Shown one piece after another: positions 1-49,444 of a stretch of DNA of 49,444 bases. A program made the position numbers and the translations under genes. Source of the stretch: Candidatus Schekmanbacteria bacterium. Its GTDB lineage: Bacteria; SZUA-182. The first letter of the stretch is position 1. Every line of letters begins with the position of its first letter. The stretch covers positions 1-49,444 of the forward strand of contig JACRJN010000069.1 of NCBI GenBank assembly GCA_016235675.1, read 5' to 3'. The notes under the pieces were generated by a model. That model worked only from the letters and a program-made list of their open reading frames with translations. It searched no databases and was not told the DNA's origin.

Positions 1-14
1 ATTATACCGTTTAT

Positions 15-102
15 GTCATTGCGAGCGACCTTTAGGTGAGCGAAGCAATCTCTGCCCGTGCGTCTGAGATTGCTTCGGCGATAAGACTGCCTCGCAATGA
101 CA
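15..102. repeat. Type A palindromic repeat
   Basis: GTCATTGCGAGCGACC...CTGCCTCGCAATGAC. Confidence 0.9.
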
Positions 103-153
103 ATTCAGTATACGGTATTTTAATACGTTCCAAGTCCCTTAACAGGCAGGCAA

Positions 154-1239
154 ATGTACAATGAGTTTTATGGATTCAAGGAAAAACCTTTTAGTTTGAC
201 CCCGGATCCCCATTTTTTATATTTAAGTTCAGTACATAAAAAAGCATTAGCCTATCTGACTTATGGGTTGGAAGATAGGAAAGGCTTTATCACCGTCACC
301 GGCGAAGTGGGGGCAGGTAAAACAACCTTAATCCGGGCTTTAATGCACAGAGTGGATGCCAATACCACGATAGCGCGCATAATCAATACCACCATTTCCT
401 CTTTGCAAATGTTAAAAATGATTGTGCGCGATTTTGGGATCGAAGTAGCATCGGCGACGAAAGAAGACATCCTCGATGCCTTGAATACGTTCTTGTTGAA
501 GCAATACTCTCAAGGGCATAATGCCGTCATTATCATAGACGAAGCACAAAATTTACCCCCGGCGACATTAGAAGAAATCCGCCTGCTTTCTAACCTGGAA
601 ACGGAAAAAGATAAATTGCTGCAAATTCTTTTGGTGGGACAGCCCGAACTGCGGCAGACCTTGGCGCAACCCGAATTGCGCCAGCTTGCCCAGCGCATAA
701 CCGTCAATTACCATATATCACCGCTTAATGCCCATGAAGTATCCGAATATATACGGCATCGGGTAAAAGTAGCCGGGATTGATGAGTTTGAAATTTTTAA
801 TCAAGAGGCAATGCAGCAAATAGCCTACGCTTCTAAAGGTATCCCCCGCTTGGTTAATATTATTTGCGATGCAGCATTGGTGATAGGCTACGTGGAAGGG
901 ACAAAAACTATCACCGAACCCTTGGTTAAAGAGGTACTGACCGAATTAAACATACCGACCGACAGCGTTTCCCATTCTCTAGCTCCGATGCAGTTTGAGA
1001 ATAAAAGTTGTCCTTTGCCAACTAATGTTAACAACATCTTGCAACAGGACTTTAAACAAATTTATCAAAATAATTCAAATAACCCGATGGGTGAGGAAGA
1101 AATAAGGCAGAAAACAAAACAAGTGCAGGAACAAATCGACCAAATTAATATCATTATGAACCGTTTAAACTGTCTGGAAAAGGACTTGGAAGAAAAAGCC
1201 AGACGGATCAAACAAAAGGAACAGGAACTGGGTCTATGA
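154..1239 (+). CDS. ExeA/GspA-like AAA ATPase (general secretion / XrtA-EPS-associated type)
   Basis: MYNEFYGFKEKPFSLTPDPHFLYLS...TGEVGAGKTTL Walker A, IIIDEAQNL Walker B; N-terminus typical of ExeA/XrtA-associated ATPases. Confidence 0.85.
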   Translation: MYNEFYGFKEKPFSLTPDPHFLYLSSVHKKALAYLTYGLEDRKGFITVTGEVGAGKTTLIRALMHRVDANTTIARIINTTISSLQMLKMIVRDFGIEVASATKEDILDALNTFLLKQYSQGHNAVIIIDEAQNLPPATLEEIRLLSNLETEKDKLLQILLVGQPELRQTLAQPELRQLAQRITVNYHISPLNAHEVSEYIRHRVKVAGIDEFEIFNQEAMQQIAYASKGIPRLVNIICDAALVIGYVEGTKTITEPLVKEVLTELNIPTDSVSHSLAPMQFENKSCPLPTNVNNILQQDFKQIYQNNSNNPMGEEEIRQKTKQVQEQIDQINIIMNRLNCLEKDLEEKARRIKQKEQELGL

Positions 1240-2558
1240 CACCAAATAAACTTGCAGAAAATTTGATGGAAAAGATTAAGCATAAGCAGGCCAACATCGG
1301 CTTTATCGGTTTAGGCTATGTCGGGTTACCCTGGACGGTCGAATTCGCCCGCATGGGTTTCCATGTCTGGGGAATCGATATAGATAAAGAGAAGGTCGAT
1401 AATATAACTAAAGGAATTTCTTATATTCCCGATGTCCCGACGATGGATTTGGCACAAGTCGTCAAAAGCGGTCATTTCCAGGCTACAACCGATTTCAGTT
1501 GTATCAGGAATTTAGACACGATAAATATCTGTGTCCCCACTCCGTTGAGAAAAACCAAAGACCCGGATGTTTCCTTTATCGATAATGCGGCCAACGAAAT
1601 CGCCAAATATATAAAACCGGGTCAATTAATTATTCTGGAAAGCACCTCATATCCGGGAACAACCGAAGAATTGGTTATGCCGATTATCACTAAAACCGGG
1701 TTGGAAGTCGGAAAAGACATTTTCCTGGCATTTTCTCCGGAACGGGTCGATCCGGGAAATAAAGTGCATACCCCCCGCAATGTCCCCAAAGTAGTGGGCG
1801 GGGTGAGTTCATATTGTACCGAGGCGGCCTGTGAATTATATAAGTCTTGTCTCACTCAGGTCGTCCCGGTATCATCGCCTAAAGTCGCGGAAATGGTTAA
1901 ATTGCTGGAAAACACCTTCCGCATCGTCAATATCGGTTTGGTGAATGAAATCGCCCTGTTAAGCAGCCGTTTGGGCATGAATGTATGGGAGGTTATCGAT
2001 GCGGCCAAAAGCAAACCTTTCGGCTTCATGCCGTTTTATCCGGGGCCCGGTTTAGGCGGACATTGTATTCCGGTTGACCCCTTTTATTTATCCTGGAAGG
2101 CGCGCTCATTGGGATTCGAAGCGCGTTTTATCGAATTAGCCGGGGAAATCAACGGCCAGATGCCCCATCATGTGGTCAATTTAATCGCCGATGCTTTAAA
2201 TGAGCGCGGTAAATGTATTAAGGGTTCCAATATCCATATTATCGGCGTAGCCTACAAAAAAGACATCAACGACGTGCGGGAATCGCCTTCGATAGATATT
2301 GTCGATGTCCTGCATAAAAAGGGCGCTAAAATCAGCTACACCGACCCTTATGTCCCGCAGTTGAAAATCGAAGCGCTGAATGAGCGGTTCATTTCCCGCC
2401 CCCTGGATAATCAATTGCTTAAATCGGCGGATTGTGTGGTCATCATCACCGATCATAGTTGTATCGATTATGCTTCTATAGTTGCGAATGCTTCTTTGAT
2501 CATCGACACCCGGAATGCGCTGAAAAATTACCGGAGTGAAAAGATAGTTACATTGTAA
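1236..2558 (+). CDS. Nucleotide sugar (UDP-GlcNAc/UDP-Glc type) dehydrogenase
   Basis: GFIGLGYVGLPWTVEFA Rossmann motif, GPGLGGHCIPVDPFYL catalytic Cys motif; overlaps upstream stop. Confidence 0.9.
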   Translation: MTPNKLAENLMEKIKHKQANIGFIGLGYVGLPWTVEFARMGFHVWGIDIDKEKVDNITKGISYIPDVPTMDLAQVVKSGHFQATTDFSCIRNLDTINICVPTPLRKTKDPDVSFIDNAANEIAKYIKPGQLIILESTSYPGTTEELVMPIITKTGLEVGKDIFLAFSPERVDPGNKVHTPRNVPKVVGGVSSYCTEAACELYKSCLTQVVPVSSPKVAEMVKLLENTFRIVNIGLVNEIALLSSRLGMNVWEVIDAAKSKPFGFMPFYPGPGLGGHCIPVDPFYLSWKARSLGFEARFIELAGEINGQMPHHVVNLIADALNERGKCIKGSNIHIIGVAYKKDINDVRESPSIDIVDVLHKKGAKISYTDPYVPQLKIEALNERFISRPLDNQLLKSADCVVIITDHSCIDYASIVANASLIIDTRNALKNYRSEKIVTL

Positions 2559-2564
2559 GCAGTT

Positions 2565-2622
2565 GTAGTGGCAGCACAGGCATCTTGCCTGTGACATGTG
2601 CTTCCAGCCTGTGCTGCCGGAC
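2565..2622. repeat. Palindromic repeat ('GGCAGCACAGGCATCTTGCCTGTG...' family)
   Basis: Inverted repeat GCAGCACAGGC...GCCTGTGCTGC; related copy near 47134-47268. Confidence 0.7.
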
Positions 2623-2679
2623 ATTGTACTTTCAGCCGAAACATTCCATGCCCCTTCGGGACACCAGGAAACATGAAAT

Positions 2680-2756
2680 GTCATTGCGAGCGAAGCGAAG
2701 CAATCTCCATGCGTGCGGATGAGATTGCTTCGGCGATACGACTGCCTCGCAATGAC
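2680..2756. repeat. Type A palindromic repeat (GTCATTGCGAG...CTCGCAATGAC)
   Basis: GTCATTGCGAGCGAAGCGAAGCAATCTC...GAGATTGCTTCGGCGATACGACTGCCTCGCAATGAC. Confidence 0.9.
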
Positions 2757-2795
2757 ACTTTCAGGTGAAAAACCATAAGCTATATGAGGTAACTA

Positions 2796-3728
2796 ATGGC
2801 GGTATATCTGGTTACAGGCGGCGGCGGATTTATCGGGTCACATTTAGTGGCACACCTGGTAGCGACGGGGCATCAGGTAAAAGTAATCGACAATTTCGCA
2901 ACTGGACACAGGGAAAATCTTGCCCCCTGTTTATCTGAAATAGAACTATTTGTTGAAGACATCCGTAATCTTGCGGCATTGCGCCCCATTGTGCAGAATG
3001 TGGATTATATTCTGCATCAGGCTGCATTGCCGTCTGTGGCTCGTTCTGTTCTCGATCCGATCAGCAGTCATCAGGTAAACACCACCGGAACCCTCAATCT
3101 GCTGATTGCCGCCCAAGAGGCGCAAGTCAAAAGATTTGTTCTGGCCTCATCATCTTCAGTATATGGCGCCAATTTGGAGTTGCCCAAGCGGGAAACGATG
3201 CCCTATTTGCCGCTGTCCCCCTATGCCACCAATAAAGCGACGGCGGAAATGTATTGCCGGAACTTTCATCATTTATATGGTTTGCCTGTGGTCTGTCTGC
3301 GCTATTTCAATGTGTTCGGCCCGCGACAAGACCCGACATCCCAATATGCCGCGGTCATCCCCAAATTTATCCGGGCGCTCCTGCAAAACGAGTCTCCGAG
3401 CATTTATGGCGACGGCGAGCAATCACGGGATTTTACCTATGTCGACAATGTGGTCGAAGCTAATCTGTTAGCCGCAATTATGCCTGGCGCTGTCGGTCAG
3501 ATTTTTAACATCGGCTGCGGAGAACGCACCAGCCTCAACCAACTGTTGGAAATTCTGCAAAATTTAACCGGTAATCATTGCAAGGCGAATTATACCGATC
3601 CCCGTCCGGGAGACGTCAAACACTCCCTGGCCGACATCAGCCGGGCGGAAAGCCTTCTGGGGTTTAAACCCAAAATCAAGCTGGAAGAGGGACTGGCGCG
3701 AACGGTAAAATATTGGCAGGGGAAATAA
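2796..3728 (+). CDS. NAD-dependent epimerase/dehydratase (UDP-glucose/UDP-GlcNAc 4-epimerase-like)
   Basis: YLVTGGGGFIGSHLVAHL, YGANLELPKRE...SPYATNKATAE (YxxxK). Confidence 0.9.
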   Translation: MAVYLVTGGGGFIGSHLVAHLVATGHQVKVIDNFATGHRENLAPCLSEIELFVEDIRNLAALRPIVQNVDYILHQAALPSVARSVLDPISSHQVNTTGTLNLLIAAQEAQVKRFVLASSSSVYGANLELPKRETMPYLPLSPYATNKATAEMYCRNFHHLYGLPVVCLRYFNVFGPRQDPTSQYAAVIPKFIRALLQNESPSIYGDGEQSRDFTYVDNVVEANLLAAIMPGAVGQIFNIGCGERTSLNQLLEILQNLTGNHCKANYTDPRPGDVKHSLADISRAESLLGFKPKIKLEEGLARTVKYWQGK

Positions 3729-3735
3729 GTAAAAT

Positions 3736-5070
3736 CTACTTCAGCCTCACCACATCCCCAATCCTTAAATTAACCCTTCCGGGGGTTAACAGGCGGGCTG
3801 AGGAGTATTTTTCGTCGATTCTCTCAAACACAATCTCGCTTAGATAAACATCCCGGCTCAAGACGTCTCCGCTGACGGGGTCTTTAACCGTCCTTTCCCC
3901 TTTGCCGATGAGCAAGGCGGTAACTCCGCTCTGGACTCCTTGTTCGCTACCCAGATTGACAATCAAATTCTGCCCGTCTATATGAACGATACGCCCTTCT
4001 CCCCTGGGGAGCTTGCGCTGTATTAATTCCGCAACCTTAATAGCTTCTTTGATATCCACCTGCACCAGATTGTCCTGCAAGGTATAAGAAATCGGGGCAA
4101 GTTCGGCTAAAAGCAGGCTGCCTTTAGCGGGATTGAAGACCTGGATATCCAGGATAAATTGACTGTTTTTGGCGTCAATGCGCACGATGTTGCCGGTGAG
4201 AATTGCATCAATCAATTGGGGGTCTTCCGTATTAACCAGATTGAAACGTTTGGATTCAAACAATGTAGTTGTCAATAAACGTGAAAATACTTGGGCTGTG
4301 GTACCCAGGGAATTGGTGCTATCTTTGAATTCATTGATTTTGAGGCACATTTTAACCGATGGCGGCTGTATTTGTCGGCGTGGGGCCGGAGCGGGAACCA
4401 GCGGCGGGGATCCCCAGGGTTTACCGGTTTTGCCCGCCTGGCTTCTGGCCCACTTAGCTGAATCCGGATCTGAATTCACCTCTTCCGCTTTTTTGTAAGC
4501 CAACTGCGACTGTCCGTCGTTTTTCAGAGCGGAATACACATATCCCGACCAAATAAACATACTGGAACTATTTCCCCCCTGATCTTGCGCTTTATCCAAA
4601 TATTTTTTGGCTTTATCCCAGTCTTCCAATAAACCATATAACTGTCCGGTATAAATATTAGCCTCCGGATTGTCATAATCCAGTTTTGTAGTTAATTTTG
4701 TAGCTTTTTGGTAATGATATTCTTTATCTTTCAACACTTCCGCGGCAGCCAATTCCAAATAGCCATAACTTAAATAATCATAAGAAAAAAAAGGGTCGAT
4801 AGAAGTGGCTTTTTCATATAATTGAACGGCTTTGTCATAATAAATCTTGCGCCAGGCTTTTTCCTCGATGTCTTCGACCGACATTTCCCGACGGTACTTT
4901 TCCGCCGTCAAAACGATTTCATACGGGTCATTTTCATCAAATTGGACTTGAAATTCCAGAGGTATAGGTTCAACCTCCAGCGCCGATACTTGTTTCATCG
5001 GAATCAACAATATCGGCAGACATAGCATTAGCGCACATATTTTGCTATAGATATTAGCAAACGTCTTCAT
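3736..5070 (-). CDS. Exported TPR protein with CsgG/FlgT-like C-terminal region
   Basis: Signal peptide, TPR-like repeats, C-terminal GRIVHIDGQNLIVNLGSEQGVQSGV...VSGDVL segment. Confidence 0.55.
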   Translation of the reverse strand: MKTFANIYSKICALMLCLPILLIPMKQVSALEVEPIPLEFQVQFDENDPYEIVLTAEKYRREMSVEDIEEKAWRKIYYDKAVQLYEKATSIDPFFSYDYLSYGYLELAAAEVLKDKEYHYQKATKLTTKLDYDNPEANIYTGQLYGLLEDWDKAKKYLDKAQDQGGNSSSMFIWSGYVYSALKNDGQSQLAYKKAEEVNSDPDSAKWARSQAGKTGKPWGSPPLVPAPAPRRQIQPPSVKMCLKINEFKDSTNSLGTTAQVFSRLLTTTLFESKRFNLVNTEDPQLIDAILTGNIVRIDAKNSQFILDIQVFNPAKGSLLLAELAPISYTLQDNLVQVDIKEAIKVAELIQRKLPRGEGRIVHIDGQNLIVNLGSEQGVQSGVTALLIGKGERTVKDPVSGDVLSRDVYLSEIVFERIDEKYSSARLLTPGRVNLRIGDVVRLK

Positions 5071-5133
5071 AGGGAATCCTCCATCTTTTCAGGATAAAAT
5101 AAAAAAGGGTAAAAAGTGAAGGGAGAAGGGGGG

Positions 5134-5281
5134 AATGCTGTTGACTTAAGGAATTGTCATTGCGAGGCAGTCTTATCGCCGAAGCAATCTCCAACCGCTC
5201 GGAGTTAGAGATTGCTTCGCTTAAGCTCGCAATGACAGATTACGGGAAACCCTTTCCATGATTCCTTAAGTCAACAGCATT
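5134..5281. repeat. Composite palindromic element: AATGCTGTTGACTTAAG arms around type A core (5156-5236)
   Basis: AATGCTGTTGACTTAAGGAAT...ATTCCTTAAGTCAACAGCATT terminal inverted repeats; same arms at 26157-26301 with a different core. Confidence 0.9.
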
Positions 5282-5425
5282 GGGGAGGAAACAATATTTT
5301 CACTCTTTACCCCTCACCCTTTCCACTTCAAAATAGTACCACACCCAGAAAAACTGTCAAGTTTTTCGTTGCAATATATTGTAATTTATGTTATTAAACA
5401 TCTGATAACTTTAAAGGATGTGCTT

Positions 5426-6733
5426 ATGTACACTAAATTTTTGTTGCTTTTTTCAATACTGTGTGTTTTTTCCGTCAGCGTATCTGCCCAGACGGTCGGC
5501 AATCAGGATGGGGAAGCTTATTATCTTGCCGGGAAAGAGCAATTTTCCCAGGGGGATTATGCCAAGGCGCTGACCAGCTTAAAACAAGCCCTCCCTTTGC
5601 TTACCAATTACGATTATCTGATCGGGGCGCGCAAATTACTGGCGGTAATCAATGTGGCTTTTTCCCAGCATAAGGAAGCGGTAGATGAATTTAAAGAATT
5701 GCTGAAACTGGCTCCGGAAACGATCCTCGATCCCTTGACGGAATCGCCGCGGGTGATCGAAGCCTTCGAAGAAGCCCGGAAAATTTTAATCGACCAGGGG
5801 GTGCTGTCTCCCAATATCAGTGCTCCGTCTCCTGCCGAGCCGGTACAGGTTGCCCCGCCCAAGGCAGAGGAACAAGTCAAACCCGCCGTGGTTGAGATGG
5901 CACCATTCGCACCCGTTCTGACTCCGGCAGCCAAAATAATTCGGGAAGAAAAACCCAAAGCAGTGGAAACGGCTACCCCGGCGGTAACTATCAATCCGGC
6001 AATTACCCCCAAAACCGACCAATTGACCCCCCTGCCATCTCCGGATGTCAAAAAAAAGGGCTATCTGCAAAAGGCGCAGGATTTTTACAAACAAAAGAAA
6101 TATCTGCCGGCCGCCGAGCAATTGGAAAAAGCTCTTTACGAAGACCCGGCATATCTGGAAGCGCATTTGTTGCTGGCGAAAGTTTATAAGAGAATAGAAG
6201 GCAAACATTTAATGGCGGTGGATGAATTGAAGAAAGTTTTCGCCCAAAATGCGGATCATATCGAAGCCCATATGCTGCTGGCTGATATTTATATTAACCG
6301 CACCCTGGAATATGAAAAAGGGATGGAGGAGTTGAAAATCGTTTTCAGCCGGAATCCCCAACATGCCCCGGCGCATAATTTGATGGGCATGTTTTATTAC
6401 AAAACCCGCCAGTTTGAAAAAGCAGCAGGAGAGCATCAAACTGCCTTAGCGGTTAAGCCCAATTTATTTTCGGCCTATAATTATCTGGGGGATGCCTATT
6501 TGCAGATGCAGCGCTGGGCGGACGCCATCTTGGAATATGAAGCGGCTCTGAGCTTCCTGCCCCAGAACCTCTCCCTTTTGACCGATTTGGCTATAGCTTA
6601 CGAAAAGGCCGGTCATCTGAAAGCCGCAGCATATACCTGGGATACCTTACTTGGGAATAAACCCTCCCCCAATCAGGCGGAATACGCCCGGCAGCGCATT
6701 GAAAAATTAAATGAGACGGCGGAAGATGAATAA
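5426..6733 (+). CDS. Exported TPR-repeat protein
   Basis: Signal peptide MYTKFLLLFSILCVFSVSVSAQ; multiple TPR motifs (AHNLMGMFYYKTRQFEKAAGEHQTAL); ATG at 5426 preferred over ORF start 5369. Confidence 0.8.
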   Translation: MYTKFLLLFSILCVFSVSVSAQTVGNQDGEAYYLAGKEQFSQGDYAKALTSLKQALPLLTNYDYLIGARKLLAVINVAFSQHKEAVDEFKELLKLAPETILDPLTESPRVIEAFEEARKILIDQGVLSPNISAPSPAEPVQVAPPKAEEQVKPAVVEMAPFAPVLTPAAKIIREEKPKAVETATPAVTINPAITPKTDQLTPLPSPDVKKKGYLQKAQDFYKQKKYLPAAEQLEKALYEDPAYLEAHLLLAKVYKRIEGKHLMAVDELKKVFAQNADHIEAHMLLADIYINRTLEYEKGMEELKIVFSRNPQHAPAHNLMGMFYYKTRQFEKAAGEHQTALAVKPNLFSAYNYLGDAYLQMQRWADAILEYEAALSFLPQNLSLLTDLAIAYEKAGHLKAAAYTWDTLLGNKPSPNQAEYARQRIEKLNETAEDE

Positions 6734-6803
6734 GGGGGAAGTATTTATTGCCCCCCCCCTTAATTCTGTCCGAAAACATGCAAGGTTATTCCCCTGCCCA
6801 ACA

Positions 6804-7004
6804 TTAGGCGCGTAAGCTTCTTTCCGCTTCCAACCAATCATCCATCGAGGTATTGCCGGGACAACCCTTGGCTTGCCAGATATAATAAGCCTTTTGTCTG
6901 ATTAAATCTTCGCTGAACCCCGATTTTTTACCTGTTAAAGAAAAACCGCCTTTACTGCTGGTACTGCTGATATTCGTGATCGTTTCCTTCCTTTTCGCCG
7001 CCAT
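6804..7004 (-). CDS. Small DUF2934-like protein
   Basis: [33 protein letters not shown] matches the DUF2934 pattern. Confidence 0.65.
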
Positions 7005-7302
7005 TTTTTTCTCCTTAACAATTTGTTTGGTATTTTGAGAGTTATATTACCCACAGAATACTATTTACTTACTATAAAAAAAGCTATTTGTCAAGTTCCA
7101 TTTCCGGCGGAAACTTCAAATTCGCCCTATTCCCCCGGACATTATGTCACGATTTTTTGTACATACGGAAATATTTTAATCTGTTTCAATTTCCCAAGCC
7201 AATTTCTGCCTTTGTATATCTTGTTGAATTATTTAATGTTTAGCTATTTGTTAGCTTCAGCGGGGGGGGTCTGGAAATCAGGTATTTATACCCTGTGTAA
7301 AT

Positions 7303-7318
7303 TGGAATAGTTATTGCA
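7303..7318 (+). promoter_or_regulatory. Candidate sigma-54 -24/-12 element upstream of first ankyrin gene
   Basis: TGGAATAGTTATTGCA: correctly spaced GG/GC and TTGCA, weak -24 box. Confidence 0.35.
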
Positions 7319-7395
7319 GTACATAAATATAACAAGTTGTTGAGAGTAGAAACGAAAGATCATTTTACGCATGTTTTTAATAGGGGGGATTAACC

Positions 7396-8181
7396 ATGCC
7401 GCGCAAAACTTTTGCCTGCCTTTTGCTTGTCTTGTCTATGTCCATACCGACTTCGGCTCAAGACCCGAATGCAGAATTTTTATTAGCCGCACAAAAAGGA
7501 AATCCGGAAAAAATTCAAGTTTTATTACAGCAAGGCGTAAATTTGGAAGCCTACGACGCCAGAGGGCATACCGCCCTGATTTATGCCTCACAGCGCAATG
7601 ATGTTAATCTGATTCATTTGCTTCTGGATCAGGGAACAAACCTGGAAACCCAATCCCCGGACGGGAAAACCGCCCTAATTCAGGCGGTAGAGCATAATAA
7701 TATTCTCGCCGCTCATGCCCTGCTCAAACGGGGGGCGAATATCGATGCCCAGGATAATGAGGGGTTGACTTGTCTGATGCGGGCGGTTCGTCAAAATAAT
7801 ATTCTCCTGGTTAATATGCTGTTAAATAAAGGAGCTAACGTATTGGCCAAATCTTCGGACGGTAAAACGGCCTTGCTGTTTGCGGCAATAGATGGGCGGA
7901 TTTCCATCTGTCACAATCTGTTGGAACGGGGCGCCGATATTAATGTTCAGGATAATAACGGCACAACCTGCCTAATCGCAGCGGTAAAAGGACGGCATGT
8001 CGGCCTGACGCGCTTTTTGCAAATGCACGGCGCCGATATTAATGCCAAAACCCTGAACGGGGAAACAGCTTTGGATTTGGCCAAGGCTGATGGACAAATG
8101 TTGATGGTCAGATTGCTGGAAAATAATATGCCTTATGAAAATATGGGAACCGGAGAGGTACAAACTGTTTATGCGGAGTAA
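7396..8181 (+). CDS. Exported ankyrin-repeat protein 1
   Basis: Signal peptide, repeated GxTALIxAxxxxNIxLVxxLLxKGANI units. Confidence 0.9.
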   Translation: MPRKTFACLLLVLSMSIPTSAQDPNAEFLLAAQKGNPEKIQVLLQQGVNLEAYDARGHTALIYASQRNDVNLIHLLLDQGTNLETQSPDGKTALIQAVEHNNILAAHALLKRGANIDAQDNEGLTCLMRAVRQNNILLVNMLLNKGANVLAKSSDGKTALLFAAIDGRISICHNLLERGADINVQDNNGTTCLIAAVKGRHVGLTRFLQMHGADINAKTLNGETALDLAKADGQMLMVRLLENNMPYENMGTGEVQTVYAE

Positions 8182-8218
8182 TGATTTAGGCTCTTTATAG
8201 ATTCCGGGGGCGTGAGCT

Positions 8219-8281
8219 TGTAGTTGCCCCATTTATGGGGCATCGCTACGCAAGATCGCCTGATAAATCAGGCAACTACAA
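8219..8281. repeat. Palindromic repeat (GTAGTTGCC...GGCAACTAC)
   Basis: TGTAGTTGCC...GGCAACTACA inverted arms. Confidence 0.6.
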
Positions 8282-8317
8282 TTCTGGCCTTCAGCATCTC
8301 GAATCGGGGGGGATAAC

Positions 8318-9064
8318 ATGCGTAACATAGTTTTAGGTCTGTTAATTTATATTGTATTGGCTCCCGCGCAAGTATTATGGGCAGATGTTGATCTGGATAC
8401 CGCCTTATATTTCGCCGCCCGCCGGGGAGACACGCAAGCAGCTTTGGAATTGGTTGATAAGGGGGCGAATCCCGGCGCCCCAATGAAATATTTCAGGGGA
8501 CGAACTCCGGTTATGGCGGCGGCCGAGGAAGGACACCTGGCTATTCTAGTTGCCATAAATACCCCTTTCGGCGATGTAGTACAGTGTGATGATTGTGGAG
8601 GAGGCGCTACCGATTTGGCGGCAAAAAACGGACATAAAGCTGTCGTAAAATTTTTATTGGATCACGGTGCAAACGTCAATAACCGGATGAAAAACGGGGC
8701 TACCGCTCTTTTATTGGCTGTTGAAAACGGGCATGACGAAGTCGTCCAGGTTTTATTGGATCACGGCGCCGATCTGGAAATAAAACACAACAGCGGGGCA
8801 ACCCCCCTGATGGAGGCGGCAAAAAGGGGAAATATCCCGATTGTCCGGGCATTGTTGGCTAAAGGAGCGGATGTTTTCGTCCAGGATAACGCCGGAATGA
8901 CCGCTTATATGATCGCCGCTAAACGGGGCAATACGGCTATCGCTCAATTGTTATTGGAAAAAAGCAGTGTTTTGGCCAAAGCCTGCGGGGATAACGACAC
9001 GGTGGGTTCGCTGTTTGAGAATAAAAATATTTATCTTAGCAGTATTATGGAATTGGGGTTTTAA
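8318..9064 (+). CDS. Exported ankyrin-repeat protein 2
   Basis: Signal peptide, ankyrin units (GATALLLAVENGHDEVVQVLLDHGADLEIK). Confidence 0.9.
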   Translation: MRNIVLGLLIYIVLAPAQVLWADVDLDTALYFAARRGDTQAALELVDKGANPGAPMKYFRGRTPVMAAAEEGHLAILVAINTPFGDVVQCDDCGGGATDLAAKNGHKAVVKFLLDHGANVNNRMKNGATALLLAVENGHDEVVQVLLDHGADLEIKHNSGATPLMEAAKRGNIPIVRALLAKGADVFVQDNAGMTAYMIAAKRGNTAIAQLLLEKSSVLAKACGDNDTVGSLFENKNIYLSSIMELGF

Positions 9065-9092
9065 TAGAAAATAATACCAATTTCTTTTCTTC

Positions 9093-9108
9093 CGGCATTT
9101 GGTTTGCA
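9093..9108 (+). promoter_or_regulatory. Candidate sigma-54 -24/-12 element upstream of third ankyrin gene
   Basis: CGGCATTTGGTTTGCA with GGCA/TTTGCA boxes at correct spacing. Confidence 0.45.
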
Positions 9109-9274
9109 TATTTTTATGTTATGGTGTAGTCCATTCAGACCCGTATTAGGCTTTAGGCTCCGGGCTTCAGGCTCAAAAAGAGACCCTCCCCTGGAGGGTA
9201 TTTGAATTAGCCCAAAGCCCAGAGCCCGAAACCTAATAAAGTATAATTCCGGAGCCACCAGGGAGATTTAACCT

Positions 9275-10366
9275 ATGTTACTTTGCCTGCAAATTATCAC
9301 TATCTTAATTACGCTTATATACTCACCGGCAGCACAGGCTTATAACCTCAAATCCGACCTGTTTACGGCGGCGGAACAGGGCGACGATGAAACGCTGATA
9401 AAATTAGCGGGAAAGCAGGCGAATGTCTCCGCACGGGATGAGAAAGGCGACAGCCCCTTGATTATAGCCACAGAACAAGGGCATATCCATACAATTGAAA
9501 CATTACTGAATTTAAAAGCCGATATGAACAGCGCCGACAAACAGGGCAACACGGCCTTAATAATCGCCTCCGGCCAGGGGAACCATGAAGCGGTCAATCT
9601 TTTATTGAGCAAGGGTGCGAATGTCTTTATTTATAACAGCCAGGGGGAAAACGCCCTGACCACTGCGGTAAAAAATAATCAATTGCCGATAGTGGAAATG
9701 TTATTGAACAAAGGTGCGGAAATCGACAGTTACAATGCCGATTCATATACCGGACTAATGCTGGCCTCTATGGCCGGGAAGCTGGAGATCGTTAAATTGT
9801 TGCTGAATAAAGGGGCAAGCCTGAACGCGGCCACCGACTCCGGCGAGACTTCCCTGATGCTTGCGGCCTCCAAAGGGCAAAATGAGGTGATTAATTTATT
9901 ACTGGAAAAAGGGGCGGACCTAAACGAACCGGACGATTTGGGAAAAACGCTTTTAATGAAGGCGGCTTTCGGCGGACATGAAAAGACTGTCGATATGTTG
10001 CTCAAAAAGGGAATGAAACCCAATGCCCGGACTAAAAAAGGCTTGACGGCGCTTATATTTGCCGCCCAGGAAGGCCAGCTTGATGTGGTTAACTTGCTGC
10101 TGGATAACGGGGCGATTATTGATGCGGGCATAGAGGACGGGTCTACCGCTTTAATGGCCTCGGTTATCAAGGGACACCTGGCGGTTTCCAATCTGTTAAT
10201 CGAAAGAGGCGCTAAATTTTCCGGTCATGACGCCGAAGGACGAGACATCATGAAGCTTGCTGAAGACAAAGGCTATTATGACCTGGTTTTGCTTTTGGAA
10301 CAAAAGGGTTTCAGCCAGGAGCAGAAACCGGCACATAAGGAAGAAATATCTGTGGATAAAAGGTAA
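9275..10366 (+). CDS. Exported ankyrin-repeat protein 3
   Basis: Signal peptide, about 9 ankyrin units. Confidence 0.9.
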   Translation: MLLCLQIITILITLIYSPAAQAYNLKSDLFTAAEQGDDETLIKLAGKQANVSARDEKGDSPLIIATEQGHIHTIETLLNLKADMNSADKQGNTALIIASGQGNHEAVNLLLSKGANVFIYNSQGENALTTAVKNNQLPIVEMLLNKGAEIDSYNADSYTGLMLASMAGKLEIVKLLLNKGASLNAATDSGETSLMLAASKGQNEVINLLLEKGADLNEPDDLGKTLLMKAAFGGHEKTVDMLLKKGMKPNARTKKGLTALIFAAQEGQLDVVNLLLDNGAIIDAGIEDGSTALMASVIKGHLAVSNLLIERGAKFSGHDAEGRDIMKLAEDKGYYDLVLLLEQKGFSQEQKPAHKEEISVDKR

Positions 10367-10370
10367 ACAA

Positions 10371-11468
10371 ATGTCTGGCCGTAAAATAAACACTCCTCGG
10401 GCGAACAGCCTTTCCCTTGTATATTGGGCGCTATACATAACCGCTATTGCCGTTTTAACCCTCTCCATCATGACCAAAATCTGCCATGCCAATGAAATCG
10501 ATACGGATTTATTAGCCTCGGCGGAAGAGGGGGATGTCCCCGGCTTAAAAGAATTATTGAAAAGCGGAGCGAATATAGAATGCCATGACAAAAACGGGTT
10601 AACCCCGCTGCTGGTAGCCGCCGAACAAGGCCATTATATGGCTATCGATTTCCTGCTCAACAAACGGGCTAATATCAATGCCGTATCCGGAAAGGGAACC
10701 GCTTTAATGCTGGCGGCCATGAAAGGACGCAACCGCACCTTGCAGCTTTTGTTGAATAAAGGGGGCAAAATCGAAGCGCGGGATGAAGAGGGCTATACCG
10801 CCCTGATACTTGCCGCAGCCTGTGGCCAAAACAGCAGTATTAAATTATTATTGGACAAGGGGGCGGACATCGAGGCTAAAACTTTCAACGGATTTACCCC
10901 CCTGATGCTGGCGGTCTGGGGCGGTCATGCCCAGGTCATTAAAACCTTGCTGGAGCGCGGTGCAGATTTTCACAGTAAAAACGATGCTGGGCTGACACCG
11001 GTTATGATCGCGGCCGAAGCGGGATATTTGGAAGCAATCCTGTTATTGTTGTCATCGGGCGCCGATATAAACACCCAGGCCAATAACGGGCATACTGCCT
11101 TAATGCTGGCCTCATGGGAAGGCCATACCTGGTTGGTCAAGGCTTTGCTGGCCCATGGCGCCAAAATCGAGGCAAAAGCGAAAAACGGGGAAACCGCTTT
11201 GTTATTGGCAGCCTTAAACGGCCAGACCGATACGGTAAACGTCTTGCTGAATGCCGGGGCTAAAATTAATGCCATAGGCAACGAGGGTGAAACCGCCCTG
11301 CTGCTGGCCACGACAAGCAATCAGGTAAATACCGTCAAAACCTTACTGGGCAAAGGGGCGACGATAAAAGCCCGCACCAATAAAGGAGAAACCGCCTGGG
11401 CCTATGCCGAATCTCAGGAATATGTCGACCTGCTGCTGTTGTTGGAAAAGGCCGGAGCCAGATGGTGA
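10371..11468 (+). CDS. Exported ankyrin-repeat protein 4
   Basis: Ankyrin units; ATG at 10371 follows gene 3 stop by 4 nt, in frame with ORF 10257..11468. Confidence 0.88.
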   Translation: MSGRKINTPRANSLSLVYWALYITAIAVLTLSIMTKICHANEIDTDLLASAEEGDVPGLKELLKSGANIECHDKNGLTPLLVAAEQGHYMAIDFLLNKRANINAVSGKGTALMLAAMKGRNRTLQLLLNKGGKIEARDEEGYTALILAAACGQNSSIKLLLDKGADIEAKTFNGFTPLMLAVWGGHAQVIKTLLERGADFHSKNDAGLTPVMIAAEAGYLEAILLLLSSGADINTQANNGHTALMLASWEGHTWLVKALLAHGAKIEAKAKNGETALLLAALNGQTDTVNVLLNAGAKINAIGNEGETALLLATTSNQVNTVKTLLGKGATIKARTNKGETAWAYAESQEYVDLLLLLEKAGARW

Positions 11469-11565
11469 GATTTAAGGGATAATTGACAATGGATAAATGT
11501 GGTGCTGTCAGGGGTTACCTCCTGACAGCTATTCTTTAATGATTGATAGCGAAATAGTGTATAAT

Positions 11566-11773
11566 AACCTGAGTTCGACATAAAAATGTAGTCCCGTGGC
11601 TTTAGCCACGCATTTTCAGCCTTAGGCTGAGATAAAAGGCATGTTCAGTCCGAAAGGGGTGAATTAACTTGAGAAGATTTAACCACTTGTGAGTCGTTAT
11701 TGCATGGCTTTGCCATGAAAATCAGCCCTAAAGGGCTTTAGACTACGATTTATCTTATCCCGAACTCAGGTTA
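11566..11773. repeat. Type C palindromic element, ~208 bp (TAACCTGAGTTCGACA arms)
   Basis: TAACCTGAGTTCGACA...CGAACTCAGGTTA; near-identical copy at 24421-24627. Confidence 0.9.
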
Positions 11774-11917
11774 ATATCGTTTTCTAGTTGTCATTCCCGA
11801 ATGGTGTTATCGGGAATCTGGTTTTAACTGCTTGAAAAACCATATCCGTCCCCGAAGTCTTTATCGGGGGTAAAAGCATTCGGGGATGACAGTGTGTCTT
11901 ATCAACTAGTACACGAT
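11774..11917. repeat. Type B palindromic element (GTCATTCCCGAATG core)
   Basis: ATATCGTTTTCTAGTTG...CAACTAGTACACGAT arms; core GTCATTCCCGAATGG...CATTCGGGGATGAC. Confidence 0.8.
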
Positions 11918-11941
11918 TTTATAAATAACTGAGTTTATTCT

Positions 11942-12050
11942 GTCAAAAGCGAGGCAGCCTTATCGCCGAAGCAATCTCAAACGCATGGGTAGAGATTGCT
12001 TCGCTCCGCTCGCAATGACGTTTCGGGTCTCTGATTGAGAACGCTACCAA
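11942..12050. repeat. Type A repeat, left end degraded, right arm TTGAGAACGCTACCAA
   Basis: GCGAGGCAGCCTTATCGCCGAAGC...CTCGCAATGAC...TTGAGAACGCTACCAA; arm shared with 43803-43940. Confidence 0.8.
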
Positions 12051-12181
12051 TATATTGTCGATTGGCCGGACATGGTGGAAGCCTTTTTATGGCAGGCATC
12101 GCCAAACGGATCGCTACGCCGTAAGGTGCATTTGATTGACGCCGGGCTTAAAAATTACGGGGTTTATCGGGTGGCCAACTA
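12051..12181 (+). pseudogene. Possible 3' remnant of a coding sequence
   Basis: Open frame (QYIVDWPDMVEAFLWQASPNGSLRRKVHLIDAGLKNYGVYRVAN*) starting directly at the edge of a repeat; no start codon context. Confidence 0.3.
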
Positions 12182-12225
12182 AACTAAATAAACTTGAAGA
12201 ATGATTTGTAACGCTCAGGATAACT

Positions 12226-12417
12226 TTACTCTTTAGGTTTCAACACAATCCGGTGGTCAAGGAGGGAGATTTCTTTCAATTCGGCTTTGATGTTTTTCTG
12301 TTCGCCGTAGATGTTTTGCAGGAAAAATTCGTCGCCTTCCGGGAGGATTATATCGACTTGTTCTAAAAACAGTTCCTCTTTTTCGCCTTTTGTGATGTAT
12401 ACGTTGGCTTCACACAT
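12226..12417 (-). CDS. CooT-family nickel-binding small protein
   Basis: MCEANVYITKGEKEELFLEQVDIILPEGDEFFLQNIYGEQKNIKAELKEISLLDHRIVL matches CooT family pattern. Confidence 0.75.
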   Translation of the reverse strand: MCEANVYITKGEKEELFLEQVDIILPEGDEFFLQNIYGEQKNIKAELKEISLLDHRIVLKPKE

Positions 12418-12431
12418 AAATGTTATTCTCC

Positions 12432-13118
12432 TTAATGTTTGTGCGGCGCTGGCTTATGGTGGGTATCATCATAACATACATCCTTGTCGTTTCCACAGCA
12501 AAACGAAGTAACCAAATCCGGGCGGGCGGCCAAAAACAGTCCGATAACCGAACTGGTTATCAATGCCTCGCACAAGCCGAAAAGCCCGGCGGCGTTGAGC
12601 AGGGAAAATTGCGGCAGGGTTTTGCCGTCTAAAAAGACCATCAAATCCGCCGCAAGGTAGGATAAGACAAAGGAAATCCAGGCGGTCAGGCCGGTAGCAA
12701 TCAAAAATCCCCGGTTTTGGTGTGGCGGGAAAAAGGTTTTAATGATATTAAGCAGATATAATCCGCCGACGCTGGAAATTATGCCGATATTGATTATATT
12801 CGCCCCCATCCCGATTAAGCTGCCCTGAGAAAAAAGCACGGTTTGTACCAGAATTACCAATGCCATGACCAGGCAGGTTGTCCACGGCCCCAAGATCATA
12901 GAAAGCAACAAGGCGCCGCAAAAATGACCCAGCAAGCTGCCGCTTACCGGAAAAGTTATCAATTGAATTAAAAAAACAAATATCGTACCGATACCCAAAA
13001 GGGGGATTTGCACTTCCCGCAGCCGGCCCTTTACCTGGCGATACCCGTAAAGACAAAACCCCAGGGCGATCAGATAGGTTATGACTGCTGTGTGGATGTT
13101 TAGCTCGACCAGACGCAC
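12432..13118 (-). CDS. CbiM-like cobalt/nickel ECF substrate-specific membrane protein
   Basis: FPVSGSLLGHFCGALLLSMILGPWTTCLVMALVILVQTVLFSQGSLIGMGANIINIG; GTG start; His-rich C-terminus. Confidence 0.8.
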   Translation of the reverse strand: MRLVELNIHTAVITYLIALGFCLYGYRQVKGRLREVQIPLLGIGTIFVFLIQLITFPVSGSLLGHFCGALLLSMILGPWTTCLVMALVILVQTVLFSQGSLIGMGANIINIGIISSVGGLYLLNIIKTFFPPHQNRGFLIATGLTAWISFVLSYLAADLMVFLDGKTLPQFSLLNAAGLFGLCEALITSSVIGLFLAARPDLVTSFCCGNDKDVCYDDTHHKPAPHKH

Positions 13119-13119
13119 G

Positions 13120-13908
13120 TTATTCTCCGGTATAATGTGGGCAAAAGCGGCATTTGAAACGATAATCCAGGCCGTGTTCTTTTATCAAAGGAATATTCTG
13201 GATGAATTTTTCCCGTGTGGTGTCTTCGACCACTTTCCCTTTGGCCAAAACAATAAAACGATCGCAGAGTTGAAACAGGATGGGTAAATCGTGGCTGACC
13301 ATGATTTTGGTACCCGGCAGTTGCTTGATGGTTTCCAGCAGCAGATATTCGTTATGCGGGTCTAAGTTACTGGTAGGTTCGTCGAATACCATAATTTTAG
13401 GCAGCATGGACAGGATGGTGGCGATGGCGACCCGCTTTTTCTGGCCATAGCTCAGATGGTGCGCCGAACGGTGCTCAAAACCGGCCAAACCCATTTTGTC
13501 CAAAGTTTCCTTGACCAGGTTGGCGATTTTCTCCCGCTCTACCCCCATATTCACCAAACCGAAGGCAATGTCATCATAAACGGTCGGGCAAAACAATTGA
13601 TCATCCGGGTCTTGAAAAACTATTCCCACCTGCTGGCGAATGGCTTTAAGATTTTCCTTTTTGACGGGCAAACCGGCAATGGTTATCTCACCTTTACCGT
13701 GAACAATCCCGTTGAGATGCTTTAACAGGGTGGATTTACCGGCTCCGTTATGACCGATAACGGCGACGCTTTCACCCTCTTTTATTTCCAGGCTGATACC
13801 CTGTAAGGCCGGGGTGCCGTCCGGGTATTTGTAATAAAGGTCTTTAATCGAAATTACTGTTTCAGACAAAATATAACTCCGCCTTCCTTGATTTCCGGTT
13901 TCTTTCAC
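13120..13908 (-). CDS. CbiO-like ABC transporter ATPase
   Basis: GHNGAGKSTLLKHLNGI, LSYGQKKRVAIATILSM, IMVFDEPTSNLD; FQDPDDQLFCPTVYDDIAFG typical of CbiO/EcfA. Confidence 0.88.
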   Translation of the reverse strand: MKETGNQGRRSYILSETVISIKDLYYKYPDGTPALQGISLEIKEGESVAVIGHNGAGKSTLLKHLNGIVHGKGEITIAGLPVKKENLKAIRQQVGIVFQDPDDQLFCPTVYDDIAFGLVNMGVEREKIANLVKETLDKMGLAGFEHRSAHHLSYGQKKRVAIATILSMLPKIMVFDEPTSNLDPHNEYLLLETIKQLPGTKIMVSHDLPILFQLCDRFIVLAKGKVVEDTTREKFIQNIPLIKEHGLDYRFKCRFCPHYTGE

Positions 13909-13965
13909 CTAAAAAATTTATTTAAAATTATCAGTTATCAAACAGTTTGTCAAGAATCTATTTAT

Positions 13966-14098
13966 GATGGTTTCGTAAAAAGTCAAAAAATGCACTTTCC
14001 TGTCATTCCCGTGAAAACGGGAATCTAGGATTTTCAGACAGTTAGGATCGGTCTGGATTCCCACTTTCGTGGGAATGACAACTTTTTACGAGACCATC
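13966..14098. repeat. Palindromic element (GATGGT(T)TCGTAAAAAGT arms)
   Basis: GATGGTTTCGTAAAAAGT...ACTTTTTACGAGACCATC with GTCATTCCC...GGGAATGAC inside. Confidence 0.85.
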
Positions 14099-17000
14099 TA
14101 TTTATCCATTGGGGGGTTATTTAAGCCTTCCCGACAATTCAGCAGGGTAAAAGCGTTGAAAATCTCCCCGTCGAAGGGAATTTGTTTGGATTTTTTGTTT
14201 GGGCGCTGCCGCAGGTACTGGCTGATATTCATCCAGCGGATTTTTTCATCTTTAGTGCGGGCAATCAGAAATAGGGGAACGGGCTGATTCTGCCAATGCT
14301 CGATCAGCCAGTCGTTTTTAATGCTAAAGATAATCTGGCCTTCTTTTTGCCGGTTATTATAAAAATCGTTGGATTTTAATTGCAGATAAATCTTCCTGCC
14401 GCTGCCTTGCCCCTCCTCGTCCACAAATTCTATCTCGCCATCGATTCCGTTGTTGGAATTGGTATAGAGGCGGCAAATTTGCCCGGCTTCCCTGGCGATC
14501 AAATAGGTCTGCCCGGCCAGAATTAATTCCATGCTCTCCTTTTCCAGATTGGACTGGGTCATCTTCTCCAATTCCTGCACCTGTTTTTCATGTTTCGTCC
14601 CGGCGAACTTTTGCTCAATTAAATCGAACAAGGGAATTCTGGCGTCGCAGAAATTACAGATTAAATGCCGCTTCCCCGATTGCAGGCGCAGATTGATAAC
14701 CTCCCGATCCGCCGCCGGGTAATTACATTTCGGACAAATATAAAATCTCTCCCGTTCGACATTCAGGGCTTGTCTGAGCAAATGCTCGTGAATATAATTG
14801 ATGAAAATTACTTTAGTGTCATCGGAAACCCCCGATGCAAAAAACACCTCAATCTTGCCGCAAGTCTCGGAAATCTTTTCCAGCACAAACCCGGCGGTTT
14901 GTCCCTTGATGGTCAAAAATTCGGCCCCGTTTTTCCAAAAATCTTTCTTCTCAAAACTGTCGCTATAGCAAAACCTTACCACTAAGGTATTGTAAATTTT
15001 ATCCACATCCCCGTTAAACCGATAGATGAGAACAGTCTGGGGATGGTTAGGCATTTCCGGGACTTGCCGGTTAAACAGCGCCGGGAAAACCAACTGCCGT
15101 CCGCCGGGGGTATCCTCGCGCAGGCAAAGCGCTTGATCGACTAACGCTTGCCGCAGCGCCCACAACAAAACCTCTTCATCCTCTTTGTTCAATCTTTTTA
15201 TCGGGTTTAAATCAAATGCTCCCTTTAAAACATCCTGCTCCGGAATACAAGCCAATCCCCCTTGATTACCACAGGCGGTTTTTATTAACGCTAAAGCGTA
15301 ACTATTTAATAATTCGGGGCAAAGAAGCACAAAATTCCCGAATGCCAGGGGCTTGACCAAGCCTTTGCCGGACAAAAGCCCTACCACATTATACAGATCT
15401 TTTTCGCTAAAAATTTCATCGGGCAGGGATAGCTGTAACTGTTGGCGCAATTCATCGTAACGCAGCAAACAGACCCCTGCCTCTTTCAACCTGACGATAA
15501 CCTCCTGTAATCCCTTGTATAAACTGGTCGTCGACACCCAAGGCAGTTGATTCCAGGGGATATTTTCCGCTAAAGCCGCTTTCAGTTCCTCGATCCCCGT
15601 TCCTGATTTGGCGCTGGTTTCGAAATAGCCGGCATACCCTTGCTCCCTGCAGAACCGTTCGATGTCTTCCCTGGGAATTTGCGGCTGGCTTAGATCTGTC
15701 CGCAAGGAAAGCAAAATCTTTTTAGGATCATGTTTTAGCACCGTGCGCAGTTTTTTGCCCCATTCTTCCAGTTCATGCCAGGGTTTGGGCTTGGCGGGAT
15801 CAATCACCACCAGTGCCAGGACGGTTTCATCCCAAAATAATTGATGCACCAGCCGCTGCTGTGTCTGGCCGGAAAAATCCCAAAGCAGAACCTCCCGCTG
15901 CAAATCCGGCTGATCCGGGGCAGGCGGCAGTTTGAGCGTTAAAATTTTTAGGTTTTGATCGGTTACGGCGGTATCCCAAATTCCTGCGGCCAGACGTTGG
16001 CATAAGCTGGTTTTCCCTGCACCATTTTCCCCGATAATCACGACTTTGGCCGTAGCATACCGTATTTGCGGTTCTTCCGCGGCTGCCGGCAGGATTTCTG
16101 TGCTAACCTGCGGCCTGATCGCGGATATTCCGCAAAGACGCCAGATATTAACATTGTTATCGTCACCGCCGGCCAGCAACTGATGGCCATTGGGGTTAAA
16201 GGCAAGGCAATTAAAATCCTTTTTCCCCCGCAAGGTTTGCAGACAGATTCCGCTTTTCAACTCCCATAATTTAATCGTGTGTTCCATCGAGGCAGAGGCG
16301 ATTACCTGCCCGTCGGGGGATGACGCAACCGCCCAGATCGGCTCCTTGTGCCCCTCGAAAACCGCCGCACATTTGCCCGCGGCGATGTCCCACAGGCGTA
16401 AAGTCTTATCATGCGATCCGGATAACAAATATTGCCCGTCGGGAGTCAGCGCTAAAGAGGAGACTGAGTTCATATGGTCATCTAAGGTCAGCAAGCATTT
16501 TCCCGCCTCCAAATCCCAGATTTTAATAGTCTTATCCGCCGCACCCGAAACAGCCAGCTTGCCGTTGGGCGTGATTAGCGCCGACCAGATACCGCTGCCA
16601 TGACCCCGGAGGGTTAGCAGACATCCGCCTGAGTCCAAATCCCAAAGCTTGAGGGTACCATCGTTGGAAGCGGATAAAATTTGCCGGGTATGCGGTCTGC
16701 CCGCAAGACTGAGAATCGAACGGGTATGGGCTTTAATGGTACGCAGGCATTCCCCGGAAACCAGATTCCAATGCTTCAGATTACCGTCTTCGGCGCCGGA
16801 AACAAATTCCTGGGCGCCGGGTAAAAGCGCAAGAGCGCGGACACCGGCATCATGGCTGCCGAAGGTTTTTAAACATTCGCCGTTGACTGCGTTCCATAAT
16901 TTTATGGTCTTGTCCATTGAGGCAGATAAAGCCTGCTTGCCGTCCAAAGAAACAGCCACAGCCCAAATCTGATGGCGATGTCCGGTTAAGGCTTTTTCAT

Positions 17001-17511
17001 AAACCGCCGCCGGTTTTTCGGCCTTCGCGGGTTTTATCTCCAAAGCGGCAGGCTCTTCTAAAACAGTTTCAATCTCGCATTTAGCTTTTATTATATTTAT
17101 TAATACGTTGAAAGCTTGCTCCGGATTCGATCCGCCGTCTAGATACTTATAACGTTTGATGGAATCCGGGACTTTGCAGTTCTGCAAAAGCAGCGGGATA
17201 AAGATCCTCGGCTCATCCTTGGGGGAACGAAATAATCCGCTGTCTTTCTCAAGCAAATCCCATCCGGACTGAAAAAAATCGGGACTCATTAATATAACCA
17301 AAATCTGCGCATCAAATAAATTTTCTTTTAAATCTGGATAATTATTGGCGGTAGAAGCAAGCGGTAGCGACAAATATTTAATTCGCTCTTTGGCAAACAA
17401 GCCGGTTAATTTCGACGCAGCCTGGGCGTCAGATGAATTATAAGCCAGCAAAACAGCATATTTATATTTATAAGCGCTTAAAATCATTAGGTCTCTCTTG
17501 ACAAGATTCAT
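14098..17511 (-). CDS. TIR - 7xWD40 - ROC/COR-type GTPase - zinc ribbon - DUF4365 (PD-(D/E)XK-like) multidomain protein
   Basis: N-terminal TIR-like fold (VLLAYNSSDAQ...SPDFFQSGWDLLEKDSG...IPLLLQNC); seven GH...KLWD units; GENGAGKTSL / DFSGQ / SAKSG; CPKC...CNFC; GIDGEIEF...YLQLKS. Confidence 0.8.
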   Translation of the reverse strand: MNLVKRDLMILSAYKYKYAVLLAYNSSDAQAASKLTGLFAKERIKYLSLPLASTANNYPDLKENLFDAQILVILMSPDFFQSGWDLLEKDSGLFRSPKDEPRIFIPLLLQNCKVPDSIKRYKYLDGGSNPEQAFNVLINIIKAKCEIETVLEEPAALEIKPAKAEKPAAVYEKALTGHRHQIWAVAVSLDGKQALSASMDKTIKLWNAVNGECLKTFGSHDAGVRALALLPGAQEFVSGAEDGNLKHWNLVSGECLRTIKAHTRSILSLAGRPHTRQILSASNDGTLKLWDLDSGGCLLTLRGHGSGIWSALITPNGKLAVSGAADKTIKIWDLEAGKCLLTLDDHMNSVSSLALTPDGQYLLSGSHDKTLRLWDIAAGKCAAVFEGHKEPIWAVASSPDGQVIASASMEHTIKLWELKSGICLQTLRGKKDFNCLAFNPNGHQLLAGGDDNNVNIWRLCGISAIRPQVSTEILPAAAEEPQIRYATAKVVIIGENGAGKTSLCQRLAAGIWDTAVTDQNLKILTLKLPPAPDQPDLQREVLLWDFSGQTQQRLVHQLFWDETVLALVVIDPAKPKPWHELEEWGKKLRTVLKHDPKKILLSLRTDLSQPQIPREDIERFCREQGYAGYFETSAKSGTGIEELKAALAENIPWNQLPWVSTTSLYKGLQEVIVRLKEAGVCLLRYDELRQQLQLSLPDEIFSEKDLYNVVGLLSGKGLVKPLAFGNFVLLCPELLNSYALALIKTACGNQGGLACIPEQDVLKGAFDLNPIKRLNKEDEEVLLWALRQALVDQALCLREDTPGGRQLVFPALFNRQVPEMPNHPQTVLIYRFNGDVDKIYNTLVVRFCYSDSFEKKDFWKNGAEFLTIKGQTAGFVLEKISETCGKIEVFFASGVSDDTKVIFINYIHEHLLRQALNVERERFYICPKCNYPAADREVINLRLQSGKRHLICNFCDARIPLFDLIEQKFAGTKHEKQVQELEKMTQSNLEKESMELILAGQTYLIAREAGQICRLYTNSNNGIDGEIEFVDEEGQGSGRKIYLQLKSNDFYNNRQKEGQIIFSIKNDWLIEHWQNQPVPLFLIARTKDEKIRWMNISQYLRQRPNKKSKQIPFDGEIFNAFTLLNCREGLNNPPMDK

Positions 17512-17525
17512 CCAGGGGCTAAACG

Positions 17526-17640
17526 CAATACTGTTCGCTTAACGTAGCGCAGACCTTTAGGTCTGCTCCTTCGTTCCCGCCAAAGCCACCCCATAAGCAG
17601 GGATAGAAGCCCTGCGCTACGTCTTAAGTGAACGGTATTG
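17526..17640. repeat. Type F palindromic element (CAATACTGTTCGCTTAACGTAGCGCAGACC)
   Basis: Terminal arms CAATACTGTTC...GAACGGTATTG; near-identical copy at 48890-49000. Confidence 0.9.
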
Positions 17641-17716
17641 GGGATAAACGGGATTATAAAACATAAAATACTATCTAAATTTAATGCAAGAATTATGCGC
17701 CTGATATAATTAGTAC

Positions 17717-17776
17717 GTAGTCTAAAGCCCTTTAGGGCTGATCTTCCAGGGCTAAAGCCCTGGCACTACGGCTACG
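17717..17776. repeat. Short type C-related repeat (GTAGTCTAAAGCCCTTTAGGGCT...)
   Basis: CGTAGTCTAAAGCCCTTTAGGGCTGATCTTCCAGGGCTAAAGCCCTGGCACTACG; similar at 33448-33510. Confidence 0.7.
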
Positions 17777-17800
17777 CCTGATATAATTTAAGGGAGTTTT

Positions 17801-17905
17801 GTAGGGTGGGCTCTGCCCACCAATTTTGGTTGCCATTACATTATTTATGAAAGACATAATTTAAATTGAGAATAGTTTAAAATGGTGGGCAGAGCCCACC
17901 CTACA
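17801..17905. repeat. Type D palindromic repeat (TGTAGGGTGGGC...GCCCACCCTACA)
   Basis: GTAGGGTGGGCTCTGCCCACCA...TGGTGGGCAGAGCCCACCCTAC. Confidence 0.9.
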
Positions 17906-17931
17906 GGGGGTTTATTTTACTTAGAAGGGGG

Positions 17932-19647
17932 TTATCGGGGCGAACATTCAAAAAAACAAAACGGGTCTTTCCGGGTAAAAACATCCTGCCCGAAACCGTA
18001 GGAAACAGCCGGACAACCGCCGCAGGCGTGGCGGATCGGGCAAGCCTTACAAGCCGCACAGCCGGTACGGTATTTATCCGCTTGTGCGCCATCATAAATC
18101 TGGGCTAGTTTTTGCCGGGTAAGATTGCCCAAAGGCGAGGGGAATTTCCGGCAGGCGTGTACCTCGCCGTCAGGCAAGACCACGAGGAAGTTAAAAGCCG
18201 CTCCGCAGCCGTAACCGGTACAGCCGCCGGAAAGCCGGCCATCATCCCGGTAATTCAGGATATTAAACAAATTATCCTTAAAGGTTAAAATGGGATTGGC
18301 TGAACCGGCCTTTTTATAGGATTTTAGAAAGCGTTCATAATCTTCTTGGCCCGGCAGGTTCAAACCCGCCCCATTCCCCACCCGGGACAAACGATTGAAG
18401 GTAAAAAAATCGGCCCATCCCCTCAATTGTTCGGCCAGAGGCAGCACCTGATCGAGGTTATCTCCCGTTAAGGTAAGCATAACATGGGATGTAATCCCCC
18501 ACTTTTTCAAAACGTTGAGAAAACCCAGCGCCTTTTCATAATGCCCCTGTCCGCGCACCTGATCATTATGATCCTTCAAGCCCTCTAAGCTGACCTGATA
18601 AAAGCGCGGGCGCTGTATGGCCAACATTTTTTCTAAAAGCGATTCTTTAACCGGATTGCCCAAAACAGAGGTACTGAATCCATAATCGGAAGCGGCCTGA
18701 TAGAGTTCAAAAAAATGGGGATAAAAAAAGGGGTTGCCGCCGGTAAAGCCGACATGCCCGTCCACCCAGCGCTCCCGGCAGAAATCATCCAGATCGGCTA
18801 AGATTTTCAAGGATTGGGAAAGGCTTAAGGGGGTATAATTATAACGATCGTAGCAATGCTTACAATTCTGTTCACAAACATTGGTTAAATGCCATTGCAG
18901 GGAAAAGACCGGTGCTGAGAGCGCTTCTTCTGGAATCGGCAATTTTGCACCGAAATTGGCGGGATTACGACGGATGCGGGAGGGAGGGGTTAATAAAACG
19001 CCTTGCTGGATTTCCCGCCGGATAATCTTTTTTATTGTTCCGACCGTTACCTGGTTGGCTTGGGCGGCTGCCTGAAAAGAAATGTTTTCCGTAACTATTT
19101 TAAGGGCCAGTAAATCTTCACCCTGGGCTTTCCGGAGTTGCACTGATTTACGGCTTTCATCCCACCAGACGAGAACATATTGTTCCCCTAGGTGCGGGAT
19201 GACCGGCTCTGCTAAAAATTTATCAAAATCATCGGCTAATTGCCAGGATAAATGCAGCAGTTCAAGATCGGGGTTTACCATCAATTGCGCGATATTTATT
19301 AAGGACTTATTCCTGCCATTGATTTGCCCCGTAGCGTCATTGCGAGGCAGCCTTATCGCCGAAGCAATTTCATCCACACGCATGGAGATTGCTTCGCTCC
19401 GCTCGCAATGACACTTCGGGGTCTCCCTATTGCTACGCGACCAATTGATTTGCCAAAAGGCGCGCTCGATAGCAGCCAAATCGGCTAAATACGGAACAAG
19501 CCCTGCCTGAATCTTTTGGGTTAAAAATTCCGGAAAATCCGGAGCGTCCGGCCTATTCCCTTCAGAAAACAATTCTCTCCAGGCGTTCCCGCCCAATATT
19601 TTATAACAGCGCGGATAAATATTTTCCAAAGAGTTCAAGCACATCAA
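17932..19647 (-). CDS. Radical SAM/SPASM peptide maturase, resembling selenobiotic-family (SbtM-type) maturases; carries an in-frame palindromic repeat insertion
   Basis: CEQNCKHCY (CxxxCxxC), SPASM-like Cys cluster CAACKACPIRHACGGCP; adjacent SbtA-like precursor. Confidence 0.75.
   Translation of the reverse strand: MMCLNSLENIYPRCYKILGGNAWRELFSEGNRPDAPDFPEFLTQKIQAGLVPYLADLAAIERAFWQINWSRSNRETPKCHCERSEAISMRVDEIASAIRLPRNDATGQINGRNKSLINIAQLMVNPDLELLHLSWQLADDFDKFLAEPVIPHLGEQYVLVWWDESRKSVQLRKAQGEDLLALKIVTENISFQAAAQANQVTVGTIKKIIRREIQQGVLLTPPSRIRRNPANFGAKLPIPEEALSAPVFSLQWHLTNVCEQNCKHCYDRYNYTPLSLSQSLKILADLDDFCRERWVDGHVGFTGGNPFFYPHFFELYQAASDYGFSTSVLGNPVKESLLEKMLAIQRPRFYQVSLEGLKDHNDQVRGQGHYEKALGFLNVLKKWGITSHVMLTLTGDNLDQVLPLAEQLRGWADFFTFNRLSRVGNGAGLNLPGQEDYERFLKSYKKAGSANPILTFKDNLFNILNYRDDGRLSGGCTGYGCGAAFNFLVVLPDGEVHACRKFPSPLGNLTRQKLAQIYDGAQADKYRTGCAACKACPIRHACGGCPAVSYGFGQDVFTRKDPFCFFECSPR
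19318..19454. mobile_element. Type A palindromic element inserted in frame in the maturase gene
   Basis: 11-bp direct repeats ATTGATTTGCC at 19318-19328 and 19444-19454 (spacing 126 nt) around GTCATTGCGAGG...GCTCGCAATGAC (19336-19412). Confidence 0.75.
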
Positions 19648-19654
19648 CCCTATA

Positions 19655-19782
19655 ATATCATTTTCTGGTTGTCATTCCCGAATGGTGTCATCGGGAATCT
19701 GATTTTAACTGTTTGAAAAACCATATCCCCGATAAAGGCATTCGGGGATGACAGGTTGCCGTATCAACCAGAAAATGATATA
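19655..19782. repeat. Type B palindromic element
   Basis: ATATCATTTTCTGGTTG...CAACCAGAAAATGATAT perfect arms; core GTCATTCCCGAATG...CATTCGGGGATGAC. Confidence 0.9.
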
Positions 19783-19799
19783 ACGGAAAAGAAAGATTA

Positions 19800-20033
19800 T
19801 TACGAACAGGAAGTTCCGGCGCTGCAAGGCATTGCCCCGGCATTCTTGCCGGAATTTTCATGTGATGAGTGGCCTTGTTTAGGCGCCGGTTTCTCTTCGG
19901 TTACACCTTTTGCCGTGTCTCCGGTTGTCGCGGTGGTGGAAGTGGAACAGCCGTTTATCCCCGTCCCGAATCCGGCAATAAGACCGGCTAAACCGATATT
20001 TGCCAGCGTTTTCTTTAATTTCTTAGCATCCAT
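19800..20033 (-). CDS. Putative RiPP precursor resembling selenobiotic-family peptides (SbtA-type, Cys form)
   Basis: MDAKKLKKTLANIGLAGLIAGFGTGINGC leader and C-terminal CSAGTSCS*; immediately upstream of the radical SAM/SPASM gene on the same strand; ORF track start at 20045, internal ATG 20033 preferred. Confidence 0.65.
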   Translation of the reverse strand: MDAKKLKKTLANIGLAGLIAGFGTGINGCSTSTTATTGDTAKGVTEEKPAPKQGHSSHENSGKNAGAMPCSAGTSCS

Positions 20034-20083
20034 GGTAACCCCCAAAAAGTTAAGTTAAAAACTTTTATCCAGCAACAGTTTTC

Positions 20084-20112
20084 ATTGTAACGAGACAAAA
20101 AAGAAATGTCAA
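20084..20112 (-). promoter_or_regulatory. Sigma-70-like promoter for the precursor peptide gene
   Basis: Minus strand TTGACA - 17 nt - TACAAT. Confidence 0.6.
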
Positions 20113-20141
20113 GCAGCATAAAAAAATTTAACAATTTTTTC

Positions 20142-20170
20142 TTGACAAGAAGTACCGTATCTAATAATCT
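20142..20170 (+). promoter_or_regulatory. Sigma-70-like promoter for rfaE2
   Basis: TTGACA (20142-20147) - 17 nt - TAATCT (20165-20170). Confidence 0.6.
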
Positions 20171-20243
20171 GCCATAATAATTTATTCTGACTTCTGAATT
20201 CCGCCTCCCGCCTTCTCTAAATTTTAATATTTGAGGTATAGAT

Positions 20244-20741
20244 ATGCTGGCTAAAGTCAAATCCCGTACTGAACTGGTTGAAATCATTGGTCAGGCTAAA
20301 TGTGCCAGTAAAAAAACAGTGTTTACCAACGGTTGTTTCGATTTATTACATGTCGGCCACATCCGCTATCTGGCTGCGGCTAAAGCTTGCGGCGATCTGC
20401 TGGTGGTGGCGGTAAACAGCGATGCTTCGGTCAGAAGCATCAAGGGGGAGTTAAGGCCGTTGGTTCCCCAGGATCAGCGGGCGGAATTATTAGCCGCCCT
20501 GGAAATGGTGGATTATGTGGTGATTTTTGCTGAACCGGACCCCGGCGCGTTAATTAACCAATTGCGTCCCGACGTCTTGATCAAAGGCAGCGATTGGGCG
20601 GCGGATAAAATCATCGGACGGGAAACGGTGGAAGCCGACGGCGGACGGGTGGAACGCATTGCGATGGTCGCAGGCTCCTCCACTACAAATTTGATCAAAA
20701 TCATTGTCGATCGCTATGGCAGGGAAGGTAAAAATGGATAA
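20244..20741 (+). CDS. rfaE2: D-glycero-beta-D-manno-heptose 1-phosphate adenylyltransferase
   Basis: KTVFTNGCFDLLHVGHIRYLAAAKACGDLLVVAVNSDASVRSIKG...RPL. Confidence 0.92.
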   Translation: MLAKVKSRTELVEIIGQAKCASKKTVFTNGCFDLLHVGHIRYLAAAKACGDLLVVAVNSDASVRSIKGELRPLVPQDQRAELLAALEMVDYVVIFAEPDPGALINQLRPDVLIKGSDWAADKIIGRETVEADGGRVERIAMVAGSSTTNLIKIIVDRYGREGKNG

Positions 20742-21159
20742 ATACGGCTTCGGCTTGGCCTTGCTGACCGCTTGCCTGTGGGGCATTACGCCGGTGGTGG
20801 AAAAAATCGGATTAAGCAAAGTCAACCCGCTGACCGCGGTGACCATCCGCAGCCTGAGCATAAGTATTATTTCGGTGTGCTTATTAGTTATAACCGGGCA
20901 ATTTAAGGAATTAATCCGGGTGGAAAAATCCAGCTTTCTGTGTTTGGCCGCCGGGGGAATATGCGCCGGGCTGATCGGTATGTGGACCTATTTCAAAGCC
21001 TTAAAATACAACCCCGGTTCTTTGGTAGTCCCTATCGCCGCTACTTATCCGCTGATTGCCTTGCTGATGTCGGTTATTTTTCTGGGAGAAAAATTCACCT
21101 TGATCAAAGGTTTGGGAACATTGCTGATAGTCGCGGGGATCGCTTTGATCAAAGGATAA
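20734..21159 (+). CDS. EamA-family (small multidrug-resistance-like) membrane protein
   Basis: Four predicted TM segments, FGLALLTACLWGITPVVEKIGLSKV...YPLIALLMSVIFLGEKFTLIKGLGTLLIVAGI. Confidence 0.8.
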   Translation: MDKYGFGLALLTACLWGITPVVEKIGLSKVNPLTAVTIRSLSISIISVCLLVITGQFKELIRVEKSSFLCLAAGGICAGLIGMWTYFKALKYNPGSLVVPIAATYPLIALLMSVIFLGEKFTLIKGLGTLLIVAGIALIKG

Positions 21160-21190
21160 GCTTAGAATATATCCGTAAATAACTTTCCCC

Positions 21191-22321
21191 TCATAAGCTC
21201 CGAGGGGTTGGTGGTGGGCTGAAGAAATGCAGGCTGGTGGCTTTGCAGGCCGCGTAAAGGCAGCAACCGGACTGGATTTTCATGTCTTGGGCGGAATTGC
21301 TGGTAATGGTGGCAACGATTGGGATTCCCATGTCCAGGGTTACGTGAGTGATAATACCGACTTTTTCAAGAGAGATAACGGTAGCGAAAAATAGATTGCG
21401 GGCGCTGGATTGAATGGGACTGGTTGAAAGGATGATTCCCTCGGCTGGTATGAGTAAAAAACCGTTGCTGCCTGCCGGAACATCGATCGCCGAAACGGAA
21501 AACTCCAGTTCAGGAGCGGCGGCAACCCCTGAAATTTTATCAACGAGCACTACCTTTTCCCCGTTCCTCTTTCCTACCCTGGCGTTGAAAATATTATCAT
21601 GGCCGACAAATCCGGCTACAAACGGATTGACCGGCTTTTGAAAAACTTCAGTCAGCGTCCCAGCCTGAACTATTTTCCCCCCTTCCATTACTGCCACTTT
21701 GTCTCCCAGGGAAAGCGCCTCTTCCATGTCGTGGGTGATATGCAGAATGGTTTGCTCAAGTTCCTTGTGGATACGCCGCAATTCCCCCTGAATTCTTCTC
21801 TTGCTCTGCCTGTCCAAAGCACTCAATGGTTCATCCAGCAACAAAAGCTGGGGTTTTATTGCCAGCGCCCGCGCCAAAGCTACCCGCTGCTTTTCCCCGC
21901 CGGAGAGATTGATCGGATAACGTTTCATCAAATGGTCAATATTCAGGAATTCGCCCAATCTCCCAATTTGTGCCTCTATCCATTGTGATTCCCCCATTTT
22001 CCGCTTTTTCAGGCCGTAGGCGATATTCTCCTTAACTGTCAGATGAGGGAAAAGGGCATAATCCTGATAGACCATGCCTATGTTGCGTTCTTCCGGAGGC
22101 AATCCGGTCACGTCCTGTCCGGAAAACAATATTTGTCCGCTGTCTATTGGACGCAACCCGGCCAGTGCCTCCAGCAAAACCGTTTTGCCGGAACCAGTTG
22201 GCCCCAGGATAATGTAATACTCTCCTGCCCTGACTTTAAGATTGATGTCCCTGAGATTGAAGTCGTCCAACCTTAAATTCAAACCGCAAATATCGAGCAT
22301 GTTATCCTTTATACATGGCAA
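21191..22321 (-). CDS. Tungstate/molybdate ABC transporter ATPase (WtpC/ModC-like, TOBE C-terminus)
   Basis: GPTGSGKTVLLEALAGL, NLSGGEKQRVALARALA, LLLDEPLSALD; molybdopterin-like C-terminal domain. Confidence 0.85.
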   Translation of the reverse strand: MPCIKDNMLDICGLNLRLDDFNLRDINLKVRAGEYYIILGPTGSGKTVLLEALAGLRPIDSGQILFSGQDVTGLPPEERNIGMVYQDYALFPHLTVKENIAYGLKKRKMGESQWIEAQIGRLGEFLNIDHLMKRYPINLSGGEKQRVALARALAIKPQLLLLDEPLSALDRQSKRRIQGELRRIHKELEQTILHITHDMEEALSLGDKVAVMEGGKIVQAGTLTEVFQKPVNPFVAGFVGHDNIFNARVGKRNGEKVVLVDKISGVAAAPELEFSVSAIDVPAGSNGFLLIPAEGIILSTSPIQSSARNLFFATVISLEKVGIITHVTLDMGIPIVATITSNSAQDMKIQSGCCLYAACKATSLHFFSPPPTPRSL

Positions 22322-22381
22322 CTTGCTGTTAACCGCTCACATACTGGAATTATTAGTGGTAAATATGTTAATCAACGCAGG

Positions 22382-23173
22382 TTAATACATTTTTTGCCGC
22401 CGGCTTATCACCCTTAGGGTAAAAAAGATGATCAGGCAGATTGCCAGCAGAATAACCGCTACCGGTTGGGCATATTTCAGGCCAAAGGAATTGAAACGCT
22501 CGTAAATCAGAACCGGTGCAATCATGGGATGATAGGCCAAAATTACCACCGCCCCAAATTCGGAAATGCCCCGTGCCCACATCATAATTGCGCCACTGAT
22601 GATATGGCGGGATGATAAGGGTATGGTAACATCCCAGAAAACCCGTGTCGGTGTTGCTCCCAGAGTGCGGGCTACCCTTTCCAGACGGGGGTCAATGGAG
22701 CGAAAACCTTCTTTGGCGGCATTCACCAGAAAGGGCAGGCTGACAAAACTCATGGCCAGGACAATCCCGGCAGTACTGCCCATAAAACCAATCCCCCAGG
22801 AGTTAAAAATTCGTCCCAGAAAAAATTTGCGCCCGAAGACGGATAACAGTGCAATGCCCGCGGCGGTATGGGGTACGATTACCGGCAGGTCGATCAATGC
22901 CTCGGCAAATTCCTTACCCACAAAATCGTAACGGGCTAAAAAATAAGCCAGCGGTAAACCGAAAACCAGGCCGGTAATAGTGGCGTATAAAGAGGCGCGC
23001 AGGGTCAGGCCAATGGAGGCCATAACCTCCTGCTCCTGTAGGGTGGTTAGTAAAATCTGCTTGTCCGCCGAAAAAAGGACTTTGAACAGTGGTAAGGTTA
23101 TAAAAATCAACAGCACGACAGACAAAACGGCAAAAACAAAGGCCAATCCAGAATATTTTTGAATGGTTGCCAT
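22382..23173 (-). CDS. Tungstate/molybdate ABC transporter permease (WtpB/ModB-like)
   Basis: EAA-loop-like AAKEGFRSIDPRLERVARTLGATPTRVFWDVTIPLS...ISEFGAVVILAY. Confidence 0.85.
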   Translation of the reverse strand: MATIQKYSGLAFVFAVLSVVLLIFITLPLFKVLFSADKQILLTTLQEQEVMASIGLTLRASLYATITGLVFGLPLAYFLARYDFVGKEFAEALIDLPVIVPHTAAGIALLSVFGRKFFLGRIFNSWGIGFMGSTAGIVLAMSFVSLPFLVNAAKEGFRSIDPRLERVARTLGATPTRVFWDVTIPLSSRHIISGAIMMWARGISEFGAVVILAYHPMIAPVLIYERFNSFGLKYAQPVAVILLAICLIIFFTLRVISRRQKMY

Positions 23174-23194
23174 GATAAAATTTCCGTAGATAAA

Positions 23195-24232
23195 TCAGCG
23201 TGTTACTGGAACGTCTCCCTGAAAAATCTCCTGGGGCAGCTTGCTTTTATCCCCAATAACCAAAGGCGGGGAAAACGGCGGCTGACCACTCTTGGCTAGG
23301 CTGTTTCGTCCTTCCGATGAAAGCAATAATTTGACAAAAGCCTGTGCCGCTTTAGGATTAGCAGAATTCTTAGGGATGGTTACCCCATAGGCGATGGCTG
23401 TTCCCTTTTTTTCCATTGTACTGCCGGGGGTGGCGCCGTTTATCACCACCCGTGCGTGTTGGTAATACTCCTCCCTTCTGTTGGATTTGAGGTTGATTTG
23501 TTCCGGTAAAAGCATATGTAACGCCTTTTGCTGTTCACAAACCGAACGGTAGATAAAAATATAGTCCAACTCGCCTGTTTCCAGTAAAGCGATCAAATCG
23601 GTTTCCTTTGGGCGGACATTTTTGGGCGGACACTTTTCTTGCAGTTTATTATACAATTTTGGTAACTGATAAAAATGCTCGGCTAACTGCCAAAGCATCA
23701 TGGTGCGATAACCGCAAGGGTCGGCATCGGGATCAGAATGACCATATTCCACATCTTTGCGCAATAAAATCTGCGGCCAGTTCCGGGCATTGATCTCCCG
23801 CGCATATTTACTGTCCGGCCTATACATAATGGCCATTTCGTTACCGGCAAAACCGACCGCCCAAGCAGTATACCGGGGCATAAGAAGTTGCTCGATTATC
23901 GTGTAATCGGCTACGGCCAGTACGTCGCAATTACGTCCCAGTTCGGTGATTTTCCGGACTGAATTCAACGAACCTGCCGCTTCATTCAAAATGTTTACTT
24001 TCGGATATTTAGTTTTGTACATCTGGTAAATAACCTGGAATGGTGCGGCTAGTGAGCCGGCATGAAAAATCACCAAATTCCCGGAAATTTCCTCCGCCCT
24101 GCCGCCGGGGCAGAAAAGCAGGACAAAAATCAAAGTCAGAACACCGACCAGCCTGGAACACGATCTGAAAACGGCTGGAAAATACATCCTCATCCTCCAA
24201 TCTTTCATTATTGGCCGTAATTGCTGTATCAA
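23195..24232 (-). CDS. Tungstate/molybdate substrate-binding protein (WtpA-like)
   Basis: NLVIFHAGSLAAPFQVIYQMYKTKYPKVNILNEAAGSLNSVRKITELGRNCDVLAVADYTIIEQLL...FAGNEMAIMY. Confidence 0.85.
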   Translation of the reverse strand: MIQQLRPIMKDWRMRMYFPAVFRSCSRLVGVLTLIFVLLFCPGGRAEEISGNLVIFHAGSLAAPFQVIYQMYKTKYPKVNILNEAAGSLNSVRKITELGRNCDVLAVADYTIIEQLLMPRYTAWAVGFAGNEMAIMYRPDSKYAREINARNWPQILLRKDVEYGHSDPDADPCGYRTMMLWQLAEHFYQLPKLYNKLQEKCPPKNVRPKETDLIALLETGELDYIFIYRSVCEQQKALHMLLPEQINLKSNRREEYYQHARVVINGATPGSTMEKKGTAIAYGVTIPKNSANPKAAQAFVKLLLSSEGRNSLAKSGQPPFSPPLVIGDKSKLPQEIFQGDVPVTR

Positions 24233-24323
24233 ATTCGGTATAGGTATAATTGATGGTCTCGAAACAGGTCAACGAGTTAGTGGATATGTTACAACAGAAT
24301 TTCAATTGGAACAAGGCCAGATT

Positions 24324-24383
24324 TTTGTGTTGTCGGGTAAGCCAGGGGGCAGCAATGCCCTCCGGCTTACCCGACAACACAAA
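24324..24383. repeat. Perfect 20-bp-arm hairpin upstream of wtpA-like gene
   Basis: TTTGTGTTGTCGGGTAAGCC / GGCTTACCCGACAACACAAA. Confidence 0.85.
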
Positions 24384-24420
24384 GACGTTAAATCCCCTTC
24401 CCCCTAAGGGGCAATGCCAT

Positions 24421-24627
24421 ACCTGAGTTCGACACGAAAAACGTAGTCCCGTGGCTTTAGCCACGCATTTTCAGCCTTAGGCTGAGACTAAAGGCATGTT
24501 CAGTCCGAAAGGTGTGAATTAATTTGAGAAGATTTAACCATTTGTGAGTCGTTATTGCATGGCTTTGCCATGAAAATCAGCCCTAAAGGGCTGGGACTAC
24601 GATTTTTCTTATTCCGAACTCAGGTTA
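24421..24627. repeat. Type C palindromic element, second full-length copy
   Basis: ACCTGAGTTCGACACG...CCGAACTCAGGTTA; internal sequence nearly identical to 11566-11773. Confidence 0.9.
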
Positions 24628-24630
24628 GTT

Positions 24631-24790
24631 AAGGGGTTCTGCGCAATTCCCATTTCTTGTCATTCCCGAATGGTGTTATCCCCGATAAAAACATTCGGGG
24701 AGGAATCTGGTTTAAAAACAACACAATATCCCCGATAAAGGCATTCGGGGATGACAAAATGAGACATATAAACAGTTGCGGCACAGCCCC
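24631..24790. repeat. Type B palindromic element(s), rearranged
   Basis: TTGTCATTCCCGAATGGTGTTATC...CCCCGATAAAGGCATTCGGGGATGACAAAATG. Confidence 0.75.
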
Positions 24791-24828
24791 TAAAGCCCTG
24801 CGCTACGTTTTAAGTCAACCACCCCGGC

Positions 24829-26142
24829 CTAAGGTTTGAACGGCCAAAAGCACCCGAAAAACGATTTTGAGGGTGCGGGAAGATTTAGCAACTCCTGAGA
24901 CTGATGCAGCAAAACCTCCGGTAAAATTTCCGGCTCCTTGATTTCTTTTCTGAAGGGCGGCAATTCCACCACTTCCGGATTAAGCGGCAGATCCTCGGCA
25001 GGAACACGTTTTATCGTGGAATATCGATCCAGATCAATCCAGCCGCCGATTTTATTGCCCCCGGCGGAGTAAGTGGACTCCCGAAGACTAAGCGCACCCG
25101 GCCCAAGCCCTGAATATTTATGTGGATCGGAAACATCCAGTTTGGCGCTTTCCAACAAATCGCCCTCCATTATAATCTGATTCAGATTCAACCGGCTGAA
25201 AATTTCATTGCGCAAGACCGTGGCCTGAGAGGCGTTTAACTCAAGCGCAACCGATATTCCCGAAGCGATCTGGTTGAAAGCGATATAGGCTTTGGAACCG
25301 CGTTTAATGGTTACCCCGTCGGCCGCGTTATCCACAATCTTATTTTCAATAATCCAGGCTTCCGAATTTTCATCTACACTAATCCCAACCGTTGTATTGT
25401 CAATAATTTGATTCTTTCTGATGATGGCTTTGCCGCCCTTGACAACCGGCACGCCGGTTAGTTTGTTTCTATAAATCATATTCTCTACTATCACCGCCTT
25501 GGCGCTATCCTTGGAAGCCACCCCGACCCCGTTATTGAATATCCGGTTGTTCTCAATTAAAGGCGACGCATTATCCGTGCAGGCCACCCCGGCATTGGCA
25601 TTGCTGTAAATGTCGTTATCACGAATAATCGCCCTGGAGAACTCGCCCAGATTGGCGATTCCCGCTCCGCCGTTGCCGTATACCTTGTTGTGGACAATCA
25701 AGGGATTGGTCAAAAAGGTTTCCGAGTGAATGCCTATTCCGGTATAGCAGTTATCGCAAATCCAATTGTCCGTAATAAACGGCCCGCCCCTGGTGATCAT
25801 AATAGCGTGTCCGACCCCGGCACCCCTTGCCCCGGTAATGGTAAACCCTGTCAGCAGGCAATTACCGTCAATATCGATAATCGGATCGGGCGCTCCGTCT
25901 CTGTCATCGGTAAGAATGGTCACATCCGCCCCGGAACCTACCAGATTGCGCCCGTCCCTCAAGATAAGATTTTCGTAATATACCCCCGGTGCCACCTTGA
26001 TACTGTCCCCCCGATCCGCCAGATCGATAGCTTGCTGGATGGATTCATACTCCTGGGGGACATATAAAATTTTAGCTTCCAACGCCCCGCTGCATAAGAT
26101 AAGCGTTAAAGAGAGAAAAAATATTTTAAATTTTTCAAACAT
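24829..26142 (-). CDS. Exported right-handed parallel beta-helix repeat protein (NosD/pectate-lyase-like fold)
   Basis: Signal peptide; YESIQQAIDLADRGDSIKVAPGVYYENLIL; repeated IIxxNxIxxN ladders. Confidence 0.85.
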   Translation of the reverse strand: MFEKFKIFFLSLTLILCSGALEAKILYVPQEYESIQQAIDLADRGDSIKVAPGVYYENLILRDGRNLVGSGADVTILTDDRDGAPDPIIDIDGNCLLTGFTITGARGAGVGHAIMITRGGPFITDNWICDNCYTGIGIHSETFLTNPLIVHNKVYGNGGAGIANLGEFSRAIIRDNDIYSNANAGVACTDNASPLIENNRIFNNGVGVASKDSAKAVIVENMIYRNKLTGVPVVKGGKAIIRKNQIIDNTTVGISVDENSEAWIIENKIVDNAADGVTIKRGSKAYIAFNQIASGISVALELNASQATVLRNEIFSRLNLNQIIMEGDLLESAKLDVSDPHKYSGLGPGALSLRESTYSAGGNKIGGWIDLDRYSTIKRVPAEDLPLNPEVVELPPFRKEIKEPEILPEVLLHQSQELLNLPAPSKSFFGCFWPFKP

Positions 26143-26156
26143 AATCTTTCCCCCTC

Positions 26157-26301
26157 AATGCTGTTGACTTAAGATGTTGGTGTTGTCATCCCCGAATGCC
26201 TTTATCGGGGATATGGTGTTGAATTTAAAACCAGATTCCCGATAAAGGCATTCGGGAATGACAAAATGGGAGTTGCGCAAACCCCTTAAGTCAACAGCAT
26301 T
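26157..26301. repeat. Composite palindromic element: AATGCTGTTGACTTAAG arms around type B core
   Basis: AATGCTGTTGACTTAAG...CTTAAGTCAACAGCATT with GTCATCCCCGAATGCC...GGCATTCGGGAATGAC. Confidence 0.9.
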
Positions 26302-26522
26302 GCCCCCCGCAGATAATCACCTTTGCATATAAAGTATCACTTATGAACTATAATTTCAAGCCGTTATTCCCGTTAAAAAATCATTCTCCCGATTAAACTT
26401 CTGGAAATATCTTGAGTTATCAATTAACAAATGTTATATTTAAAAGTAAGTGGAAAAATATATTCGGGCCGGGGGGGAAAAAGGCCCCCAGACTATCGTT
26501 TACATTAAGGAGTTAACACCAT

Positions 26523-26966
26523 ATGCCGCGTAATAAAAGCCTTAAACGGTTGGAAAACCACCAAGGTTTTACTTTGATCGAATTATTGGTGGTTATGATT
26601 ATCATCGGCCTGTTAGCCGCCCTGGTAGGCCCTAAAATGTTCGGCAAGGTAGGAAAATCCCGGCAGCAGGCGGCCAAAGCTCAAATAGAACTTTTCGGGA
26701 CGGCGCTGGATGCTTTCCGTCTTGACACAGGCCGTTATCCCACTGCTGCCGAGGGGTTGGAAGCCTTGCGTAACGAGGGCGGGATAAACAATTGGGACGG
26801 CCCTTATTTACCCAAGGAAATCCCCAAAGACCCATGGAACAATGCTTATGTATACACCTCTCCCGGTTCCCATGGCGATTACGATTTGCAATCTTACGGT
26901 CGTGACGGGGCTGCCGGCGGAGAGGGAGAGGATCAGGATGTCAACAGTTGGTCATCCCTGGAATGA
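26523..26966 (+). CDS. gspG: Type II secretion major pseudopilin GspG
   Basis: GFTLIELLVVMIIIGLLAALVGPKMFGKVGKSRQQAAKAQIELFGTALDAFRLDTGRYPTAAEGLEAL. Confidence 0.95.
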   Translation: MPRNKSLKRLENHQGFTLIELLVVMIIIGLLAALVGPKMFGKVGKSRQQAAKAQIELFGTALDAFRLDTGRYPTAAEGLEALRNEGGINNWDGPYLPKEIPKDPWNNAYVYTSPGSHGDYDLQSYGRDGAAGGEGEDQDVNSWSSLE

Positions 26967-27417
26967 CAGAGGCCTTACCCTCGTGGAAATGATCATTGTC
27001 ATGATCATTGCAGGACTGCTTGCCGCTTTGGCCGCCCCCCGCATAGGCAGCAGCCTGTCTAATCTGCGTCTGAATACCAGCGCTCGTCATTTAGCCGCCG
27101 TTTTGCGCAATACCCGCTCCAAAGCCATCGCTGACAAAAAAACTTATCCGGTAGTCTTTGCCCCGGAAGGGAATAAATACAGTTACCCTGGCGACGCAAA
27201 AGAAAAGGAGGTCATTTTACCGGAAGACGTGCAAATTAAAGAGCTTAGGGATGAGGAAGGCGAGGATATTGCCGAAGCCGGCCAGATATTATTTTTCCCC
27301 AAGGGAAATTCCAGCGGCGGCAGGGTAACCATGACCAATGAGAAAGAACAGGTGTTTTATATTAAAGTGGAAACCATCAGCGGGCGGGTCAGGATTCTGC
27401 GGGATGAGGATGAGTGA
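26938..27417 (+). CDS. gspH: Type II secretion pseudopilin GspH
   Basis: RGLTLVEMIIVMIIAGLLAALAAPRI; ATG 26938 overlapping gspG. Confidence 0.8.
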   Translation: MSTVGHPWNDRGLTLVEMIIVMIIAGLLAALAAPRIGSSLSNLRLNTSARHLAAVLRNTRSKAIADKKTYPVVFAPEGNKYSYPGDAKEKEVILPEDVQIKELRDEEGEDIAEAGQILFFPKGNSSGGRVTMTNEKEQVFYIKVETISGRVRILRDEDE

Positions 27418-27542
27418 ACAAATAATTATGTTCACACAAAGACACAGAGACACAAAGAATAAAAGATAAAGATGGAAGGATGAAGTTTTTTGTTGTCTCA
27501 GCTTTTTCTCTGTGGCTTTGTGACTTTGTGTGAAAAAATAAT

Positions 27543-27986
27543 ATGTTTAAACTTCTAAAACAAAAATCCGGCTTTACACTGCTTGAGGTCACGTTAGCTT
27601 TGACTATTTTAAGCATCGGTCTGGGGATATGCTTGCAGCTTTTTTCCGGCAGCCTCCAGGCAGTGCAGAAATCGGAAAAATATACCGATGCCGTTTTTTT
27701 AGCCCAAAGCAAGATGGAAGAATGGACGCTGAAAGATCCCTTGGAAGAAGTGGCGGAAAGCGGCGATTTCGGCAGCGATTATAGCGATTTTTCCTGGCAT
27801 GTTGAAGTGTCGCCCTATCAATACGCCGAAGAACCTATTTCCGGGCAGGTAAACAATGACTCAAAGGTTTCCATCAATATGATGCAGATAAAAGTCAGGG
27901 TCAGTTGGCAAGAGGGGGAAAAGGAACACGGGCTGGAATTAATATCTTTACGCACCTGCCTGGAAAAAGAGGCGGCTTTTCTTTAA
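27543..27986 (+). CDS. gspI: Type II secretion pseudopilin GspI
   Basis: SGFTLLEVTLALTILSIGL, operon position. Confidence 0.8.
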   Translation: MFKLLKQKSGFTLLEVTLALTILSIGLGICLQLFSGSLQAVQKSEKYTDAVFLAQSKMEEWTLKDPLEEVAESGDFGSDYSDFSWHVEVSPYQYAEEPISGQVNNDSKVSINMMQIKVRVSWQEGEKEHGLELISLRTCLEKEAAFL

Positions 27987-27992
27987 TGATTA

Positions 27993-28122
27993 AGGTAGTT
28001 GCAAAAGTATCTGTCATCCCCGAATGTCTTTATCGGGGATATGGTTTTTCAAGCAGTTAAAACCAGATTCCCGCTCAAAATCGTTGCGGGAATGACACTT
28101 CGGGGGACTTTTGCAACTACCT
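27993..28122. repeat. Type B palindromic element between gspI and gspJ
   Basis: AGGTAGTTGCAAAAGT...ACTTTTGCAACTACCT arms. Confidence 0.9.
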
Positions 28123-28151
28123 CTAATCCTCTTTGAATTAGGAATCGTAAT

Positions 28152-28910
28152 GTGAAAACTTCTGCCAAATATCACAACCCCCAAGGCTTCACCTTACTGG
28201 AATTAATCATCGCTATGACCATTTTAGGCCTGATGATGGCGGTAATCATGGGGGGATTTCATTTGGGCATACGGGCATGGGAAAAAGGGGAGGCCAAAGC
28301 CGAGCACAACCAAAAATTACGGGTGGTTTTGGATAATATGCTGGAAGAAATTCGCTCCGCCCATTCTCTATTTATACAAAGTGACGAAAAAGTTAAATAT
28401 CATGCTTTCTGGGGGGAGAATGACCGCATCAAATTCATAACCACCGCCTCCGGTTTACAGGGTGAAGCCAATATTTCCTATACCAGAGCGGTAACTTATT
28501 ATGTATCGTCCGGAACCGGTCTGGTTATGAAGGAAACAGCCTGTTTAGGCGGCGATTGTTTTGAGGATTTGGAAAGCCGGGACGAGGTAGTCTTAGACCC
28601 CAACGTAAGCAGTATTCAATTTCAATATTGCTATATTCCCGAACCGAAAAAAGGTGAAGAGAAAGCCACTCAGTCCCAGGCAGAATGCGTATCCGTTTGG
28701 GATCCGACGGAAAAAGAATCCATCAATTTCGAAAAACAGGAAGCCGCGCCGGCAGAAGAAGAACCGGCAGGGCCACCGGTACAAAAATTGCCTAATTGGG
28801 TGGAAGTTACCATATCCTTAGAGTTCGAGGATGAAAATAAATCCCGTGAATTGCCGACCTTGAAAATACCGATTTATTTGGGAAAGGAAACAGCGGCGCC
28901 CAAGGAGTGA
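28152..28910 (+). CDS. gspJ: Type II secretion pseudopilin GspJ
   Basis: QGFTLLELIIAMTILGLMMAVIMGGFHLGIRAWEKGE, operon position. Confidence 0.8.
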   Translation: MKTSAKYHNPQGFTLLELIIAMTILGLMMAVIMGGFHLGIRAWEKGEAKAEHNQKLRVVLDNMLEEIRSAHSLFIQSDEKVKYHAFWGENDRIKFITTASGLQGEANISYTRAVTYYVSSGTGLVMKETACLGGDCFEDLESRDEVVLDPNVSSIQFQYCYIPEPKKGEEKATQSQAECVSVWDPTEKESINFEKQEAAPAEEEPAGPPVQKLPNWVEVTISLEFEDENKSRELPTLKIPIYLGKETAAPKE

Positions 28911-29008
28911 TACCAATCCGCTTTCATAAATTGGAGATTGGCGTCAGGAGGTAACTCCTGACGCCACGAGCGTTGTGCTGTCAGGAATTACCTCCTGACA
29001 GTAAAATT

Positions 29009-29097
29009 GTAGGGTGGGCTGTGCCCACCATTAAGCAATGGGGATTTTTAAAGTACTCGTGAGTTTGATTTAATGGTGGGCGCAGCCCACCCTACAA
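29009..29097. repeat. Type D palindromic repeat between gspJ and gspK
   Basis: TGTAGGGTGGGCTGTGCCCACCATTAA...AATGGTGGGCGCAGCCCACCCTACA. Confidence 0.9.
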
Positions 29098-29098
29098 A

Positions 29099-30172
29099 TT
29101 GAAATATATGACAGAAGAAAAAGTCAAATTACTATTTAATAACAGTACTCAACCCCAACAACGCGGCGTAGCCTTAATGCTGGTACTCTGGGTAATGGCC
29201 ATATTAAGCATTATCGTGGCGGAGTTTGCCTTCTCCATGCGCACCGAATTGAAAATCGCCGGTAATTATAAAGAGGAAGCGGAAAATTACTACCGTGCCC
29301 AGGCCGCCATCCAGCAAGCCCTGACGGAGATCCTGCATCCGGATGTAGCCTATCATTATGTCGATGGCGGAAAGCTGATTTTCGGCAAAAAGGAGCAGAC
29401 TCTCGAAGGGGAAGCCCCCGCTCAAAAGGCGGAAACTGAAAACACCGTACCGCAACGAGGTAAATTACCCTTAAATAACGGCTTTTTTTCTTACAAAATA
29501 GAGGACGAAGAGGGGAAAATCTATCTGAATCGCTTTGCCATAGATAATGAACCCAACCGCCAGATTCTTTCCCGCCTGCTGGAAATGGGGGGAAACGTTA
29601 CCGATGAAGCCGAGCGGGAGACGATCATTGATTCCATCATGGATTGGCTGGACAAGGATGATCTGCACAAAATTAACGGTGCCGAAGACGATTACTATAA
29701 GGGACTAGACCCGCCCTATGAATGTAAAGACGGCCCCTTCGATACGGTGGAAGAGCTTTTGCTGGTGAAAGGCATGACCCCGCAAATATTATTCGGCACT
29801 ACAGACGAACAGGGCACCACCTCCGGCGGCATCGCCAAATATCTCACGGTATGGGGCACTAATCGCTTTAATCCCTATACCGCCGATGAAACCACCCGTG
29901 TTATCATGTTCGGGGAGGAACAGGCGGCGGCCATGGAATTATATGACGAAAACGGCAAGCCTAAAAACCGTGTCTTTTCCACCCGCTTTTCCATTATCGG
30001 TCGAGGCTATCCCCAAACCGGAGCAGGGCAAAGAATGGTCAAGGCCGTGGTAGTGCTCAACCGTAAAAACGGTGTTCCATCGGCACGGATAATGCATTGG
30101 AATGATAATCTGATAGGGTATCCCTGGGACGACAACCAAAAACAAAATCAACCAGATAGAGCGGAAAACTGA
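29099..30172 (+). CDS. gspK: Type II secretion GspK
   Basis: GVALMLVLWVMAILSIIVAEFAFSMRTELKIAGNYKEEAENYYRAQAAIQQAL; SAM-like domain. Confidence 0.9.
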   Translation: MKYMTEEKVKLLFNNSTQPQQRGVALMLVLWVMAILSIIVAEFAFSMRTELKIAGNYKEEAENYYRAQAAIQQALTEILHPDVAYHYVDGGKLIFGKKEQTLEGEAPAQKAETENTVPQRGKLPLNNGFFSYKIEDEEGKIYLNRFAIDNEPNRQILSRLLEMGGNVTDEAERETIIDSIMDWLDKDDLHKINGAEDDYYKGLDPPYECKDGPFDTVEELLLVKGMTPQILFGTTDEQGTTSGGIAKYLTVWGTNRFNPYTADETTRVIMFGEEQAAAMELYDENGKPKNRVFSTRFSIIGRGYPQTGAGQRMVKAVVVLNRKNGVPSARIMHWNDNLIGYPWDDNQKQNQPDRAEN

Positions 30173-31704
30173 TGTTCGCCACCAATCGCAGTCTTGGCAT
30201 AGACTTAAAAGACAACAGATTACGCCTGGCTTATTTAGCTGCTTACGGCAAGAAAATCAAACTGCTCAACTATACCAGTCTGCCGCTGCCCCCGTTAAAT
30301 GACGGGACTTTATCCGAATATGAAACCGCCTTCGTGGAAAGCCTGCGTAATTTTATCGGCAAAAACCATATCAAACCCAAGCAGGTAATCATCGGTCTGC
30401 CTCAAAAAGATATAATATTCCGCAAGATAGAAATCCCGGCGGTCAAGCCTGAGGAAATCAACCAGATTCTGGAATTTGAAAAACTGCGCCATATCCCTTT
30501 TGTCGACGGCGAAGTGAATTTCGATTATCAGATCATACGCCGAAAAGAACCGAATAAACTGGAACTGATATTAGCAGCGGCCAAAAAAGAACGCATCGCT
30601 TATCTGCTTTCATTATTTAAAAGCGCCGGACTAAGTTACAACCGGCTGGAATTGACCACCTTTGCGTTGTTTGTTGGGCTTCATCCGCAGCTAAACCAGA
30701 TCGAAAATTATGTTATCATCGATGTGGGCCTGGAAGAAATAGAATTCGCGCTGATTCAAAATAACAAATTCGTCTTCTCCCATAGCGCCGACAAAAACAC
30801 CCCGCCTATCGCCCGCCTGATAAAGATTGAAGCCGACACGGAAAATCTGGAAAAAATTCAAGCACCGATGGACGAAGAAATCCGCATTTTAGCGGATAAA
30901 ATCAGCGAGGAAACACGGTTGCTGTTAACCGGCTGGCAGCAAAACAACAAAGATTTGTCCGTTCAGAATCTTTTTATCAGCGGCGCCGGGGCTAAAACCT
31001 TATTGGCCGATTACCTGGAAGCCTGTCTTGGAATCGCAGCTAAAATCTGGGATCCGGCGCTGGGAATAAACGCCGACGGAATAAAGCTGCCGCCGGAAGG
31101 GGCTGCCGCCGTGGGTTTGGCTCTGGAAGGGATGCCCGAATCCGTTCATGGGTTGAATCTTCTCCCGCCCGAAGAACAAACGGTCAGGGAAGAAAACAGC
31201 GTGGTAGCTCCCATCGTATTGGGAGTTATATTAAGCCTGCTTTTGGCGACATTGGGCGCAAGTTATCTGATTAAGGAACGCCAGGAACTGGAGCGTACCA
31301 ACAAGCAAATCGCCGAACTGAAACCGCAATTAGCCGAGATTGAAAAACTGACGACGCGCTACCGGCAATTTGAAGAACAAAAGGGAAATCTGCTGAAGCT
31401 AACCCATAAAACTTTGTCGGTTTTGGAGGTATTGAAGGAATTGACCATCAAATTGCCGACCGACGTCTGGCTGGATAATTTCAAAATGACCCATAAAGAG
31501 GTGGAAATCGCAGGCTATGCCGAATCCGCTTCAAATTTAGTCCCCATGCTGGAAGCATCCAGGCTTTTTCGTGATGTGCAATTTACCTCAGCTATTACCA
31601 CCGGGGGAATCACGGATGAAGGCAAGGAAAAATTTAAGCTGAAAATACGCCTGGAAAGCCAAGAAGACAGCGAAGCAGAGGAAGAAAATGGCGCTGCAAG
31701 ATAG
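30172..31704 (+). CDS. gspL: Type II secretion GspL / PilM-like actin-fold protein fused to PilN-like region
   Basis: SLGIDLKDNRLRLAYL...IIGLPQKDIIFRKIEIPAVKPEEINQILEFEKLRHIPF; C-terminal TM + coiled coil. Confidence 0.85.
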   Translation: MFATNRSLGIDLKDNRLRLAYLAAYGKKIKLLNYTSLPLPPLNDGTLSEYETAFVESLRNFIGKNHIKPKQVIIGLPQKDIIFRKIEIPAVKPEEINQILEFEKLRHIPFVDGEVNFDYQIIRRKEPNKLELILAAAKKERIAYLLSLFKSAGLSYNRLELTTFALFVGLHPQLNQIENYVIIDVGLEEIEFALIQNNKFVFSHSADKNTPPIARLIKIEADTENLEKIQAPMDEEIRILADKISEETRLLLTGWQQNNKDLSVQNLFISGAGAKTLLADYLEACLGIAAKIWDPALGINADGIKLPPEGAAAVGLALEGMPESVHGLNLLPPEEQTVREENSVVAPIVLGVILSLLLATLGASYLIKERQELERTNKQIAELKPQLAEIEKLTTRYRQFEEQKGNLLKLTHKTLSVLEVLKELTIKLPTDVWLDNFKMTHKEVEIAGYAESASNLVPMLEASRLFRDVQFTSAITTGGITDEGKEKFKLKIRLESQEDSEAEEENGAAR

Positions 31705-32299
31705 AGAAAAAACCATTATCTGGATTGGCGGGGTGATAATTCTGCTGATTATCGCCTATCGCTGGGGCATTACTCCGGTAATGGAAAGTCAGGCCGGGGT
31801 AAGGGATAAACTGGCCGCCAACAGCTTAATATTAGCTAAAAGCAACAATAAGATAGCCCGGCAAAAAGAACTGGAAACCCAAATTAAAACAGTCAATGGG
31901 GAAATAACTTTGGCGGAAAAAAATTTACTTAAAGGGGAAACCCCGTCACTGGCGGCGGCTGAATTGCAAAAATTGTTGAAAAACATAACCAATAAAGAAA
32001 ATGTTAAAATCAGCAGCGAAAAAATAATCTCACCGCAGGACGCGGACGAATATCAAAAAATACCGGTGCAAATTGCACTCAATTGCCTGGTATCCGATTT
32101 GAGGAAGGTTCTGTTCCAAATTGAAAATTGCCCGACGGCTTTGATCGTCGCAGAAACCAAAATCAAGGTCAACGATGTGCGCAATCCCAGTAATGTGGAA
32201 GCCATGTTAACCGTTTTCGGGCTGATTAAGAATAAAATGCCGGAAGACGACGGGCAGCAGAAACAGGAAGCGCCGGCGTCTAATGGTAAGCGTTCATAA
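31688..32299 (+). CDS. gspM: Type II secretion GspM-like protein
   Basis: Single N-terminal TM followed by coiled coil; overlaps gspL; operon position. Confidence 0.7.
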   Translation: MALQDREKTIIWIGGVIILLIIAYRWGITPVMESQAGVRDKLAANSLILAKSNNKIARQKELETQIKTVNGEITLAEKNLLKGETPSLAAAELQKLLKNITNKENVKISSEKIISPQDADEYQKIPVQIALNCLVSDLRKVLFQIENCPTALIVAETKIKVNDVRNPSNVEAMLTVFGLIKNKMPEDDGQQKQEAPASNGKRS

Positions 32300-32304
32300 A
32301 ATAT

Positions 32305-32570
32305 GATTTTTATAGGCTTCAGGCTTTAGGGTCTGTGCCGGAACTGTTCATTTTGCATCAAACTCCCGATACCGTCATTGCGAACGACGAAGGAGTGAAG
32401 CAATCTCAATAAGATACAGGGATTGCTTCGCTTCGCTCGCAATGACTTTTTAGGTAAAATGTGACTTTTGATAGTTGCGGCACAGTCGCTTTAGGCTACG
32501 GGCTTAAGAAAATGCAAAAAATTTTAACCCGGAGCCTGAAGCCCGGAGCCCGAAGCCTATAAAACAACAG
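32305..32570. repeat. Nested palindromic repeat (GGCTTCAGGCTTTAGG outer arms; type A core 32374-32446)
   Basis: TATAGGCTTCAGGC... and ...CCCGAAGCCTATA; internal GTCATTGCGAACGACG...CTCGCAATGAC. Confidence 0.8.
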
Positions 32571-32579
32571 GTATAACTT

Positions 32580-33323
32580 GTGCGTAAAACCATTATCAAT
32601 ATATTATTACTGGCTTGCATAGCCTACCTGGGATTTTACCTGAAAAAATTCTGGGAAGTACCCTATCAAGGGGAGCAGACTGTCCTGGCGCAAGCCAAAC
32701 CCAGACAAAATAAAGCTCAGGAAGATAATGAAACCGGCAAAAGGCAGGCAAGTTTAGCGGATTATAAGATTATCGGGGAACGGAATTTGTTCAGACCTGA
32801 TCGGCGGGAATGGACTCCACCACCACCACCACCACCGCCGCCACCAAAACCGGCCGCGCCGGAGCCGCCTCCACCGCCACCGCCGTCACCACCACCGTCC
32901 TATCCGGATCCGATATTAATTGGTATAATTGACGATAATGGCGAAAATGCAGCTCTGATGCGCGGTCACAAGCGGGAGGAGATCAGTTCGCCGCATCAAC
33001 AACAGGTGCGGGGATTTAATCGCTATGCGCCTCCGACGCGTTATAGGATAATAGAGGAACCGATGGGACGTTTTCACGTCGGCGATATTATTTCGGAGGC
33101 GAAAATCGTTAAGATCGATTCCGATCGGGTGGTGTTGGAACGCGAGGGCAAGGTATTTCAGGTCTTGCTGCGTATCACCAAAAAAGGTAGCAGCTCGTCA
33201 AGCCCCGGCCACAGCGGTTTTGTGCCGCCTCCGCAGCCCGGAGGCGATATGGATGCTCCCGATGAAAATCAACAAGACCCGTTCATGATGAGAAGACGCC
33301 CGATACCCCCGCGGATGAGGTAG
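32580..33323 (+). CDS. gspC: GspC-like inner-membrane protein with poly-proline linker, no obvious PDZ domain
   Basis: N-terminal TM; ADYKIIGERNLFRPDRREW; YPDPILIGIIDDNGENAALM; position before gspD. Confidence 0.65.
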   Translation: MRKTIINILLLACIAYLGFYLKKFWEVPYQGEQTVLAQAKPRQNKAQEDNETGKRQASLADYKIIGERNLFRPDRREWTPPPPPPPPPPKPAAPEPPPPPPPSPPPSYPDPILIGIIDDNGENAALMRGHKREEISSPHQQQVRGFNRYAPPTRYRIIEEPMGRFHVGDIISEAKIVKIDSDRVVLEREGKVFQVLLRITKKGSSSSSPGHSGFVPPPQPGGDMDAPDENQQDPFMMRRRPIPPRMR

Positions 33324-33333
33324 CTTGTTACTT

Positions 33334-33419
33334 GATGTTTCGGCGTGTCCTCACGCCGAAACAATAAAAGGGGAACGTTACCCCTCGATAGTTTCGGTGT
33401 GGGGACACACCGAAACATC
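33334..33419. repeat. Type E palindromic repeat (GATGTTTCGG...CCGAAACATC)
   Basis: GATGTTTCGGCGTGTCCTCACGCCGAAAC...GTTTCGGTGTGGGGACACACCGAAACATC; copy at 35629-35713. Confidence 0.9.
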
Positions 33420-33565
33420 AAATGAAATTATACAAAAGCGACGTAGCGACGTAGTCCCAGCCCTTTAGGGCTGAATTTCCAGGGCTAAAGCCCTGGCACT
33501 ACGACTACGAGTACAACGGGGGAATATTTTTTGACAAAACCAAGGTTAGCAGGAGATTTATAAGT

Positions 33566-35494
33566 ATGGCTAAAGGAAAACATAAAACGCATTGGATACT
33601 ATTGGGGATCTTTATTTTGCTGAGCGCTTGCGCCCCAACGCCTAAGATCGACTCTATGCTGCCGCCGCCGGAGCCAGGCCCGGCCCCTGAAGCAAAAGAT
33701 TCGGCAACACCCGCTGCGCCTCCTGTACCAGAAGAGAAAAAGGAAGTCAAAGAAGAAAGCAAGGAAGCAAAGCCTGAGGATGCCGCCCGGCTTTCGCCGG
33801 AGGAAGTAAAGGAAACCGGCAAAGGCAAGCCCGGCGTGGAAATGGAGGATGACAAATATATCGTCCTCAACTTTGAAGACGCCGATCTGGACGTGGTAAT
33901 GCAAACCATCACCGAACTGATCGGCATGAACTATATTCTGGGGCCGAAGGTCAAGGGCAAGATTACCATTCAGACCTACAAAAAAATCCCCAGGGAGAGC
34001 CTGGAAGAGGTCTTACACGCCATTTTATCTCTCAACGGTTTTTCCGCCGTCAAATCCGGTCATTATTACAAAATAGTCCCGGCGCCGGAGGCTAAGCAAC
34101 ATCCCATCCTCACAAAAATCGGTAAAGACGAGACGGAATTGAGCGACGAGGATGTGATGGTCACGCAAATCATCCCCCTGGAGCATATCAGCGCCAATGA
34201 TGTATCCAACATCATCAAACCCCTGGTCTCCAAAAACGGGAATATCATCACGCACAAAGAAACCAATTTGTTGATCATCAACGAGGTGGAATCAAACTTA
34301 AAACGCCTCTTCAAAATTATTGATTTATTGGACGTTCCTACCGAGGAAAGCAGTGGGGAGAAGATTTACGTCTATTATGTGGAAAACGCCGACGCTTCCA
34401 AATTAGCCAATACCCTGAATTCCGTTTACAAAAAACAAAAAGGGGAGAAGAAAACCCCCGCTGCCACCGCGGCCGCCTCCGCCATCCAAAAGGCTAAAGA
34501 GGCGATACGCAAGAAAGAACCAGTCCCGGCTCCTCCGCCGGTAGGCGCACCCGGCGAGAGCCTGGAATCGGAAACGGAGGGGGAAATCAACATCATCGCC
34601 GACCCGGACATCAACGCCCTGATCGTCAAAACCACCCCCATCGATTTCAAACGCCTGATGGAGTTGATTACCAAGCTGGATATTCTGCCGCAACAGGTAT
34701 TGGTGGAGGTGCTGATTGCTAATGTGACGCTGGATAACTCTACTAAATTTGGATTGGAATGGGCAACGGCACAACTAGTAAAAGATGAAAATGGTAATGT
34801 TACTAGCATTGGACGCCTGTCCGGCAATAGCAGCGTTTCCGGCTTAATCGGCGGAAGTGGGTTAACTTATTTGATGCAGCACACTAATAGTTTGCGGGCG
34901 ATAATTTCTCTTTCAGCCAGCAAAGGCAATGTAAATATTCTTTCCAGCCCGCATATCTTGACCGCTGACAATAAAGAGGCAAGTATCAACATTGTTGACC
35001 AAGAGCCGATTCCCAAAACAACCATTACCGGAACCAGCGGAGCCAATAATCCAACCCAGTACTCGTATGAATATAAAGATGTGGGTATCAAACTGACAAT
35101 TACCCCTAATATCAACGAGAAAAAATTTGTAGCGCTTAAGATTGGTTTAGAGGTTAGTGAACTAAAGAGTGGGGGTGATCCAGCAAAGAACATAGGCCCA
35201 AGTTTTGCCAAAAGGGATGTAAATACTTCATTGGTAGTGCAAGATGAGCAGAGTTTGATCATAGGTGGCTTGATTAAGGAAAGGCGAAGCACAACAAAAT
35301 CGGGAATCCCTTGGTTAATGGATATTCCTGTTTTGGGCTATCTCTTTGGCAGCATCAGTGAAGAAACGGTTAAAAATGAGTTGGTTTTGATGATTACTCC
35401 ACGAGTAATTAATAACAGCCAAGAAGCAAAAGCGCTAACCGATAAATACGAACAAGACATGCAAAAACTCAAAGAAATCATCCAGCAAAAGTAG
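33566..35494 (+). CDS. gspD: Type II secretion secretin GspD (lipoprotein)
   Basis: LLSACAPTP lipobox, VLNFEDADLDVVMQTITELIGMNYILGPKVKGKITIQT, secretin domain VPKTTITG...SLIIGGLIKERRSTTKSGIPWLMDIPVLGYLFG. Confidence 0.93.
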   Translation: MAKGKHKTHWILLGIFILLSACAPTPKIDSMLPPPEPGPAPEAKDSATPAAPPVPEEKKEVKEESKEAKPEDAARLSPEEVKETGKGKPGVEMEDDKYIVLNFEDADLDVVMQTITELIGMNYILGPKVKGKITIQTYKKIPRESLEEVLHAILSLNGFSAVKSGHYYKIVPAPEAKQHPILTKIGKDETELSDEDVMVTQIIPLEHISANDVSNIIKPLVSKNGNIITHKETNLLIINEVESNLKRLFKIIDLLDVPTEESSGEKIYVYYVENADASKLANTLNSVYKKQKGEKKTPAATAAASAIQKAKEAIRKKEPVPAPPPVGAPGESLESETEGEINIIADPDINALIVKTTPIDFKRLMELITKLDILPQQVLVEVLIANVTLDNSTKFGLEWATAQLVKDENGNVTSIGRLSGNSSVSGLIGGSGLTYLMQHTNSLRAIISLSASKGNVNILSSPHILTADNKEASINIVDQEPIPKTTITGTSGANNPTQYSYEYKDVGIKLTITPNINEKKFVALKIGLEVSELKSGGDPAKNIGPSFAKRDVNTSLVVQDEQSLIIGGLIKERRSTTKSGIPWLMDIPVLGYLFGSISEETVKNELVLMITPRVINNSQEAKALTDKYEQDMQKLKEIIQQK

Positions 35495-35626
35495 GGTGGG
35501 CTGTGCCCGCCGATTCTATGCCGGGCAATTAATATTTAGCGGCAGAAATTGTGTAATATATCCATCTTTGCGGGTACGGGCAGCGCGAGAGGGGTACCAA
35601 ACGGTGGGCACAGCCCACCCTACAGA
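35491..35626. repeat. Type D repeat, left copy flanking DUF104-VapC module
   Basis: GTAGGGTGGGCTGTGCCCGCCGATTC...ACGGTGGGCACAGCCCACCCTAC; near-identical interior to 36402-36534. Confidence 0.92.
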
Positions 35627-35628
35627 TC

Positions 35629-35713
35629 GATGTTTCGGTTTGTCCTCAGGCCGAAACTATCAAGGGGTAACGTTCCCCTTTACGGTTTCGGCGTGGGGAC
35701 ACACCGAAACATC
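35629..35713. repeat. Type E palindromic repeat
   Basis: GATGTTTCGGTTTGTCCTCAGGCCGAAAC...CACACCGAAACATC. Confidence 0.9.
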
Positions 35714-35765
35714 AAAGATCAGCCCTGAAGGGCTGGGACTACGATATTAAAAAAAGGACACAAAC

Positions 35766-35987
35766 ATGGCAGTAATAAAAGGCATTTTCAATGGAAACAC
35801 CGTAAAACTTCTGGAGCCTGTCAAGGCCAAAAAAGGGATGATTGTAGATGTAATTTTTAAGGATAAGAATGAAAAAGATTCCGCGTTTGAGACCGCTTTA
35901 AAACAAGAATTTGAACGTATGGATAAAGGCTTTCCCTTAGGGGGGGGGCCGTATTATCATTCAAGAAGCGAACTACATGACCGATAG
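35766..35987 (+). CDS. DUF104/AF2212-like antitoxin
   Basis: MAVIKGIFNGNTVKLLEPVKAKKGMIVDVIF; overlaps downstream PIN toxin. Confidence 0.8.
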   Translation: MAVIKGIFNGNTVKLLEPVKAKKGMIVDVIFKDKNEKDSAFETALKQEFERMDKGFPLGGGPYYHSRSELHDR

Positions 35988-36405
35988 GCTTTTTATTGAT
36001 ACTAATGTACTTCTTTATGCCTATGACCGGAATGCGGGAAGAAAACACGAAATCGCCAAAGAATTAATCAAAAAATGTTGGTTACAAACATCCGGGGTGA
36101 TAAGCATACAAGTACTGTGTGAATTTTTTGTCCGGGCAACCCGCCCCAATAATACCATTGTGTATGCACAAGAAGCAGCGGCTATTATTAATAATTTATC
36201 TGATTATTGGCAAATAATTATTCCAGATGTTTTTATGATTCAAGAGGCTATAAGAGGCAGTAAAGTCTACTGCTTTTCTTTTTGGGATGCAATGATTTGG
36301 GCTGCGGCCAAAAAATCAGGAATCAAAAAATTATACACCGAAGATTTTCAATCTGGGCAAGTTGTTGAAGAAGTGGTATTTGTCGATCCGTTTAAAGAAG
36401 TGTAG
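35977..36405 (+). CDS. vapC: PIN-domain toxin (VapC family)
   Basis: FIDTNVLLYAYD...FWDAMIWAAAKKSGIKKLYTEDFQSGQ. Confidence 0.88.
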   Translation: MTDRLFIDTNVLLYAYDRNAGRKHEIAKELIKKCWLQTSGVISIQVLCEFFVRATRPNNTIVYAQEAAAIINNLSDYWQIIIPDVFMIQEAIRGSKVYCFSFWDAMIWAAAKKSGIKKLYTEDFQSGQVVEEVVFVDPFKEV

Positions 36406-36534
36406 GGTGGGCTGTGCCCACCGAATCCTACGCCGGGCAAGCATAACTTTAGCGGCAGAAAATAAATCTGTCCATCTTTGCGGGTACGGGCAGCGCGAGA
36501 GGGGTACCAAACGGTGGGCACAGCCCACCCTACA
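36402..36534. repeat. Type D repeat, right copy flanking DUF104-VapC module
   Basis: TGTAGGGTGGGCTGTGCCCACCG...CGGTGGGCACAGCCCACCCTACA. Confidence 0.92.
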
Positions 36535-36572
36535 AATCGATGTTTCGGCCTGAGGACAGAATTTTAAAAACT

Positions 36573-36738
36573 GTAGTCCCGTGGCTTTAGCCACGCATTT
36601 TCAGCCCCAAAGGGCTGAGATTAAAGGTATGTTCACCTGAAACCGCTTGAATTTATATTGAAAAGGGTTTAATGATTTGTGAGGCTTTGTTGCATGGCTA
36701 ATGCCATGAGGATCAGCCCTAAAGGGCTGGGACTACGA
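36573..36738. repeat. Type C-family palindromic element without the CTGAGTTCG arms
   Basis: GTAGTCCCGTGGCTTTAGCCACGCATTTTCAGCC...CAGCCCTAAAGGGCTGGGACTAC. Confidence 0.85.
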
Positions 36739-36800
36739 ATATAAAGGCAGCCCAAAAGGGCTTTCGACTACGAAATTTAAACCATGGGGGGCAACCTATC

Positions 36801-38933
36801 ATGATCTCATTGGCCTTGGCCATTCATAATCACCAACCGGTAGGCAATTTTGAGCATATTTTGGAACAGGCTTATCATCAGGCCTATTCTCCCTTCATCG
36901 AAATACTGGAACGCTTTCCCAACATTAAACTGACCTTGCACTATTCGGGGATTCTCTGGGAATACTTCCTGCGCGCTCATCCGGAATTCATCGCAAAAAT
37001 ACGCGGTTTAGCAGAACGCGGACAAATCGAAATCATGTCGGGAGGCTTCTACGAACCGATAATGGCCATCCTGCCCGATGCCGACAAACGTGGGCAGATT
37101 GAAAAAATGAACCGCTTCATTAAAGATCAGTTTGGAGTCGAACCCAAAGGCTTCTGGCTGGCAGAACGGGTCTGGGAGCCGCATCTGGTCAAATCCCTGG
37201 CCGATTGCGGTCTGGAATATGTGGTGGTGGACGATTCCCATTTTCACGAGGTCGGACTGGAAGGGGATGACCTTTTCGGCTATTATCTGAGCGAGGAAAA
37301 TGGTGCAACCATTAAGGTGTTTCCGGGCAGTATGCGCCTGCGCTACCTGATTCCCTTTCATCCGCCGGAAGAAACCATCCAATATTTACAGTCATTAAAG
37401 CAAAGCGGGCGATCTAATCTCATAGTGCAGATGGGCGATGACGGCGAGAAATTCGGGGTCTGGCCGCATACCTATCATACGGTTTATACCGAACGCTGGC
37501 TGGAGCGTTTTTTCCAGATGTTACAGGATAATATGCAATGGCTGAAGATTTCCACATACTCGGAATTGATCACGGCGCATAAACCCTTGGGAAATGTCTA
37601 TCTGCCCACTGCATCCTACAGCGAAATGATGGAATGGGCGCTGCCCACGCCGCGGCGGCGGGCCTTTGAAGAAGCCAAACACGCCGCCGAACATAATCCG
37701 GCCTGTCAGAATTGCTATCGCTTTTTAAAGGGCGGCTTCTGGCGCAATTTCCTGGTCAAATATCCGGAATCCAACCAGATGCACAAAAAAATGCTCTATC
37801 TTTCTCAACAGTTGCAGGACTTGAATACCAGGGACAAGGATACGCTGGCGCTGGCGCAAAACGAACTCTGGCAGGGGCAATGTAACTGCGCCTACTGGCA
37901 CGGGGTGTTCGGCGGTTTGTATCTGCCTCATTTGCGCAAGGGTATTTATGATCATTTAATCAAATGCGGGATGTTGCTGGATCAAATGAAGCATCCTAAA
38001 GACAGCAATTGGATAGATGCGGAAAGCCAAGACTTGCTTTTAAACGGCACCAATTCCATATTAATCAATAACAGCCAATTAAGTTTAGCCGTCAACGCCG
38101 ATTTGGGCGGGGCGCTGTATTCCTGGGATTATAAACCGGCGGGACTCAATTTTGCCAATAACCTGACCCGGCGCCCGGAAACCTATCACGAAAAGATTAA
38201 GCAATTAATCGCTCAAAGTAATCAGCCGAAATCGGGAGCGCAAACCATCCACGAGATTCAAAACCTGAAAGACCAGGATTTGGATAAGTACCTGTCATAC
38301 GATAATTATCAACGGCTTTCGCTGATCGATCATTTCTTCACGCCCCAAACCGGCCAACAGGACTTCTGGCAGGGGAATTACGCCGAGTTGGGGGATTTTA
38401 TCAATCAGCCCTATAATTACCAAATCAAGAAAAATTCCGGTAAAAACGGGCGCAAAATTGTGATCGATCTGGAACGTTCCGGAAGGGTCTGGAAGGATAA
38501 CGTCAATTACCCGCTCCTGTTGAAAAAGAGCCTGACTATTGCTGCGGATTCCGGCGGGATGGAAATTCAATACCAAATCAGCAACCAAAGCGACCAGGAA
38601 CTGGAAATCTGCTTCGGCAGCGAATTCAACATCGCCCCGGCATATCCGGACGGCACCTATTGGCAAACCCCGGAGGGCGCCGGCAGCCTTTATGATCCCG
38701 TATCTGTCGCAGCACAAAAAGAGGTAAAATTCATCATCAGCTACATCAAATTGAATCTCAATTTTACCTTCGATCGGGCGGCCAACCTCTGGAGTATGCC
38801 CCTCTACACCGTCTCCCAGGCCGAAGACGGCTACGAGCGCATCTACCAGGGGCAGATTTGGTTATTCTTCTGGAAGATCAGAATACCGGGCGGTGGCAGG
38901 TGGGAGGTGAAGGTTCAGCAAGGAATAAGTTGA
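36801..38933 (+). CDS. GH57 alpha-amylase / 4-alpha-glucanotransferase
   Basis: ALAIHNHQPVGNFEHILEQAYHQAYSPFIEIL; WLAERVWEPHLVKSLADCGLEYVVVDD; C-terminal DUF1925/1926-like region. Confidence 0.88.
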   Translation: MISLALAIHNHQPVGNFEHILEQAYHQAYSPFIEILERFPNIKLTLHYSGILWEYFLRAHPEFIAKIRGLAERGQIEIMSGGFYEPIMAILPDADKRGQIEKMNRFIKDQFGVEPKGFWLAERVWEPHLVKSLADCGLEYVVVDDSHFHEVGLEGDDLFGYYLSEENGATIKVFPGSMRLRYLIPFHPPEETIQYLQSLKQSGRSNLIVQMGDDGEKFGVWPHTYHTVYTERWLERFFQMLQDNMQWLKISTYSELITAHKPLGNVYLPTASYSEMMEWALPTPRRRAFEEAKHAAEHNPACQNCYRFLKGGFWRNFLVKYPESNQMHKKMLYLSQQLQDLNTRDKDTLALAQNELWQGQCNCAYWHGVFGGLYLPHLRKGIYDHLIKCGMLLDQMKHPKDSNWIDAESQDLLLNGTNSILINNSQLSLAVNADLGGALYSWDYKPAGLNFANNLTRRPETYHEKIKQLIAQSNQPKSGAQTIHEIQNLKDQDLDKYLSYDNYQRLSLIDHFFTPQTGQQDFWQGNYAELGDFINQPYNYQIKKNSGKNGRKIVIDLERSGRVWKDNVNYPLLLKKSLTIAADSGGMEIQYQISNQSDQELEICFGSEFNIAPAYPDGTYWQTPEGAGSLYDPVSVAAQKEVKFIISYIKLNLNFTFDRAANLWSMPLYTVSQAEDGYERIYQGQIWLFFWKIRIPGGGRWEVKVQQGIS

Positions 38934-39023
38934 TAATTATTATCTCCCCCCTTCTTGACACCATACTATCCGAAGGTTATACTTAATTTGTCGAACCAAT
39001 AAAAATTTTTAGAGGGTTTTGTT

Positions 39024-39305
39024 ATGCCCAGTGTAAAAGTCGGCTTACGCCACCAAATTATTATTCCCCATAATATCTTTGCGGAACTCAAATTAGTGGC
39101 AGGTGATTCTTTTGATTTGAATCTGGAAAATGAAAAAATTGTCTTAACACCGATTAAAATAGCCCATAAAGACAAAACATGGTATTCTAAAAAATGGCAA
39201 CAGGCTGAAAAAGAAGCAGACGAAGCCATTGCAAGAGGAGAAATAGTCGGCCCTTTTGATAACATAGCAGATGCGCTAACCGCCCTAAAAAAATCGAAAG
39301 TATGA
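39024..39305 (+). CDS. AbrB/MazE-like antitoxin
   Basis: VKVGLRHQIIIPHNIFAELKLVAGDSFDLNLENEKIVLTPIK swapped-hairpin AbrB pattern; overlaps RelE-like gene. Confidence 0.8.
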   Translation: MPSVKVGLRHQIIIPHNIFAELKLVAGDSFDLNLENEKIVLTPIKIAHKDKTWYSKKWQQAEKEADEAIARGEIVGPFDNIADALTALKKSKV

Positions 39306-39559
39306 AAATCCTTTTTACCAAGCCTTTCATCAAAGACTATCAATTTTTACCTGCAAAACTGCAAAAACTGACCGACAAACATCTGGAACTCTTATTTTCC
39401 AACCCCCAACATCCTTCATTAAGAATTAAAAAGATGGAAGACCCCAGAGAAATTTGGGAAGGGCGAATCAGCTATTCCTATAGATTCACTTTTCAAAAGG
39501 TAGAAGATACGTATATTCTAAGGCGAATCGGCAGCCATGATATTCTCAAACATCCTTAA
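39302..39559 (+). CDS. RelE/YafQ-like mRNA interferase toxin
   Basis: MKILFTKPFIKDYQFLPAKLQKLTDKHLELLFSNPQHPSLRIKKM...WEGRISYSYRFTFQ...LRRIGSHDILK. Confidence 0.8.
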   Translation: MKILFTKPFIKDYQFLPAKLQKLTDKHLELLFSNPQHPSLRIKKMEDPREIWEGRISYSYRFTFQKVEDTYILRRIGSHDILKHP

Positions 39560-39636
39560 TCTTCTATCCACCCCATGAAAAGATTTATCTTTTTGATTTG
39601 ACATTAATTTCCAGTTTATACTATCATACACACGCC

Positions 39637-41175
39637 ATGAAAATAACCTTAGTAAATCCGCCTTCACTACATTTAAAATACGAACCGCCTTTGGGTTTGG
39701 CTTCGCTGGGGGCTTACCTGCTCCGGCACAATATCGACGTCAAGATTATTGATGCCGAGGCATTGGGTCTGTCCCACGATCAGATTCAGGACGAGTTAAA
39801 GCGCCAGGCTCCGGATTTTGTCGGGGTGTCGGTTTTTACCTTCAACCGCTTCAGCGCTTTCAAGGTGGCTGAAATCGCCAAGAGCCTTGGAGCTAAGGTA
39901 GTGGTAGGCGGGCCGCATGTCAGTTTCACCCCGCGGGAAACTCTGGCAGAACTGGCATTTATCGATTTTGTGGTTATCGGAGAGGGCGAATTATCGTTAC
40001 ATAATTTGCTGAAAGCACATCAGGAGAATACGCCGCTTGGGCAAGTCGACGGGATTGCCTTTCGGGGGAAAAGCGCTATCACGGTCAACAAACCACAAGC
40101 GTTGATTGAAAATTTGGACGATCTGCCTGATCCGGCCTGGCAACTGCTGCCGATGGAGGAATACCCCTTCCATGCGGTGATGGGGGCGCGCGGCTGTCCC
40201 AATACCTGTATTTTCTGCGCCAGTCCCTTTTTGTGGAACAAACGCCTGCGCTTTTTATCCGCTGACCGTTTTCTTAATCAAATGAAGCAGGTTTTGAAGG
40301 ATTACGGCAAAAAACGGGTGCATTTTAAAGACGACACCTTTACCTGTCATATCAAACGCGCTAAATATATCTGCGAACAGATCGTCAAGGACGATTTGAA
40401 TATAACCTGGGATTGCTTGGCTCGCGTCCATCCCATCGATGAAGACCTATTGAGATTAGCGCAAAAGGCCGGCTGCGATAAAATCCGTTTCGGCATCGAA
40501 GCGGGTAACGAACAAATCATGAAGAATATCAAAAAGAATATCACTAAAGAGCAAGTACGCCACGCGGTCAACACTGCCAAAAAGCTGAAATTCAAAAGCA
40601 TCGGGACGCTTTTCATGCTGGGGCATCCCGGTGAAACCATGCGGGAGCTGGAGGAAACCTATCAACTGTGCCTGGAATTGCGGGTCGATCACATCAGCTT
40701 TGCCCCGGCCATGATTTTCCCCGGTACGGAATTATACGAAATCGCCAAAATAAACAAAATGTTACCTTCGAATTTTTCCTGGAACAAAACCGGTTATTTC
40801 CAATCCGGCTTCGACCATATCACCATCGATGATGTACCGCTTTATTCAACAAAGATTTTACCCGGACGCCTGCTGGAACAAACCTCCAAGCGCTTTTATG
40901 CCCGGTCTTTTTTCGCCAGAGCCTTTGACTATAATTCTGTGTATGATTATAGATACCTGTTCGAAACCGGGTTAGGCGTGGCTTTCGACGCTGAGGAAAA
41001 TAAAGGCATCATTTCGGAGACTTTCAAGAACGCGCTGAAAAATCAGCCAAGCATTGCCAAAAAACTTTGGGGTTTTATCTGCCTTGCCCTTTATATCCTG
41101 AAAGCGCCCAAGGTGCAGCGCCGGCATTTCTTTGCTTTTATCGGGGAAGTGTGCAAGAATGGCATAAAAAAATAA
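39637..41175 (+). CDS. B12-binding-domain radical SAM protein
   Basis: N-terminal KITLVNPPS...PPLGLASLGAYL B12-binding fold; GARGCPNTCIFCASP CxxxCxxC; ATG 39637 preferred. Confidence 0.88.
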   Translation: MKITLVNPPSLHLKYEPPLGLASLGAYLLRHNIDVKIIDAEALGLSHDQIQDELKRQAPDFVGVSVFTFNRFSAFKVAEIAKSLGAKVVVGGPHVSFTPRETLAELAFIDFVVIGEGELSLHNLLKAHQENTPLGQVDGIAFRGKSAITVNKPQALIENLDDLPDPAWQLLPMEEYPFHAVMGARGCPNTCIFCASPFLWNKRLRFLSADRFLNQMKQVLKDYGKKRVHFKDDTFTCHIKRAKYICEQIVKDDLNITWDCLARVHPIDEDLLRLAQKAGCDKIRFGIEAGNEQIMKNIKKNITKEQVRHAVNTAKKLKFKSIGTLFMLGHPGETMRELEETYQLCLELRVDHISFAPAMIFPGTELYEIAKINKMLPSNFSWNKTGYFQSGFDHITIDDVPLYSTKILPGRLLEQTSKRFYARSFFARAFDYNSVYDYRYLFETGLGVAFDAEENKGIISETFKNALKNQPSIAKKLWGFICLALYILKAPKVQRRHFFAFIGEVCKNGIKK

Positions 41176-41188
41176 GGGAGAAGATTCC

Positions 41189-41392
41189 ATGAAAACAATG
41201 GTCGAACTTGATGAAAATAAGTTAAATGAAATAGTCATTCTTACCGGCGCCAAAAGCAAAAAAAAAGCTATTTTAGTGGCTATTGACGATTATTTAAAAA
41301 TGAAAAAGCGGGAGGCTTTGAAATCTTTAATCGGTAATTACGCGATTGATTTAGATTTAAAAGCCTTGGAGAAAATCAGAAGTGAAGACTAA
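41189..41392 (+). CDS. vapB: VapB-type antitoxin
   Basis: MKTMVELDENKLNEIVILTGAKSKKKAILVAIDDYLK ribbon-helix-helix; overlaps PIN gene. Confidence 0.75.
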   Translation: MKTMVELDENKLNEIVILTGAKSKKKAILVAIDDYLKMKKREALKSLIGNYAIDLDLKALEKIRSED

Positions 41393-41798
41393 AATTCTGG
41401 TAGATACCTCAGCCTGGATTTGTAGCTTCAAAAAAGAGGGTTTTGAAAAAATAAAAGAACAAATTATAAGTGCCCTTGACGAGAATTTGATAGTTACTTC
41501 CGGTCTTATTGTACTGGAATTGCTTCAGGGGGCTATCAACCAGAAAGAATATGTCAACTTACAAAGTTATTTGGAAGCCTTACATTTCCTGCCAACCGAT
41601 GATGATATATGGTTTAAAGCTGCACAATTGGCCTTTTCCTTAAAAAGAAAAGGCATCACTGTTCCAGCCACCGATATTCTTATTTCTGCCCTGTCAATCG
41701 AACATAACTGCCTGCTTTTGCATTATGATAAACATTTTGATTTAATTGCCCGCCATTCGGATTTAAAGATATTAACCTTGAATTACAACGAGAGGTAA
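41382..41798 (+). CDS. vapC: PIN-domain toxin (VapC family)
   Basis: KILVDTSAWICSFK...IVLELLQGAINQKEY...VPATDILISALSIEHNCLLLHYDKHFDLIA. Confidence 0.88.
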   Translation: MKTKILVDTSAWICSFKKEGFEKIKEQIISALDENLIVTSGLIVLELLQGAINQKEYVNLQSYLEALHFLPTDDDIWFKAAQLAFSLKRKGITVPATDILISALSIEHNCLLLHYDKHFDLIARHSDLKILTLNYNER

Positions 41799-41800
41799 CC

Positions 41801-43708
41801 GTGTGCGGTATTTGCGGCATTTTTAATTACGCCGATGTGGATTTTGTAATAACCGAGGATTTATTATCCGCCATGTGCCAAACCATGGCGCATCGCGGCC
41901 CGGATGATCAGGGCGTTTACATTGATCAAAGCCGGGGCATCGGGTTGGGGCATCGTCGTCTGAGCATTATCGATCTTTCCACTGCCGGGCATCAACCGAT
42001 GTGCAACGAGGATCGATCGGTTTGGGTGACATTCAACGGTGAGATTTATAATCATCAAAAAATTCGTCCATCGCTGGAACAAGCCGGACACCGCTATACC
42101 TCCCATACCGATACGGAAACCATCCTGCATCTTTACGAAGAAAAAGGGGTGGATTGCGTTCAAAGCTTTGAGGGGATGTTCGCCATCGGTATCTGGGATA
42201 AGCGCCAAGGCCGGCTCTTTTTGCTACGCGACCGCATTGGCGTCAAACCGCTTTATTACACCGTTCACAACGGGATGTTGATTTTCGCCTCGGAAATCAA
42301 GGCTATCCTGGCCTGTCCTTTCATCCGGCGCACATTGGACGAGACCGCTCTTTTTCAATATCTGACCTTTACCAGCGTTCCCCCGCCCCTGACCATGTTC
42401 AAGGGAATTTACAAGCTGGCTGCCGGGCAGTATCTGATTTGCGATCGCCAGGGCAATATTAAAACCGAACAATATTGGGATGCGATCGTACCTCATATGG
42501 AGCAGCCCCAGGATGAGGGCTATTACATCGGGCAAATCCGCTCTCTGTTCGACCAGGCCGTGGAAAAACGCATGATGAGCGATGTTCCCTTCGGGGTGTT
42601 TTTGAGCGGCGGGGTGGATTCCAGCCTGAATGTAGCCTTCATGTCCCGCATCATGAACCGTCCGGTAGATACTTTTACTATCGGCTTTGACAACGTCCAT
42701 GGCCGTCAGGAGTTCCAAAGCGCCCGTGAAATTGCCCAACTCTTCAAGACCAACCACCACGAGCGTCTAATCAGCAGCCAAGACCTGCTGGATTTTCTGC
42801 CGACCCTGATCCATCATCAGGATGAGCCGATCGCCGATCCAATGTGTGTCGCCCTGCATTTTGTGGCCAAACTAGCAAAAGACAATAATACAATTGTTGT
42901 GCAGGTAGGGGAAGGCAGCGACGAGCTTTTCTTCGGCTATGAGGGATTTGCCGAACTGCTCCGGGTTTATCATCAATTCTGGCGCAAATTTACACCACTG
43001 CCGGGCTTTATGAAAAACCTGGCATTTCAGATGGCTAAACCCTGGCTGGACATCGATCGCCTGGATATTGTCAACCGGGCGCGGCAGAACAAAGAGCTGT
43101 TTTACGGCGGGGTGTATGTTTATGGAGAGTTGGAAAAGGCTAACTTGCTGAGGAAAGAACATTACGCCAAAGCCCTACAGGTTGATCCGTATGACGTGGT
43201 CAGACAATACTTCCATAAGCTTTGTTCGCAAAAACCCGATGTGGATTTCATGGAGAAGATGATTTATCTGGAATTGAAAATTCGCCTGCCGGAGCTGTTG
43301 CTGATGCGGGTGGATAAGATGTCCATGATTAGTTCGATTGAGGCGCGGGTGCCGTTTCTGGATCACAAGCTGGTCGAATTCGCCATGAATGTTCCGGCGG
43401 GATTGAAGTTGAAAAACGGTATGGGAAAATATATTTTGAAAAAAGCGGCGGAGGGTTATCTGCCGAACGAGACTGTTTATCGGCGCAAGATGGGCTTCGG
43501 CGGCCCCTATAAGGATATGCTCTCGCCTGAATTTTTACGCTACGCCGAAGATTCGCTGGTTCATTCACCCTTTATTCAGCACTACTTCCAGGTGGATTAC
43601 ATCCATGAAATTTTCCGCCGCCACCGCCAAACCGAGGCGGAAAACAGCCTGCGTATCTGGAATTTGTTTAATCTGCTGTCCTGGTATGGCCATTGGATTG
43701 GAACATAG
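41801..43708 (+). CDS. asnB: Asparagine synthase (glutamine-hydrolysing)
   Basis: GTG start, (M)CGICGIFN catalytic Cys2, MAHRGPDDQG, FLSGGVDSSLN. Confidence 0.95.
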   Translation: MCGICGIFNYADVDFVITEDLLSAMCQTMAHRGPDDQGVYIDQSRGIGLGHRRLSIIDLSTAGHQPMCNEDRSVWVTFNGEIYNHQKIRPSLEQAGHRYTSHTDTETILHLYEEKGVDCVQSFEGMFAIGIWDKRQGRLFLLRDRIGVKPLYYTVHNGMLIFASEIKAILACPFIRRTLDETALFQYLTFTSVPPPLTMFKGIYKLAAGQYLICDRQGNIKTEQYWDAIVPHMEQPQDEGYYIGQIRSLFDQAVEKRMMSDVPFGVFLSGGVDSSLNVAFMSRIMNRPVDTFTIGFDNVHGRQEFQSAREIAQLFKTNHHERLISSQDLLDFLPTLIHHQDEPIADPMCVALHFVAKLAKDNNTIVVQVGEGSDELFFGYEGFAELLRVYHQFWRKFTPLPGFMKNLAFQMAKPWLDIDRLDIVNRARQNKELFYGGVYVYGELEKANLLRKEHYAKALQVDPYDVVRQYFHKLCSQKPDVDFMEKMIYLELKIRLPELLLMRVDKMSMISSIEARVPFLDHKLVEFAMNVPAGLKLKNGMGKYILKKAAEGYLPNETVYRRKMGFGGPYKDMLSPEFLRYAEDSLVHSPFIQHYFQVDYIHEIFRRHRQTEAENSLRIWNLFNLLSWYGHWIGT

Positions 43709-43802
43709 TTTTTGAGGGATGGGGGATCACCACGAAGCACACGAAGGGCACGAAGAAATTTTTTGTTTGTATTTCAATTATCCTCAAAGTAGCACAAATA
43801 TT

Positions 43803-43940
43803 TTGGTCGCGTTCTCAACAGAAGACCTGAAGCGTCATTGCGAGCGAAGCGAAGCAATCTCCATGCGTGCGGAGAGATTGCTTCGGCGATAAGGCTGCCT
43901 CGCAATGACGCTTTGGGTGTCTTATTGAGAACGCTACCAA
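43803..43940. repeat. Type A palindromic element with TTGGTCGCGTTCTCAA / TTGAGAACGCTACCAA arms
   Basis: Outer arms plus GTCATTGCGAGCG...CTCGCAATGAC core (43834-43909). Confidence 0.9.
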
Positions 43941-43999
43941 ATTTTTAACCTCTTCGATTGTTCTTCGTGATCTTCGTGTGCTTCCTGGTAATTAACGGC

Positions 44000-44254
44000 C
44001 TACGCCTTCTTCTCGCTCAAATCAAAGCGGTAATTCTCAATGGTCGTATTGGCTAAGAGCTTGCGGCACATTTCATCCAATTGAGTTTTGGCACTATCCA
44101 ATGAATCGGCGGCCAATTCCAGTTCCATATATTTACCCAGACGCACGCTTTGTGTCTGCTCATAACCTAATGATTTAAGGGCTTGCTCTACCGCCTTGCC
44201 TTGGGGATCGAGCACTCCCGGTTTTAGGGTCACATAAACCTTAGCCTGCCACAT
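44000..44254 (-). CDS. purS: Phosphoribosylformylglycinamidine synthase subunit PurS
   Basis: AKVYVTLKPGVLDPQGKAVEQALKSLGYEQTQSVRLGKYMELEL. Confidence 0.92.
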   Translation of the reverse strand: MWQAKVYVTLKPGVLDPQGKAVEQALKSLGYEQTQSVRLGKYMELELAADSLDSAKTQLDEMCRKLLANTTIENYRFDLSEKKA

Positions 44255-44280
44255 TTATTTTTCTCCTGCATGATTTACCT

Positions 44281-44368
44281 GAAAGTAGCGCGGGGGTTTA
44301 TCCCCCGCCTTTGACGTAGGGGTAATATCCCTGTGTCTGCATGTTGGGGATAAACCCCAACGCTACTG
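44281..44368. repeat. Palindromic repeat (AGTAGCGCGGGGGTTTATCCCC...GGGGATAAACCCCAACGCTACT)
   Basis: Inverted arms visible. Confidence 0.75.
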
Positions 44369-44378
44369 TTTTAATTCA

Positions 44379-45083
44379 TTATCCCGTAATCCGCCGGCAA
44401 ACCTCCTGATAAGCCTCTTCCACCTTGCCTAAATCCCTACGGAAACGATCCTTGTCCATCTTTTCGCCGGTTTGAGCGTCCCAAAGACGTGAGCCATCCG
44501 GGGTGAACTCATCCCCTAAGAGAATTTCCCCCTGATGGGCGCCGAACTCCAGTTTGAAATCCACTAAAAGAATCCCTTTCGCGAGCAAAAAGGCGGACAG
44601 AATTTGATTGACCTTTAAGGTCATCTGCTTAATCTGCTCCAATTCCTGAGGAGCCGCCCAGCCGAAGGCGCGGATATGGTCTTCGATAATCAGGGGATCG
44701 CCTAGGCTGTCGTCTTTATAATAAAATTCCAGAATGGGAAACGGCAGCGTCCGCCCCTCTTCCAGATTAAACTTCTTGGCCAGACTTCCGGCCAGGATAT
44801 TGCGCACCACCACTTCCAGCGGAAAAATCTTCAGCCTTTTAACCAGCATTTCCCGCTCATTCAATGTTTGGACATAATGAGTCTTTACCCCCTCCCGCTC
44901 CAAAAGCTGAAAGATAAAGCTGGAAATCTGATTGTTCAAGATACCCTTATTAACTATAGTCCCCTTCTTCAGGGCATTAAAGGCGGTGGCGGCGTCCTTG
45001 AAATACTGAATCAACAAATTCGGGTCATCAGTCTCATAGAGAATCTTGGCCTTGCCTTCGTAAAGTTTGGTTCTCTTTTCCAT
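44379..45083 (-). CDS. purC: SAICAR synthase PurC
   Basis: KLYEGKAKILYETDDPNLLIQYFKDAATAFNALKKGTI...LVDFKLEFG. Confidence 0.95.
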   Translation of the reverse strand: MEKRTKLYEGKAKILYETDDPNLLIQYFKDAATAFNALKKGTIVNKGILNNQISSFIFQLLEREGVKTHYVQTLNEREMLVKRLKIFPLEVVVRNILAGSLAKKFNLEEGRTLPFPILEFYYKDDSLGDPLIIEDHIRAFGWAAPQELEQIKQMTLKVNQILSAFLLAKGILLVDFKLEFGAHQGEILLGDEFTPDGSRLWDAQTGEKMDKDRFRRDLGKVEEAYQEVCRRITG

Positions 45084-45136
45084 TGTTACTCCGATTAAAT
45101 TATTATCTAAGCAAAAAGCTACACAAAAAATTATAC

Positions 45137-45511
45137 TTACTCATTGTCATTATTTGCCTCATGAATACGAATCCTTCCCATTTCTACAATCCATAGCTTT
45201 CCCGTAACCGACATTTCTGAAAGAGCATTCAAAAATTGCCTTACTAACAGCTCCAGTAAGGCATAGCGGTTATTGCGCGAAATTCTTATGACCACAATTC
45301 CGTAGCTACGTGATGGAGGAAACCGCAACACATCGGCAAAATCCAAATCCAGTGTAATCAAGCAACGTTGCTCTGCATAACAAACTTCGTAAAGATTACT
45401 GTCTGAACATCCGCTTAATCTTTGGCTAAGAACTGATTGGACATCGTATCCTTTCGCTCGAAAAAGCTCTTGTGTTCTATTGCCGAAATTTTCATCCAGT
45501 TTGAATTTCAC
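45137..45511 (-). CDS. DUF5615 PIN-like putative toxin
   Basis: MKFKLDENFGNRTQELFRAKGYDVQSV...CLITLDLDFADVLRFPPSRSYGIVVIR. Confidence 0.8.
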   Translation of the reverse strand: MKFKLDENFGNRTQELFRAKGYDVQSVLSQRLSGCSDSNLYEVCYAEQRCLITLDLDFADVLRFPPSRSYGIVVIRISRNNRYALLELLVRQFLNALSEMSVTGKLWIVEMGRIRIHEANNDNE

Positions 45512-45750
45512 TCATGCGCCCCAACCGGAATTTCAACATATCGTTCCCTGGACATCTCGGCACCGTAGGCGATAGCGGCTCTAATATCTTCCTCAGTCAA
45601 TTGCGGATATTCTTTCAATAGCTCGTTAATGCTCATGCCGTTTGCCAGAAAATCCAGTATAAGCGAGACCCAAATCCGTGTGCCCCGAATACAGGGTTTT
45701 CCAAAACAGACATTTGGGTCTATAGAAATACGCCGCAAAAGCCCCTTCAT
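45508..45750 (-). CDS. DUF433 antitoxin-like protein
   Basis: RISIDPNVCFGKPCIRGTRIWVSLILDFLANGMSINELLKEYPQLTEEDIRAAIAYGAE. Confidence 0.88.
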   Translation of the reverse strand: MKGLLRRISIDPNVCFGKPCIRGTRIWVSLILDFLANGMSINELLKEYPQLTEEDIRAAIAYGAEMSRERYVEIPVGAHE

Positions 45751-45770
45751 CTCTTTATCCTTTGTTTATT

Positions 45771-46568
45771 TCAAACCAAATGAATTCTCTGCCCAATCCG
45801 ATCCTGGCTGGCGATGGAATAAACTACCTCATGCGATGCGCAGTCGGTTAACACTCTTTGCACCACGTTGCGCACCAGGCTTTCCTGATTATTGGTCTCA
45901 CTGAGATGTGCCAAAACCACATGTTGCAGCTTCGGATGACATAACTCCCGTAGTAACGATGCGCTCTCAGCGTTGGACAAATGCCCCTGCCGTCCCCAGA
46001 CCCGCTGCTTCAGCGGCCAGGGGTAGGGGCAGTTTTTCAGCATCTCCAAGTCGTGATTGGATTCCAGCACCAACAGATCGGCGGCTTTCAATTTTTCCCG
46101 CACCAGATTGGTAACATAGCCCAGGTCGGTGGCTATGGCTACTTTATGGGTGCCGTTATGGATAACATACCCGACCGGATCGACGGTATCGTGGGAAATG
46201 CTGAAGGCTTCGACAGTCAGATCGCCGACGCGGAACCGCTCGCCGTTATTGAAGATTTCCCAGCGGGACTGCTCAGGTAATAAATCGCCTGCGGCCTGTC
46301 TGGTTGCCTGATTAAGGTAAAGCGGGAGGGGATAATGCTTGTGCAAGACCTTGATCCCGGCCAAATGATCCCGATGTTCGTGAGTAAGCAGTATGGCATC
46401 AATTTCACTTAAGCGGACACCGATCTCCGCCAGACGCCGCCCAAGCTGCTGCATACTCAGTCCGGCGTCGATCAATAAGCTGGTTTGCCCGCTGCGCAGG
46501 TATATGGCGTTACCCTTGCTGCCGCTGCCTAAAACGCATAGTGTGATACTGATTTTTGTTCCCCCCAC
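45771..46568 (-). CDS. MBL-fold metallohydrolase (YycJ/WalJ-like)
   Basis: LGSGSKGNAIYLRSGQTSLLIDAGLS...LLTHEHRDHLAGI. Confidence 0.88.
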   Translation of the reverse strand: MGGTKISITLCVLGSGSKGNAIYLRSGQTSLLIDAGLSMQQLGRRLAEIGVRLSEIDAILLTHEHRDHLAGIKVLHKHYPLPLYLNQATRQAAGDLLPEQSRWEIFNNGERFRVGDLTVEAFSISHDTVDPVGYVIHNGTHKVAIATDLGYVTNLVREKLKAADLLVLESNHDLEMLKNCPYPWPLKQRVWGRQGHLSNAESASLLRELCHPKLQHVVLAHLSETNNQESLVRNVVQRVLTDCASHEVVYSIASQDRIGQRIHLV

Positions 46569-46613
46569 TTTTTAGGACTGAGTAATGAGGACTGAGTTAA
46601 ATACTCAGTCCTG

Positions 46614-47063
46614 CTACCTTCCCGTATGCCCGAAGCCTCCGGCATTCCGCTCGGTTTCATCCAGCTCCGCCACCAGACTCCATTGTGTCTGACAAACCGG
46701 ACTGATGACCATCTGGGCGATACGCTCGCCGCGGCGCACTACAAAAGTATCCTTACCGTGGTTTACTAAGATTACTTTTATCGGGCCGCGATAATCGGCG
46801 TCAATTGTTCCCGGACTGTTTAACAAGCCGATGCCGTGCTTTGCCGCCAAACCGCTGCGCGGGCGGATTTGCGCCTCATATCCTGCCGGCAGGGCAATGG
46901 AAATCCCCGCTGAAATCAGACAACGTCCGCCGGGAGCCAGGGTGGTATCCTGTTCAACCGCGGCATAAATATCCATCCCCGCTGACTGTGGCGTCATATA
47001 AGCGGGTAACGGCAAATCTTCACACCCCGGCAATTTTTTGATCGGTATTACTGGTTTATCCAT
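46614..47063 (-). CDS. dut: dUTP diphosphatase
   Basis: [50 protein letters not shown]. Confidence 0.95.
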
Positions 47064-47133
47064 GCAAAAATCCCTATTATTTCCCTCGCAGTTCCAAGGC
47101 TTTAGCCCTGGTTAATCACTGTGCCCACCAATT

Positions 47134-47268
47134 GGTAGCACAGGCATCTTGCCTGTAATGTGGGCAACGCCCACACAAAAACGGCACAATTAGTGGAAGT
47201 TGTCGGTTAAATCTAAAACTTCCATTTTATGCCGCAACATACAGGCAAGATGCCTGTGCTACCGAAGA
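47134..47268. repeat. Palindromic repeat (GGTAGCACAGGCATCTTGCCTGT...)
   Basis: GGTAGCACAGGCATCTTGCCTGTAATG...CATACAGGCAAGATGCCTGTGCTACC. Confidence 0.85.
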
Positions 47269-47278
47269 TGAAATAAAA

Positions 47279-48868
47279 TCAACTCGCATAAAGCCGATAA
47301 TTAATATCGGGGAAAAGATTATCCTTGCTTTCTACATCCCACAACCATTCCTCTACTATCTGATTTTGCTTGATGTCGGCATACAGCTTGTTGAAGCGCC
47401 AGAGATGGGTCTTGGTACGCTTTACCGCGTATTCCACCACCGTCCCGGTTTTCATGATAAATGCCCAATCGCTGCTTTGCGCCAAAAGCAGTTCACGTGC
47501 CGCCTGCTTGAGCGCCCGTTCCAATAACCCGTCAGCCTGAGGATAGGTATGGGCAAGCTCCGTCATGCGCTCGGCGGCTTTGTGCAGATGCCGGTAAACC
47601 CAATCGTTGCTGCCCTCCAGCCACACCTCGCAATAACCTTTGTACCCCCAACTCGATAGCGATGGACTGCAAACCTGTCTGTTGGGATAGCGCTCTAAAT
47701 ATTCACTGGGGGTAATCGTGCGATAAACATTTTGATCGTAACAGGTCTTGCGGAAAAGCATGTTAATCCACTCCGGCCCCTCATACCACCAATGACCGAA
47801 CAGCTCGGCGTCATAAGGCGCCACCACTAACGGCTTTTCTCCCATGGCGCCATAAAGATGTTCGACCTGCCGCTCCCGGTTGAACATAAAATTGCCGGCA
47901 TGTTCCGCCGCTTTTTCCGCAGCCCACTGCGGATTATAGGGTTCCTTGTGATTGGTTTTGCCGGTAATGCGGTAATATTTTATGCTGGTATTGATTCGGA
48001 TGCCGTCTTTGTGGATATAGGGCTTAATATAATCGAAATCCAGATCGAAACCGATGTCGCGATAAAACTCCCGGTAGTTAAAATCTCCCGGATAGCCTTC
48101 CTCGGAGCTCCAGACCTGCTTGGATGATTCCTGATCCCGCCCGAAGGCCGCCACTCCCGACGGGCAGATGATCGGCGCAAAATTACTGTATTTGGGGCGG
48201 GGTTCGGCGTATTGAACACCGTGCGTATCCACAAAGAAAAATTTAATCCCCGCCTCTTTCAATAAATCGTCCACGCCGGGGGTATAACCGCATTCCGGCA
48301 ACCAGATGCCGCGGGGCGTTCGCCCGAAATGCTGCGTATAATGCTCGACCGCCGTCTGAATCTGGACACGCACAGCCTGAGGCTGAACCATCATCAGCGG
48401 AAAAAAACCGTGGGTCGCTCCGCAGGTGATGATCTCCAGAAAACCAGCGTCCTGAAATTTTTTAAAAGCGTTGACCAGATTATAGTTGTACTTATCGACA
48501 AAGGTTTCCCTGACCTTCAGAAAATTCTGGTGATACATTTGCGCCAGATACTGAAAGTTTGGGTCTGACTTTTTGGTGCGCTGAATTTCCTTTTCCGACA
48601 ACTCAATCAACGATTCCAGATGGCGCAGGTAGCGGGATTGCAAGAGCGGATCAACAAACATGCTGACCAGGGTCGGACTCAAAGACATGGTCATGCGAAA
48701 ATCGACACCGTCCCTAACCAGTCCCTCAAAGACATGGATCAACGGAATATAGGTCTCGGTAACTCCTTCAAAAAACCAATCTTCTTCCAAAAACTCTTCA
48801 TGCTCCGGGTGACGAACATACGGTAGATGCGCATGGAGCACCAGCATCAAATAGCCTTTCTCCTCCAT
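47279..48868 (-). CDS. GH57 family 1,4-alpha-glucan branching enzyme-like (DUF1957)
   Basis: GYLMLVLHAHLPYVRHPEHEEFLEEDWFFEGVTETYIPLI; GIWLPECGYTPGVDDLLKEAGIKFFFVDTHG. Confidence 0.88.
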   Translation of the reverse strand: MEEKGYLMLVLHAHLPYVRHPEHEEFLEEDWFFEGVTETYIPLIHVFEGLVRDGVDFRMTMSLSPTLVSMFVDPLLQSRYLRHLESLIELSEKEIQRTKKSDPNFQYLAQMYHQNFLKVRETFVDKYNYNLVNAFKKFQDAGFLEIITCGATHGFFPLMMVQPQAVRVQIQTAVEHYTQHFGRTPRGIWLPECGYTPGVDDLLKEAGIKFFFVDTHGVQYAEPRPKYSNFAPIICPSGVAAFGRDQESSKQVWSSEEGYPGDFNYREFYRDIGFDLDFDYIKPYIHKDGIRINTSIKYYRITGKTNHKEPYNPQWAAEKAAEHAGNFMFNRERQVEHLYGAMGEKPLVVAPYDAELFGHWWYEGPEWINMLFRKTCYDQNVYRTITPSEYLERYPNRQVCSPSLSSWGYKGYCEVWLEGSNDWVYRHLHKAAERMTELAHTYPQADGLLERALKQAARELLLAQSSDWAFIMKTGTVVEYAVKRTKTHLWRFNKLYADIKQNQIVEEWLWDVESKDNLFPDINYRLYAS

Positions 48869-48889
48869 AACTTTTCTCCTTATGGCCTA

Positions 48890-49000
48890 AATACCGTTCC
48901 CTTAACGTAGCGCAGACCTTTAGGTCTGCTCCTTCGTTCCCGCCAAAGCCACCCCATAAGCAAGGCTAAAGCCCTGCGCTACGTTAAGTGAAAAGTATTG
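48890..49000. repeat. Type F palindromic element, second copy
   Basis: AATACCGTTCCCTTAACGTAGCGCAGACC...GCCCTGCGCTACGTTAAGTGAAAAGTATTG. Confidence 0.9.
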
Positions 49001-49143
49001 GCCTTAAACCTTCATACGGGAATATTTTGAGTTCAAACTTACAAGAATATATTAGACCAATCATACCCAGTAGCGCGCTAAAAAGCAACCCCTTTTATTT
49101 TTCCAGGCGGTTGTTTGATTAATTTTTACAGGTAAATTTATTG

Positions 49144-49270
49144 TCGTAGCGCAGACCTTCAGGTCTGCCTCTTGGCAGGACTGAGGGATGAGGTATGAGT
49201 AAAATAACTCAGCACTCAGTCCTGCTTTAGTCCCGCCTCGCCTTAAGCAGACCTAAAGGTCTGCGCTACG
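49144..49270. repeat. Type F-related palindromic repeat
   Basis: CGTAGCGCAGACCTTCAGGTCTGCC...GCAGACCTAAAGGTCTGCGCTACG. Confidence 0.85.
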
Positions 49271-49314
49271 TTAATATAATTGAGTTTACTTGTTTGCAGG
49301 CAAACAGGGCAACC

Positions 49315-49444
49315 TCATATAAATTTAAGAGCAAGAATCTCTTTTAAAACATCATTGTCCCAACCGGCTTTTTTCCGTAACCCTTTAATTGATTGACGTT
49401 TCTTTTTTACACTGCGTAGCATATTCAACGCCAAATGGCGAATA
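49315..49444 (-). mobile_element. 3' end of an ISAs1-family-like transposase, truncated by window edge
   Basis: Minus translation IRHLALNMLRSVKKKRQSIKGLRKKAGWDNDVLKEILALKFI* resembles ISAs1 transposase C-termini. Confidence 0.65.

Follow-up and report, generated by a model that had tools for sequence, protein, structure and literature searches.

The window, the whole 49,444-nucleotide stretch of DNA that we analysed, encodes SbtM, the radical SAM/SPASM maturase of the thio(seleno)oxazole system, together with an SbtA-like precursor peptide (Table 1). SbtM scores 652.6 bits against its family model (cut-off 350), and the peptide scores 28.1 bits against its own, slightly below the cut-off of 30.5. 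Inside the maturase gene lie two copies of an 11-bp sequence, ATTGATTTGCC, at an offset of 126 bp; identical 11-mers at this spacing occur at 3 of 49,307 window positions, the sbtM site among them. Between both copies sits a 115-bp palindrome that holds GTCATTGCGAGG...GCTCGCAATGAC, and the hairpin of this interval folds much better than shuffled sequences (z = -4.2). The open reading frame is uninterrupted across the insert, which reads WSRSNRETPKCHCERSEAISMRVDEIASAIRLPRNDATGQIN. The first-pass annotation had described a palindrome bracketed by direct repeats and adding 42 codons in frame; on re-reading the sequence, the repeat coordinates and the spacing of 126 are correct, the inverted arms and the strong fold are present, and the frame is open throughout.

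Table 1. Features of the sbtM site and of related repeats in the window
Feature	Position	Strand	Basis
sbtM, SbtM-family radical SAM/SPASM maturase, 571 aa (insert = residues 69-110)	17932..19647	-	TIGR04082
sbtA-like precursor peptide gene, 77 aa, upstream partner of sbtM	19800..20033	-	TIGR04081
Putative left duplication copy CATTGATT, 7/8 versus AATTGATT	19317-19324
Left 11-bp direct repeat ATTGATTTGCC	19318..19328	+	sequence
Inserted palindromic element, 115 bp, without outer left arm	19329..19443	+	126-bp addition missing from homologues (protein level)
REP-like hairpin 1 of core, GTCATTGC...GCAATTTC	19336..19371	+	at least 190 genome matches of this half; reversed control pattern 0
REP-like hairpin 2, inverted, GAGATTGCTTCGCTCCGCTCGCAATGAC	19385..19412	-	inverted repeats I1 and I2 plus fold
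Intact shell arm GGTCGCGTAGCAATAGGGAGACC	19420..19442	-	exact pattern match; 81 such arms in genome with at most 2 mismatches
Canonical 8-bp target duplication AATTGATT, right copy	19443..19450	+	AANNNNTT rule from 28 exact duplications
Right 11-bp direct repeat ATTGATTTGCC	19444..19454	+	sequence
Shell-plus-core copy, intergenic (GG..CC at 43805-43938)	43803..43940	+
Partial family copy, core plus right arm	11943..12048	+
Second palindrome family TGTCATCCCCGAATGCCTTTATCGGGGAT	11789-11880, 19670-19754, 24658-24757, 26184-26264, 28012-28073

Aligned with homologues of other phyla and of its own class, the latter about 50% identical, the window SbtM shows one large extra segment. Where relatives read ERAYREVKSETIPIPDVARQLMLNP and similar, it reads ERAFWQIN, the 42 aa, and then GRNKSLINIAQLMVNP; once these 42 residues are subtracted, its linker is within one residue of the ancestral length. 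The expectation that homologues would lack the segment is borne out by at least 8 SbtM homologues, three of them from the same class. No relative appears to have the approximately 42 aa that the in-frame palindrome adds to SbtM, an absence established at the protein level and against genomes of which the nearest share the class only, at about 50% protein identity. Across 16 homologues the cysteines of the motif and of SPASM show no variation, and the window SbtM keeps them all.

The insert lies near the N terminus of the protein, as it would if the true start of SbtM were downstream and the palindrome belonged to a 5' leader. We give almost no weight to such an annotation artefact: class relatives have an N-terminal domain that aligns in frame with residues 3-69, on the 5' side of the insert, at 33-42% identity (E as low as 7e-10), which marks this stretch as genuinely coding. 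Mapped on an AlphaFold model of SbtM (17 sequences, pLDDT 82.7), as the first-pass annotation had proposed, the insert lies within low-confidence stretches (77-89 and 94-119) between domains at about 88. The insert is compatible with a disordered loop, a low pLDDT being expected for any insert without homologues.

The palindrome is a member of a large repeat family. The genome is a 2.98-Mb draft, about 90% complete, in which we examined the stretches around the copies. The core, GTCATTGCGAGGCAG..TTATCGCCGAAGCAAT, has at least 190 matches in this draft and a reversed control pattern has 0. Many copies have a longer shell in common, built of two arm types, GGTAGCGTTCTCAATAAGAGACC (96 matches) and GGTAGCGTAGAAATACAGAGACC (81 matches), for about 180 arms. 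Intact copies, dozens of which are present, end in GGTAGCG...CGCTACC, have a modal length of 136 bp and are without coding capacity of their own. They carry the terminal inverted repeats GGTAGCGT...ACGCTACC, of which the sbtM copy retains one end only, and their interior consists of two inverted REP-like hairpins (GTCATTGC...GCAAT). The minus-strand arm GGTCGCGTAGCAATAGGGAGACC had been matched to the element at 43803-43940; the likeness holds for the tip GGTCGCGT and for the inner end and fails for the remainder, and exact arm matches lie in other contigs.

The best match elsewhere in the draft, in contig C23, shares 99% identity with the SbtM copy over 111 bp; another, in contig C118, shares 97% over 117 bp. 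This near-identity to another genomic copy argues that the SbtM copy moved recently, in agreement with the original proposal. It also bears on the idea that the insert is a domesticated, functional addition to SbtM, with which the intact gene, the retention of all invariant residues and the adjoining precursor gene would fit. The insert is nearly identical to intergenic copies, so nothing points to selection on the peptide, for which a disordered structure is predicted; we regard domestication as highly improbable.

Movement of the family is recorded in the sequences that flank it. An exact 8-bp duplication borders 28 of 46 intact shell copies, against 1.25 expected by shuffled flank pairing, and the duplicated site has the consensus AANNNNTT. 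Three copies (L058, L060, L099) have the same rule-breaking base in both duplicates; the duplication is therefore 8 bp, not 4 or 6, and the element itself is GG...CC. A clean insertion then adds 136 + 8 = 144 bp, or 48 codons. The added length is divisible by three in 27 of the 46 copies and its mode is 144 bp; because the copies are mutually related, we claim no selection for length. Nor do we claim selection for open frames: intact elements have a mean of 1.20 open frames versus 0.93 in shuffles, a weak excess among related copies.

At its right end the sbtM copy is canonical: ...CGCGACC is followed by AATTGATT, a fitting target. At its left end the outer arm is missing: the flank CATTGATT (7/8) leads into TGCC, after which comes the inner arm CCGTAGCGTCATTG; an arm-inner variant, CCCGTAGCG, is also present in other family copies. 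The visible 11-bp repeat is made up of 7/8 target bases plus TGCC on both sides. Compared with a clean insertion, the sbtM copy is short by 18 bp. As this equals six codons, the full and the shortened states are both in frame. Transposition with target duplication, as first proposed, is borne out in that duplications flank intact copies; it needs amending in that the 11-bp repeat is not the family standard of 8 bp and the copy is left-truncated.

These irregularities invite another account, in which no transposase placed the copy: staggered-break repair or replication template switching captured part of an element already present, and the 11-bp repeat is the repair footprint. The missing outer left arm, a repeat of 11 rather than 8 bp and the TGCC/CC microhomology at the left junction all fit it, and a copy in the isoleucyl-tRNA synthetase gene (IleRS; see below) is also trimmed at its ends and has no clear direct repeat. 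We nonetheless consider capture unlikely: the right end is exactly canonical, the adjoining AATTGATT obeys the AANNNNTT rule, and 144 and 126 bp lie exactly six codons apart, as expected for later in-frame trimming.

Insertion into coding sequence is not confined to sbtM. Among about 128 core copies scanned for long ORFs running on past both ends, four in-frame cases came up beyond SbtM, which makes five long ORFs in total, in keeping with the earlier suggestion that the family moves and creates protein segments. The SbtM and IleRS inserts are confirmed against homologues. The IleRS gene (TIGR00392; L203 59-2962, G000:C61) is the sole IleRS gene found in the draft; it carries a 33-aa core in frame after MDE, at residues 421-453, and this segment is missing from 9 of 9 class relatives and from the best solved structures. 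Judging from this comparison, the repeat family appears to have inserted in at least one essential gene as well. We set aside an AlphaFold model of IleRS, built on 10 sequences, for its low quality (pLDDT 59).

Of the other three ORFs, one of 811 aa in C118 has a complete shell copy in frame, with an 8-bp duplication and 144 bp added. Two unrelated ORFs, one of 1546 aa (C108; L146 955-5595) and one of 445 aa with an NTP_transf_5 domain (C118; L204 1212-2549), contain nearly the same 52-codon unit in frame, in which the core lies inside a second shell, GGGACTTGG...CCAAGTCC, of about 152 bp; what by eye looks like a 4-bp duplication (CTTA or CTAA) brings the unit to 156 bp in all. No homologues of the 811-aa ORF were found among the relatives, and matches to the 1546-aa ORF were too weak and partial for use, so both inserts rest on ORF continuity and duplications; the 445-aa ORF is likewise without usable homologues for an independent check. 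Two scan hits were left out: L114, which is upstream of a pilin-like gene and perhaps outside its coding part, and L113, a 234-aa frame that looks spurious. A further copy of the second shell occupies window positions 1-145, just before an ATG at 154.

The occurrence of the core without the GGTAGCG shell, and within the second shell in two ORFs, raises the question of which part is mobile. The core could itself move as a REP-type single-strand element served by a Y1/RAYT transposase, with the GGTAGCG shell as a passenger or as a second element that it entered; core relatives occur in other phyla, and the genome has five genes that encode Y1_Tnp proteins. The duplications, however, lie exactly at the shell ends, and most top-scoring copies include the shell. 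Moreover, in the flanks of the five Y1_Tnp genes (about 1.5 kb on each side) the core motif occurs in one, at the locus edge, and none of the five is bracketed by the core. We assign this alternative a low probability. The search for a mobiliser covered the transposase families ISL3 and Y1_Tnp: an ISL3 transposase, suggested by the 8-bp duplications and the GG ends, is absent from the draft genome. In the same draft, 20 regions behind unpaired arms, examined for an autonomous element, gave short copies only.

Our preferred reading, to which we give a probability of about 0.86, is that the palindrome, non-autonomous and MITE-like, moved recently, landing in frame in sbtM, and was then trimmed on the left. 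A transposase acting in trans would have moved the copy into AATTGATT, an A+T-rich target within the codons of the linker that joins the N-terminal helical domain of SbtM to the rest of the protein. The full insertion of 144 bp, or 48 codons, would have kept the frame. The outer left arm would later have been lost by an 18-bp net contraction, perhaps via template switching on the duplicated target, to leave 126 bp (42 codons) and the 11-bp repeat; template switching on the right-hand duplicate may account for the TGCC by which the repeat reaches 11 bp. Out-of-frame and stop-containing outcomes would have been removed by selection, and the extra peptide would have been tolerated, presumably as a neutral, disordered loop.

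Direct support for a recent in-frame insertion comes from the lack of the segment in homologues, from the duplications and the many copies of the family, from a near-identical copy elsewhere and from the in-frame copies in other ORFs. Counting against the explanation are the failure to find an autonomous element or a transposase with these ends in the draft, and the non-canonical left junction, with its missing arm, its 7/8 match and its 4 further matching bases.

In-frame insertion of palindromes is already known from two kinds of repeats. Rickettsia palindromic elements (RPEs) and their Wolbachia counterparts are palindromes of 100-150 bp that occur between genes and in frame in ORFs of unrelated conserved proteins (PMC2229807, PMC10969869); RPE-4, RPE-6 and RPE-7 frequently have the motif ATGAC in common (PMC3767692), and the target duplication of RPEs is given as "?" (PMC2229807, Table 1). 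The comparison with RPEs made in the first-pass annotation is apt as far as behaviour goes. Taking RPEs by their description, the present family resembles them in its in-frame insertion in unrelated ORFs, here five long ones, and in its core, which opens with GTCAT, the reverse complement of ATGAC. It differs from them in its host lineage, in the share of copies in frame (5 of about 128, most of the family being intergenic, versus nearly half in R. conorii) and in its clear target duplication.

The second kind are the CGTC-tagged REPs, in which a CGTC/TGTC tag is followed by a stem that opens with AT, and which form inverted dimers (PMC3733652). Inside ORFs of several phyla these repeats encode 20-30 aa, tRNA synthetases included, and the four described families have a stem of 8-9 bp, a loop of 4-5 nt and a CCA tail (PMC3733652). 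The two outer ends of the present core, GCGTCATTGC and TGTCATTGC, have both the tag and the AT. The half-hairpin differs in its 5-bp outer stem, long interior and CTC or TTC tail, and the dimer is enclosed in terminal inverted repeats with a target duplication; given a stem, loop and tail unlike those of the four families, we term the hairpins REP-like only.

The enclosing shell recalls bacterial MITEs (Correia/NEMIS, RUP, ERIC, YPAL), which are short, non-coding and present in many copies, have terminal inverted repeats and target duplications, and have been reported in in-frame fusions (PMC2229807). The family looks like a MITE in being shorter than about 300 bp, multicopy and without a transposase gene, with terminal inverted repeats and target-site duplication. 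Its GGTAGCG/CGCTACC ends and 8-bp AANNNNTT duplication, however, match no family that we can name; its interior is a REP-like dimer, and the search of the draft yielded no autonomous partner. What is new is the architecture, a REP dimer within a MITE with clear target duplications, inside an ORF too. A possible, still tentative extension is that a MITE platform with an inverted REP-like dimer repeatedly inserts peptides in frame in a bacterial lineage outside Rickettsia, also into essential genes, the usual added length being a multiple of three in both shells (144 and 156 bp).

Unclear target duplications have left it open how protein-coding palindromes of the RPE type move. In the present family, behaviour of a related kind comes with defined ends, 8-bp duplications, near-identical copies of recent origin and a decorated IleRS gene, apparently the only one in the draft; together, these make coding insertion and peptide tolerance testable outside Rickettsia. 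Odd segments in proteins predicted from environmental genomes, CHCERSEAIS for example, may also have their explanation in such insertions.

The core type extends beyond this lineage, and the shell appears local: a looser core pattern occurs in 7 of 106 genomes tested outside the class, and the first shell arm type, sought in 40 relatives, gave nothing apart from scattered background with 3 mismatches. Palindromes of the form GTCATTGCGAG...CGAAGCAATCTC, with different middles, are present in genomes of other phyla (G012, G046, G051, G062 and others). An Rfam scan of the window gave no match, and neither it nor the literature searched supplied a name for these palindromes or a description of the GTCATTGCGAG repeat; the papers that contain the string are unrelated. 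The window also holds a second palindrome family, TGTCATCCCCGAATGCCTTTATCGGGGAT, with a REP-like look: a TGTC tag, AT at the stem base and, often, inverted pairs. Elsewhere in the window are four consecutive genes for ankyrin-repeat proteins (7396-11468) and a gene run that resembles a type II secretion/pilin operon, from GspG-like to GspD-like (26523-35494). Near-identical 84-bp blocks (96%; 35555-35638 and 36465-36548), part of a larger repeat array, flank a gene at 35977-36405.
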